NCBI GenBank assembly: GCA_002794785.1
Contig: NBBA01000002.1
Location: forward strand, 1,488,001-1,552,000
DNA from: Coniferiporia sulphurascens
Lineage: Eukaryota; Basidiomycota; Agaricomycetes; Hymenochaetales; Hymenochaetaceae
DNA length: 64,000 nucleotides
Direction: 5' to 3'
Both the position numbers and the translations under genes were made by a program. Shown here one piece after another: positions 1 through 64,000 of this stretch. How positions within the stretch are numbered: the first letter of the stretch is position 1; each line of letters opens with the position of its first letter. The notes below the pieces were generated by a model, which was not told the DNA's origin, ran no database searches, and was given only the letters and a program-made list of their open reading frames with translations.

Positions 1-1475
1 CCCCACCACACCGGTCAGCGTTGATACCCGCAAACAATTTGTGAGTGCCGTGGGAGACTTAGGCTCCACCCCACATGTCCAGGTTTACACCGATGGCTCC
101 CGCATTGACAATAAGTCGGGTTCAGCCATCTGTGCAATGCTTGGCCCCACCCAACTCCAGTCACGCCAATTGGAGTCCCCCACCTGCGCCACTGCCATGG
201 ACGCCGAGGAATTCTCCCTCGCCACGGCCCCCGGCTGGGTAGCATGCCGCCTCCCTGCTCAACTGCGTGTCGCATTGGACATCTTCTTCCTCTCCGATTT
301 GCTGACTGCGTTGCACCTTTTCCACACATGGGCCACCATGCCTGGTGCCCACCTCCTTCACATCTGGAAGGCAGGTGTGGAAACTCTGCTGGACTCGTAC
401 CCCCAGCTCACCGTTCACTTCATGTGGTGCCCTGGACACTTGGACATCCCAGGTAATGAATGGGCTGACATGGAAGCGAAACTGGCAACTGAGCTCCCTC
501 CATCCGACCTAAAGCCCTCCACCTCCATGCTAAAAGAAGCCGCTGTCCGCACCCTCATGGACCGGTGGATGCTCTCGCTTGCCCACCCTCTTGCCTCAAC
601 TGCCGATAAGTACTTGGCGGTACATGGCCTTCCGTCACAATGACCCCGAAAGCTACTCATGCACTCGGTCGACCACCCCCGGAGTGAGCTATCCGCAGTT
701 GCTCAAGTCCTCTGTCACGCTGGTCCCTATGGGGGCTACTGGCTGAGCTTCGACTCAGCCTACCGGTGCTGACACGGCCTGATCTCGCACTGCAGGTGGC
801 ACAACCACCCCCCCTGGCCTGCACAGTTGACTGCCCACATCCTCAGTGGCTGCAGCACCTTCCACTTGTGGATACAATGTGTATGGCCACCTTGGGACCC
901 CCTCCCAACCCACCATTCTGAGTGGGCTGACAAACACCACCTCCCAGTTTTGCACCATTGGCTTAAGCTGACAGGACATCTAAACTGCCTCTCCGACCAT
1001 GCCATGGGCGCCATCAGGCTGTCTTTTGCCGCAATGGACTTAGACGGCCACCCCACCAACAAGGATATGGACCTGGACCTCCTACGGGACTACATGCGTC
1101 GTATGCTCAGACCCAGAGCCCAGGACTTGGACCCAGCCCTTTTGGAGCTATCAGGTATGACTCCCCCTTTTCCCTCTGAGTAAAGCCTGCCTTTCGAATT
1201 CCTATGAATACGTCCTGGCTGGTGCTCTCACCATCCCTTTCTCACTTCTAAGCTTCTTACTTTGCCTGCCCTCTCCCTCTTGGTTTGTTTGTAGTGATAT
1301 GTATCCCTCCTTCATCAGTCTTTCTCACTCAATAGGGGCTCTTCACACTTTGGCACCCTTCAGGGAGCAGAGCCCCTGCCCAGTTTTGTGTGATGCGCAA
1401 TGATGGGCACCTCCGTTGTTATGTAGTTAGGGCCCCCCCTTTGGGGGGAATGCTTGTAATTATGTAATACTGCAG

Positions 1476-1517
<42 letters not shown>
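1..1517 (+). mobile_element. LINE-a, 3' part of a Tad1/I-like non-LTR retrotransposon
   Basis: This is the 3' part of a LINE cut by the window edge. It holds the end of ORF2 (stop at 1181-1183) and a 3' UTR of about 300 bases. The UTR contains a C-run/G-run hairpin (about 1430-1447) and the family 3' terminus CTGCAGGAATAAT. It ends in an (AAT)n tail at about 1479-1517. The same terminus recurs at eight other places in the window. The 3' UTR (1184-1478) has no other feature I can see. Confidence 0.9.
2..1183 (+). pseudogene. LINE-a ORF2, RNase H and C-terminal domain
   Basis: This is the C-terminal part of the LINE polyprotein that degrades RNA in the RNA/DNA hybrid. The RNase H core is visible: YTDGS near base 90, DAEEFSL near 200, FLSDL near 290 and NEWADMEAK near 460 supply the D-E-D-D residues. 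Downstream is the family Cys/His stretch with HNHPPW and a modified STAHILGGC segment. One reading frame runs from base 2 to 1183, broken by TGA at 641-643 and 770-772. Sister copies have Arg codons (CGA or AGA) at these places. The N-terminal endonuclease and RT lie outside the window. It is certainly a LINE and not functional as it stands. Confidence 0.88.
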
Positions 1518-1520
<3 letters not shown>

Positions 1521-1555
1521 GACTTGGACACCCTCTGGGGCTATGTGTGAAGGTT

Positions 1556-1968
1556 GCTCAGATCCAGGACTCAGGACGTGGACCCGGCTCTTTTGGAGCT
1601 CTCAGGTACGCTCCCACCATTTCCCTCTGTCTCTTGATTGCCATTCAGATTCCCCATCAGTTTCTCCTATGGCACTTGCAGCCACTCCTTTCCTCTTCTA
1701 AGGGACTCTCCTTTCCTGATTGTGCTTTTGGCCTGGTTTGGCTTTCTGTAGTCACAATATGTATGCCTCCCTCTCCCCCCCCTTATTTATCCCTAATAGG
1801 GCATGTAAGTTCACTAGGCCTCCTTACAAGGCATGCACCCTGCCCAGTTTCACTCAATGAGCGATGATGGGCGCCTCAGTAGTTAGGTAGTTTACAGGTG
1901 GCCCCTTTGGGGCTGCAGGTGTATTGCATAGCTCAGTAGGAATAATAAATTTAAAAAAAAAAAAAAAA
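1556..1968 (+). mobile_element. LINE-b, 5'-truncated 3' end of a divergent LINE
   Basis: This short fragment starts in the last ORF2 codons (DPALLELSG equivalent near 1577-1605) and runs through a 3' UTR unlike that of LINE-a. It ends in an A-run at 1952-1968. The UTR keeps general features such as the GGGCGCCTC block near 1870, but the usual C/G hairpin is weak, so this is a separate subfamily. The 1518-1555 interval is short spacer. The A tail abuts a LINE in the opposite orientation, so an insertion into it is plausible, but no target duplication is visible. Confidence 0.75.
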
Positions 1969-2113
1969 GTAGCCTGATTTGATACCACAGCGGCCCCTGT
2001 ATCAGAATCAGGTGAGGGGGGGAGGGTTCATCAGTAAGGACGGGAATTAAGGAATGAATCGCTGCAAGTGAGTGGGCAGCGTTCCACTGGAGTACACAGA
2101 TTTGTGCACTCAT
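1969..2113 (-). pseudogene. LINE-c ORF2, N-terminal tip of AP endonuclease
   Basis: Only the first 48 codons remain, with LQWNAAHSL and LILIQGPLWYQI, the first two endonuclease motifs. The usual catalytic Glu in LIQEPPW is replaced by Gly. The ATG at 2113 overlaps the ORF1 TGA as ATGA, the arrangement found in every copy in this window. The gene is cut at 1969 by LINE-b. Confidence 0.8.
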
Positions 2114-3508
2114 TGGTCCTCCTCCATGAAGGCATTGGTGTCCTCTTCAACCTGGAGGGTGGAGTCGATGGCATGGAAGCACTTCTTCTTCGGACAGGTG
2201 GGAAGGGTGGCAGGGTGGTCGCCCTGGCAGTTAGCACAGTGGCAGGGGTGGGGGCAGGCATCTCCTTTGACTGCGTCATTTGCACAATATGTGCATGACT
2301 TATGGTGATTGGCCATCAAGTGCTGACCAGCACATTTGGTGCAACAAGCCTGGGCTTGGCAGCCCTTCTTTCCATGTCCGAGTCCTTGGCAGTGCTCACA
2401 CTGGGTGAGGCTGGGGCAGACTGGAGGGACTGAGAGGCAGAGGGAGGATCCAAATAGGTATACCCTGTTCCTTTTGAGGAGGTGAGCATGGGTTTGCCCA
2501 TCTGTGTTGACAAAGGTGAAGGATACCAGGCAAGTCTTCAGTAGAGGAAGCTTCTCTGGTAGCATAGCATAGTGTGGTGCCACCATGAAGTCGAGGTGGT
2601 GAAGGGAGGGGTTTTGTCGGACCTCCTCGAGAAGTGTCGCTTTGTTGATTGGGGGTTCTGCCTGAAGAAGACATCTGTACAGGGCACCATGGAGATGCAC
2701 AATGTCAATCTGGGTCGCACTCTGGAGGGGGTTAGTTGGAATTGGTCCGAAATGGGCCGATCTGCCGGTCTGGCTAGGCAGTGGTCATGCATATATTTCG
2801 TGAATGCGTCTGCATGGCAATCAATGATTACCAATGTGGTGGGGGTGGAGGAGGCTGGCCTTTCTGCAAAAGCTGTCACCAGGTTGCCCTTCATGTTAAA
2901 CTTGGAGGACAACATGGTGACTGCATCAGCAGTAGGCAAGGCCCGGAAGAAGCCCCGGGCCAGTTCAGTGAGAGAGGTGCCTGACTTACACATAGCAGCA
3001 GGTGCAACGAGGTCCTGTGGCATTAGAACCAAGGTGGGTTCCTTGGCATACATCTTGGGCGGGGGAGGTGGTTGCCTGACTTTCTTTGCTTTCTTTGCTG
3101 GAGTTGTCTGGGCTACAGGGGGCTGTGGGAGGTTAGCTGCAATTGCCACTAACTGAGCGTATGTCATTGGGGCTCCTGCTGGCACAACTTTCACCATGGC
3201 CTCGAGCTGAGCCAGTGTAATGGTTGTGGTGACTGATGCCACAGTGGTGGGAGCGGGGGTGGATCCTCCCACATTCATGGGAGTCTGCTGTGGGGCCTGT
3301 TGGGGCTGTGGGGCAGGGTGGGAGGCCAAGGAGGATACCTGGTGGGTGAGGTTCCCTACATCAACCGATAGGCATTTGACAACATCTGCCAGTGCTGCAA
3401 TCTGCGAGTCCGGGGGAGTAGGTTGAGCTTGAGCCTGCTGTTTAGACCTGGTGCCGAAGGAAAAAGGGGCTCTGAAGGTGGAGGAGAAGGGTGTGCTGAG
3501 GGAAATTC
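2110..3508 (-). pseudogene. LINE-c ORF1, gag-like zinc-knuckle protein
   Basis: This is the nucleic-acid-binding ORF1 protein of the LINE particle. The C-terminal part has three knuckle-like motifs: CEHCQGLGHGKKGC, CTKCAGQHLMANHHKSC and CANCQGDHPATLPTC. Upstream is the conserved globular region (MYAKEPTLVL, ISMVPC). The reading frame changes between about 2540 and 2700, so there is at least one indel. The upstream part stays open through the 3329 region to a TGA near 3508. The real start is lost. The family role is RNA binding; the RRM-like nature of the globular region is inference. Confidence 0.75.
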
Positions 3509-3552
3509 ATGCCCCCATCATGGACTGGTCATAGATCTGTTCCGCAGAGCGG

Positions 3553-3904
3553 TGGAAGCCAACCAGGAGTTGGCAACACTAAAGTTCAGCCTAGGACAGA
3601 AAGGACAAAGGTGTCTTTGTTGCTGTCAGATAGACTACATACATTCCATGCTATAACTACTCACCTTTGTTGCTGTCAGATAGACTGAGGCAACAAAGGT
3701 GCAGAAAGCGAACAGGAATAGTGAGGGAATTATGTAAGTGTAGATCTGTACAGTCCAGAGGAAATACAATCATGTGACCATCAGTCCGGTGCGTCAGGTG
3801 ACAGCCCGGCGCATCATGTGACTGACAACCCGGCGCGTCAGGTGACATCCGGACCCAGTGGTCTCCAACGTGTAGGCATCAGAGTAGTAAGCCCTGGGCT
3901 TACA
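3553..3904 (-). repeat. 3' LTR of Gypsy A (352 bp)
   Basis: On the minus strand the repeat starts TGTAAGCC and ends GGCTTCCA. These are near-perfect inverted ends with the usual TG...CA. The start lies directly after a polypurine tract. The last 116 bases recur at 17642-17757 as the remaining part of the 5' LTR. Inside are two copies of TTTGTTGCTGTCAGATAGAC (near 3613 and 3667). There are also three imperfect copies of a CGGCGCGTCAGGTGAC-like unit (3785-3850), possibly promoter elements. Confidence 0.85.
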
Positions 3905-3918
3905 CCCCTCCCCCCTCT
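3905..3918 (-). promoter_or_regulatory. Polypurine tract of Gypsy A
   Basis: On the minus strand AGGGGGGAGGGG lies immediately before the TG that opens the 3' LTR. That is the expected place for the plus-strand DNA primer. Bases 3919-4019 between it and the chromodomain stop are short A/T-rich spacer. Confidence 0.75.
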
Positions 3919-4019
3919 AAAAAATTGTTCCCCCCCCAGGGGTGAGATGCAATAGGAAAATGAAATAGGAAAGGAATTAAAAGGATGGGAGTGAGGAGGA
4001 AAATTGAAAGAAAAGAAAT

Positions 4020-4557
4020 TTAAGCAGTCCGCCCCTGGTGCCGCTCCCAAGCCTCTAAGACAAGTGGGGCAGATTCCCAGAGCTCTGTCTGGGATTTCCA
4101 CTCCTGTCCTTGGTTCCCCCAGCCTTTCCATCGGACTAGGAACTGAGTCCCCCAGCCCCGCTTGTGTTCGTCCACAATTGAATCCACCTCAAATATGTTC
4201 CGGTCTTCATCCACTGGTCCTGGCCAAGCCAGTGCTTGTCCCAGAAATAAGGCATCATCATTAGGAATGAAGCACTGGAGTTGGCTGGCATGGAACCCTG
4301 GGAAAGTCTGGTCTGAGTCCGGCAACTCCAGGGTGTACTCGGACTTCTCCAGGAATGCGGTGGAAATAGTATACGGACCATCATAGTGGGGCATAAACTT
4401 TGCAACTCGGTGCTGGCCCTTGGACTTGTATTCCTGCCTCCTGTTCTGGGTGGAAACTATGACCTGGTCCCCCACTTGGAAATGGTCATCCAGAGCCCAG
4501 TGTTGGTTGGCATGGTGTGCCTGTCGGGTCTTGGCAGCCAGAAGTGAGTCCTGCACA
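4020..4557 (-). pseudogene. Gypsy A integrase C-terminus with chromodomain
   Basis: This is the end of the pol polyprotein. It starts inside integrase (DSLLAAKTRQAHHANQHWAL), passes the beta-rich DNA-binding region (FQVGDQVIVST, GPYTISTAF) and ends with a chromodomain (EVDSIVDEHKRG, FLVRWKGWGNQGQEWKSQTE). In chromoviruses the chromodomain steers integration to marked chromatin. The frame is continuous with 12375 onward once element B and one copy of its TCCAG duplication are removed: the joined reading runs ...HWDILDVQDSLL. This segment has no stop of its own until the proper end at 4020. Confidence 0.9.
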
Positions 4558-4562
4558 TCCAG
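4558..4562. repeat. Target-site duplication TCCAG of element B (partner 12370-12374)
   Basis: TCCAG stands directly before the TGTTACAA of the 5' LTR and again directly after the TTAACA that ends the 3' LTR. Five bases is the standard duplication for Ty3/Gypsy integrases. It shows that element B is an original insertion into Gypsy A, not a rearrangement. Confidence 0.95.
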
Positions 4563-5123
4563 TGTTACAACTTTCCTTTACTTTCCCCTACTGCACTGAC
4601 TCACTTCCTCTTTGTCATCATCAGTCAGCACAACTCCCCCATTTCTCTACCTTACTCATCCTTATTTCACCTTGCACCATAAGATGCCATGATGACGCCT
4701 TATTGCACCATCATGACGTGCTTTGCTTACTGATAGCCCTACTTGTATTACCAAGGCATTCCTTGGGTTTCCATGACCTTCCATAGTCTGGTAAACTACC
4801 ATACACAGGCCGCTACCGTAGTAAACACATAGAGTAGCATATAAGCATGTAACTTCGGTAGCACAAGCCCTAAGCTTGTGCTCTTTGTTCATACAAGCCC
4901 ATTATCTGCTACCACCAGTCTACTGTGTGCCTCTTGGCCAATAGTCACTTCGTCGTAACCCGACTCGCTATAGAAGCCCTCCCGCATCCACATCGCCGAT
5001 CAGGAAGCCCCACCGACGATCCCCCCTCGACTTACGACATCCAGGAAGCCCCGTTGCCGTACCATCAGTTCCGACGATCAGGAAGCCCCGACGTCGATCA
5101 CCATGTAACCATTGAGCTTAACA
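4563..5123 (+). repeat. 5' LTR of Gypsy B (561 bp)
   Basis: It starts TGTTACAAC and ends GAGCTTAACA, with inverted ends TGTTA/TAACA. Length matches the two solo LTRs (559 and 560 bp). It contains the promoter and presumed transcript start (see 4840-4882). Its downstream third carries three spaced copies of AGGAAGCCCC. Confidence 0.95.
4840..4882 (+). promoter_or_regulatory. TATA box and predicted transcript start of Gypsy B
   Basis: TATAAG lies at 4840-4845. About 30 bases downstream, at 4872-4882, is AAGCTTGTGCT, the exact reverse complement of 5126-5136 just after the LTR. In Tf1-type elements the mRNA 5' end itself folds back to the primer site, so the transcript should start at or next to 4872. 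The TATA spacing fits this. The same pair of signals is kept in the 3' LTR (AAGCTTGTGCT at 11950-11960). Confidence 0.75.
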
Positions 5124-5125
5124 CT

Positions 5126-5136
5126 AGCACAAGCTT
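5126..5136 (+). promoter_or_regulatory. Self-primer binding site of Gypsy B
   Basis: AGCACAAGCTT begins two bases after the 5' LTR and is a perfect 11-base complement of the predicted mRNA 5' end at 4872-4882. No TGG start of a tRNA-type primer site is present. Tf1 of fission yeast and its relatives use an 11-base self-primer of this form, so this is the likely initiation site of minus-strand DNA. Confidence 0.75.
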
Positions 5137-5163
5137 TCCCAAATTTTTTTGCTGACGTATCCA

Positions 5164-6437
5164 ATGTCCAAGCACCAACCCTTTGCCCAACCTGTCGAAA
5201 CTAGCCATCCCGCAGCCAGTCTATCCCCTCATCGGAGGAACCTGGGACCACAACCTTAAGTGCTTTAAGAAAAAGCAACCCAACTCGAACGAATACGACT
5301 ACTACTCGTGGTTAGAAAACACCAACGGAGATTTCCAGTGGTTCAAAGCCAACGACGCTGAAGACGCCAGTAGTACATTCCTCCAAAACGTACCCAACTA
5401 CCGCACAATCTTCCCGAAAACCCAAACACCACCACCAATGTCGTCAACACCAGCACCAAAGGAGATCAACCTTGCTTGTCCCAACACTTTTGATGGGGAC
5501 CGAAAGTACGCCCATCGCTTCCCATCCAGTTGCGAAGCATATCTCCACATTAACCGACACATCTACACCACCGATGAGTTAAAAGTCAACTTCGTCCTCT
5601 CCTACATGCAGACAGGGACTGCAGGGGACTGGGCCATCAACCGAGAAACACTCGCATCTGCCTTTAGCCAAAGACCCCAATGGCAAGACACTAACTACCA
5701 TTGTCGGATATGGAACCTGGGGAGATTTCAAATGCGACTTCCGCAACACGTTCATCACTACAGATGATGTTGCTGAGGCATCCCAGGAGATCATGACTCT
5801 CCAACAAACGGGATCCATGGACGACTACAATAGTCGTTTCCAATCTCTCATCACACGAGCAGGGATGTCGGGAGACAACAACCTCATCCCCATCTACGAG
5901 AAAGGCCTAAAACATGGCCTTCTATCACGGGTTTTGGCCAGCTCTAAAGCGCCTACCACCATTGAGGAATGGTACCGAGAAGCCTCCAAACAAGACGCTG
6001 TCTACCAACGACTCAAGGCCCTCCGCAGCCCGGGACAACCTCCCATTAAACAAGAGAATCGTTTCCGTAATCTCGGAAACAATCAACAGCGCCAGTCTTA
6101 TCAACCAAACCAGCGCATGACACAGGGAACTACCACAGGTCGTCCACCACGCTTATCGGAGGAAGAATGAGCAAAGTGCATGCGCGAAGGACGTTGTCTG
6201 GCATGTAGGGAGAAAGGCCACAACGCGCACGATTGCACCAAGTATCAGCAGGGACCCAGCCAACAGCACACAGTCCGCACTATCGACAACGCGTTCCCAA
6301 TCATCGAAACACCAGAACCGGCCTCGACGAACCAAGCCCCTGAGGACATCGCGACTAGCATCCGTAACCTGCTCAACCAGTTTGACGAGACAAAGAAAGA
6401 CGAAATCTTCGACATCCTAGACAAACAGGGTTTTTAA
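5164..6437 (+). pseudogene. gag: Gypsy B gag (capsid and nucleocapsid)
   Basis: This is the structural protein of the virus-like particle. The likely start is ATG at 5164 (MSKHQPFAQPVE), which needs a frame change near 5200 to enter the main frame (GGTWDHNLKCFKK). The capsid region shows KVNFVLSYMQTGTAGDWA near 5580. A second indel lies near 5640, after which the frame reads TWGDFKCDFRNTF. One CCHC knuckle, CLACREKGHNAHDC, is near 6199-6240. TGA at 6168-6170 interrupts the frame just before it. The proper stop is TAA at 6435-6437, directly after a slippery heptamer. The family is certain; the start is tentative. Confidence 0.85.
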
Positions 6438-6469
6438 AGAGGAAGCTTAGACGGATGCTAAGTCTTCCT
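6428..6469 (+). promoter_or_regulatory. -1 ribosomal frameshift signal between gag and pol
   Basis: The gag frame reads CAG GGT TTT TAA. This places the heptamer G GGT TTT (6428-6434, form X XXY YYZ) directly before the gag stop. Five bases later a hairpin starts: 6440-6450 pairs with 6458-6462 and 6464-6469 (AGGAAG with CTTCCT, CTTAG with CTAAG, one bulged T, seven-base loop). Pol is open in exactly the -1 frame from 6431. Heptamer, stop, spacing and stem all match the known rule for -1 programmed frameshifting. Confidence 0.8.
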
Positions 6470-9400
6470 GTTACTATGTCTCCAATTGTAAATTCCGATC
6501 CTTCTCTCCCTGCAATGAAGATCCCAATTTCTATAATTGTTTATGACAAAACCGTCCCCACCAATGCACTCATCGATTCTGGCGCCGAAGGCCAGTTTAT
6601 CGATGCCAAATTCGTCATCAAGCATCGCATACCCACACGAACACTTGCTCATCCCATTATAGTTCTTAATGCAGACGGATCCACTAACGAGCATGGAACC
6701 ATCACCAAATACACCTGGAGACTGGTTCGCATTGAAGGGAAATCACTTCCCTTAAAGCTACTTGTAATGTCACTAGGCAAGGAAGACGTAATCCTTGGCC
6801 TACCTTGGTTAAAAAACCACAACCCGGTTATTAATTGGCAGAAAGGCACTCTCGCTATTGCAAAAGTCACCACGGCTACTTCGCTCGCTCAGGAACAGGT
6901 TAAAGAAACAAAACCTGTGGAACAGATGATTCCCCCTGAATACCACCGGTACCTTGATATCTTTCACAAAAAATCGGCGGAACGATTTCCAATCTCGAGA
7001 CCATATGATCATGCTATTGACCTCAAACCGGACTTCATACCATGCAACTGCAAAGTATACCCACTAGCACCCAAAGAATTGGCAGCACTCGACGAATTCC
7101 TAGACGAAAACCTGCGAAAAGGATACATTCGTCCGTCCAAATCACCAATGGCGTCTCCTTTCTTCTTTGTCGGGAAGAAGGATACCAGTCTGCGAGGATG
7201 CCAAGACTATCGCGCACTTAATGAAGGAACCATTAAAAACGTGTACCCACTGCCGTTGATCACAGACCTTATGGACAAACTCAAAGGAGCCAAATATTTT
7301 ATGAAATTGGACCTTAGATCGGGATACAACAATATTCGGATTAAAAACGGTGATCAATGGAAAGCCGCGTTTAAAACCCCACGAGGACTATTCGAACCAA
7401 TGGTCATGTTTTTTGGACTATGCAATTCGCCGGCCACATTCCAGGCATTCATGGATGATACGTTCCGCTTTGTAATCCTGGAAGACGGAACCTTGATCTA
7501 CATGGACGACGTACTCATTCCAGCCAACTCAATGGAAGAACTCCACCAGCGCACATGTCGCGTGCTTGAGATATGTGCAGCCAATGACCTCTATTGCAAA
7601 CCGGAAAAATGTTTATTCGGAGTACAACGTGTCGAATTCCTAGGCATGATCATTACACCGGATAACATACACATGGACCCTGTCAAATTAGCAGGAATCG
7701 CCGAATGGCCTACCCTGCGTACTGTCAAACAACTACGAAGCTTTATGGGATTCTGTAACTATTACAGACGGTTCATCCCCAGCTTCTCGGATATCGTATA
7801 TCCTCTCAACGAGCTCACACGTACAAATGAACAATGGAAATGGACACTGGAGTGAGACCAAGCATTTACAAAACTCAAAATGCTTTTTCTAGACAAACCG
7901 GCGTTACTCGTACCAGATCCCACCAAACCATTTATCCTCGAAATGGACGCATCCAAAGTAGCTTCTGGGGCGGTACTCTATCAGGCAAACTCCAATGGTG
8001 ACTTGCAACCATGTGGATATATCTCAGAAACATTTGGACCAGCCCAACAGCGATATGAAGTATATGACAGAGAACTTTTGGGAATAATACGGGGCCTTGA
8101 AGCATGGCGCCACTACCTTCTCGGAAACCCGCATACAACCACGATCTGGTGTGATCACAAAAACCTATCGTATTTCAGATCAGAACGTCGTTTATCCCCA
8201 AGACAATCACGATGGAATCTGTTCTTGTCCCAGTTCAATTGTGTGATTACACACCGACCAGGAAAGTCCATTCCTGGTGCCGATGCATTATCTAGACGCC
8301 CCGATCATGGCGAGGAACCACTAGAAGAACGGATCATGCTACCTGAGACACTGTTTATCGGAACCATTAACTCGGACCTCCAGAACCGCATTCGAGACGC
8401 CCAAGAAGGGGATTCGTTTGCAAAAACCATCCAGGATGCACGAGCACTAAAAATCCCATCACCATTCAGATTTTCACTGGATGACTGGACAATTGATTCC
8501 GGACTCCTTCGATACCAGAAACGGGTCTATATACCAGACAACGCAAAAATCAAACAGGAAATCCTACAAATGTTTCACGACCTCCCTTCATTTGGTCACC
8601 CAGGAGTATTCAAAACGTCACAACTAGTGCAACAACACTATTGGTGGCCAGGACTAACCGTATTTGTGGGGAATTACGTCAAAGGATGTGCCGCATGTCA
8701 ACAGATGAAAATCAACATGCACCCAACCAAGCCCCCCATGCTTCCGATACCCGCAGACGCGTCCATGCTTCCATTCCAGTCGGTGTCAATGGATTTCATT
8801 ACGGACTTACCTGCATCAAATGGATATGACTCAATCATGGTAGTTGTGGACCACGACTCTTCTAAGGGAATTGTCCTTATTCCCTGTCACAAGACAATTG
8901 ACGCACTCGGAACGGCAAAATGCTACCATGACAACATCTACAGGCGCTTCGGATTGCCCAAATGGATCATATCGGATAGAGGACCGCAATTCGCATCACA
9001 GGTTTTCCAGACACTATGCAAACGCCTCGGCATTAAGTCTAAACTGTCAACGGCTTACCACCCTCAAACTGACGGACAAACTGAATGGGCCAACCAGGAA
9101 GTAGAAGCCTATCTGCGCATTTATTGCGGCACATCACCTCATTCCTGGACTGACTCACTCATGGACCTGGAATTCTCACACAATATCCAGACCCATTCAG
9201 TTACCAAGACTTCACCGTTTACCATCATGTTAGGATATAACCCAATACCCATCCCCGTGGTAATAGAAGACACAGATCTCCCGTCTCTCTCACAGCGCCT
9301 ACGCCTTCTTTCATCAATCAGAAAAGAAGCGCTGGCAGCCCATGACTTGGCCCGAGCTCATATGGCACGTTTCGGGGCACGAGGCTTCAAACCATTCAAA

Positions 9401-9823
9401 CTTGGAGATAAAGTTTGGTTAGAAGCCACTAATTTGCATTTCCCCAACCGCTCCCGCAAATTATCACCAAAAAGGGAGGGACCATTTCCCATAGTTCAGG
9501 TACTATCACCCCTGAACTACCGCCTCAAATTACCCGAGGCATGGCGAATTCACCCCGTTTTCCACGCCTCACTTCTTTCGGCATACTTGGAGACCGATGC
9601 ACACGGACCTCCATTCAGTCAACCACCGCCTGACCTGATAGAAGATCAGCAGGAATATGAAATTGAGGCAATTGTCTCACACAAAGGCGCCGGGAACTGA
9701 CGGCGTTTCCTAGTCAAGTGGAGCGGATACCCGTCTTCCGAAAACCAATGGCTAGCCGAAAAAGATCTCTCACATGCTTCAGACACCCTAGAAACGTATA
9801 AAACCCTCAAAAAAATCACCTAA
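6431..9823 (+). pseudogene. pol: Gypsy B pol: protease, RT, RNase H, integrase, chromodomain
   Basis: This polyprotein copies the element RNA and integrates the DNA. Domains in order: aspartic protease (LIDSGAEGQFID near 6575), RT (LDLRSGYNNIRI near 7310, catalytic YMDD at 7499-7510), RNase H (MDASKVASGAVLYQ near 7943, ADALSRRP near 8280), integrase (zinc His/Cys with CAACQQMK near 8692, MDFITD near 8790, SDRGPQF near 8975, and the Glu in ANQEVE). A chromodomain (RRFLVKWSGYPSSENQW) ends at TAA 9821-9823. The -1 frame relative to gag is kept throughout. Two TGA codons interrupt it, 7853-7855 and 9698-9700. The second sits where the chromodomain reads GN-stop-RRFLVKW, so CGA is the likely parent. 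Confidence 0.93.
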
Positions 9824-9856
9824 CGTTCTTTATCCCCACTATTCCACTTCACTCAC

Positions 9857-10501
9857 ATGCCCACTGCCTACATAACCAACAACGAACACCTCTGGTACCT
9901 CGCCATCGCCATCCCCACGGGCCTATTTGTCTTTGTCTGCGCAATCACCTCAACCATTAGCCACCATAACCACCGCGGACGCCAATCCTCCTCACACATC
10001 CGCTACCCTACAGTCGCCAACCGCTGACCTCTCTCTCCAACTCTCCCAATCCAAAACCCCCCAGCCGAAATCCGACACCAAGAGTTCCAACCTCGTAGAT
10101 CCGCACCTACCCACCGGGATGTCATCGAGCAACTCCGACGCACTTTCCCTGAGGATTTCATCCAACCCTTGGACCTCACTGAAATCGAGTTCGAGATCGA
10201 AGGACTCGAGAACCAGCTAAGTCAATCCGATCCACCTTCGGTTGACCTACTCCTTCACCTCGCCAATCTACACGACCAGGCCGTCATTTACCATGAACTC
10301 GCACTTGCAGCCCAGCTCCAGGAACAGCGGCACCAGCGCAGAGTACCGTCGCCGCCACCACCTGGCAACACGATGCCGGTACCCGACACAGGACTCGAAC
10401 CGGCACACCGCACCCCCCTCCCGCGTACCATCCTCCAGCATGTACTGGCAGCCCCAGACCTGGATACGGACGTCAGCCGGCTTCTCGCATCCCACCCATG
10501 A
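9857..10501 (+). pseudogene. Gypsy B ORF3, small protein with one N-terminal membrane segment
   Basis: I do not recognise this protein. It starts 33 bases after the pol stop with ATG at 9857, in the same frame as pol, and is about 214 codons long. Residues 12-34 (LWYLAIAIPTGLFVFVCAIT) form a clear hydrophobic segment, followed by a His/Arg-rich turn. Positive charges after the segment suggest the C-terminal part stays in the cytosol. Residues about 95-160 are rich in Leu and Glu and look helical (EIEFEIEGLENQL). TGA at 10025-10027 breaks it, probably from CGA. Env-like genes of some Gypsy elements sit at this place, but this protein lacks a second membrane anchor. A link to Env is only a hypothesis. 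Confidence 0.6.
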
Positions 10502-11169
10502 GCACACCAAGTCAACCGGATGCGACAACGCCATGGACAGTGGAGGACATGCAGCGCCTGGCATGGCACGCACAGGAGATCATGGAGATGCTAGACTCCC
10601 GTCTCAGTAATCTCGTCGACGACCTCAGGCTTTTGCGCAACACGGACTACGAGGCATTGGAGGAAGAAGGTATACACCAAGTACTCATTCCTCTTCATCC
10701 TCAGGCGCATCTGTACCGCCCAGCACCGGTTCCACCCCTCGTCCCAACGGTCCCCTCCTCACCTGTGGTCACTCGTCGCAACTCAGCCACCCAGACTGAA
10801 CCGCTCCCAGTCCAAATTCCACCCCCATCCCAGGAATCGTCCTCGTCATCCTCGCGCACTCACTGCTCCGCGTGCCTATCACCAGCACACCTCACCACGT
10901 ACTGCGTACAGTACACGTGCCCCTGGTGCAAGAAAGCGGCTCCTCAACACCCCCCAGGTGAATGTCCCCAACATGGACAAGAGCAAACGACCACCCCTGA
11001 CGAAAACCGACCTCCATCTCCACCTAGCACATCAAACGGAAGACGCATGGTACGTCTCTCGGATCTAGGGGCTCGCGTTTTACTCCAGTCCTACATGGAG
11101 GACATCGCTGCAGGTATCAACATGGACGACGTTGATATGGGGTCTAACAATGACGAACACTCCAACTGA
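10498..11169 (+). CDS. Gypsy B ORF4, zinc-knuckle accessory protein
   Basis: This is an intact frame of 223 codons whose ATG overlaps the ORF3 stop as ATGA, suggesting coupled re-initiation. Residues 15-60 look helical (VEDMQRLAWHAQEIMEML). Residues 70-120 are Pro/Ser-rich. Residues 123-136 form a CCHC knuckle (CSACLSPAHLTTYC, C-x2-C-x4-H-x4-C). Residues 141-156 form a second, looser one (CPWCKKAAPQHPPGEC). The end is acidic (MEDIAAGINMDDVDMG). Nucleic-acid binding is the natural reading of the knuckles. A zinc-knuckle gene behind pol is unusual, since the family keeps it in gag. It could be a second nucleocapsid-like or silencing-related factor. The role is unknown. Confidence 0.65.
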   Translation: MSTPSQPDATTPWTVEDMQRLAWHAQEIMEMLDSRLSNLVDDLRLLRNTDYEALEEEGIHQVLIPLHPQAHLYRPAPVPPLVPTVPSSPVVTRRNSATQTEPLPVQIPPPSQESSSSSSRTHCSACLSPAHLTTYCVQYTCPWCKKAAPQHPPGECPQHGQEQTTTPDENRPPSPPSTSNGRRMVRLSDLGARVLLQSYMEDIAAGINMDDVDMGSNNDEHSN

Positions 11170-11629
11170 GGGATCCTAGTCCACAACAACAGTAAACTAG
11201 CGTGTGTCCGCAACGACCCTAAACTACTACTCCTGGGTATGACCTTAAAAGGCCCACTAGTGCGTTTTCTCTTTATATATATTTTTTTTTATGCCCATTT
11301 CTCTGCTTGTTATCGTCCTTATTGGCAGCTTGCCTTTTCCTTATCGTTTATTGGCCTTCATTTGGCCCTATAGGCTAATATGACTCGCAATCCGAGTTAG
11401 GGATTCTTTTTGCATCTATTTTCCGCTTTTTCACTGTCTTCGGACATCATACCAGTAATAATGGTGAAAGACCAGGATTAGGTACCAAAGAGCGTGGTAA
11501 CAAACTCTGTGGTGAACCAGACATTACACTTAAAGACCTGTCTGGCCGGCATCTTGATACACTTGGATTTTTTTTTCTCTTCTTTTCGCTTTTTATTATT
11601 ATTGACAATTTGGTGACTTGTCGATCCTA
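11170..11629 (+). other. Non-coding region between ORF4 and the polypurine tract of Gypsy B
   Basis: About 460 bases with T-rich runs (near 11276-11290 and 11567-11600). There is a small inverted repeat ACTCGCAATCCGAGT near 11382-11396. I see no gene in it. Confidence 0.6.
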
Positions 11630-11641
11630 AATGGGAGGCAA
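11630..11641 (+). promoter_or_regulatory. Polypurine tract of Gypsy B
   Basis: AATGGGAGGCAA lies directly before the TGTTACAA of the 3' LTR, the normal position of the plus-strand primer. The tract is short and interrupted, as in Tf1-like elements. Confidence 0.7.
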
Positions 11642-12369
11642 TGTTACAATTTTCCTTTACTCTCCCTTAATGCACTGACTCACTTCATCTTCGTCATCAT
11701 CAGTCAGCGCACCTCTCCCATTTCTCTACCTTATTCATCATTATCCACCTTGCGCCATAAGATGCCATGATGACGCCTTATTGCACCATCATGACGTGCT
11801 TTGCTTACTGATCACTGTACTTGTATCACCAAGGCCTTCCTTGCATTTCCATGACCTTCCATAGTCTGGTAAACATACCTAACCAAGTCGCTACAGTAGC
11901 AAACACATAGAGTAGCATATAAGCATGTAACTTCAGTAGCACAAGCCCTAAGCTTGTGCTCTTTGTTCATACAAGCCCATTATCTGCTACCACCAGTCTA
12001 CTGTGTGCCTCTTGGCCAATAGTCGCTTCGTCGTAACCCGACTCGCTATAGAAGCCCTCTTGCGTCCACATCGCCGATCAGGAAGCCCCACCGATGATCC
12101 CCCCTCGACTTACGACATCCAGGAAGCCCCGTTGCTGTACCATCAGTTCCGACGATCAGGAAGCCCCGACGTCGATCACCGCATAACCATTGAGCTTAAC
12201 AGTAACCCAACACTGCTAAGAAGCCTACCGCGTCCACATTGCCAATCAGGAAGCCCCATCGACGATCACCTTCGACTTATGACATCTAGGAAGCCCCGTT
12301 GTCATCACCACTAGCCCCGACGATCAGGAAGCCCCGACATCGATCACTGCATAACCATTGAGCTTAACA
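11642..12369 (+). repeat. 3' LTR of Gypsy B (728 bp, with a 167-bp terminal duplication)
   Basis: The first 561 bases match the 5' LTR and reach the usual end GAGCTTAACA at 12202. Then 12203-12369 repeats, in diverged form, the last third of the LTR including the AGGAAGCCCC units, and again ends GAGCTTAACA. The target duplication TCCAG follows the second end, so the longer form is bounded as an LTR. The 5' LTR and both solo LTRs lack the extra unit. Confidence 0.9.
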
Positions 12370-12374
12370 TCCAG

Positions 12375-15328
12375 GATGTCCCAGTGGAGCTGTTGGATCA
12401 GTTCCATCGCCCGGACTGTCTCCTCCCCCTCCGGTGGGTCCCCACTGGATGGTACAAGTGGTGGAATGAGTCAGGGGGAGTGTCCAGACCTCAGGTAGAA
12501 GGGGGTGTATCCGGTGGATGCATTCTTCATGTTCATAATAACGAAGCAGACCTTTGGAAGTGCCTTCACCCAGTTCTGCTGATTCCGGTCAACATGGAAT
12601 TGGAGTATCTGGTTCACTGTCTTGTTAGTCTGCTCACTGGCCCCGTCGGTCTCCAGGTGAAATGCAGTAGACATCTTCAGCTTAACTCCGGTGAGCTTAT
12701 GTAAGGCTTTCCAGAACCGGGACATGAAGAGCTTGTCCCGGTCCGAGATGATTTCCAGTGGGAGGCCATTTTTGCAGTACCATTCATTGAAGAAAATGAC
12801 TGTGAAGGCCTCTGCTGACATGTCCATGCGTATGGGAACTATCCGGATGTCTGCGGACCCCATCCTGTCTGTCATGGTGACAATCCCATTAAATCCCCCA
12901 TCCTCTGGGAGTGGACCAATGAAGTCAATCACCACACTGTCGAACCACTTGTCCGGCACTGGCAAAGGGTGGAGCAGCCCCGCCAGCTTCATGGTCGCAC
13001 TCTTGTGCCTCTGGCACTCCAGACAGCTGGGTATGTAGGCTCCCTCGAGGTCCCATCGCATTCCAGGCCAGTAATATGCATCCCAAAGCGATTTGTAGCT
13101 CTTTTCGGGTCCAAAATGGCCCAGGGAATCATGAGCAAGGCGATAAAGAGATTCCTGAATGTCCCCCTTCTGTGGGATTACCAGTCGGGTACCTACATAG
13201 AGTAGGTCTCCTTTGGAGCGAGCCCCCTCTATGCTACCCAGATTGTGGAGCAGCTTCTGGCACCACTCATCCTCTGCATAGCCCTCCCAGATTTTTCCCA
13301 GTAGCTCTGGGTTGCTAGCAATGGTCAGGATGGCCCCCACCAGCCTGGACTTGGGCAGGATGGGGCAATGTGCCAGTCCAATTGCCGCAACCTTGGTCGC
13401 AGCCCTAATTCCATTGGGGTAATGTGACATCGCATTGGCCACGGTGTTATCCTCCCCTTTGATATAGTGGAGAGCATAATCGTGCTGGGAGAGAAACTCA
13501 GACCATCAGGCTTGTCTCCAGGACAGGTCTCACTGTCCCTGGAAATACTGGAGAGTCCAGTGGTCTGTGTGCACCTCGAAATGGACTCCCAGGAGATAAA
13601 CCCGCCATTTCTTGAGAGCCCGGACAATAGCCAGGAGCTCCTTCTCATGCACAGGACAATTCCACTCTGCACTATTGAGTTGGTGGGACTCAAAGGCGAC
13701 TGGCCAGGCTTTTTCCCAGGTCCACCCAACACTCAGCACAGCCCCAGTCCGAAGGTCACTAGCATCAGTTGTCACATAGATAGTCTCATCGGACTCATGG
13801 TCAACAGTAGTGAGGCAGTCTCAGCCCATAACCAGTTCCTTGATCTTGTCAAATGCATGCTGGTGCTCCGGAGTCCATGCCGGAAAATTACGATCAAACT
13901 CCTTGTGTGTGAGTGGGGTGAGTACTGCTGTATACTCTGCTAGCTGGGGTAGGAATGCTGCAATGTACTGGACCATTCCCAGAAAGGCCTGGACATCCCA
14001 GGTACATGTCGGGGTAGGCCATTCAGTGACCCGAAGGGCTTTGCTTGGGTCTGCTTCAATTCCCCACTCTGAGATGACATGTCCCAGAAACATCACTTTG
14101 GAGCAGAAGAGGTTAGTCTTCTTGGGTGAGCAGTACAGGTTTGCAGCCCGCATAGCTTCCAGGACCATCGAAACTCGGACCCAGTGCTCTTTGATGGTGT
14201 CAGACCAGATGATTATGTCATCCAGATAGACATGACACACTTTTCCAATGAGGTGCTCCAATGCCTGGAACATGCACTGCTGGTGAGTAGCCAGCGCATT
14301 GCAGGTCCCCATCGGCATTACAAGCCATTCGTAAAGTCCGAAGGGGGTGGTCATGGCAGTGTACTGGATGTCGTCTGGGTGCATGCAGGTCTGGAAAAAG
14401 GAGTTGGTCATGTCTATCTTCCTGAAGATCTTGGCCCAACCACAATCACTCAGGATATCATCAATCCGGGGCAGCGGAGTCTGGTCTCAGACTGTATTGG
14501 CATTAAGGGCCTGGAAATCCCCTACCAGATGGGGTAATGCCATCAGGTCTGCCTTTGGAATGAGGAAAGTGGGTGATGCATATGGGCCGCTCAACTGACG
14601 AATTCATCCAGTGTCCTCATGCTGCTTCAGGAGGATTTACCAAGCCTCCCAATACTTCTTCGGACAGGAGTATGTGCGAGCATTCATGGTCAGGGTGGCA
14701 TCCTTGAGCTTAATGCGATGGAACACATCCTGGGGGAGTTCCCGGAGGTGTGGGATATCTGCTGGGAATCGATCCCAATACTTCTCCTTCATCTTAGCAT
14801 CCTCTTGCACAAGAGATTCCTGATAAGCAAGTACCTGGATACATTGACATATCTTCAGCATGGTGGTGGCTGGCTTGGGAACTGGTCAGGTGTGTGCTGG
14901 GGCTGACTTAGGTGTTGGGATATTGAAGGAGAGCTGGGGTCCACACAAGGGAGCAAAGTCCGGCAACTTAGGAGTACCCCCTCCCTCATGACGAAGGACC
15001 TGCTCTGCCGGAATTTTGGCTGCTCCGGTGGGGTGGGGAAGGGAACTCAATAGATCATACCCACAGGTCTTATCTATCAGGGTATGATCAGCCATGTCCA
15101 GGACAAGGTTGTTGCAGGAAAGGAATGGGATTCCAAGGATTAACTGAGTACACAATCTAGGTGCCACCTTTGTGCGTACAGTCTTAGAAACCCATTTCCA
15201 GTCCGACAACCACACCTTTAGCTTCACCCACTCTGTGAACACAATTTCTGCCCCTTCCGCTTCAATCGCCAAGGACACAGACTCCGGATGTGGGAGCTTT
15301 CTCCGGCAGAGTCCAAGCTGCTCAACAA
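12375..15328 (-). pseudogene. pol: Gypsy A pol: protease (part), RT, RNase H, integrase core
   Basis: The central pol region reads from 15328 down to 12375. Protease remnant (QLILGIPFLSCNNLVLD) lies near 15130; RT with VYLDDIIIWS near 14220; RNase H with TTDASDLRTGAVL near 13770 and HTDHWTLQYF near 13560. The integrase zinc domain (HDSLGHFG, CLECQRHK) is near 13130-13005, and its core has VVIDFIGPLP, ISDRDKLFM and ETDGASEQ. The usual ADAL motif at the RNase H end reads ANAM, so its Asp is lost. Several in-frame stops, mostly TGA, break it, for instance at 12471-12473 and near 14585. The copy is dead. Confidence 0.9.
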
Positions 15329-15333
15329 GGTCC

Positions 15334-15892
15334 TGTTAAGCTCAACGGTTACGCGGTGATCGACGTCGGGGCTTCCTGATCGTCGGAACTGATGGTACGG
15401 CAATGGGGCTTCCTAGATGTCGTAAGTCGAGGGGGATCGTCGGTGGGGCTTCCTGATTGGCGATGTGGATGCGAGAGGGCTTCTATAGCGAGTCGGGTTA
15501 CGACGAAGCGACTATTGGCCAAGAGGCACACAGTAGACTGGTGGTAGCAGATAATGGGCTTGTATGAACAAAGAGCACAAGCTTAGGGCTTGTGCTACTG
15601 AAGTTACATGCTTATATGCTACTCTATGTGTTTGCTACTGTAGCGACTTGGTTAGGTATGTTTACCAGACTATGGAAGGTCATGGAAACGCAAGGAAGGC
15701 CTTGGTAATACAAGTACAGTGATCAGTAAGCAAAGCACGTCATGATGGTGCAATAAGGCGTCATCATGGCATCTTATGGCGCAAGGTAGATAATGATGAA
15801 TAAGGTAGAGAGATGGGAGAGGTGCGCTGACTGATGATGACGAAGATGAAGTGAGTCAGTGCATTAAGGGAGAGTAAAGGAAAATTGTAACA
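15334..15892 (-). repeat. Solo LTR of the Gypsy B family in Gypsy A
   Basis: This 559-base copy is in reverse orientation: plus-strand TGTTAAGC at one end and TTGTAACA at the other. It is flanked by GGTCC at 15329-15333 and 15893-15897. Removing it with one GGTCC restores the protease frame (VLIRLDL joined to VEQLGL). It keeps the TATA and the AAGCTTGTGCT start region. It arose by insertion and then LTR-LTR recombination. Confidence 0.93.
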
Positions 15893-15897
15893 GGTCC

Positions 15898-17568
15898 AGT
15901 CTAATCAGAACTGTGACATGGCCATGATCAATTAGGGGTTGGACCGGCATGGAGGGGGAAGTAGTGGAGCAGGCAACAATACAATGGGGAAGGAAATGGG
16001 GCTCGGAAAAGCGCACATACTCAGTGTTGGAGGTGGTGGAGTCTTCGTCCTCCTCCTCTAGTCTGGAGGCCCCCTGGGAAAGCGCAGCGATGGGCTCGGC
16101 CTTCGGGCGCTTGTCCCCAGTGGCCTTACTTCCACCTGAGGAATTTGAGGAGCCTGCCTGAGCAGTGGTGGCCAGGGCCAGAGTGAGTGGGGTGTAGTCC
16201 TTGGCATAAACAGGACCATTCGGGAAAGCGGACCCTATGTGTCCGGCATAAAAGCAATGGCACCGGAAACATCCCTGGTGTTCCTGGAGCAAGGTCCACT
16301 CTGCTTCGGTGAGCTTGGGGGCATAAGGACTGGGCTGCCCCCCGGGGTTCCCTGTCCTCTTCACTGGCTTGCGTCTGGACTGGGAACCTTCGGAACGGGA
16401 AGGGCGTCCTTCGGCTGCCCTCCTTCGGGCACAGTCAGCCTGGACCGCTTCCTCTGAGGCCTTACGAATGCAAGACTCATCGTAAGTCCGGCACTCATCC
16501 AGGTTCTTGACGTGGAATGTCCACTCACGGACCCGGGTGTGGTCAATGACTGGCTCGGGCTTGATGGAGGCGGTTGGAGGGGTATTTCCAGCGGCCTTGG
16601 CAGCTGCTACAGCTGCATCATGGAGCCGAGTCTGCTCAGAGTGTGTGGGCGTGAGGACCAGCAGGTGGAAGCGGAGCTGGTGCTGGAGGTCCGGGTGCAT
16701 GTTGGCCTCCAGGAACTCAAGGAGTCAGGCTGAGGAGAGCCAGGACATGTCGGGCAGTATTGCATTCTGGGTGGCAACCTCCAGCTGCCAGTCCCAGAAG
16801 ATGGAGGTCCCCTGCCGAGAGGACAGGAGCTTCTGGCGCTCCATTGCTTCCCAATCCACCAGAAGGGCTTTGGCATAGAGCTCATCCATGAACTTCGGCA
16901 GGGTCAGGGAATTGAGTCAGTGGTAGTCATTGACATACCATTCCCAGAATTGGGGGTCCATCAACCCTCCGGCCACCATTGCAACAATCTTATCATCTGC
17001 CACCAATTTTGCCATCTGGTATGAGAGGGCTGCTCCCTGCCATTGGCGAAGGGTCCGGACACTTGGATCACCCGGAGTGAGTATGGGGCACTTGGTAGGA
17101 CCTGCCCATTCGACCACCGGAGTCCGTCCAGAGGTCTGGATGAGTGAGGTCATGACTATTGAGATGGGCTCATTTTCTGATGCTGTAGAGTGGTCTGAGG
17201 CAGATGATCGAGTAGATGGGCTGGAAAGTCCGGACTCAGAGTCAGAGAGTGGTGGGAGTGTTGGGGAGCTAAAGATAGACTCCGGAGGTACTGGTTGGGT
17301 GTGGGAAGTGGCGGACTCGTGCCACTGGTACAGGCTGTCATGGGCTCAGGTTTGTGGGTGTGGTCTGGGAATTTTGTAACTGGGATTTTGACCAGGGTTC
17401 TGACCCGATCAAAGGTGGCTGGGCTGGGCTGGGATTGTCAGGATCACTTTGAATTGCAAAGCCTGAGAAGCTGGGAAGACCTGTTAGGTGCTGGGATGCC
17501 ATACAAGTCCTGCAGGTCCAGGGATCGTTCGATCGGTGGGATCAGAGGGTGGGTACTGTCGGAGTAGT
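15898..17568 (-). pseudogene. gag: Gypsy A gag and start of protease
   Basis: Gag probably opens at ATG 17568 (MHYSDSTHPLIPP). There are early TGA codons near 17440 and a frame change near 17330 into the Ser-rich segment. The capsid part (QFWEWYVNDYH, FWDWQLEV, MHPDLQHQLRF) is followed by a basic linker and one knuckle, CFRCHCFYAGHIGSAF. Its last Cys is replaced by Phe, so zinc binding is lost. The frame continues into protease, where the catalytic DSG reads DHG (LIDHGHVTVLI near 15935). TGA stops occur near 16917 and 16729. The family is certain; the exact start is uncertain. Confidence 0.82.
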
Positions 17569-17641
17569 GCATAGGGCTTCGGACTTGGTTCCCTGGCACA
17601 TACAACAGTGTAGAAACGCTCCATCAATTTCAAAAAAAAAG

Positions 17642-17757
17642 TGGAAGCCAACCAGGAGTTGGCAACACTAAAGTTCAGCCTAGGACAGAAAGGACAAAGG
17701 TGTCTTTGTTGCTGTCAGATAGACTACATACATTCCATGCTATAACTACTCACCTTT
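17642..17757 (-). repeat. Remnant of the 5' LTR of Gypsy A
   Basis: These 116 bases match 3553-3668, the end of the 3' LTR. Towards 17757 the copy stops where the A tail of LINE-d begins, so the outer two thirds of the LTR are missing. The leader between it and gag (17569-17641) has an A-run and no recognisable tRNA primer site. Confidence 0.85.
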
Positions 17758-18078
17758 TTTTTATTTTTATTTATTTAAATTATTCCTGCAGTATTACATA
17801 ATTACAAGCTGCCCCCCTGAAGGGGGGGCCCTAACTACATAACAACAGAGGCGCCCATCATTGCACATCGCACAAAACTGGGCAGGGGCTCTGCTCCCCA
17901 AGGGGTGCCAAAGTGTGGAGAGTCCCTATTGGAGGAAAGAAACTGGAGAGGGAGGGATACATGTCACTATGAACAAACCAAGCAGGTGAAGGCAGGTTAA
18001 GGTAAGAAGCTTAGAAGTGAGAATGGGGTGGCGAGAGCGCCAGCTGAGACGTATCCATAGGAGTCTGAAAGGCAGGCA

Positions 18079-21000
18079 CTAATCACAAGGGAAGGGGGGA
18101 AGCATACCTGATAGCTCCAAAAGGGCTGGGTACGAGTCCTGGGTCTGAGGTCCAAGCATACAACACATGTAATCCCTTAGGAGGTCCAGGTCCATATCCT
18201 CGTTGGTGGGGTGGCCATCTAGTTCCATCATGGCAAAAGCTAGCCTGATGGTGCCCGCAGCGTGGTCAGAGAGGCGGTTAAGATGCCCCATCAGCCTAAG
18301 CCAATGGTGCAGAACCAGGAGGCGGTTTTCATCAGCCCACTCTGAGTGGTGGACTGGGAGAGGGTCGCATGGTGGCCATACTCATCATATCCACAAGTGG
18401 AAGGTGACACAGCTGCCAAGGATGTGGGTGGTTGACTGCACAGGCCAGGGGGGGTGGTTGTGTCACCTGCAATGTGATATCAGGCTGTGCCTGCACCAGT
18501 AGGCTGAGTCAAAGCTCAACCAGTAACCCCCGTAGGGACTGGCACGGCAGAGGACCTGAGCGACTGCAGATAGTTCGCTTCAGGGGTGGTCAACCGAGTG
18601 CATGAGCAGCTTCCTTGGGCAGTGGGAGGGGGGGCCATGTACCACCAAGTATTTGTCGGCGGTTGAGGCTAGGGGACAGGCCAGTGAGAAGGTCCAGTGG
18701 TCCATGAGGGTGTGGACTGCAACTTCCTTGAGAGCAGAGGTGGACGGTTTGAGGTCGGATGGAGGGAGCTCCATTGCCAGTTTCGCTTCTGTGTCAGCTC
18801 ATTCATTTCCGGGGATGTCCGAGTGTCCAGGGCACCATATGAAGTGAACGGTGATCTGGGGGTATGAGTCCAGCAGGGTCTCCACACCCACTTTCCAGAT
18901 GTGGAGGAGGTGGGTGCCTGGGGTGGCAGCCCATGTACAGAAAAGGTGTAGTGTGGTCAGCGAATCAGACAGAAAGAAGATATCTGATGTGACGCACAGT
19001 TGTGCAGGGAGGCGGCATGCTACCCAGCCAGGGGCCATGGCAAGGGAGAACTCCTTGGCATCCATGGCAGTAGCACAGGTGGGGAACTCCAGCTGGCGGG
19101 ACCGTAGTTGTGTGGGGCCAAGCATAGCGCAGATGGCTGAGCCCAACTTATTGTCAATGCAGGAGCCATCAGTGTAGACCTGGATGTGGGGGGTGGAGCC
19201 AAGGGCTTGTGTGGCACTCACGAATTGCTTGCGAGTGTCGGCACTGACTGGGGTGACAGGGGTGGTGAAGTGGACTCGGCCATTGGTGAAGGCCAGGGGG
19301 TCCGTCCATGGGGGATGCATGTATGTGGGGACCTGTTGAACCCAGGGGGCTCGGACCTGCAGAGAAAGGGAAAAGGGTCTGTTAGCTACATTTTTAAATA
19401 ATTTATGGCCAATAGAGTGAGGGGTGTGCCAGAGGCAAAGGGAATGGGTAGTCTTTATATATTCGAAATAGAAAGAAAGAGGGGGAACAGAGCAAAGAAA
19501 ATTGGTGGAATGGGGGGAGGCGCCTTTGAAGACGCCCAAAATCCAGCGGCAGGCCATGTTTTGCACGGTCTGTAAGCAGTTTACCAGGGTTTTTTGGTGG
19601 CGGCCATGGTACCAGACTGGCACCCCCCATGACAGGACGGAGCGGATGCAAGAGGTGTACAGGCGATGGAGGAGGAGGGCCGAGATGCCGCATTGGGTGT
19701 TGCCCAGGATGCATAAGGCAGCGAGGGTGGAGAGCCCCTTGGAGCACATGCACTCAACATGGGGCTTGAAGGAGAGGCCCAGGTCCCACCATATCCCCAA
19801 CCATCACAGTGGGATTGAGGGGCGGATCAGGGTGTTGGGGTCGACTTGGATGCTGGCAGTGTCCCAGCCATCATAGCTGGTGCGTCACTGAGGGTGAAAG
19901 TGGAGGCACTCTGTCTTGGCAGCTTTGATGTTGAGGCCGATGGTGCCGAAGAGGGTGTCGAGTTGGTGGTATGTGTGGGCGAGGGCACGGCAGTTGGATG
20001 CCACAGAGGGACCTACACAGATTAGTAAATGGTCATCAACATATGCCAGGGTGGTGGTGCCAGCTTGGTGGAAGTGCTGGAGGACCACCCCTGCGAATAT
20101 AGTTGACAAAATGGGAGAGACTGGGGATCCCTGGGGGGTGCCGAAGTCGGGTTTGGGGGCAGTAGGGAGGGTGGTGCCATCGAAGGCGACAGCAACCTGC
20201 CGGTCTGTCATGAAGGACAGGCACCAGTCAGCCATGTCTGGCATGCAACCGAGGTCCAACAGTTGTTGGTGGAGGAGCTGGGGGTGCACTGAGTCGAAGA
20301 AGCCCTGAATGTCGACCACTAGGACCAAATAGACAAGGCCCTCCACATGAGTGCACTCCACAATCTGTAAAAGGTGTTGGGCAGTGTCGTAGACTGAATG
20401 GCCTTGGCGTCCCCCATATTGGTTGGGTGGCAGCCAGCCCCTCATGTTAGCGAGGAATTGGAGCCAGTTAGCAATTATCTTTTCGAGGAGTTTCCCTAAG
20501 GTCTCCTTGAGGGTGATGGGCTGGTAGGAACGCAGTGAGAATGGGTCCTTCTTGTTGGGCTTCCTGAGCATCACCACTTTTGCTGCCTGCCAGCACTTGG
20601 GGTGGTGCCCCAAGTGGAGGCAGTCGTTGAAAAGCATGAGTATCTCATCAGGGTAGGCCTTGACCACCCATTTCAGGGGGTGATAGCCTATTCCCAAGAG
20701 GCCTGGAGCTGACAAGTTGGATGTGTCAGCCAGTGCCCCCATAAGCTCCGATAGGAGTATGGGTGGGGCAGCTGGTTGAGGTGGTGGCAGCAGGGTGGTG
20801 GCCGCTGCCTGTGGCGGGGGGGGCATGAAGAAGGTTTCACAAAATAGCTCACCTTTCTTGTTGTCCATTTGGGTGAAGGAGCTGTTTTGTCGTTTCAGCG
20901 AGGGGATAGGGGTGGGTCAGTTGCCAAGGCCACGCTTGGCCCAGTTCCATATGTTGGAGGCATCCGCTTCCGATGCCTGGTCAGTGTAGAACTGCCGTTT

Positions 21001-22074
21001 GGCTGTCCTGACGCCCCTTTTGAAGGTTCATCTAGCTGAAGAACGCTGGAGGGGGGTGGTGGCCATCGTGATGGCAGATAGGAGGGTCTTGCAGTGGGGT
21101 GACCACCATGGGACTTCTGTTTTCAATGGCTTGGAGAGGCAGGTGAATGGCTGGAGGGTGGCAACCATAGAGTTGATGACCGCCTTTGCTTTGATGTCCA
21201 GGGTGTGGGTGTCAAGCTCTGGGAGACAGAAGGCTGCTTCAAGTAGAGGGAAGGCTATGTTGGTCCATTCCTCCTTGTCAGCTGGTAGCAGCCAGTGGGT
21301 CTTTAGGACCGGAGGGGGGGGCCGAAATGGCAGTGACCATTGCAGGATAGCGTGGTCGGACAGTGGTGATGGGTTGGAGGTAGCTGAATCTAAAATAGAG
21401 TTGGGGTTGACTGCAGGTGGGGCCCAGATCATGTCAATGGGACACCGACGACAATTGCCGTCAGGCTGTGAGTCAGAGTCAGGAAGGTGGGCAGGCACAA
21501 GGCCATGCCCACAGAAGAAATCATCAAGGGGTTGCACCCCCAAGTCATCTCGCCATGTGGCTGAGAGTTCAGACCATGTGTGGTGGTGACAGTTAAAGTC
21601 ACCTGCCATGAGTATAGTGGTGGCTAGCACCAAGGGGAGTGAGAATAAAAAGGACTTGCCTGGGTACTGAGGGGAGGCATTCTCGCGGTCCAGGGGGTGC
21701 ATGCTGTAGTAGTTGCACACCCGGAGGGTGAGTTGGGATCGTACCTCCACTGTCAGCACATTGGTGCCATGAGATGCGGCTCCAAGGATCGACCATGAGG
21801 TAGGGGGGAGGGCCCTGGATACATACGTGACTACCCAAGGGCGAACCTCTGGCTGTAGGACAGGTACGTAGCCTGGGATGGTAGGGATGTTGAGGACCGG
21901 GGTGCCAGTCAGGTCAGTGAGTGAGGGTTGCAGACCTATTTGATACCAGGGTGGTTCCTGAATAAGAATTAGGTGCAGTGGGGAGGGGTCAGTTGTGAGG
22001 ACAGGGATTAGGGAATGTATCGCTGCAAGTGAGCAGGCAGTGTTCCACTGCAAGATAGAGATCATCTCTATCAT
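18079..22074 (-). pseudogene. LINE-d ORF2: AP endonuclease, RT, RNase H
   Basis: This polyprotein nicks target DNA and primes cDNA from it. The full frame is 1332 codons with no net frameshift. Endonuclease: ILQWNTACSL, LILIQEPPWYQIG, AGDFNCHHHTW, PIDMIWAPP and LSDHAIL. RT: KVVMLRKPNKKDPF, VDIQGFFDSVHPQLL, GTPQGSPVSPILS and catalytic YVDD near 20040. RNase H has YTDGS near 19165. The C-terminal Cys/His segment is HNHPPWPAQS with a modified STTHILGSC. In-frame stops include TGA near 21027, 20920, 19885 and 19801, where sister copies have Arg codons. A TGG-to-TGA change near 18797 is not of the CpG type. Confidence 0.92.
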
Positions 22075-24687
22075 ATTTCCTCCATCTGATCATTGGTGGG
22101 GTCGGCAGCAAGGGCCTCTTCGATTTGGCGGTAATGCCTCTTCTTAGGGCAGGCCGGTAGGGTGGCGGGGTGGTCGCCCTTGCAGTTGTTGCAGAGGCGG
22201 GGGTGGGGACATGTGTCGCCTTTGGGCACTGCATCGGTTGCGCAGTGGGCACACAATTTGCAGTGATTGTGGGTCAAGTGGGCACCCACACAGTCAGCGC
22301 AGCAAGATTGGGCTCAGCAGCCCTTGGTTCCATGGCCGAGGCCTTGGCACCGCTCACATTGGGTGAGGGTGGGGTGGACGGGTGGGACTGAGAGTCGGAG
22401 GGCGGATCCGAACATCCAGATGCAGGGCCTCTTGAGGAGGTGTTCATGGATGGAGCCGTTGGGGTCGACAAAGGAGAAGACCACTGGGCATCTGTCGAGA
22501 GTCGGAAGGTGGTCCTTGGTGGTGGCGAAGTGGGGGGTGACTACAAAGTCAAGGTTGTGGAGTGCCGGGTTGTGCCGGATTTCGGCCATGATGGCCTTCT
22601 TGGTGATGGTGTGTCCGTTCTGGCTGAACAGGAAGTCCTTGCAGGGCACCATTGAGATGCAGAGGGCGGACCGAGGGTGGACTCTGGAGGGGGTTAGGGA
22701 GAAGGCAGTCGGGATGGTGATTCCCACTGCAATGCACTCTGTGCGCATATGGGAGGCATATGCTGCAGAGTGATGATCGATGATCGTTTCCGTGGTCGGG
22801 TTAGCCGAGGATGGGCATGCCACAAACGTGGTCACAATGTTCCCCTTCACATTGTATGAAGAGGACAAAACCAGGACTTGGTCTGCAGTAGGGAGGGAGG
22901 TGAAGAACTCATGGGATGTCTTAGTCAGAGCCATTGCTGACTTCTGGTTTTTGGCCTGTATGCCTACAGTTGGTGTGAGGACCAAGGTTGCGTCCTTGGT
23001 GTACATTGTGGGTGGGGGAGGCACCTTACACTGGCACTTCTTCTTCTTCTGCACTGGGTTGATGACCGCTCCTGCGGCAGGGGCCAATGGAGATGGGTTA
23101 GCGGGTGTTGGGGGGGCCGCTGCTGCGGCCACCTGGGCATAGGAGGTGGGGGTGGCCTGGGTGGTGGCCTGGGGGGTAGGTTGCTGTTGTTGTTGTTGCT
23201 GTTGATGCTGGGCGGGCCTAGAGCTGATGGAAGCCACCTGACATGAAATAGAAGCCATGTCAGTAGTCAGGCACTTGACTGCATCAGTCAGCGCTCTCAT
23301 TTCTGGGGTCACAGGGGCGGTGCTGGGGGTCCCGGTGGTGGCCGGGGCCCTTTGGGGGGGGCAAGCTGGGGCAAAGGGTTCTGGGAGGATGATTTCCGCC
23401 CCCTCCCTTGCAAAGTTGTAGGCCATCACCACATTGCGGTAGATGATGTGTTGGGTGTTACAATTTTCCTTTACTCTCCCTTAATGCACTGACTCACTTC
23501 ATCTTCGTCATCATCAGTCAGCGCACCTCTCCCATTTCTCTACCTTATTCATCATTATCCACCTCGCGCCATAAGATGCCATGATGACGCCTTATTGCAC
23601 CATCATGACGTGCTTTGCTTACTGATCACTGTACTTGTATCACCAAGGCCTTCCTTGCATTTCCATGACCTTCCATAGTCTGGTAAACATACCTAACCAA
23701 GTCGCTACAGTAGCAAACACATAGAGTAGCATATAAGCATGTAACTTCAGTAGCACAAGCCCTAAGCTTGTGCTCTCTGTTCATACAAGCCCATTATCTG
23801 CTACCACCAGTCTACTGTGTGCCTCTTGGCCAATAGTCGCTTCGTCGTAACCCGACTCGCTATAGAAGCCCTCCCGTGTCCACATCGCCGATCAGGAAGC
23901 CCCACCGACGATCCCCCCTCGACTTACGACATCTAGGAAGCCCCATTGCCGTACCATCAGTTCCGACGATCAGGAAGCCCTGACGTCGATCACTGCGTAA
24001 CCATTGAGCTTAACATTGGGGGTCTTTCCTTTCTTGTGCAATGTTGGCCAGCATTGTTTGGACATTCCAGAGGAGGTTGCCCATGAACTGTGCCGCCTTG
24101 ATGTCGATATCGGTGGTGGTGGCATCCCTGGTGTTCTGGTCAAAGTCATCCAGGGTGTGGGAGAGGGCATGCATGAACCCTGTGGTATGGGGTTTGTGCT
24201 GGCTTTGGGGAGGGGGTCCTCTCGGGGTGAGAGGCGACATGGCAGTGGAGGAGCGTTTCCGCCCAAGGCTTGCACCTCCCACCTGTTGTGGGGGGGTATG
24301 GGGGTCAACCACCATCTCTGGGGCTGTCTCACCAAATTTGTTGGGGCCATGGATCGACCCTACCGAGGAGGCTGGGGAGCCGACTCGGGATGCATGCCTT
24401 GACTCCATGCACACCTGGGCAGTGAAGTCATAGGCTGACACCAGTTGGGAGTCACCAATAGCTGGGGATGGGGCAAGGACGTCTGGGGAGGAGGTCGGGG
24501 CCTGGATGGGGTTGGTGGTGGGGGTGGTGGGGGCCGTTCCATGGAGAGCGGCAGCAGTGGCGCCAGCAGCCACCCAGTTGGTGGCGGCTCTGGCAGCCCG
24601 ATCAGCAGTGTTGCTGGCTGAGGAGGGAGGTGGGAGGGGTTGTTGAGTACAACATAGAGCATTCTGGTAATCACTAGGGTTCGACAT
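22071..24687 (-). pseudogene. LINE-d ORF1, gag-like protein, interrupted by a solo LTR
   Basis: ORF1 starts at ATG 24687 (MSNPSDYQNAL). Removing the LTR 23456-24015 and one TTGGG gives 683 codons with no frameshift. N-terminal region: Ala/Pro-rich with SPDVLAPSPAIG and ISAYDFTAQ-like motifs. Middle: poly-Gln stretch near 23185-23212. Then the conserved domain MYTKDATLVLTP to ISMVPCKDFLF, and three knuckle-like motifs starting CERCQGLGHGTKGC near 22350. A TGA near 22311 replaces the Arg after GTKGC. Its role is RNA binding in the LINE particle. Confidence 0.88.
23456..24015 (+). repeat. Solo LTR of the Gypsy B family in LINE-d ORF1
   Basis: This 560-base copy starts TGTTACAA and ends GAGCTTAACA, with target duplication TTGGG at 23451-23455 and 24016-24020. 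Its removal joins AQERKDP to QHIIYRN in frame. TATA and AAGCTTGTGCT are retained. It shows that B-family insertions post-date LINE-d. Confidence 0.95.
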
Positions 24688-24745
24688 GGGGGAGTTTTAG
24701 CTGCCTGCACTAGTCAATGGTGGTGGTTACTGGTCAAGAAGGATG

Positions 24746-25204
24746 GCATTGCCATTTGGTGAGTTCCTCCCCTTTTTTGTCCTGAGTGTGCCTTGCTCAT
24801 GGGTACCTTAGCTCCAGGGTACATCAAATGGAGATCGACTATCAAGAACATCTAACAGTGACCTACTGTTATTTCGATGTACACTCTCAGTGTCAATTTC
24901 CAATATTCGAAGTGACTTATCATATTCCATTTGTTCGGATTGACGTCATAAGTACTTCACTTGCTTTTTTGTCTTATTTTCATTCTTTTTTTTCTGTGGT
25001 AATTTATTGCTCACTTTCTGTAGGGAAATCATGGCTACTTCGATTTGGAAAGTCTCACTGGCACTCCCCATTGGGATTAGTAGTTCGCTTTTATAATTTT
25101 GTCTTCATATGTGCATTTAGTAGTCTCCACTTTGCTTTCTGTCTTGCTCCTTCTGTTTTTCTAACCCACATGCCTACCTCATTTATTTACACTCACACAT
25201 TACA
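24746..25204. other. AT-rich low-copy island between LINE-d and a LINE fragment
   Basis: About 460 bases of markedly AT-rich sequence with no second copy in the window. A 141-codon frame on the plus strand (24786-25211) starts with GTG and encodes a hydrophobic Phe/Ser-rich chain with no motif I know. I do not call it a gene. The stretch may be old flanking DNA or a decayed element. Confidence 0.55.
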
Positions 25205-25269
25205 GCTTTGATCTGGTGGTAATGCCATTTCTTGGGACATTGAGAGAAGGTGGTGGGGTGGTTGCCTTT
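25205..25269 (-). mobile_element. Short LINE ORF1 fragment (last knuckle region)
   Basis: On the minus strand it reads GNHPTTFSQCPKKWHYHQI, matching the end of LINE ORF1 (GDHPATLPACPKKRRYRQI). Only about 65 bases remain, between the AT-rich island and the tail of LINE-e. Confidence 0.7.
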
Positions 25270-26389
25270 TTTTTTTTTTTTTTAAATTATTCCTGCAGTA
25301 TTACATAATTACAAGCTGCCCCCCTGAAGGGGGGGCCCTAACTACATAACAACAGAGGCGCCCGTCATTGCACATCGCACAAAACTGGGCAGGGGCTCTG
25401 CTCCCCAAAGGGGTGCCAAAGTGTGGAGAGTCCCTATTGAAGGAAAGAAACTGGAGAGGGAGGGATACATATCACTACGAACAAACCAAGCAGGTGAAGG
25501 CAGGTTAAGGTAGGAAGCTTAGAAGTGAGAATGGGGTGGCGAGAGTGCCAGCCGAGACATATCCATAGGAGTCTGAAAGGCAGGCACTAATCACAAGGGA
25601 AGGGTGGAAGCATACCTGATAGCTCCAAAAGGGCCAGGTTCGAGTCCTGGGTCCGAGGTCCGAGCATACGATGCATGTAATCCCTTAGGAGGTCCAGGTC
25701 CATATCCTCATCGGTGGGGTGGCCATCTAGTTCCATCGTGGCAAAAGCTAGCCTGATGGCGCCTGCGGCACAGTCAGAGAGGCGGTTAAGATGCCCCATC
25801 AGCCTAAGCCAACAGTGCAGAACCGGGAGGCAGTTTTCATCAGCCCACTCTGAGTGGTGGACTGGGAGAGGGTCGCATGGTGGCCATATGCGTTGTATCC
25901 ACAAGTGGAAGGTGACACAGCCGCCAAGGATGTGGGCAGTCGACTGCGCAGGCCAGGGGGGTGGTTGTGCCACCTGCAACGTGAGATCAGGCCGTGCCTG
26001 TGCTGGTAGGCTAAGTCGAAGCTCAGCCAGTAACCCCCATAGGGACCAGCACGGCAGAGGACCTGAGCGACTGCAGATAGTTCGCTTTGGGGGTGGTCGA
26101 CTGAGTGCATGAGCAGTTTCCTCAGGTGGCAGGAGGGGAGGCCATGTACCGCCAAGTATTTGTCGGCAGTTGAGGCTAGGGGACGGGCCAGTGAGAAGGT
26201 CCAGCGGTCCATGAGGGTGCAGACTGCTACTTCCTTTAGAGCGGAGGTGGACGGTTTGAGGTCAGATGGAGGGAGCTCCATTGCCAGTTTCGCTTCCATG
26301 TCAGCCCATTCATTTCCAGGGATGTCCAAGTGTCCAGGGCACCATACGAAGTGAATGGTGATCTGGGGGTACAAGTCCAGCAGGGCATA
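25270..26389 (-). mobile_element. LINE-e, 5'-truncated LINE
   Basis: Tail is the T-run 25270-25286, then 3' UTR (to 25586) with the C/G hairpin near 25317-25338, then the end of ORF2. The copy stops near 26389, where LINE-f begins head-to-head. No target duplication is seen. Confidence 0.88.
25587..26389 (-). pseudogene. LINE-e ORF2, C-terminal RNase H remnant and Cys/His domain
   Basis: It holds the last RNase H strand (HFVWCPGHLDIPGNEWADMEAK near 26330), the conserved PLASTADKYLAVHGLPS region and the C-terminal segment with STAHILGGC near 25930. The frame changes between about 25800 and 25980, so at least one indel is present. It ends at 25587. Confidence 0.83.
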
Positions 26390-26448
26390 CACCCTTCTTG
26401 ACCAGTAACCATCATCATCTCACTAGTGTGGGCAGCTAAAACTCCCCC

Positions 26449-28446
26449 ATGTCAGATTATTGTGGTGCCCTTCATCACACAAGACCCTCCGTCCCCTCAT
26501 CCTCATCGGCTAGCCTAGCTGCCGAGATGGCCGCTAACCTGGCCGCCGAAGCCTTCATTGCCGCCCAACACAAAACGACCCCCATACCCTATGCCCAGCC
26601 CATCGCCCAGACCCCTGCCCCAGAATCGTCGCCAGACGCCCTCCGTCTTGCTCCCTCCCCCGCCATAGGCGTCTCGAACACGGCTTTCACTAGCATGTTT
26701 GAGCAGTTTAGTAGCTGTCCCCCCTCTGCTGCCTCCAATGTCGTCGAGCCCCATGAGTATGACACTGGCCACGATGAGGACTACCTCCCCAATGCAGACC
26801 TGCCATACCGAACCCCCTCGCCTGCCGCCTCCCAGAAGCGGGATGCAATGGCCCTGTCACCCCATACCCCCCGCCCCCGCCCAAGCATGGCTCGCAAGCC
26901 TCTGGATGGCTTCCTGGACGACCTCACTGACCTGCGCTCTGGCTACTTTGAAGCCATGGCCAACACTGCTCCCAGCAAAAGCCACGAACAAGCGGCAGCG
27001 CAACTCCTTGGGAAAACAGCTTACATAGCGCTCAAGGCACTCGATGCCCTTCACAGGGCCAGGAAGGATGATCTCCACCCGACACAGGCGATGTTTGACG
27101 CGATAGTCACCTACCAGCACACAGGGGAGGGAGGTTTCGACCACCCATACCCCTTCCAGCCAGCTCGCCCCCAGGAAAGGCCCCCGGCTACTGCCCAGAC
27201 CCCTGGCACCAACCCCATGACCCTGGAGATGAAGGCGCTGACTGATGCGGTCAAACGCCTGACTACTGATGTGGCTTCCATTTCTCACCAGATGTCCTCC
27301 CTCAGCTCTAGGCCTGCCCCCCGACAACAACAGCAACAACAGCAACAACCAACCCCCCAGGCGACAATCCAGACCGCCCCCACCTCCTATGCCCAGGTGG
27401 CTGCAGCAGCAGCCCCCCCGATGTGCACCAACCCTACCCCAGTGGCACCCACTGCTGGGGCGGTCATCAACCTGGCGCAGAAGAAGAAGAAGAAGAAGTG
27501 CACGCAGCAGGTGCCCCCCCCCCCACAATGTACGCCAAGGACCCAACACTGGTCCTGTCACCAGTCACAGGCCTCTTGGCACACCTCCAGAAACCCACCA
27601 TGGTCCTCACAAAAATAGCACATGATTTCTTTGCCTCCCTCCCAACCACAGACCAAGTTATGGTACTCTCCTCCTCATTTAACATGAAGGGGAATCTCAT
27701 AACCACATTTGCTCAACGCCCATACTCCACTAACCCATCCACAGCCACGATCATTGACCGGCATGTGGAAGCATTCTTGCACCACATGTGTGACAGGTGT
27801 ACTACCAAAGGGGCTGAGGCTCCTGAGGTATTCCAACTGACCCCCTCCCATGTTCAGCCTAGGTCCTCCCTGCAGATTTCAATGGTACCCTGCAAGGACT
27901 ACCACTTCGGCCAGAACAAGCACACCATCTCCAAGGCTGTCCTCCTGGCCGAAGTCACCAACAACCCGACACTTCGCCTTCTGGACTTCATAGTCGCCCC
28001 CCACTTCACCACAACCCCCAAACACCTGCCCTCCCTGAGCAAGTGCCCAGTTGCCTTCTCCTTCATCGACCCCAACGGGTCCATCCGAGAGTGCCTCCTC
28101 AAGCGCCCACAGGTCTGGCTATTCAGATCCTCCCTCCACCTCTCAGTGCCTCACCCAATGCGAGCACTGCCAAGGCCTCGGACATGGGGCCAAGGGGTGC
28201 CATGCCCAAGCCTGCTGCGTGGGCTGTGGGGGTAATCACCTTACCCACAACCACCGCAAGAACTGCGCCCACTGCGCCACGGATGCTGTGGCCGAAGCCG
28301 ACCCATGCCCTCACCCTCGCCACTGCACCAACTGCAAAGGTGACCACCCCGCCACCCTCCCATCCTGCCCCAAGAAGAAGCGATACTGCCAAATCCTGGA
28401 GGCCTTTGGGGACGAGCCCACCCTCAAACAGATGGAGGAGTCATGA
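26449..28446 (+). pseudogene. LINE-f ORF1, gag-like zinc-knuckle protein
   Basis: It starts at ATG 26449 (MSDYCGALHHTRPSVPSS). The N-terminal region is unlike other copies until SPDALRLAPSPAIGVSN. A Gln stretch lies near 27325-27352. A frame change occurs at an 11-base C-run (27514-27524). The conserved domain follows (MYAKDPTLVLSP, ISMVPCKDYHFGQNKH). A deletion near 28150 removes codons before CEHCQGLGHGAKGC. Three knuckles are readable. It ends ...QMEES with TGA 28444-28446, overlapping ORF2 as ATGA. Confidence 0.85.
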
Positions 28447-29562
28447 TTGGAGACATCTCCATCATGCAGTGGAACGCCACCTGCTCACTCACAGCGATAA
28501 ATTCCCTGATCCCGCTTCTTACTGACACTCCCTCCCCACCGCACCTAATTCTTATCCAGGAACCACCCTGGTACCAAATCGGCCTGCAACCATCCCTCAC
28601 CATCCCCACTGGTACACTGTGTACAACATCCCAAACATCCCAGGCTACACACTGGTATTACCCCCTGACTCCTGCCCCCAGGTAGTCACCTATGTGGCAT
28701 GCTCCCTCCCTCCAACTTCATGGTCAGTACTAGGAACTGCCTCCCATGGCACTGACATCCTCACTGTGGAAATCCAATCCTCCCTCATGATCTGGGTGTG
28801 CAATTACTACGGCATGTCACCCCCAGACCGGGTCGGGGCCCCTCCACAGTACCCAGGTGAGTTGTTTCTCTTTTCGCTCCCCTCAGCACTAGCCACCACC
28901 CTCCTTGTGGTGGGTGACTTCAACCATTGCCACCCCACATGGTCCGAACTCTCCGCCTCATGGCCAGAGGAATTGAGGGCACAACCCCTCAGCGACTTTT
29001 TCCATGGGCATGGCCTAGCGCCTGCCCATTTGCCTGACTCTGACTCAAGGCCCAATGGCAACCGCCTGAGGTGCCCCATAGACATGATCTGGGCCCCCCC
29101 CTCCATTAACCCCGATGCCATCCTGGACTTGGCCACCTCTGACCTTTCTCCACTGTCAGACCATGCAATTCTGCGCTGGTCTATTCCTTTTTGGCCCCCA
29201 CCTCCGGTCCTCAAGACCCACTGGCTTCTACCAGCCAACAAGGAAGAATGGACCAACATCGCCTTCCCTCTACTAGACCTTGCCTTCAACCTCCAAGTCT
29301 GTGACACCCTCACCTTGGACAATAAAGCTGACACCGTGGTAACAGCCATGGTGGCAGCCCTTGAGCCATTCACCCACCTCTCGAAACTGTCAAAAACGGA
29401 GGTCCCTTGGTGGATGCCAATGTGCAAAAACCTGCTGGCTGCCATTTCGACAGCTACCACCCCTCTCCAAAGAGCATCAGTGCGCCATGCCTTCAAACAT
29501 GGAGTGCGCACGGCCAAGCGACAGTTTTACACTGACCAGGCGGCCGAAGCAGACGCCAGACC
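28443..29562 (+). pseudogene. LINE-f ORF2, AP endonuclease domain
   Basis: ATG at 28443 (MIGDISIMQWNATCSL). Endonuclease motifs are LILIQEPPWYQIG, VVGDFNHCHPTW, PIDMIWAPPS and LSDHAILRW. A one-base indel near 28615 shifts the frame. The sequence ends in YTDQAAEADA at 29562, where LINE-g starts. RT and RNase H are missing. Confidence 0.87.
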
Positions 29563-32500
29563 TTGCGGATCCATGGTCGGAAAGTGTGACATCCGCCCAA
29601 GATGTGGGCGGTCGACTGGGCTGGCCAGGGGGGGTGGTTATGCCAACGGCAGTGCAAGATCAGGCCGTGCCTGTGTCGGTAGGCTGAGTCGAAGCTCAGC
29701 CAGTAACCCCTGTAGGGACCGGCATGGCATAGGACCTGGGTGACTGCTGAGAGCTCCCGGCAGGGGTGGTCGACTGATTGAGTAATGAGCTTTCAGGGCC
29801 GGCGGGAAGGGATGCCATTGACAGCTAAGTATTTGTCAGCTGTCGAGGCAAGTGGGCGGGCGAGAGAGAGGGTCCATCGCTCCATGAGGGTGTTGATGGC
29901 GGCCTCTTTTAGTGCAGAGATGGAGGGTGTGAGGGGAGATGGGGGGAGATTCATTGTGAACTTTGCCTCGCAGTCTGCCCATTCATTCCCCAGGATGTCG
30001 GAGTGACCCGGACACCAGACGAAATGCACAGAGAGATCCGGGTATGAGTCCAATAGAGTCTGGACCCCTGCCTTCCATTGGTGGAGGAGGTGTGCACCTG
30101 GGACTGGCGCCCATGTTTGGATCAGGTGGAGTGCCATCAGCGAATCCAACAAAAAGAAGATGTCGGATGCGACAGGCAGGAGCTCCCGGAGGTGGTGTGT
30201 GGCCCAGCTTGGTGCAGAGGTGAGAGAGAAGATTTCTGCATCTGTAGCAGTAGCACAGGTGGGGGAGGCAAGCTGGTGAGACTTGAGGCGTGTAAGGCCT
30301 TCCATGGCGCAGACTGCTGACCCAGACTTTGAGCCAATGTGGGAGCCATCGGTGAAAACCTGGAGATGGGGGAGGGTGCTCAGGGAGCGTGTGGTGCCCA
30401 CAAATTCCTTGCGGGTGTCTTCGCTGACTGGAGTGATAGGAGTGGCAAACAAGACTTGGCCATTCATAAATGCCAGAGGGTCCGTCCACAGGGGATGAGT
30501 GTATGCAGGGACTGGTTGTACCCGAGGGACCCGGACCTGCAGAGAAGTGGAGAAGGGACGGTTAGCTACTGATTTGTTATATTGTTTTCTACCGATGGAG
30601 TGCGGGGTATGCCAGAGGTGGAGAGAATGGAGAGTCTTAGCATATTTGAAATAGTAAGATAGAGGGGGAAGGGAACAAAGAAAATTTGTGGAGAAAGGGG
30701 AGGCACCTTTATAGGCACCCAGAATCCATCTACATGCCGTGTTTTGCACAGCCTGCAGACGGCTTACTAATGTTTTTTGGCACCAGCCATGGTACCAAAC
30801 CGGGGCGCCCCATGTGAGAACAGAGCGAACGCAGGCAGTATATAGCTGGTGGAGGAGGAGGGCCGAAATTCCATGTTCCGTGTTACCGAGGATGCGGAGG
30901 GCGGCTAGCGTGGAGAGGCCCTTGGAGCACATGTGCTCTATGTGGGCCTTGAAGGTGAGGGCGGGGTCCCACCATATTCCCAGCCAGCGAAGCGGGATGG
31001 ATGGTCGGATTAGCGTGTTAGGGGCCACCCAAACCCCGGTGGTGTCCCAGTCGGTGTAGGCAGCTGAGCGACATCGAGGTGGGTGGAAGTGCTGGCACTC
31101 TGTTTTGGCGGTTTCGATATTGAGCCTGATGGTACTGAAATGGGCGTTGAGTTGGTGGTAGGTGTTAGACAGTTGCTGGCAGTTGGATGCCACACTGGGT
31201 CTGACACACACAAGGAGGTGGTCATTGACATATGCTAGGGCAGTGGTGCCGGTTTGGTGAAATTTCTGGAGGACCACGCCCACAAATATGGTTGAGAGAA
31301 TCGGGGATACCAGCAACCCTTGGGGGGTGCCTAGGTCTGGTTTCTGGGCGGTTGGGAGGGTGGTGCTGTCGAAAGCGATGGCTACCTGCCAATCCGTCAT
31401 GAAGGACAGACACCAATCTGCCATGTCTGGCGGGCATTGGAGGTCCAGCAGTTGCCGGTGGAGGAGTTGAGGGTTTACTGAGTCGAAGAAACCTTGTATG
31501 TCGACCACAAGGACCGAACATACGCAGCCCTCAGCATGGGCACGTTCCGCAATCTGGAGGAGGTGCTGGGCGGCATTGTAGACAGAATGTCCTTGATGCC
31601 TGCCATATTGGTTAGGTGGCAGCCAGTCCCTCATGTTAGTGAGGAATTGGAGCCGGTTAGCAATGATCTTTTCAAGGAGTTTCCCTAGGGTCTCTTTGAG
31701 GGAGATGGGTCGGTATGACTGTGGTGAGAAAGGGTCCTTCTTGTTTGGCTTCCGGAGCATGACCACTTTTGCCGACCGCCAGCACTTAGGGTGGTGCCCC
31801 ATGCGCAGGCAGTCGTTGAAAAGGGCGAGGATCTCATCTGGGAAAGCGTCTACCACCCATTTTAAAGGGCGGTATCCGATCCCTGAGAGGCCCGGAGCCG
31901 ACAGGTTGGAGGTGTCGGACAGTGCCCCCATTAGCTCTGTGAGGAGGATGGGCGGGGCAGCTGGTTGAGGGGGGGGCAGCTGTGTGTCTGCCGCTTGTTG
32001 TGGTGGTGGGGGCATGAAGAAAGTGGTGTGGAAGAGCTCACCTTTCTTGTTGTCCGATTGGGTGAAGGTGCCGTCACTCTTTTTGAGTGAGGGTATCGGT
32101 GTAGGCCGGTTGCCTAGGCCGCATTTGGCCCAGCCCCAGATGTTGGAGGCATCTGCCTGGTCGGCTTGCTCAGCGTAAAAATTTCGCTTTGCCACCCATA
32201 TGCCCCGCTTAAAGGCACGGCAGGCTGCGGACCATTGAAGGGGGGTGGAGGCCATTGAAATTGCCTGTAGGAGCGTTTTACATGTTGGGGTCCACCAGGG
32301 GACCTTGGTTTTGGACGGCTTGGTGATGTGGGTGAAAGGGGTGAGGGCCGAGATCATGGAGTCAGCCACAGCTTGCGCTTTGATGTCGAGGGTGAGGGTG
32401 TTGTCCGTCCTTAGTGTAAAGGCGGCTTTGAGTAGTGGAAAGGTGATGTCGGTCCACTCCTCTTTGTTGGCCGGTGTTAGCCGGCGGGTTTTGACAATAG

Positions 32501-33263
32501 GCGACAGGGGCCGAGTCGGCAGCGACCAGTGTAGGATGGTGTGGTTGGACAGTGCGGAGGTGGTTGATGTGCACAAGTCTAAAATAGCGTCAGGGTTGAT
32601 CGTGGGAGGGGACCAGATCATGTCAATTGGGCACCACTGGCGATTGTTGATGGGCCTGGAGTCTGAGTCTGGGAGGTGGGCTGGCGCAAGGCCATGCTCC
32701 CAGAAGAAATCATCAAGAGGTTGCGCTCTCAAATCCTCCTGCCGTGCAGCAAGTAATTCGGACCATGAGTGGTGGCGACAGTTGAAGTCGCCTGCCACCA
32801 GGAGAGTGGAGGCCAAAGCCGGTGGGATTGCAAAAAGAAATAGCTCACCGGGATAGAGGGGGGTGGCGGTAGTGCGATCCAGGGCATGCATTCCATAGTA
32901 GTTGCAGAGGCAGATCATCCACTGGGAACGGATTTCGATGGTGAGGATGTCGGTGCCGGAGGATGCGGTGCCGAGTACTGACCAGGCAGTGGTTGGGATG
33001 GTTTGGGATACATACATAACAACCCTTGGCCGGGTGGCTGGGGGAAGAATGGCTGTGTAGCCAGGTAGGGATGGGACATTGAATACCAGTGTGCCGGCGG
33101 GGTCAGTGAGTGAGGGCTGGAGGCCTATTTGGTACCAGGGCAGTTCCTGGATCAAAATTATGGTGGGTGGGGATGGGTCAGTAGTGAGGATCAGAATAAG
33201 GGAATGGACCGCAGCCAAAGAGCGGGCGGCATTCCACTGAAGAATAGAGATGTCTCTATTCAT
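29563..33263 (-). pseudogene. LINE-g ORF2, best-preserved endonuclease-RT-RNase H
   Basis: From ATG 33263 (MNRDISILQWNAARSL) the frame is open for 1156 codons, the longest in the window. Endonuclease: ILIQELPWYQIG, AGDFNCRHHSWSEL, PIDMIWSPP, LSNHTIL. The usual SDH reads SNH, so a catalytic residue may be lost. RT: KVVMLRKPNKKDPFS, VDIQGFFDSVNPQLL, GTPQGLLVSPILS and YVNDH, in which the second catalytic Asp region reads YVND instead of YVDD. RNase H: FTDGSHIGSK, DAEIFSL, NEWADCEAK. The first stop is TGA 29793-29795 where sisters read CGA. The frame then runs on to the break at 29563. Confidence 0.9.
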
Positions 33264-35294
33264 TGGTCCTCCATGATTTCATCATCGGTTCCTTCAACTG
33301 CCTCAAGGATCTGGCGGAATTGCTGTTTCTTGGGGCATTGAGGGAGGGTAGCGGGGTGGTCGCCTTTGCAGTTAGTGCAGTAGCAAGGGTGAGGGCAGTG
33401 GTCGCCCTCAATGGCTTCAGTGGCGCAAGAAGTGCACGACTTGCGGTGGTTGTGTGACAGATGTCCTCCTCCACAGTCGGCGCAGCATGGCTGGGCGCAG
33501 CAGCCTTTCGTCCCATGGCCTAAGCCCTGGCAGTGCTCACATTGGGTGAGGCTAGGGCAATAGGGCGGGACGGAGAGGGAGAGGGCGGAACTGAATAGCC
33601 ATACTCGTGGGCGCTTAAGGAGCTGCGTGCGGATTGAGCCATCCAGGTTGGAGAAGGAGAAAGCCACAGGGCACTTCTGAAGGGAGGGGAGGTGATCCTC
33701 TGTGGCAGCGAAGTGGGGGTCGACAACAAAGTCGAGGGGGCGGAGTGCCGGATTGTTCCGGATTTCGGCCATCAGGACCTTTGGGGAGATGGTGTGGCCA
33801 TTCTGGCCGAAGAGGTAATCCACACAGGGCACCATGGAGATGTGCAGGGAGGACCGAGGGCGGACATGGATGGGGGTGAGGGTGAACTGGGCGGAAATTT
33901 GGTCAGTCGTTGCGGATAAACACCTGTCACGCATATGGGCCGCAAACGCCACAGAGTGGCGATCGATGATCGTGTCTGTGGCAGGGGAGGCAGAGGCTGG
34001 GTGCTTGGCGAAGGAGGTCACAAGATTCCCCTTCACATTGAAGGAGGAGGCGAGGACTGTGACCTGATCAGCAGTGGGGAGGGAGGAGAAGAACTCACGG
34101 GCGGTGGCTGTGAGGCGCATGGCGGGGAGCTGCAGCTCGGTCTTGGGGATGACGGCCGGGATGAGGACCAGGGTTGGGTCCTTGGCATAAACCAGGGGCG
34201 GTGGCGGGACCTGGCACTGCTTTTTCTTCTTTTTGTGGGTCACTGTCATAAAGACTGTGCCCGAGGTCAGTGCAATGGGGTTGGGGTTGGAGGCGGTTGG
34301 TGGGGCTGGGGCGGCTGCCACCTGGGCGTAGGAGTTTGTCGGTGCCACGGTGGGAGCGGTCTGGGCGATGGTGGTAGTGGGGGCCTGGGCCTTTTGGGCC
34401 TGTGGGGCCCGGGGGGCGGGCCGGTTTACTAGGGTTGACACCTGCCATGAGATGGAGGCAACCTCTGTGGACAGCTGTTTGACAATATTAGTCAGCACGG
34501 CCACATCGGGTGACATGTTAGTGGTTCCGGGGGTCCTGGTAAAGGCAGATGGTTGGGTAGCAGTGGTCGGGGTCTTTTGTTGGGGGCGAGCTGGGGCGAA
34601 GGGCGCTGGCAGGGAGGCTTCCGCCCCCCCCCCTTGCGATGTTGTAGGCCATCTCTATGTTGCGTGAGATGATGTATTGGGGGTCCTTCTCGTCTCTCAA
34701 AACGCCGGCGATGGTCTGTTGGACGTTCCAGAGGAGGTCGCCCACAAACTTGGCTGCAGCATGGTCGATCTCGTTGGGGTTGTAGCAGTGGGTTTTCCTG
34801 TCGAAATCCTCCAGTGCTTGGGATATGGCGTACATAAAACCTGATGTGTGCAGCTCGAACTGGGCTCGAGGGCAGGGTCGGGGGGTGTGCGGGGACAGGT
34901 TTTCAGATGACCTCTTGTTGGTGAGTGGCAGCGAGGGGGTGTGCGGGTTCTCGAGGATGTCTTCCATTGCTCCCTGGTCGCTGACCGGGGGGTTGGAGCC
35001 TCCAGAGGGGGGGCGGCTTACATGCTCGAACATGCAGGTGAACTCCATGTTCAAGACTCCGATGACAGGGGATGGGATGAGACGGAGTGCATCTGGGGAC
35101 GATGCCGGGAGGCCTGGGTCGATGTGGGCAGGGGTGGGGGTCGTGCCTTGTAAAGCCGCGGCAACGTTGCCAGTGGCCACCCAGTTGGTGGCGGCCCTGG
35201 CGGCCCTGTCGGCATTGGCACTGGCCAATGAGGGAGGTGGGAGGGGTGGTCGAGTCAAACGTAGAGCATTCCTGTATCCACTGGGGTTCAACAT
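33260..35294 (-). pseudogene. LINE-g ORF1, gag-like zinc-knuckle protein
   Basis: ATG at 35294 (MLNPSGYRNALRLTRPPL). The N-terminal half reads to 34620, where an expanded C-run (34625-34634) shifts the frame. The rest is open to 33260: RNIEMAYNIA, a conserved domain with VYAKDPTLVLIP and ISMVPCVDYLFGQNGH, then knuckles CEHCQGLGHGTKGC, CADCGGGHLSHNHRKSC and CTNCKGDHPATLPQC. It lacks the long Gln stretch of subfamily 1. TGA at 33260-33262 overlaps the ORF2 start as ATGA. Confidence 0.88.
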
Positions 35295-35349
35295 GGGGGA
35301 GTTTTAGCTGCCTGCACTAGTTGATGGTGGTGGTTACTGGTCAAGAAGG

Positions 35350-35873
35350 GGTGGTCGAGAGTATCAGTGAGACTGGGGACCCTTGTGGGGTGCCGAGGTC
35401 AGGTTTCGGTAGAGCGGCGAGGGTGGAGAGTCCCTTGGAGCGCATGCGCTCGACATGGGGTTTGAAGGAGAGGCCTGGGTCCCACCAAATCCCCAACCAA
35501 TGGAGGGGGATTGAGGGGCGGATCAGGGTGCTGGGGTCGACCTGAACCCCAGCCGCCACCCATTTCAGGGGGCAGTAACCTATTCCCAAGAGGCCCGGAG
35601 CTGACAGGTTGGATGTGTCGGACAGTGCCCCCGTAAGCTCTGAGAGGAGTATAGGCGGGGCAGCTGGTTGGGGTGGTGGCAGTGGGGTGTTGGCCATCGC
35701 CTGGGGTGGGGGGGGCATGAAGAAGGTTTCATGGAAGAGCTCACCTTTCTCCTCATCCATCTGGGTGAAGGTGCCATCTCACCGTTTTAGCGATGGGATG
35801 GGGGTGGGAGGGAATGTATCACCGCTAGTGAGCGGGTGGCATTCCACTGCAAGATAGAGAGCATCTCTATCAT
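35350..35873 (-). pseudogene. LINE-h ORF2, internally deleted and reordered
   Basis: From ATG 35873 the first 20 or so codons (MLSILQWNATRSLAV) are joined directly to PTPIPSLKR, removing the endonuclease. A TGA lies near 35780. The frame then runs through FMPPPPQAMAN and LGIGYCPLKWV, jumps to AGVQVDPSTLIRPSIP (skipping the RT palm), runs to STLAAL, and then jumps back to PKPDLGTPQGSPVSLILSTT, which belongs upstream. The order cannot come from splicing and suggests template switching or repair. Confidence 0.82.
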
Positions 35874-37535
35874 ATTTCCTCCATCTGATCATTGAGGGGG
35901 TCGGCAGTGAGGGCCTCTTCAATTTGGCGGTAGCGCCCCTTCTTAGGGCAGGCCAACAGGGTGGCGGGGTGGTCGCCCTTGCAGTTGTTGCATAGGCAGG
36001 GGTGGGGACATGTGTCGCCTTTGGGCACTGCATCAGTTGCGCAGTGGGTGCACAATTTGCGGTGATTGTGGGTGAGATGGGTGCCCGCGCAGTCTGTGCA
36101 ACAGGGTTGGGCTCGGCATCCCTTGGTTCCGTGGCCGAGGCCCTGGCAATGCTCACATTGGGTGAGGGTGGGGCGGACTGGCAGGACTGAGAGCCGGAGG
36201 GTGGATCCGAACATCCAGACATGTGGCCTCTTGAGGAGGCATTCGCGGATGGAGCCATCAGGGTCGACAAAGGAGAAGACCACCAGGCACCTGTCGAGTG
36301 TCGGCAGGTGATCTTCGGTGGCAGCGAAGTGTGGGGTGACTACAAAGTCGAGGTTGCGGAGTGCCGGGTTGTGCCGGATTTCAGCCATGAGGGCCTTCTC
36401 GTTTATGGTGTGTCCGTTTTGGCCAAACAAAAAGTCCTTGCAGGGCACCATGGAGATGCGTAGTGCAGACCGGGGGCGGACTCTGGAGGGGGTTAGGGAG
36501 AAAGCGGCTGGAACGTTAATTCCCATCATGATGCACTCTGTGCGCATGTGGGAGGCATAGGCCACAGAGTGACGATCAATGATCGTTTCCATGGTTGGGT
36601 TTGCCGAGGATGGGCGTGCCGCAAATGTGGTCACAATGTTCCCCTTTATGTTGTAGGAAGAGGACAGGACCGGGACTTGGTCTGCAGTTGGGAGGGAGGT
36701 GAAGAACTCATGGGACGTTTTAGTCAGTGCCATTGCTGACTTCTGATTTTCGGCCCATATGCTGACTGTGGGGGTTAAGACCAAGGTTGGGTCCTTGGCA
36801 TACATTGTGGGGGGTGGGGGCACCCTCCACTGGTGCTTCTTCTTCTTTGGTGCAGGGTTGATGACCGCCCCAGTGGCCGGGGCCACTGGGGATGGGTTAG
36901 CGGTTGTCGGGGGGGCCGCTGCCATGGCCACTTGGGCATAGGAGGTGGGGGCGGCCTGGACGGCAGCTTGGGGGGCCAGTTGTTGCTGTTGTTGTTGCTG
37001 TTGTTGCTGGGTGGGCCTAGAGCTGATGGAAGACATCTGTCATGAGATAGAAGCTACATTAGTAGTTAGGCACTTGACTGCCTTAGTTAGTGCCCTCATT
37101 TCTGGGGTTATGGGTGTGGTGCCAGGGGTCCCAGTGGTGGCTGGGGCCCTTTGGGGGGGGCGAGCTGGGGCAAAGGGTTCTGGGAGGGCAATTACCGCCC
37201 CCTCCCTCGCGAAGTTGTAGGCCATCACCGCATTACAGTAGATGATGTTCTGGGGGTATGTCCTGTCTTGCTCTATGTTGAACAGTGTCTGTTGGATGTT
37301 CCAGAGGAGGTCGCCCACAAACTGCACAGCCTTGATATCGATCGTCTCGGTAGTGGCGTTCCTGGTTTGCTGATCGAAGTCGTCCAGGGTGCAGGTGAGG
37401 GAGTACATGAACCCTGCGGTGTGCTGTTCATGTTGTTGAGCAGGGGGTCCTCTCGGGGTGAGAGGTGACATGGCGGCAGAGGAGTGTTTCTGCCCGAGGC
37501 TTGCGCCTCCCACCTGTTGCAGGGGGGTATGGGGG
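35870..37535 (-). pseudogene. LINE-h ORF1, gag-like zinc-knuckle protein (part)
   Basis: It carries the Gln stretch near 36975-37008, the conserved domain (MYAKDPTLVLTP, ISMVPCKDFLFGQNGH), knuckles CEHCQGLGHGTKGC and CNNCKGDHPATLLAC, and ends ...DQMEEI with the ATGA overlap. One TGA near 37037 replaces Arg/Cys in ASIS-x-QM. The N-terminal part is cut at 37535 and continues at 51261-51446 on the far side of the nested block. Confidence 0.87.
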
Positions 37536-37831
37536 GGGTGGGATGACCTAGTGGAAAAAACGGCTGTGTTGACAGCGGTTGATCGTGCAGGCGTTCAGGC
37601 TTGGGGTTCGATTCCCCATTGTACCCTATGGGGTCTTCTGAGGTGGCACCTGGATTGCAAACTAGCCTTTCCAGATTGGCGGGCGTGAAGCACGCTAGAA
37701 GCACCTGACCCCTATGAGTAAGGCCTCATTTGACAAAGCCTAGACTGTCCATGTGCTGGCAGAGCATGGAACCCAGGCTGGTTGGTCTGGGAGGTCGGAC
37801 TTCCCCCCTGTTCATGGGGTGGGAAGTTTTT
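37536..37831 (+). ncRNA. tRNA-like, polymerase III-type RNA sequence captured as the 5' head of LINE-i (SINE candidate)
   Basis: These 296 bases are unlike any LINE sequence. Eight bases from the start is an A box TGACCTAGTGG (37544-37554). Fifty bases further is a perfect B box GGTTCGATTCC (37605-37615) inside a TGGGG/CCCCA stem. The far end has a hairpin (ACTTCCC with GGGAAGT) followed by TTTTT at 37827-37831. LINE sequence begins on the next base. Start, boxes and terminator are those of a polymerase III transcript. The anticodon arm is not convincing, so it is a tRNA-derived SINE or relative rather than a working tRNA gene. Confidence 0.65.
37544..37615 (+). promoter_or_regulatory. Internal A and B boxes of the tRNA-like head
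   Basis: The A box differs from TGGCNNAGTGG at one base. The B box matches GGTTCGANNCC exactly. The spacing is 50 bases, within the range for internal polymerase III promoters. Confidence 0.65.
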
Positions 37832-39156
37832 CGGCCTCGGTAACCGACCCACCCCCATCCCATCGCTGAAATGGCGAGACGGCACCTTCACCCAAACAGA
37901 CAAGGAGAAAGGTGAGCTTTTTCGCAAAACCTTCTTTATGCCCCCACCGCCCCAGACAGCGGCCAACACCCCGCCGCCACCACCTCAACCAGCTGCCCCA
38001 CCCATACTCCTTATGGAGCTTATGGGGGCACTGGCCGATACATCCAACTTGTTGGCTCCAGGCCTCTTGGGAATAGGTTACTGCCCCCTGAAATGGGTGG
38101 TGGATGCTTACCCCGAGGAGATTCTTACACTTTTCAATGACTGCCTACACTTGGGGCACCACCCCGAGTGCTGGTGGGCAGCAAAGGTGGTAATGCTCCA
38201 GAAGCCAAACAAGAAGGACCCATTTTCGCCGCACTCATACCAGCCCATCACCCTCAAGGAGTCCCTTGGGAAACTCCTTGAAAAGATAATAGCTAACCGG
38301 CTACAGTACCTTGCGAACATGAGGAACTGGCTGCCACCTAACCAATATGGGGGGCATCAGGGCCATTCGGTCTATGACGCCGCCCAACACCTTCTACAGA
38401 TAGCGGAATGCGCCCACTCAGAGGGCCTTGTGTGCTCGGCCCTTGCAGTCGACATCCAGGGCTTTTTCGACTTGGTGCACCCACAGCTCCTCCACCGACA
38501 ACTGTTGGACCTCAGTTGCACACCAGACATGGCCAACTGGTGTTTGTCCTTCATGACAGATCGGCAGGTCACAGTCGCCTTCGACGGCACCACCCTCCCA
38601 ACTGCCCCTAAACCCGACTACAGCACCCCTCAGGGTTCACCAGTCTCCCCCATCTTGTCAACAATATTCGCAGGTGTGGTACTCCAGCGCTTTCACCAAG
38701 CCGGCACCATGGCCTTGGCGTATGTTGATGACCACTTACTTATATGCATAGGACCCTCAGTAGCATCCAACTGCTGCGAACTCGCCAACACCTACCAACA
38801 ACTCGCCAACCTCTTCGGCACCATTGGTCTCAACATCAAAGCTGCCAAGACAGAATGCCTCCACTTCCACCCCCCTTGGCAACGTACTGGCTATAACGGC
38901 TGGGACACAGCCGGCGTACAGGTCGACCCCAACACACTAATCCGACCCTCAATCCCACTCCGGTGGTTGGGGATATGGTGGGATCCAGGCCTCTCCTTCA
39001 AACCCCACGTCGAGCAAATGCACTCCAAGGGGCTCTCCACCCTCGCTGCACTCTGCATCCTGGGCAACACCCAACACGGCATATCGGCCCTCCTCCTCCA
39101 CCACCTCTACACCTCCTGCGTCTGCTCCGTCTTGTCATGGGGAGCACCGGTCTGGT

Positions 39157-40424
39157 CATCCTTCTTGTCCTCTTACCACCACCATCTCGGTTTCACGACT
39201 GGGGTCGGCTGGGGGGAAGTCGCAGCTACCTGACCTTGTCTGGACTCACTGGGACTGGGCATCGTACGAGAGAAGGTTCCAACTCACCCTGGTGTGCCGG
39301 GGTTGGTCGTCAGTCGCTGTAATGCAGCAGGGAATGGGCGCGGAGCTCGCCAGCGGTCTTGGCAACCTGTCGAAAATGTTGCTTCTGGTCGGATTCTCGG
39401 TGAGCTTGCAATCCTTCTGGTGTCTGCGCTGTCCTCTCGGGGTGGTGTGCTCGTTGGGCTCGCATTGTATGTGGGCTCGGCGGGGGGGGACATGACGTTA
39501 ACGTCCTCACAGGGGGGGGGGAAACCCCCTGCCTCGCAGTGGGTGACTTCGGTCGGGTGATCTTGGTTCGGGGCAACTCGGATCACGCCTTCGGGTGCTG
39601 AGCAATGCCCTCCTGGGTACCTCTGGGCCCGCATTGTCCCTGGCATGACAAATCAAAAACTGCCCCCCCAAATTCCCAAAAGGGTCTCTGATGATGGCAC
39701 CTTGTGCTAAAAGGAGATAGGGGGCTCATAACACATGGCATGGCAGTAAGAACCACCTGATGCTGAAAGGCGACAGGGCACCATGGGCCTCTTGGGTGGG
39801 TTGGACCCCCTTGAGGTGGTTAGTATCCCCTACTCCCTGGGACGGCTTTGCCACCGGGGTCGGGTATGCGAGATGGAGATCCTGGTACAATCACGGATCC
39901 AGAAGTGGGGCTGGGGGCTGACTGGGCACTTGTCCCATGACCTCGGTACCCGAGTATTCTGGCTGTAATGGCTGTTTCTGAAGTGCGTGCCAGGGCACGG
40001 GAAAGGGCCTGCATGGAGTGTGCGTCGGCATTCCGGTGCGCTGAAGTGTAGTGTCTCGGGCCGTAGCGCTGTGGGACAGTCCCCCATAGTGGCTCCAGAG
40101 GACTAAATCCTCCGTCAGTTCATGTGGGGGTAATTCCCACTATGGGCTTAAGTTGATTCCCAGAAGCACAATGGTACTCTACAGGACCTCTATGGTCAGG
40201 GAGGGAATGTGTAGGGTAGGGGGGTTGTTCCATATGGGTGGGGTAGTGCCTACGGTGCCATGACCCTCACTCGGGATGGCCCCCTGGCGTGGCACGCCTT
40301 ACCCTAGTGCTCCTATATAGCGCCCATATGTTGTAGAGGACAGCGGGAGCAGTTTTGGTCGGCTGCATATCCCGAGGAAGGTACACATGTTGTCTGAGTC
40401 CTGCAAGGGCGCTCTTAATTCTGG
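39157..40424 (+). other. W sequence, copy 1 (unknown retroelement or captured RNA)
   Basis: It is related to 58827-60082 (minus strand) along its whole length. Shared blocks include GAGGACTAAATCCTCC near 40099, GGGCTTAAGTTGATTCC near 40144 and CCCGAGGAAGGTACAC near 40372. I see no convincing reading frame on either strand and no rRNA or tRNA signature. Its first 30 bases match the LINE leader at 26 positions, so it may be the 5' end of an unseen LINE family or have acquired this leader. Both copies end at the same W position. Confidence 0.7.
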
Positions 40425-41083
40425 CTCTGAAGGAGGCCGCCATCAAAACCCTAATGGAACAATGGTCTCTCTCTCTCACCTGCCCCTTTGCCTCAACAGC
40501 TGACAAGTACTTGGCTGTCAATGGTGCCCCCTCCTGCAGATCACGGAAGTTACTCAACCAGTTGGTCAACCACCCCTGCCAGGAGCTCTCGGCAGTCGCC
40601 CAGGTCCTCTGCCACGCCGGTCCCTATGGGGGCTACTGGCTGAGCTTTGACTCAGTCTACCGGCGCAGACATGGCCTGATCTCGCACTGCAGGTGGCACA
40701 ACCACCCCCCATGGCCAGCCCAATCCACTGCCCATGTCCTGGGCGGGTGCCGCACATTCCAGCCATGGATCCATAAGGTCTGGCCCCCCTGCGACCCACT
40801 TCCGACCCACCACACCAAGTGGGCCAATGAAAACCATCTCCAGGTTCTGCGCTGCTGGCTGAAATTGACTGGGCACCTGAACTGCCTCTCTGACCGCACC
40901 TCCGCCACCATCCACCTGGCATTCGCTGCGATGGACTTAGAGGGGCACCCCACCAACAAAGATATGGACTTGGACCTCCTTAGGGAATACATGAGTCGTA
41001 TGCTTGGACCCCGACCCCAGGACTCAGACCCAGCTCTTTTGGAGCTTTCAGGTACACTTCCTCCCTTTCCCTCTACTCAATGA
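40425..41083 (+). pseudogene. W1 LINE part, end of ORF2
   Basis: In-frame subfamily 2 sequence from LALKEAAIKTLMEQWSL to LLELSGTLPPFPSTQ, stop TGA 41081-41083. It holds PFASTADKYLAVNGAPS and the Cys/His segment HCRWHNHPPWPAQS with STAHVLGGC. It is nearly identical to the matching part of LINE-j, so the two derive from close source copies. Confidence 0.85.
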
Positions 41084-44000
41084 CTGCCTTTTGGACTCTC
41101 CCGCATATGTCCCAGCTGGTGCTCTCGCCCTCCCTTTCCAATTCTAAGCTACCCCCTTTACCTGCCCTAACCCGCTTGGTCTTGTTGTAGCAATATGTAT
41201 TCCTCTCCCTTGTTTCCCCTTTACTAATAGGGACCCTTCCCACCTTGGCACCCTTCAGGGAGCAGGGTCTCTGCCCAGTTTCATGCATTGTGTGATGACA
41301 GGTGCCTCTGTTGTTATGTAGTTAGGGCCCCCCTTTTGGGGGGGCAGCTTGTAATTATGTAATACTGCAGGAATAATAAATTAAAATTAAAAATTAAAAA
41401 AAAAGCACCGGTCTGGTACCATGGCCACTGCCAAAAAACCCTGGTAAACCACCTACAGGCTGTGCAAAACACGGCTTGCCGGTGGATCCTTAACGTCTTC
41501 AAAGGCGCCTCCCCTCATTCCACTAACTTCCTTTGCTCCATCCCCCCTCTCTCTTTCTATTTCGAGTATATAAAGACCACCCATTCCCTTCGCCTCTGGC
41601 GCACCCCGCACTCTGTTGGCCGAAAAATTTACAAAAACGTAACTAATAGACCTTTCTCCCTTTCTCTGCAGGTCCAAGCCCCCCGGGTTCAACAGGTCCC
41701 TGCATACATGCATCCCCCATGGACGGACCCATTGGCATTTACAAAAGGCCGGATCCGCTTCACCACCCCCGCCACTCCAGTTAGCACTGACACCCAAAAA
41801 TCATTCATGACAGCTGCGTGCCAACTAGGTTCCACCCCCCACATCTAGGTCTTCACCGACAGCTCCCGCATTGACAATAAGTCGGGTTCAGCCATCTGTG
41901 CAATGCTGGGCCACACCAGACTCCGGTCATGACGACTGGAATCCCCCACCTGTGCCACAGCCATGGATGCCGAGGAGTTCTCCCTTGCAACGGCCCCTGG
42001 CTGGGTGGCACACCGCCTCCCAGCGCAACTGCGTGTCGCATCGGACATTTTCTTCCTGTCCGATTCGCTGACTGCTCTCCACCTCTTCCATACATGGGCT
42101 GCTGCCCCCAGCACCCACCTCCTCCACATTTGGAAAGTGGGTGTGGAGACTCTGCTAGACTTGTTCCTCCAACTCACCGTGCATTTCGTATGGTGTCCCA
42201 GCCACTCAGACATCCCCGGGAATGAATGGGCTGACACGGAGGTGAAGCTGGCCATGGAGCTCCCCCCATCTGACCTCAAACCTTCCACCTCTGCACTAAA
42301 AGAAGTCGCTGTCCACACCCTCATGGAGCGATGGACACTCTCGCTGGCCTGCCCCCTAGCCTCAACTGCCAACAAGTACCTGGCAGTCCATGGCCTCCCC
42401 TCACACCGTCCACAAAAGCTACTCATGCACGCGGTTGACCACCCACATAACGAGCTGTCCACAGTCGCACAGGTCCTCTGCCGTGCCGGTCCCTACGGGG
42501 GATACTGGCTGAGCTTTGACTCGGCCTACTGTCACCGACATGGCCTGATTTCGCACTGCAGGTGGCACAACCACCCCCCCTGGCCCGCACAGTCAACTGC
42601 TCACATTCTGGGCAGCTGCAGCACATTCCACCCATGGATACGACATGTGTGGCCACCTCAAGACCCTCTCCCAACCCACCACTCAGAGTGGGCTGACAAA
42701 AACCGCCTCCCGGTTTTGCGCCAATGGCTTAAGCTGACAGGGCACCTAAACCGCCTCTCTGACCACGCCGCAGGCACCATATGGCTCTCCTTCGCCACTA
42801 TGGACCTAGATGGACACCTGACCGACGAGGATATGGACCTTTTTTTTTTTTTTTTTAAATTTATTATTCCTGCAGTATTACATAATTACAAGCTGCCCCC
42901 CCAAAAGGGGGGCCCTAACTACATAACAACAGAGGCACCTGTCATCACACAATGCATGAAACTGGGCAGAGACCCTGCTCCCTGAAGGGTGCCAAGGTGG
43001 GAAGGGTCCCTATTAGTAAAGGGGAAACAAGGGAGAGGAATACATATTGCTACAACAAGACCAAGCGGGTTAGGGCAGGTAAAGGGGGTAGCTTAGAATT
43101 GGAAAGGGAGGGCGAGAGCACCGGCTGGGACATATGCGGGAGAGTCCAAAAGGCAGTCATTGAGTAGAGGGAAAGGGAGGAAGTGTACCTGAAAGCTCCA
43201 AAAGAGCTGGGTCTGAGTCCTGGGGTCGGGGTCCAAGCATACGACTCATGTATTCCCTAAGGAGGTCCAAGTCCATATCTTTGTTGGTGGGGTGCCCCTC
43301 TAAGTCCATCGCAGCGAATGCCAGGTGGATGGTGGCGGAGGTGCGGTCAGAGAGGCAGTTCAGGTGCCCAGTCAATTTCAGCCAGCAGCGCAGAACCTGG
43401 AGATGGTTTTCATTGGCCCACTTGGTGTGGTGGGTCGGAAGTGGGTCGCAGGGGGGCCAGACCTTATGGATCCATGGCTGGAATGTGCGGCACCTGCCCA
43501 GGACATGGGCAGTGGATTGGGCTGGCCATGGGGGGTGGTTGTGCCACCTGCAGTGTGAGATCAGGCCATGTCTGTGCTGGTAGACTGAGTCAAAGCTCAG
43601 CCAGTAGCCCCCATAGGGACCGGCGTGGCAGAGGACCTGGGCAACTGCCGAGAGCTCCTGGCAGGGGTGGTTGACCAACTGGTTGAGTAACTTCCGTGGT
43701 CTGCGGGAGGGGGCACCATTGACAGCCAAGTACTTGTCAGCTGTTGAGGTAAAGGGGCGGGTGAGAGAGAGACCATTGTTCCATTAGGGTTTTGACGGCA
43801 GCCTCCTTCAGAGCGGAGGTAGAGGGGGTGAGGGAGGATGGGGGGAGATTCGTTGCAAACTTGGCCTCATGGTCGGCCCATTCATTCCCTGGTATATCAG
43901 AGTGACCCAGGCACCATACGAAATGGACGGAGAGATCCGGATATGAGTCCAAGAGAGTCTGGACCCCAGCCTTCCATTGATGAAGGAGATGGGCACCTGG

Positions 44001-44350
44001 GACTGGCACCCATGTGCGGATGAGGTGGAGTTTTTTTTTTTTTTTTAAAATTATTCCTGCAGTGCTACATATTTACAAGCTGCCCCCCTGAAGGGGGGGC
44101 CCTAACTACATAACAACGGAGGCGCCTGTCATGGCGCATCGCACCAAACTGGGTGGGGGCTCTGCTCCCCAGAGGGTGCCAACGTGTGGAGAGCCCCTAT
44201 TTAATAGGGAAAATGATGGAGGGAGGGATACATATCGCTACGAACAAACCAAGCGGTTGAGGGCAGGTTAGAATAGGAAGCTTAGAAGAGGTAAGGGAGG
44301 GCAAGAGCACTGGCTGAGATGTATCATGTGGGAATCTGAAGGGCAGGCTT

Positions 44351-47300
44351 TTACTCGAGGGGGAAGGGAGGGAGCGTACCTGAAAGCTCCAAAAGGGCTG
44401 GGTCCGAGTCCTGGGTTCGTGGTCCGAGCATATGATGCATGTACTCCTGTAGGAGGTCCAAGTCCATATCCTCGTTGGTGGGGTGCCCATCCAGGTCCAT
44501 CGCGGCAAAGGACAGCCGGATGGCGCCTGTGGCATGTTCCAAAAGGCGGTTGAGATGCCCTGTTGGCTTGAGCCAGCGGTGCAGAACCGGGAGGCAGTTT
44601 TCATCAGCCCACTCGGAGTGGTGGACTGGGAGAGGGTCCTGAGGTGGCCACATGTGTCGTATCCATGGGTGGAAGGTGCTACAGCGGCCGAGGATGTGGG
44701 TGGTCGACTGCGCTGGCCATGGGGGGTGGTTGTGCCATCTGCAGTGCGAGATCAGGCCATGTCTGCAGTGGTAGGCTGAGTCGAAGCTCAGCCAGTATCC
44801 CCCATAGGGACTGGCGCGGCAGAGGACCTGTGTGACTGTGGATAGTTCACTGTGTGGGTGGTCAACCGAATGCATCAGGAGCTTTCAGGGTCGGCGTGAT
44901 GGTAGGCCATGGACCGCCAGGTACTTATCAGTGGTCGAGGCAAGGGGGCGGGCTAGTGAGAGCGTCCATCGTTCCATGAGGGTGCGGACGGCCGCTTCTT
45001 TTAGGGCAGAGGTGGAGGGTTTTAGGTCGGATGGGGGGAGCTTGGTTGCCAGCTTTGCTTCCGTGTCAGCCCATTCATTCCTGGGGATGTCCGAGTGTCT
45101 GGGGCACCATACGAAATGGACAGTGAGTTAGTGGTACGAATCCAGCAGGGTCTCCACACCTGCTTTCCAAATGTGGAGGAGGTGGGCGCTGGGGGCGGTG
45201 GCCCAAGTTTGGAAAAGGTGAAGAGCAGTCAGCGAATCAGACAGAAAGAAGATGTCCAATGTGACACGCAGTTGCGATGGGAGACGGCGTGCTACCCAGC
45301 CCGGGGCTGTAGCGAGGGAGAACTCCTCGGCATCCATGGCTGTTGCACAGGTGGGGGACTCCAGTCATCATGACCGGAGACGGGTGTTGCCCAGCATTGT
45401 GCAGATGGCCGAACCCGACTTATTGTCTATGCGGGAGCCATCAGTGAAGACCTGGACATGGGGGGTGGAGCCTAGTTGGCATGCAGCCGTTACAAACGAC
45501 TTCCAGGTGTCCACGCTAACCGGGGTGATGGGGGTGGTAAACTGGACTCTGCCCTTCATGAAAGCTAGTGGGTCCGTCCATGGGGGATGCATGTATGCAG
45601 GGACCTGTTGAACCCGGGGGGCTCGGACCTGCAGAGAAAGGGAGAAGGGTCTATTAGCTATGTTTTTAAATAATTTGCGACCAATAGAGTGAGGGGTGCG
45701 CCAGAGGTGAAGGGAATGGGTAGTCTTTATATATTTGAAATAGAATGAAAGAGGGGTAACAGAGCAAAGGAAATTAGTGGAATGGGGGGAGGCGCCTTTG
45801 AAGATGCCCAGGATCCAGTGGCAAGCCGTGTTTTGTACAGCCTGGAGGCAGTTTACCAAGGTTTTTTGGCGGTGGCCATGGTACCATACCAGCGCTCCCC
45901 ATGAAAGGACAGAGCGAACGCAGGAGGTGTATAGGCGGCAGAGTAGGAGGGCCGATATGCCGCATTGGGTGTTACCCAGGATGTGTAGTGCGGCGAGGGT
46001 GGAGAGCCCCTTGGAGTGCATTCGCTCAACATGGGGCTTGAAGGAGAGGCCTGGGTCCCACCATATCCCCAGCCACCTAAGTGGGATTGAGGGGCGGATG
46101 AGGGTGTTGGGGTCGACCTGTATGCCGGCAGTGTCCCAGCCGTTATAGCCGGTGCATCGCCGCGGGGGGTGGAAATGGAGGCACTCTGTCTTGGTGGCTT
46201 CGATGTTGAGACTGATGGTGCCGAAGAGGGTGTCGAGTTGTTGGTAGGCGTGTGCGAGCTCGTGGCAGTTGGATGCCACTGAAGGTCCTACACATATAAG
46301 TAAGTGGTCATCAACGTATGCTAGGGCAGTGGTGCTGGCTTGGTGAAAGCGCCGGAGGACCACCCCTGCGAATATTGTTGACAGGATGGGAGAGACTGGC
46401 GACCCCTGGGGGGTGCCAAGGTCAGGTTTAGGGGCGGTTGGGAGGGTGGTGCCGTCGAAAGCAACAGCTACCTGCTGGTCTGTCATGAAAGACAGGCACC
46501 AGTTGGCCATGTCTGGGGCGCAGCCGAGGTCCAACAGTTGTTGGTGGAGGAGTCGTGGATGTACCGAGTCGAAGAAGCCCTGAATGTCGACCACAAGGAC
46601 CAAGCACACACGGCCCTCTGAGTGGGCACGTTCCGCAATCTGTAAGAGGTGTTGGGCGGCATCGTAGACCGAATGGCCTTGGCGTCCCCCATATTGGTTG
46701 GGTGGCAGCCAGTCCCTTGTATTCGCAAGGTACTGTAGCCTGTTAGCAATAACTTTTTCGAGGAGTTTCCCTAGGGTTTCCTTGAGGGTGATGGGCCGGT
46801 ATGACCGTGGTGAAAAGGGGTCCTTCTTGTTTGGCTTCCTGAGCATAACCACCTTTGCTGCCTGCCAGCACTTGGGGTGGTGCCCCAAACGCAAGCAGTC
46901 ATTGAAAAGTGTAAGAATCTCGTCAGGGTAGGCGTCCACCACCCATTTCAGGGGGTGGTAACCTATTCCCGAGAGGCCCAGCGCTGACAAGTTGGATGTG
47001 TCGGACAGTGCCCCCGTAAGCTCTGAAAGGAGTATGGGCGGGGCAGCTGGTTGTGGTGGTGGCAGCAGGGTGTTGGCCGCTGCTCTGGGTGGGGGGGGCA
47101 TGAAGAAAGTTTTGTGGAAGAGCTCACCTTTCTCCTCGTCTGTTTGGGTGAAGGTACCATCTCGCCATTTCAGCAATGGGATGGGGGTGGGTCGGTTGCC
47201 TAGGCCACGCTTGGCCCAGTTCCATATGTTGGAGGCATCTGCTTCCGATGCTTGGTCAGCGTAGAACTGCCGTTTGGCCATCCTGATGCCTCTCTTAAAG

Positions 47301-48349
47301 GCTCTTCTTGCTGATGCATGCTGGAGGGGGGTGGTTGCCGCTGTAATGGCGGATAAGAGGGTCTTGCAGTGGGGTGACCACCATGGGACTTCCGTTTTCG
47401 ATGGCTTTGATAAGTGGGTGAATGGCTGGAGGGCAGCGACCATGGAGTCAATGACTGCTTTAGCTTTGATGTCCAGGGCATGGGTGCTGTGCCCCAGAAG
47501 ACCGAAGGCTGTTTCCAGGAGAGGGAAGGCTATTTCGGTCCATTCCTCTTTGTTGGCTGGAAGAAGCCGGCATGTCTTTAGGACAGGAGGGGGGAGTTGA
47601 GATGGCACCGACCAATGCAGCATGGCGTGGTCGGACAGTGGTGAAGGGTCAGAGGAGCCTGAGTCTAAAATAGAGTCCGGGTTGACCACGGGTGGGGCCC
47701 AGATCATGTCAATGGGACACCGGTGGCGGTTACCATCGGGTCGTGAGTCAGAGTTAGGAAGGTGAGCAGGCGAAAGGCCATGCCCGTGGAAGAAGTCATC
47801 GAGGGGTTGAGCCCCCAAGTCATCCCATCATGGGGCAGAGAAATCGGACCACATGTGGTGGCGACGGTTGAAGTCGCCTGCCACAAGTAGAGTGGTGGCT
47901 AGCGCCGAGGGGAGTGAGAATAAAAAGGACTCACCGGGGTACTGGGGGGAGGCGTTCTCTCGGTCCGGGGGGTGCATGCCATAGTAGTTGCACACCTGGA
48001 GGGTGAGTTGGGATCATACCTCCACCGTCAGTACATCAGTGCCATAAGATGCGGCTCTGAGGATCGACCAGGAGGTGGGGGGGAGGGCCCTGGATACATA
48101 TGTGACTACCCAAGGACGAGCCTCTGGTGGTAGGACGGGTATGTAGCCCGGGATGGTGGGGACGTTGAAAACCGGGGTGCCAGTTGTGTCGGTGAGTGAT
48201 GGTTGCAGACCTATTTGGTACCAGGGGGGTTCCTGAATAAGAATTAGGTGTGGGGGGGAGGGGTCAGTTGTAAGGAGAGGGATTAGGGAATGTATCGCCA
48301 CTAGAGAGCGGGCGGTGTTCCACTGCAAGACAGAGATCGTCTCTATCAT
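44351..48349 (-). pseudogene. LINE-k ORF2: AP endonuclease, RT, RNase H
   Basis: 1332 codons plus stop with no net frameshift, from ATG 48349 (MIETISVLQWNTARSL). Endonuclease: LILIQEPPWYQIG, AGDFNRRHHMW, PIDMIWAPP, LSDHAML. RT: KVVMLRKPNKKDPFS, VDIQGFFDSVHPRLL, GTPQGSPVSPILS, YVDDH near 46310. RNase H: FTDGSRIDNKSGSAIC near 45440, DAEEFSL, FFLSDSL. C-terminus: HCRWHNHPPWPAQS with STTHILGRC. All breaks are stops: TGA near 48014, 47819 and 44876, and a TGA TGA pair at 45365-45370 where LINE-l reads CGA CGA. The active-site residues of all three enzymes are kept. Confidence 0.94.
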
Positions 48350-50411
48350 ATTTCCTCCATCTGGTCGTCGGTAGGGTCGGCAGCGAGGGCCTCTTCGATT
48401 TGGTGGTAACGCCTCTTCTTGGGGCAGGCCGGCAGGGTGGCGGGATGGTTGCCCTTGCAGTTGTTGCAGAGGCAGGGGTGAGGGCATGTGTCGCCTTCGG
48501 GCACTGCGTCTGTCGCGCAGTGGGTGCACGATTTGCAGTAGTTGTGGGAGAGGTGAGCTCCCGCGCAGTCAGCGCAACACAGTTGGGCTCGGCAGCCCTT
48601 GGTTCCGTGGCCGAGGCCCTGGCACTGTTCACATTGTGTGAGGGTGGGGCGGACGGGTGGGACTGAGAGGCGGAGGGCGGATCCGAACATCCAGATGCGC
48701 GGCCTCTTGAGGAGGCACTCGCGGATGGAGCCATTGGGGTCAACGAAGGAGAATACCACTGGGCATCTGTTGAGTGTCAGCAGGTGATCCTCAGTGGTGG
48801 CAAAGTGGGGGGTGACTACAAAGTCGAGGTTGTGGAGTGCCGGGTTGTGCCAGATTTCAGCCATGAGGGCCTTCTTGTTTATGGTGTGTCCATTCTGGCC
48901 GAACAGGAAGTCCTTGCAGGGCACCATGGAGATGCGTAGTGCGGACCTGGGGCAGACTCTGGAGGGGGTTAGGGAGAATGTGGCTGGGATGTTAATTCCC
49001 GCCGCAATGCACTCTGTGCGCATGTGGGAGGCATAGGCTGCAGAGTGACAATCAATGATCGTTTCCATGGTCGGGTTAGCCGAGGATGGGCATGCTGCAA
49101 AAGTGGTCACGATGTTCCCCTTTACATTGTAGGAGGAGGACAGGACCGGGACTTGGTCTGTGGTGGGGAGGGAAGCGAAGAACTCATGGGATGTTTTTGT
49201 TAGGGCCATTGCTGACTCCTGGTTCTCGGCCCGAATGCTGACTGTGGGGGTGAGGACCAAGGTTGGGTCCTTGGCATACATTGTGGGTGGTGGCAGCACC
49301 TTCCTCTGGCGTTTCTTCTTTTTCTGCGCTAGGTTGATGACCGCTCCGGCAGCTGGGGCCACCAGTGATGGGTTGTTGGTTGTTGGGGGGGCTGCAGCTG
49401 CAGCGACTTGAGCATAGGAGGTGGGGGCGGCCTGGGTGGTGGCCTGTGGAGCAGGTTGCTGCTGTTGTTGTTGTTGTTGTTGTTGCTGTTGACGGGGGGT
49501 GGGCCTAGAGCTGATGGAGGCCATCTGACATGAAATAGAAGCTATGTCAGTTGTCAGGCGCTTGACTGCATCTGTCAGTGCCCTCATTTCTGGGGTCACG
49601 GGGGCGGTGCCTGGGGTCCCGGTGGTGGCCGGGGCCCTTTGGGGGGGGCGAGCTGGGGCGAAGGGTTCCGGGAGGGCTATTACCGCCCCCTCCCTTGCGA
49701 AGTTGTAGGCCATCACCGCATTGCGGTGAATGATGTGGTTGGGGTAGGTCCTGTCTTGCTCTATGTTTGCCAGCATCTGTTGGATGTTCCAAAGGAGGTC
49801 GCCCACAAATTGCGCGGCCTTGATGTCGATCGTCTCGGTGTTGGCATCCCTGGTTTGCTGGTTGAAGTCATCCAAGGCACGGGTGAGGGAGTACATGAAC
49901 CCTGCAGTGTACTGTTCATGTTGTCATGTGGGGGGTCCTCTTGGGGTGAGAGGCGACATGGCGGCAGAGGAGCGTTTCCGCTCAAGGCTTGCGCCTCCCA
50001 CCTGTTGAGGGGGGGTATGGGGGTCAACTGCCATTCCTGGGGCTGTTTCACCTGTTTCAATGGGACCGTGTGTCGACCCTACCGAGGCTGCTGGGGAGCC
50101 GGCATGGGATGCTGCCCTTGATTCCACGTGCGCTTGGGCAGTGAAGTCGTAGGCGGAGATCATCTGGGAGTCGACAATGGCTGGGGAAGGGGCGAGGACA
50201 TCTGGGGAGGACGTCGGGTCTTGGGGGGGGTTGTTATTGGGGGTGGTTGGGGCGGCTGTGTTGTACCTTGTGGCAGCAGCGGCGCCGGCAGAGGCCCAGT
50301 TGGCGGCCATCCTGGTGACCCGGTCTGGATCGGCATTGGCCGATGGGGCGGGTGGGGGTTGGTTCGGTTTGTACAATGAAGAGTGTTCCTGTAGTCACCT
50401 GGGTTCGACAT
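48346..50411 (-). pseudogene. LINE-k ORF1, gag-like zinc-knuckle protein
   Basis: ATG 50411 (MSNPGDYRNTL). One indel near 50370 shifts into the main frame (SANADPDRVTRMAANW), and a TGA near 49922 follows GPPT. It is then open for 516 codons: GFMYSL-like N-terminal helices (FVGDLLWNIQQML), the longest Gln stretch of the window (49450-49495), the conserved domain ISMVPCKDFLFGQNGH, and knuckles CEQCQGLGHGTKGC, CADCAGAHLSHNYCKSC and CNNCKGNHPATLPAC. Its TGA overlaps ORF2 as ATGA. Confidence 0.9.
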
Positions 50412-51167
50412 GGGGGAGTTTTAGCTGCCCACACTAGTCGATGGTGGTGGTTACTGGTCAAGAAGGATGCAGATGAGGTGGAGTGCCGTCAGCGAATCTG
50501 ACAGAAAGAAGATGTCAGATGTGACAGGCAGAAGCTCCTGGAGGTGGTGTGCGGCCCATGTAGGCGCAGAGGTGAGGGAGAAAATCTCCACATCCGTTGC
50601 TGTGGCACATGTGGGGGAGGCGAGTTGGCGTGATTTTAGATGGGTGAGGCCCATCATGGCACAGATGGCGGAACCAGACTTCATGCCCATGCGGGAGCCA
50701 TCAGTGAAGACCTGGAGGTGGGGGAGGGTGCTCAGGGAGCATGCAGCTTCCACGAATTCCTTGTGGGTGTCTTTGCTGACCAGAGTGATAGGAGGAGGAT
50801 ATGGACCTGGACCTCCTATGGGAATACATGTGTCATATGCTCGGACCCCGAACCCAGGACTCGGACCTAGCCCTTTTAGAGCTATCAGGTACGCTCCCTC
50901 CTTTCCCCCTTGAATAGCGCCTGCCTTTTGAATTCCATGGAATACGTCCTGGCCGGCGCTCTCACCCCCCCTTTCCAATTCTAAGCTTCTTACTTTGACC
51001 TGCACTTAACTGCCCAGTTTGTTCGTAGCAATATATATTCCTCCTTCTCCCCGTGTCCTCTTACTAAATAGGGGCTCTTCACACATCGGCACCCATCTAG
51101 GGAGCAGAGCCCCCACCCAGTTTCGTGCGATGCATGATGATGGGCGCCTCCATTGTTATGTAGTTAG

Positions 51168-51190
51168 GGCCCCCCCTTCGGGGGGGGCAG
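51168..51190 (+). promoter_or_regulatory. Conserved 3'-UTR hairpin of the LINEs (representative copy)
   Basis: GGGCCCCCCC, a short TTC loop and GGGGGGGGC form a strong stem about 25 bases before the tail. Equivalent stems stand near 1435, 17820, 25325, 41335, 42900, 44090, 55420 and 58272. Loop bases differ (TTT, TTC, TTCAG), but the C-run/G-run pairing is kept. By analogy with LINEs that need a 3' stem-loop, it is a candidate RT recognition site. Confidence 0.6.
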
Positions 51191-51214
51191 CTTGTAATTA
51201 TGTAATACTGCAGG

Positions 51215-51245
<31 letters not shown>

Positions 51246-51260
51246 GGGGGGGTATGGGGG

Positions 51261-51446
51261 TCAACCGCCATTTCTGGGGCTGTCTCACCGGTTTCAATGG
51301 AGCCGTGTATCGACCCTACCGAGGCAGCTGGGGAGCCGGCTCGGGACACTGCCCTTGATTCCATGCACACTTGGGCGGTGAAGTCGTAGGCTGAGATCAT
51401 TTGTGAGTTGCCAATGGCTGGGGAGGGGGCCAGGACGTCTGGGGAG
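51261..51446 (-). mobile_element. LINE-h, right part (ORF1 N-terminal region)
   Basis: This continues LINE-h ORF1 beyond the nested block: minus-strand reading SSPDVLAPSPAIGNSQMISA, YDFTAQVCMESRAV, GSIHGSIETGETAPEMAVDP. It is cut at 51446, where plus-strand LINE-l begins. The start codon is lost. Confidence 0.85.
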
Positions 51447-54400
51447 GACCAACTGACCCATCCCCCCCGCACCTAATTCTTATACAGGAACCCCCCTGGT
51501 ATCAAATAGGAGTGCAACCCTCACTCAGCAACCCAGCCGGCTCACCAGTATTCAACGTCCCAACCATCCCAGGCTACATACCTGTCCTACCACCAGAGGT
51601 TCGCCCTCGAGTAGTAACATATGTAGCCCGGACCCTCCCCCCTACCTCATGTCGATCCTTGGCGCTGCCTCTCATGGCATGGATGTACTGACGGTAGAGA
51701 TACGAACCCAACTCACCATCCGGGTGTGCAACTATTACGGCATGCACCCCCCGGATCGCAAGCAAGCCCTCCCTCAGTACCCAGGTGAGTCTTTCCTTTT
51801 CTCACTCCCCTCAGTGCTAGCCACCACTCTACTCGTGGCAGGCAACTTCAACCGTCGCCACCACATGTGGTCTGAACTCTCAGCCACACGGCGAGATGAC
51901 TTGGGGGCGCAACCCCTTGATGACTTTTTCCGTGGGCATAGCCTGACGCCTGCCCACCTTCCTGACTCTGACTCGAGGCCTGATGGCAATCGCCATTGGT
52001 GCCCCATTGACATGATCTGGGCCCCACCCATGGTCAACCCCGACTCTATTCTAGATTTGGCTACCTCCGACCCCTCACCACTGTCCAACCACACCATCCT
52101 GCGCTGGTCACTGCCGTCTTGGCCCCCCCCTCCTGTCCTAAAGACACGCCAGCTGCTACCAGCTGACAAGGAGAAATGGACTGACATCGCCTTCCCCCTC
52201 CTCAAAGAAGCCTTCCGACTCCTGGGGCTCGACACCCAAGCCCTGAACACCAAAGCACAGGTGGTTATCAATTCTATGGTCGCCGCTCTCCAACCATTCA
52301 CCCACCTCTCAAAGCCATCAAAAATGGAAGTCCCATGGTGGTCACCCCACTGCAAGACCCTCCTATCTGCAATTACGACGGCCACCACCCCCCTCCAGCG
52401 TTCGTCAGCCCGATGTGCCTTCAAAAGGGGCGTTAGGACAGCCAAATGGCAGTTCTATGCCGATCAGGCAGTGGAAGCCAACACCTCCAACATCTGGAAC
52501 TGGGCTAAACGAGGCCTAGGCAACCGACCCACCCCCATCCCCTCACTCAGAAGACGAGACGGATCCTTCACCCAGATGGACACTGAGAAAGGTAAGCTTT
52601 TCCAAGAAACCTTCTTTATGCCCCCCCCACCCCAGGCAGCAACCTACACCCCGCTACCCCCCAACCAACCAGCTGCCCCGCCAATACTCCTATCGGAGCT
52701 CACAGGGGCACTGGCCGATACATCCAATTTGTCAGCCCCAGGCCTCTCAGGAATAGGTTACTGCCCCCTGAAATGGGTGGTGGACGCCTACCCCGAAGAG
52801 ATACTCGCGCTTTTCAATGACTGCCTGCGCCTGGGTCATCACCCAGAGTGCTGGCAGGCAGCAAAAGTTGTAATGCTCAGGAAGCCGAACAAAAAGGACC
52901 CATTCTCGCCATGCTCGTACTGACCCATTACCCTCGAGGAGACCCTAGGGAAACTCCTCGAAAAAGTAATTGCTAACCAGCTCCAGTTCCTCGCTAACAC
53001 ACGGGACTGGCTGCCACCCAACCAGTATGGGGGGTGCCAAGGCCATTCGGTCTACGACGCCGCCCAACACCTCTTACAGATTGTGGAGCGTGCCCACTCG
53101 GAGGGCCTTGTCTGCTCGGTCCTAGCAGTCGACATTCAGGGCTTTTTCGACTCGGTACACCCCCACCTCCTCCACCGACAACTGTTGGATCTCAGCTGCG
53201 CCCCGGACATGGCCAGCTGGTGCCTATCCTTCATGACGGACCAGCAGGTCGCCGTCTCATTCGATGGCACCACCCTCCCCACCGCCCCCAAACCCGATTT
53301 CGGCACCCCACAAGGATCGCCTGTCTCCCCCATCCTATCAACGATATTTGCAGGAGTGGTCCTCTGGCGCTTTCACCAAGCCGGCACCACAGCCCTGGCA
53401 TACATTGACGACCACTTACTGATATGTGTAGGTCCCTCTGTGGCATCCAACTGCCATGTGCTCACCTGCGCATACCAACAACTCGACACCCTCTTCGGCA
53501 CCATCGGTCTCAACATCGAAGCCGCCAAGACAGAGTGCCTCCACTTCCACCCCCCCCAGAGACGAACTGGCTACAAAGGCTGGGACACTGCCGGGGTGCA
53601 GGTCAACCCCATACACTGATTCGCCCCTCAATCCCCTTCCATTGGTTGGGGATATGGTGGGACCCAGGCCTCTCTTTCAAGCCCCATGTTGAGCGCATGC
53701 GCTCCAAGGGACTCTCCACCCTCGCTGCTCTCCACATTCTTGGTAACACACAACACGGTATTTCGGCCCTCCTCCTCCACCGCCTATACACCTCCTGTGT
53801 CCACTCAGTGCTCGCATGGGGAGCACCAGTATGGTACCATGGCCGCCACCAAAAAACCCTGGTAAACCGCTTACAGACTGTACAAAACACGGCTTGTAGA
53901 TGGATTTTGGGCGTCTTCAAGGGCACTTCCCCCCACTCCACTAATTTTCTTTGCTCTGTTCCCCCTCTCTCTTTCTATTTTGAGTATATAAAGACGACCC
54001 ATTCCCTGCGCCTATGGCGCACCCCCCACTCTATTGGATGAAAACTTTTTAAAAACATAGCTAATAGACCTTTTTCCCTTTCTTTGCAGGTCCGAGCCCC
54101 CTGGGTTCAACAGGTCCCAGCATACATGCATCCCCCATGGACAGACCCTCTGGCCTTCACGAAGGGCCACGTCTGTTTCACCACCCCAGCCACCCCAGTG
54201 AGCACCAACACCCGGAAGTCATTTGTGGCTGCCGCACACCAACTGGGCCGCACCCCCCATGTACAGGTCTTCACAGATGGCTCCTGCATGGACAATAAGT
54301 CAGGCTCGGCCATCTGTGCCATGCTTGGCCATACCCGACTCCAGTCACGACGACTGGAATCCCCCACCTGCGCCACAGCCACGGACACCGAGGAATTTTC

Positions 54401-55358
54401 TCTCGCCATGGCCCCAGGCTGGGTGGCACGCTGCCTCCCGGCTCAACTGCGTGTCGCATTGGATATCTTCTTCCTATCCGATTCACTGACCGCTCTCCAC
54501 CTTTTCTGCACTTGGGCTGCCACTCCTGGCGCCCACCTCCTCCACATTTGGAAAGCGGGTGTGGAGACTCTTCTAGACTCGTACCCCCAAATCACCGTTC
54601 ACTTCATATGGTGCCCCGGACACTCGGACATCCCCAGAAACAAATGGGCTGACAAGGAAGCGAAGCTGGCGACTGAGCTCCCCCCATCTGATCTTAAACC
54701 CTCCACCTCCGCACTAAAAGAAGCCGCTGTCCGCACTCTTATGGAACAATGGATGCTCTCATTAGCCTGCCCCCTAGCCTCGACTGCTGACAAATACCTG
54801 GCAGTCCACAGCCTACCTTCACGCCGACCCCAAAAGCTCCTCATGCATTCGGTTGACCACCCATGCAATGAGCTATCTGCAGTTGCACAGGTCCTCTGCC
54901 ACGCCAGTCCCTACAGGGGATACTGGCTGAGCTTTGACTCAGCCTACCGCCGCAGGCATGGCCTGATTTCGCATTGCAGATGGCACAACCACCCCCCCTG
55001 GCCCGCACAGTCGACCGCCCACATCCTCGGTGGCTGCAGCACCTTCCATCTGTGGATATGGCGCATATGGCCACCTAGGGACCCCCTCCCAGTCCACCAC
55101 TCAGAGTGGGCTGACAAAAACCGCCTCCCAGTTTTGCGCCGCTGGCTAAAGCTGATGGGGCATCTTAACCGCCTTTCCGACTGTGCCGCAGGCGCCATCT
55201 GGCTGGCATTTGCCACGATGGACCTGGACAGCCACCCTACCAACGAGGATATGGACCTGGACCTCCTACAGGATTACATGCGTTGTATGCTTGGACCATG
55301 AACCCAGGACTCGGACCCAGCCCTTTTGGAGCTATCAGGTATGCTCCCCCCTTTCCCA
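51447..55358 (+). mobile_element. LINE-l, 5'-truncated subfamily 1 LINE without 3' UTR
   Basis: It begins inside the endonuclease (DPSPPHLILIQEPPW equivalent) and runs to the last codons of ORF2 (LLELSGMLPPFP). It stops at 55358, where the (ATT)n tail of LINE-o starts. LINE-o therefore probably inserted here, though no target duplication is seen on the other side. Confidence 0.88.
51447..55358 (+). pseudogene. LINE-l ORF2: endonuclease (part), RT, RNase H
   Basis: Endonuclease motifs LILIQEPPWYQIG, AGNFNRRHHMW (Asp of GDFN lost) and PIDMIWAPP. RT KVVMLRKPNKKDPFS, VDIQGFFDSVHPHLL, GTPQGSPVSPILS and YIDDH near 53402. RNase H FTDGSCMDNKSGSAIC near 54260. Damage: one-base losses near 51640 and 53612; TGA at 52921-52923 (sister YRPIT reads CGA), near 54040 and near 55299 (GP-stop-TQDSDP, sister GPRTQ). 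At 54348-54353 it keeps the ancestral CGACGA. Confidence 0.9.
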
Positions 55359-58064
55359 TCTTTTTATTATTATTATTATTATTATTATTCCTGCAGTATT
55401 ACATAATTACAAGCTGCCCCCCCAAAGGGGGGGCCCTAACTACATAACAACAGAGGCACCCGTCATCGCACAATGCACAAAACTGGGTGGGAGCCCTGCT
55501 CCCTGAAGGGTGCCCAAGGTGGGAAGGGCCCCTATTAATGAGAAGAGGAGGAGAAGGAGAGAGGAATACATATCGTTACGACAAAACCAAGTGGATGAGG
55601 GCAGGTAAAGGGGGTAACTTAGAATAGGAAAGGGAGGGTGAGAGCGCCGGCCAGGACATACACGGGAGAGTCCGAAAGGCGGTCACAGAGTAGAGGAAAA
55701 GGGGGGAAGCGCACCTGAAAGCTCCAAGAGAGCCGGGTCCAGGTCCTGGGAACAGGGTCCAAGCATACGACTCATGTAATCCCGGAGGAGGTCCAAGTCC
55801 ATATCTTCGTCGGTCAGGTGTCCCTCCAGCTCCATCGTGGCAAAGGCCAAGCGAATGGTGGCAGAGGTGCGGTCAGAGAGGCGGGTCATGTGTCCTGTCA
55901 GCTTTAGCCAGTGATGCAGAGCCTGGAGGCGGTTTTCGTCAGCCCATTCGGTGTGGTGGGTCGGGAGAGGGTCACGTGGTGGCCAGACCTTACAGATCCA
56001 TGGCCAGAAAGTACAGCAGCCGCCCAGGACGTGGGCAGTGGATTGAGCAGGCCAGGGGGGGTGGTTGTGCCATTGGCAGTGCGAGATCAGACCATGTCTG
56101 TGTTGGTAGACTGAGTCAAAGCTCAGCCAGTAACCCCTGTAGGGACTGGTGCAACATAGGATCTGGGCCACCACCGAGAGCTCTTTTCGTGGGTGGTCGA
56201 CTGCATGCATTAACAGCTTACAGGGTCGGCAGGAGGGGGCCCCGTTGACGGTGAGATACTTGTCGGCCATCGAGGCCAGAGGGCGGGCGAGTGAGAGTGA
56301 CCAATGTTCCATCAGTGTGTTGACAGCGGCCTCTTTCAGTGCAGAGGTGGAGGGTGCTAGGGAAGATGGGGGTAGGTTTGTGGCAAACTTGGCCTCGCTG
56401 TCGGCCCATTCGTTCCCAGGGATGTCCGAGTGACCCGGGCACCATACAAAGTGAATAGAAAGGTCCGGATATGAGTCCAAGAGGGTCTGGACCCCAGCCT
56501 TCCATTGATGAAGGAGGTGGGCGCCTGGGGCCGGCACCCATGTGTGGATAAGGTGGAGGGCCATCAGCAAATCAGACAGAAAGAAGACGTCTGATGCGAC
56601 AGGCAGTAGTTCCTGGAGGTGGTGTGTGGCCCACATCGGAGTGGAGGTGAGGGAGAAAATCTCTGCATCCATGGCAGTGGCACAGGTGGGGGAGGCTAGT
56701 TGGCGCGATTTGAGGTGGGTGAGGCCCTGCATGGTGCAGACCGCTGATCCAGACTTCTTGCCCATGCACGAGCCATCGGTGAAGACCTGGAGGTGGGGGA
56801 GGGTGCTCAGGGAGGGTGCGGCTTCCATGAATTCCTCACGGGTGTCTTTGCTGACCGGAGTGATAGGAGAGGCGAACGAAACTCGACCATTCGTAAATGC
56901 CAGAGGATCCATCCATGGGGGATGAGTGTATGCAGGAACTGGTTGAACCTGGGGGACCCGGACCTGCAGAGAAGTGGAAAAGGGGCGGTTAGTTACTGTT
57001 TTATAAAAACGTTTTCTACCGATGGAGTGTGGGGTGCGCCATAGGCGCAGAGAATGGAGAGTCTTAGCATATTCAAAATAATAAGAAAGAGGGGGAAGGG
57101 AACAAAGGAAATTTGTGGAGAATGGAGAGGCACCTTTGTAGATGCCGAGAATCCATCTGCATGCCATGTTTTGCACAGCCTGCAGATGGCTTACTAAAGT
57201 TTTTTGGCGCCGGCCATGGTACCAAACTGGCGTGCCCCATGTGAGGATCGAGCGAACGCAGGCGATATATAGGTGGCGTAGGAGAAGGGCTGAGATGCCG
57301 TGTTCGGTGTTCCCGAGAATGCAGAGGGCAGAGAGGGTGGAGAGGCCCTTGGAACGCATTCACTCTACATGGGCTTTAAAGGTGAGGGCGGGGTCCCACC
57401 AAATCCTGAGCCATCGGAGTGGGATGGAGGGTTGGACGAGGGTGGAGGGGTCGACTTGAACCCTGGCGGTGTCCCAATTGGTGTATGCTGGTGATCGACG
57501 CTGGGGTGGGTGGAAGTGCAGGCACTCAGTCTTGGCAGCCTCGATGTTGAGACCAATGTCGCCAAAGTGAGCGTTGAGTTGGTGATAGGCGTTGGACAGT
57601 TGCTGGCAGTTGGATGCCACGCTGGGTCCGATGCACATGAGGAGGTGGTCGTCAACATATGCTAGGGCAGTGGTGCCGGTTTGGTGAAATTTCCGGAGGA
57701 CCACACCTGCAAATATGGTGGAGAGGATCGGGGATACCAGCGATCCCTGGGGGGTGCCGAGGTCTGGTTTCTGGGTGGTTGGGAGGGTGGTGCCATCGAA
57801 AGCGATGGCGACCTGCCGGTCCGTCATGAAGGACAAGCACCAGTCCACCATGTCAGGTGGGCACTGGAGGTCCAACAGCTGTTGGTGGAGGAGCTGTGGG
57901 TGTACCAAATCGAAGAACCCCTGTATGTTGACTGCTAGGACCGAACATACACAGCCCTCTGCATGGGCATGCTCTGCAATCTGTTGTAGTCACCTGGGTT
58001 CAACATGGGGGAGTTTTAGCTGCCCGCACTAGTCAATGGTGGTGGTTACTGGTCAAGAAGGATG
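55359..58064 (-). mobile_element. LINE-o, internally deleted subfamily 2 LINE
   Basis: It has the normal 58-base leader (58007-58064), an ORF1 start (MLNPGDY, ATG 58006), and then after about seven codons a direct jump at 57980 into the RT of ORF2. The 3' end is complete with a UTR (55390-55682), the hairpin near 55410-55432 and an (ATT)n tail at 55359-55389. Both ends needed for mobility remain while ORF1, endonuclease and half of RT are gone. Confidence 0.88.
55683..57980 (-). pseudogene. LINE-o ORF2, RT palm to C-terminus
   Basis: It starts in the RT (AEHAHAEGCVCSVLAV, near 57970) and holds GTPQGSLVSPILS, YVDDH near 57650, RNase H (FTDGSCMGKKSGSAVC, DAEIFSL, NEWADSEAK) and the Cys/His segment HCQWHNHPPWPAQS with STAHVLGGC. 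One TGA near 57358 (HVE-stop-MRSKG, sisters Arg) splits it. From there 558 codons are open to 55683. Confidence 0.88.
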
Positions 58065-58223
58065 ATGGCCCACGCCAGTTCTCCCTCCTGCCACCCGACC
58101 CAGGGTGGTCACTTACGTCTCAAGGAACCTCCCCCAGTCTTTATGGTCAGTAGTGGGCCCAGCTTCTAGCGGCACCGACATCGTGACAGTGGAGATCCAT
58201 GGCGACCGCCTGGTCAGGGTGTG
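58065..58223 (+). mobile_element. Short LINE endonuclease fragment, plus strand
   Basis: About 160 bases read VLPPATRPRVVTYVSRNLPQ, then SLWSVVGPASSGTDIVTVEI and GDRLVRVC, the second quarter of the endonuclease. It lies between the 5' end of LINE-o and the tail of W2. Its wording is nearest to subfamily 2. Confidence 0.75.
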
Positions 58224-60082
58224 TTTTTTTTTTTAATTATTCCTGCAGTATTACATAATTACAAGCTGCCCCCCCTTTGGGGGGGCCCTAACTACATAAC
58301 AATGGAGGCGCCCGTCATCACACAATGCACAAAACTGGGTGGGGACCCTGCTCCCCGAAGGGTGCCAAGGTGGGAAGGGTCCCTATTAGTAAAGGGGAAG
58401 CAAGGGGGAGGAATACATATCACTACGACAAGACCAAGCGGATTAGGGCAGGTAAAGGGGGTAGCTTAGAATTGGAAAGGGAGGGCGAGAGCGCCAGCCG
58501 GGACATACATGGGAGAGTCCGAAAGGCAGTCATTGAGTAGAGGGAAAGGGAGGAAGCATACCTGAAAGCTCCAAGAGAGCCGGGTCCAGGTCCTGGGGTC
58601 AGGGTCCAAGCATACAACTCATATATTCCCTAAGGAGGTCCAAGTCCATATCTTCATCAGTTGGGTGCCCCTCTAAGTCCATTGTGGCGAAGGCCAGGCG
58701 AATGGTAGCGGAGGTGCGGTCGGAGAGGCGGTTCAAGTGCCCAGTCAATTTCAGCCAGCAGCATAGAACCTGGAGATGGTTTTCATCGGCCCACTCGGCG
58801 TGGTGGGTCAGAAGTGGATCGCCTGACTAAAGGGCGCCCTTGCAGGGCCCAACATACGCGTGTACCTTCCTCGGGATATGGGGCCCAACAAACCCCTCCC
58901 ACTGTCCTTCACGCCGCACAGGCCTAAAGGTGAGATTAGAGCTACCCAACACACCAGAGGTGTAGTGTGAGGGTCACGGCGCCATAGGCACTACCCCACC
59001 ACCCCCAGCCGCCTGGACTCACACCCCCCCATACCCGCTTGGTGATGTGAAGCGCTGCTGCATGTCAAGGAATCAACTTAAGCCCAAATGGGAATTACCC
59101 CCATTAGAACCCATGGAGGATTTAGTCCTCTCAAGCCAACAGAGGGAACTACCCCCTGCTGCTGCAGCCCACTCAGCGCACTGAGTTTCCCGTGCCCTGG
59201 CACGTGCTTCAGAACCTACATCAGCATCAGGTGTTACCCCAACATGCTCTGCAGGGAATACTCAGGGCCCGTATTTAAGGGTTTTCCCGCTTCTGGATCC
59301 ACAGTGTACCAGAATCTCCGTGTCGCAGAGGGGTGGACCCTGACGCTTTTTACAGCTGCCAGGGAGTGCCTCTTACTAACCACCTCAAGGGGGCCCGACC
59401 CACCCGAGAGGCCCATGGTGTCCTGTCGCATTTCTGCATTGGATGGTTATTACTGCCACGCCATGTGTTATGAGACCCCCATCTCCTTTTAGCAACTAGT
59501 GCCATCATCAGAGACCCTTTCGGGAATTTGGGGAGCAGTTTTTGGTATGACATGCTGGTCATCATGGCCTCAATGCAAGTGCATCAACCCCGGAAGGTTA
59601 GACCCGACTTTTGCCGAACCCGAGGTTTCCCAGTTTTCACCAACCACTAGTGGGCAGAGGGTTTCCCGACTCCCATGGAAACGTTATCATCGTGTTCCCC
59701 CCCGACTGGCGCACTTTGCACCTTGCCCCGCTGACTGGGCCCAAGGGCACGACCAGCAGACCAGTCGAGGCACCACACCCCGAGAGGGCATGGCAGACGT
59801 GAAGAGGAATCATCCTCACCGAGTTATCCCCCCAATGCAATGTTAACAACGGGTTGCATACCCTCTGGTGAGCCCTAGAGCCCCTTTCGCGTCTTCGAAA
59901 CTGCCGTTACAGCGACTGGACGACCAGTGAGTGCGCACTCCGGAGGACCAGTGTGCAGTCGGTAGCCTTCTCTCATATTGACCCAGTAGTATACCAGACC
60001 AGAGTACGGGTTGCTGCGACGAACCCCCAGACGACCCCCAGTGAAAACCAGAGATGGTGGTGGTAAGAGGACAAGAAGGATG
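58224..60082 (-). mobile_element. W2, second W-LINE chimera
   Basis: W copy 2 (58827-60082) is joined to a subfamily 2 LINE 3' end (58224-58826) with UTR, the hairpin near 58265-58288 and an A tail (T-run 58224-58234). The junction into LINE is about 0.36 kb nearer the 3' end than in W1, while the W side ends at the same W position. Flanks differ (EN fragment on one side, LINE-q on the other) and no target duplication is seen. The W part shows no gene. Confidence 0.85.
58530..58826 (-). pseudogene. W2 LINE part, last codons of ORF2
   Basis: It covers WADENHLQVL through LTGHLNRLSDRTSATIRLAF, ATMDLEGHPTDEDMDLDLL and the final LLELSG to TGA at 58530-58532. There is no catalytic domain. Confidence 0.8.
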
Positions 60083-61202
60083 TGGAGGCATCTGCTTCTG
60101 ATGCCTGGTCCGCATAGAACTGCCGTTTGGCCGTCTGTATGCCCCTTTTGAAGGCTCTTCTTGCTGTTGCACGCTGGAGGGGGGTGGTGGCCATTGTAAT
60201 CGCAGATAGTAGTGTCTTGTAGTGGGGTGACCACCATGGGACTTCTGTTTTCGATGGCTTTGAGAGGTGGGTGAACGGCTGAAGGGCGGCGACCATGGAG
60301 TCGATAACTGCCTTGGCTTTGATGTCCAGCATATGGGTGTTGTGCCCCGGAAGGCTGAAGGCTTGTTCGAGGAGAGGGAAGGCGATGTTGGTCCATTCTT
60401 CCTTGTCAGCTGGGAGTAGCTGGCATGTCTTTAGGACAGGAGGGGGGGGCCAAAATGGCACTGACCAGCGTAGGATGGCATGGTCAGACAGGGGTGAATG
60501 GTCGGAGGTAGCCAAGTCTAAAATAGAGTCGGGGTTGACTGTGGGTGGGGCCCAGATCATGTCAATGGGGCACCGGCAACGATTGCCATCAGGCCTTGAG
60601 TCAGAGTCAGGAAGGTGGGCAGGCTCCAGGCCATGCCCACGGAAAAAGTCGTCAAGGGGTTGCGCCCCCAAGTCATCTTGCCATGTGGCTGAGAGTTCGG
60701 ACCACATGTGGTGGCAACAGTTGAAGTCGCCCGCCACAAGCAGAGTGGTGGCTAGCACCGAGGGGAGTGAGAATAGAAAGGACTCACCTGGGTACTGGGG
60801 TGGGGCATTCACTCGGTCTGGGGGATGCATACCATAATAGTTGCACACCCGGAGGGTGAGTTGGGATTGTACCTCTACCATCAGTACATCTGTGCCGTAG
60901 GATGCAGCTCCGAGGATTGACCATGAGGTGGTGGGGAGGGCTCTGGATACATATGTGACTACTCGAGGGCAGACCTCTGGTGGTAGTACGGGTATGTAGC
61001 CCGGGATGGTGGGGACGTTGAGGACCGGAGTGCTGGTCGGGTCGGTGATTGATGGCTGCAGGCCTATTTGATACCACAGTGGTTCCTGGATAAGAATTAG
61101 GTGCGGAGGGGAGGGGTCAGTTGTAAGGACAGGGATTAGGGAATGTATCGCCACTAAAGAGTGGGCAGTGTTCCACTGCATGATAGAGATCGTCTCTATC
61201 AT
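60083..61202 (-). pseudogene. LINE-q ORF2, intact AP endonuclease domain
   Basis: ATG 61202 (MIETISIMQWNTAHSL). All endonuclease motifs are present without a stop: LILIQEPLWYQIG, AGDFNCCHHMW, PIDMIWAPP and LSDHAILRW. The open frame runs into W2 sequence, so RT and RNase H are absent. The domain itself could still fold; the gene is truncated. Confidence 0.88.
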
Positions 61203-63212
61203 ATTTCCTCCATCTGGTCATTGGTAGGGTCGGTGGCGAGGGCCTCTTCGATTTGGCGGTATCACCTCTTCTTGGGGCATGCCGGCAGGGTGGTGGGGTG
61301 GTCGCCTTTGCAGTTGTTGCAGAGGCGGGGGTGGGGACATGTGTTGCCTTCTGGCACTGTGTCGGTAGCGCAGTGGGCGCACGACTTGCGGTGGTTGCAG
61401 GTCAGGTGGGCGCCTGCACAGTCAGCGCAACATGGTTGGGCTTGGCAGCCCTTGGTTCCATGGCCGAGGCCCTGGCACCACTCACACTGGGTGAGGGTGG
61501 GGCGGATGGGTGGGACTGAGAGGTGGAGGGCAGATCCGAACATCCAGATGCGTGGCCTCTTGAGGAGGCGCTCGTGGATGGATCCATCGGGGTCGACAAA
61601 GGAGAATACCACTGGGCACCTGTCGAGCGTCGGCAGGTAGTCCTCGGTGGCAGCGAAGTGGGGGGTGACTACGAAGTCGAGGTTGCAGAGTGCTGGGTTG
61701 TGCCGAATTTCAGCCATGAGGGCTCTCTCAGTGATGGTGTGTCCATTCTGGCCGAACAGGAAGTCCTTGCACGGCACCATGGAGATGCGTAGGGCGGACC
61801 GGGGATGAACTCTGGAGGGGGTCAGGGAGAAGGCAGCTGGGATGTTGATTCCTGCCACAATGCACTCTGTGCACATGTGGGAGGCATAGGCTGTGGAGTG
61901 ACGATCAATGATCGTTTCCATGGTCGGGTTTGCCGAGGATGGGCGCGCTGCAAACGTAGTCACGATGCCCCCCTTTACGTTGTAGGAAGAGGACAGGACC
62001 GGGACTTGGTCTGCAGTGGGGAGGGAGGCGAAGAACTCATGGGACGTTTTTGTCAGGGCCATTGCTGACTTCTGGTTTTCGGCCCATATGCCAACTGTCG
62101 GGGTGAGGACCAAGGTTGGGTCCTTGGCGTACATGGTGGGGGGTGGGGGCACCTTCCTCTGGTGCTTCTTCTTCTTCTGCATCAGGTTGATGACCGCTCC
62201 GGTGGCCAGGGCTACTGGAGTTGGGTTGGTCACTGTTGGGGGGGCCGCTGCTGCAGCGACTTGTGCGTAGGAGGTGGGGGCTGCCTGGGGGGCTGCCTGG
62301 GGGGTGGGCTGCTGTTGTTGTTGTTGTTGTTGTGGTTGTCGGGGGGCGGGCCTAGAGCTGATGGAGGCCATCTGACGTGAAATAGAAGCTATGTCAGTTG
62401 TCAGGCGCTTGACTGCATCTGTCAGCGCCCTCATTTCTGGGGTCATGGGGGCGGTGCCAGGGGTCCCGGTGGTGGCCGGGGCGAGCTGGGGCGAAGGGTT
62501 CTGGGAGGGCGATTACTGCCCCCTCCCTCGTGAAGTTGTAGGCCATCACTGCGTTGCGGTAGATGATGTTCTGGGGGTATGTCCTGTCTTGCTCTATGTT
62601 GGCCAGTGTCTTCTGGACGTTCCAAAGGAGGTCACCCACAAACTGCACTGCCTTCACATCTATTGTCTCGGTGGTGGCATCCCTGGTCTGCTGGTCGAAG
62701 TTGTCCAGGACGCAGGTGAGGGAGTACATGAACCCTGCAGTGTGCTGTTCATGTTGTTGGGCTGGGGGTCCTCTCGGTGTGAGAGGTGACATGGCGGCTG
62801 AGGAGCATTTCCGCCCAAGGCTTGCACCTCCCGCCTGTTGCGGGGAGGTATGGGGGTCAACTGCCATTGCTGGGGCTGTCTCACCGGTTTCTATGGAGCC
62901 ATGTATTGACCCTACCGAGGCGGCTGGGGAGCCGACTCAGGATGTTGCCCTTGATTCTGTGTGCGCTTGAGCGGTGAAGTCATAGGCCGAGATCAGTTGG
63001 GAGTTGCTGATGGCTGGAGAGGGGGCTAGGACGTCTGGCGAGGATGTCAGGTCTTGGGTGAGGTTGGTTGTGGGGGTGGTGGGGGTGGTCGTTCCGTGTC
63101 TAGCGGCCATCCTGGCGACCCAGTCTGGATCAGCGTTGGCCGATGGGGCGGGTGGGGGGTTGGTTCGGTTTGTTTGACGGAGAGTGTTCCTGTAATTGCC
63201 TGGGTTCGACAT
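61199..63212 (-). pseudogene. LINE-q ORF1, gag-like zinc-knuckle protein
   Basis: ATG 63212 (MSNPGNYRNTLRQTNRTNPP). TGA near 62936 (RATS-stop-VGSPA). A deletion near 62475 removes the PPQRA region and shifts the frame. It is then open from 62446: Gln stretch near 62308-62338, MYAKDPTLVLTP, ISMVPCKDFLFGQNGH, CEWCQGLGHGTKGC, CADCAGAHLTCNHRKSC, CNNCKGDHPTTLPAC. A TGA near 61264 replaces Arg after PKKR. It ends with the ATGA overlap to ORF2. Confidence 0.87.
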
Positions 63213-63270
63213 GGGGGAGTTTTAGCTGCCCACACTAGTCGATGGTGGTGGTTACTGGTCAAGAAGGATG

Positions 63271-64000
63271 GGTCGCCACCCTTCAGCCGTTCACCCACCT
63301 CTCAAAGCCATCGAAAACAGAAGTCCCATGGTGGTCACCCCACTACAAGACACTACTATCTGCGATTACAATGGCCACCACCCCCCTCCAGTGTACAACA
63401 GCAAGAAGAGCCTTCAAAAGGGGCATATGGATGGCCAAACAGCAGTTCTATGCGGACCAGGCATCAGAAGCAGATGCCTCCAACATCTGGAACTGGGCCA
63501 AGCGCGGCCTCAGTAACTGACCTACCCCCATCCCATTGCTGAAATGGCGAGATGGCACCTTCACTCAAACGGATGATGAGAAAGGTGAGCTTTTCTGCGA
63601 AACCTTCTTTATGCCCCCACCACCCCAGACAGTGGCCAACACCCCGCCACCACCACCCCAACCAGCTGCCCCGCCCATACTCCTTGCGGAGCTAACAGGG
63701 GCACTGGCCGATACATCCAACTTGTCGGCTCCGGGCCTCTTGGGAATAGGTTACTGCCCCCTGAAATGGGTGGTGGATGCCTACCCTGATGAGATACTTA
63801 CTCTTTTCAACAATTGTCTGTGTGCGGGGCACCACCCTGAGTGCTGGCGAGTGGCAAAAGTGGTAATGCTCAGGAAACCAAACAAGAAGGACCCCTTCTT
63901 GCTGTGTTCATACCGACCCATTACCCTCGAGGAGACCCTAGGGAAACTCCTCGAAAAGATAATTGCTAACCGGCTCCAATACCTTGTGAACACAAGGGAT
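63271..64000 (+). pseudogene. LINE-r ORF2, linker and RT start (runs off the window)
   Basis: It begins at VATLQPFTHLSKPSKTEVPW and continues through FYADQASEADASNIWNWAKR to the RT start (KVVMLRKPNKKDPF, SYRPITLEETLGKLLEKIIA). TGA 63518-63520 lies in SN-stop-PTPIP, where other copies read GNRPTPIP. The active-site part lies beyond 64000. Confidence 0.88.

Follow-up and report, generated by a model that had tools for sequence, protein, structure and literature searches.

A candidate guide inside W co-varies with the LINE join site in a large family of W–LINE chimeras

The window, a 64,000-nucleotide stretch of Coniferiporia sulphurascens DNA, contains two chimeras, W1 and W2, in which a W head is joined to the 3' part of a LINE (Table 1). 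The two had been thought to share one W head. Both heads are present, but they are only 68% identical and thus represent two (A and B) of six W families rather than near copies. As predicted, both stop at the same place on the W side, i.e., TGCAAGGGCGCYCTT plus exactly 8 bases (AATTCTGG in W1 and TAGTCAGG in W2), and the join of W2 lies 365 bases further 3' in the LINE (positions 366–961 of the W1 LINE part match 58822–58227), in agreement with the ≈0.36 kb expected. The perfect 13-base target duplication of W1 was likewise found (AGCACCGGTCTGGT; 14 bases if the last A of the tail is counted); examination of the flanks of W2 revealed none.

W had rightly been taken not to be the normal 5' part of a full-length LINE: W1 and W2 are the only W matches in the window, the LINE starts CATCCTTCTTGACC lead into the ORF1 start without W, and in none of the full-length LINEs of the window is W continuous with the LINE ORFs. 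The description of the head as foreign needs to be qualified, since the first ≈32 bases of W resemble the 5' end of the LINEs. W is considered non-coding from the list of open reading frames only. Ty3-type proteins are present in the same list.

Table 1. Positions of the W1 and W2 chimeras, their parts and a related LINE copy in the window.
Feature	Position	Strand	Remarks
W1 target duplication, left copy	39143..39156	+	13–14 bp
W1 head, family A	39157..40424	+	terminal bases ..CTTAATTCTGG; LINE from 40425
W 5' terminus in W1	39157..39188	+	similar to 5' end of LINEs
W1 internal guide	39739..39750	+	CATGG.CAGTAAG, dot = join position; join 39743/39744
W1 3' terminal hairpin	40396..40414	+	followed by 10-base tail with final GG; RNAalifold
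W1 LINE 3' part	40425..41403	+	ORF2 C terminus, 3' UTR, A-rich tail
W1 target duplication, right copy	41404..41417	+	
LINE copy	42840..43812	-	nearest relative found for W1 LINE part, 98% identical
W2 LINE 3' part	58224..58821	-	A-rich tail (T-rich on + strand)
W2 head, family B	58822..60082	-	terminal bases ..CTTTAGTCAGG; LINE from 58821 down
W2 internal guide	59449..59460	-	CGTGG.CAGTAAT

A genome-wide survey confirmed that W is a large family. The W end is present in 146 of 150 places read in the 39-Mb genome, most of which were selected by that end, and the fixed stop also occurs in 36 of the 39 copies found through the W1 body alone (at query positions 1266–1277). W1-like heads with 84–94% identity were found in 39 other places among the 40 candidates, of a total of 281, that were scored. 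Since the W-end pattern far outnumbers its reversal (98 versus 4 places in the genome, or 157 versus 11 for a looser pattern), its recurrence is not due to chance. The 5' terminus is identical in the majority sequences of families A–E and exact in 17 of 24 full copies. The 5' part of the chimeras is a full-length W copy with fixed ends. No solo W head was found. The chimeras do not resemble a SINE with a fixed LINE-derived tail, as their tail length varies with the junction.

The 146 W copies have 126 different 10-base LINE starts, and the 138 copies that could be mapped use ≈89 LINE sites. The LINE is truncated at variable places and has the same orientation as W: with both strands searched, the best match was on the plus strand for 135 copies and on the minus strand for seven (starting 17–176 bases past the W end), and four had none. 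Two LINE groups serve as partners. Copies joined at the same site mostly carry LINE parts that are 75–90% alike, no closer than other LINEs, while W ends within one family are ≈90–100% alike; some sites are common to different W families, and family D uses a single site yet carries different LINE copies. Most joins are therefore independent, and tabulating the junctions gave the predicted picture of many LINE junctions behind one fixed W end. Nine chimeras among the 73 LINE 3' ends examined in the window and 37 loci have target duplications of 11–15 bp (seven perfect, two with one mismatch), which flank the whole chimera.

This anatomy is MINE-like. The MINE elements of Magnaporthe grisea, named in the original prediction as the closest parallel, are indeed the closest known kind by description. 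In the accessible text of the MINE report, 33 chimeras, with 28 MGL sites, consist of a full-length ≈1.1-kb non-coding WEIRD head and a 5'-truncated MGL LINE (PMC2104539), and they share with the W chimeras a LINE part of variable length in the same orientation, target duplications, the lack of a solo head, a short join motif, re-used sites and an occasional three-part chimera.

The LINE sequence around the join is far from random. YYR directly precedes the join at 84 of 121 distinct sites, versus 13.8% of LINE positions; bases upstream of the join were taken from the nearest relative rather than the true source and are absent for 6 of the 146 copies. At these 121 sites position −3 is C (96) or T (20), −2 is C (94) or T (22), −1 is G (56), A (33), T (21) or C (11), and C prevails at +1 (78) and +2 (66), while the information outside −4 to +2 is at most 0.08 bit. 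The motif is the complement of the guide of families A and B (UGG.CGGU), a sequence inside W. It is rare in 5'-truncated LINEs that lack W (YYR in 2 and YY in 4 of 24) and was seen at other LINE breakpoints in 7 (YYR) and 16 (YY) of 50 cases. The undecayed A/B guide pairs on average at 5.1 of 7 positions with 90 A and B sites, compared with 2.9 for the 24 truncations and 3.4 for all LINE positions.

When every column of W was scanned, one (677), in one register, complemented each family's own LINE sites across the join, with a summed score of 29.0 versus 11.0 for the next region. Two full D sequences and one full E sequence entered the scan. The column ranks first in D and E, 3 in A, 7 in C and 24 in B, i.e., 2, 23, and 6 other columns outscore it when A, B, and C are taken singly. 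Guide and site co-vary between families. A purine at +1 is found in 12 of 12 cases in E versus 11 of 122 in A, B, and C (p = 3e-11), where the guide base is U in E and G in A, B, and C; a purine at +2 is found in 16 of 32 cases in C versus 8 of 90 in A and B (p = 3e-6), where the guide base is mostly U in C and G in A and B. Guide and site pair at 8 of 8 positions in the six of seven D copies with an upstream record, five of them scored with the guide of L022/L023, which was read in five loci (four surely D copies of the junction table). Over 77 guide–site pairs, 442 positions are paired, whereas shuffling gave a mean of 376.7 and a maximum of 411 in 5000 trials. A further guide type, ACCAGC.CGGG, is present in two of the three copies joined at GCCCT.

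The family-by-family specificity rests mainly on D (8.0) and E (6.8), and on the single G-type case. Pairing in A (5.5 of 8), B (5.7), and C (4.7) is short and imperfect, compared with 3.6–3.7 at random LINE positions; in the family-by-family comparison the guides of A and B do about equally well on E sites (5.5 and 5.4) as on their own (5.5 and 5.5), and on C sites the guides of A score no lower than those of C (4.9 each). The guides of W1 and W2 pair at 5 and 4 of 8 positions, respectively; the CAG in the W1 guide has probably arisen by decay of CGG. In L122 an E guide is combined with the G-type site, which speaks against the model, and within A, B, and C the LINE base at −1 is not clearly predicted by whether the guide has C or T there. 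For family F, which uses the second LINE, the one site with an upstream record (that of L162; CACCG^ATTCCC in L158, where ^ marks the join) fits upstream but not downstream. Two other candidate guides were rejected. Pairing of the W 3' end (UGG) with the YYR of the LINE is at odds with family B, which has AGG but does not differ from A and C in its −1 preference. The conserved GGTGGTTAGT block matches the sites of A, B, and C at least as well as the guide adopted here, but does not vary between families, although the D and E sites differ.

W looks like a structured non-coding RNA with a conserved structure, and in the RNAalifold model the guide is unpaired between two helices. By eye, the conserved ACTAAATC region might be read as P7-like. 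We consider it probable that the internal guide of this RNA sets its join site on the LINE RNA. The guide, in a loop near the middle of W, would base-pair with LINE RNA to either side of a single phosphate, and the first LINE base beyond this point in the 3' direction would be linked to the fixed W 3' end (..GG). As the resulting chimeric RNA would have a LINE-like 5' end and a genuine LINE 3' end, it could serve the LINE machinery as a template for target-primed reverse transcription, leaving target duplications. We infer that the pairing takes place between RNAs and that the join is made on RNA, not by reverse transcriptase (RT), in a reaction that may be akin to the first step of reverse splicing, the 3' OH of W attacking the LINE RNA. 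W would then lack a source gene and be released from chimeric transcripts. More tentatively, and somewhat less likely than not, W might be a self-acting mobile RNA that pairs through its guide with LINE mRNA, cuts it, attaches to the 3' fragment (half reverse splicing), frees itself again from its own chimeric transcripts, and changes its guide for new LINE sites or families.

Alternatively, RT could halt at pause sites on the LINE RNA and jump to a nearby W 3' end, so that the site would be a property of the RT. The same anatomy is seen in MINE, whose GCC*A/U motif was ascribed to RT pausing according to the accessible text (PMC2104539); in L012 and L029 short pieces of the W end are attached close to the W 5' end, resembling jumps near an RNA end; and in A, B, and C alone one RT-type motif could serve, their guides being alike. 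Yet the rarity of the motif in W-less truncations (3 of the 24 with a target duplication) weakens RT pausing as the sole cause, the site is a different one in families D and E, and the join falls in the middle of the predicted duplex and not at its edge. Plain template switching predicts neither a join motif that is rare in W-less truncations nor the match to a guide inside W, and the many junctions therefore do not, contrary to the original expectation, prove recurrent template switching; we regard it as unlikely. A guided template switch would be a half-way version, and is counted here under the guide explanation.

Internal guides that pair across the joining point are known from group I (IGS, P1+P10) and group II introns (EBS1+delta), where the 3' end joins the downstream target. 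W could then be a degenerate intron reverse-splicing into LINE RNA, and its guide spanning the join, its last base G and the resemblance to a first-step reverse-splicing product are in line with this. A final G is what group I requires, and the U at −1 facing a guide G that is also expected there is confined to family D. We nevertheless find an intron origin very unlikely, and rejected both groups, as a search of five loci (families B, C, D, and E) against Rfam yielded nothing at E≤1, and the region around W1 gave a single hit, to a miRNA model (E 2.8), which lies in the LINE part and not in W. W thus has no recognisable catalytic core (P3–P7 or domain 5). The LINE base at −1 is mostly G or A rather than U, W starts with CATCC and not GUGYG, it ends with GG and not AY, and there is no sign of a 5' splice product.

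Joins that look exact by eye, with LINE directly after GG in most junction rows (in some, e.g., L048 and L056, the relative has another base at the first LINE position), would also be expected if LINE RNA were cleaved by a host nuclease at YYR^C and then ligated to W by an RNA ligase, a recognised alternative for U6/LINE-1 in the accessible text of PMC13174262. A nuclease alone leaves the different sites of A–C, D, and E unexplained, which makes this highly unlikely; a nuclease steered by the W guide is counted under the guide explanation. Inheritance of junctions through repeated copying of a small number of master chimeras holds for a few pairs, some of which are clearly copies or segmental duplicates (LINE parts 100% alike in L031/L116 and L060/L061, 99% in L114/L151 and L032/L082, and 95% in L110/L127, L119/L149, and L030/L150), but is extremely unlikely for most copies given the number of sites, the divergence of the LINE parts relative to the W ends and the sharing of sites by different W families.

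The usual explanations for chimeras of cellular RNAs and LINEs, template switching and RNA ligation, involve no guide. In W, the place of joining changes together with a sequence that the hitch-hiking RNA itself carries, and the partner, rather than RT alone, seems to choose the site. This might represent a new RNA-guided RNA-joining activity, and W could serve as a model for how a non-autonomous RNA without its own LINE tail spreads via many borrowed tails. By choosing its LINE partner through a guide, a genetic parasite would have a new means of picking its ride, and a self-acting W, if true, would be a new kind of retrotransposon parasite, an RNA-programmed graft on LINE RNA. The guide model also offers a testable explanation for the unexplained motif of MINE, for which the accessible text of PMC2104539 reports no guide; among titles and abstract openings we found no literature on a guide in LINE chimeras. 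Compared with the MINE described there, W was read in 146 copies and its heads fall into six diverged families, the head shares the 5' end of the LINEs, W-less truncations lack the motif, and in at least two families the site changes along with a guide carried by the head. The U6/LINE-1, U3/LINE-1 and other mammalian chimeras, as far as covered by the accessible text of PMC13174262, similarly consist of an RNA joined to a LINE and have target duplications, but their partners are host RNAs, whereas W forms a separate, diversified family with two LINE groups as partners and a guide-based site preference.

Both W-LINE joins of the window lie where the original prediction placed them, and W2 enters the LINE 365 bases further 3' than W1 by comparison (about 0.36 kb had been noted). 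The 13-base target duplication claimed for W1 is perfect, or 14 bases if an ambiguous A is counted. For W2 a target duplication was looked for and none was found, the printed flanks being different; in all, target duplications surround nine chimeras. The heads, described earlier as common to both copies, are both W, yet they are only 68% alike, W1 falling in family A and W2 in family B of the diverged W groups. The window LINE encodes a reverse transcriptase (RVT_1, E 1.2e-27) and an endonuclease domain (Exo_endo_phos_2, E 1.6e-7).

Window heads, family F loci (contig:position in the same genome) and guide sequences (dot = join)
Feature	Position or sequence	Strand	Remark
W1 head	39157-40424	+	LINE begins 40425
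W2 head	60082-58822	-	window sequence
Family F (L158-L162)	C2:274697, C11:1587737, C16:579289, C18:826871, C22:86992		five loci read
Guide, families A/B	TGG.CGGT		CGG often CAG or TGG
Guide, family C	TTG.CGGT		
Guide, family D	TTGAA.GGGCAA		
Guide, family E	TTGT.CGGTGA		
Guide, L051	CAGC.CGGGT		

Across the 39.35 Mb (31 contigs) of the genome that holds the window, at least 47 stretches match W1 (40 of 281 candidates scored) and at least 54 match W2 (40 of 283); the W-end pattern occurs at 157 places vs 11 for the reversed pattern. We read 149 fetched places, mostly chosen by W-end match, together with the window, and a recognisable W end was present in 146 of these 150 (A 65, one with an altered end; B 29; C 33; D 7; E 12). 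In a check that did not depend on that choice, 36 of the 39 other copies detected with the W1 body end at query positions 1266–1277 and three end earlier, with a query that extended 26 bases beyond the W end. Full W copies (24) have mean identities of 88–93% within and 64–76% between families. Two pairs of chimeras, C16:46547/C28:118050 and C7:1067521/C7:1080632, are identical over the compared stretches and are likely segmental duplications.

Many junctions with a fixed W end had been named as proof of recurrent template switching; the pattern itself is found. Among the 146 copies, 126 different 10-base LINE starts follow W. Plus-strand matching to a LINE ruler placed 138 ends, at 89 sites after merging within 2 bases; this count is approximate, since the match begins more than 15 bases past the W end in 25 copies, which were extrapolated, and the positions given to L125 and L096 are clearly wrong. 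When either strand was admitted, the best LINE match was plus for 135, minus for seven (starting 17–176 bases later) and absent for four. Joins are spread over ORF1, the RT region and the 3' UTR, and that of L041 lies close to the LINE 5' end. At 139 ends at least 100 bases recurring elsewhere in the fetched set begin within 15 bases; six of the remaining seven have a shorter or slightly later LINE match, and L046 runs into another W. Families share LINE sites (5642 A+B, 6671 A+B, 6947 A+C, 6959 A+B+C) and the LINE parts of same-site copies are mostly 75–90% alike, so most joins are independent events; a few chimera pairs are true copies.

Some ends are arranged differently. In L076 and L147 the W end is followed by reversed LINE tail sequence, and these may be solo W copies. 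L012 and L029 carry 7 bases of W end ahead of a W starting at its 7th base, which we read as a second join. In L046 a family B W is joined onto the inside of a family C W, and at C17:780121 a W start comes immediately after a broken W.

The bases upstream of the join were taken from a LINE relative, found for 140 of 146 copies, and each 10-base start was counted once (n = 121). The LINE has C/T at -3 in 116/121 and at -2 in 116/121, G/A at -1 in 89/121 and C at +1 in 78/121. YYR (Y = C/T, R = G/A) stands at 84/121 joins vs 13.8% of LINE positions, and YY at 112/121 vs 34.8%. With control breakpoints positioned by alignment, YYR and YY stood at 2/24 and 4/24 W-less 5'-truncated LINE copies (target duplication in 3/24) and at 7/50 and 16/50 other LINE breakpoints, and the preference therefore belongs to W joins. 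Three W-less LINEs (L010:70, L017(-):3882 and L036:2992) are truncated at, or a few bases from, the same place, GGCACAACC, which may be a truncation hot spot of its own that lacks the W motif.

The W 5' start, CATCCTTCTTGTCCTCTTACCACCACCATCTC, is common to the majority sequences of families A–E and exact in 17/24 copies, with minor changes in family F. Since LINE starts (CATCCTTCTTGACCAGTAACCACCACCAT, or CCTTCTTGACCTCTTACCACCACCATCTC for one LINE in L007) resemble it, W has a LINE-type 5' end. The 3' end is a hairpin with a short tail (..CTGG, ..CAGG, ..TTGG or ..GTGG). W RNA looks structured: against column shuffles, which do not control for the relatedness of copies, RNAalifold gave -582 vs -368 to -383 (four shuffles) and 76 vs 20–31 compensatory pairs for 23 copies of A–E, -17.9 vs -7 to -12 for the 3' end, and -79.5 vs -38 to -51 (six shuffles) for the guide domain in 20 copies of A–F, whose model places the guide loop between two helices.

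This guide, a W-internal segment complementary to the LINE across the join, emerged from a scan of every W column for complementarity of each family to its own sites, with G-U counted as a pair. In family D the join lies at GCCT|TTC in 7/7 copies (upstream bases from relatives of six), and in family E at CAC(C/T)(G/A)|A(C/T)AA in 7/12. In one register, column 677 of alignment A1 has the top score in D (13.3; runner-up 8.0) and in E (8.5; runner-up 3.8), and takes rank 3 in A, 7 in C and 24 in B; its region sums to 29.0, the next to 11.0. Conserved TAACAC-TGG and AACCA blocks flank the guide, and the E guide TTGT.CGGTG complements CACCG|ACAA exactly. Guide and site co-vary: over 77 pairs (72 copies scored by their own guide, five D copies by the L022/L023 guide), 442/616 positions are paired (shuffles mean 376.7, maximum 411 in 5000), and with like sites merged (66 pairs) 366 vs 329.7 (maximum 350). 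A purine occurs at +1 in 12/12 E copies vs 11/122 in A/B/C, and at +2 in 16/32 C copies vs 8/90 in A/B, as the respective guides predict. A pattern search found the D guide identical in five loci, four of them surely D copies of the junction table; the D-type guide at C7:1336941 lies 1.5 kb from its W end. A second copy carrying the L051-type guide (C27:63339, 64027) is joined at the same downstream sequence as L051. Genome-wide, the guide CpG varies among CGG, CAG and TGG, which fits C-to-T decay.

In the family-by-family pairing table, specificity is confined to D, E and the single L051 type. The A and B guides fit their own sites no better than those of E, C guides on C sites do no better than A guides, and guide and LINE base at -1 have no clear link in A/B/C; W1 pairs at 5/8 and W2 at 4/8 positions. 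L122 has an E guide yet an L051-type site. The A/B/C guide thus explains the shared motif, yet is not proved by these families alone.

The W-tied motif and the co-variation suggest that W RNA pairs with LINE RNA via the guide. Joining would occur before or during reverse transcription, with the reaction mid-duplex, as in reverse splicing. Were the reverse transcriptase merely halted at a blocked template, it should stop at the duplex edge, whereas the join falls mid-duplex, an argument, not a proof, against halting. The W chimeras share the anatomy of MINE, the WEIRD-MGL chimeras of Magnaporthe, for which the available text reports 33 chimeras at 28 sites, the motif GCC*A/U, no solo WEIRD and no microhomology (PMC2104539). 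The accessible part of a mammalian U6/L1 survey names both ligation and template switching (PMC13174262). The literature searched, mostly titles and abstract starts, yielded no report of a guide.

A sixth family, F (∼980 bp), is scattered outside LINE clusters and joined at differing places to a second LINE group; in L160 MGVPQGSPISPILSALF..YVDDHLL of another LINE adjoins the join. Four further F-like guide places occur in the genome. In the window (1-64000) many LINEs are nested, LINEs within LINEs, and Ty3-type ORFs, typed by look, lie at ∼5.1–9.7 kb and 12.4–16.7 kb; the window is perhaps a centromere-like region.
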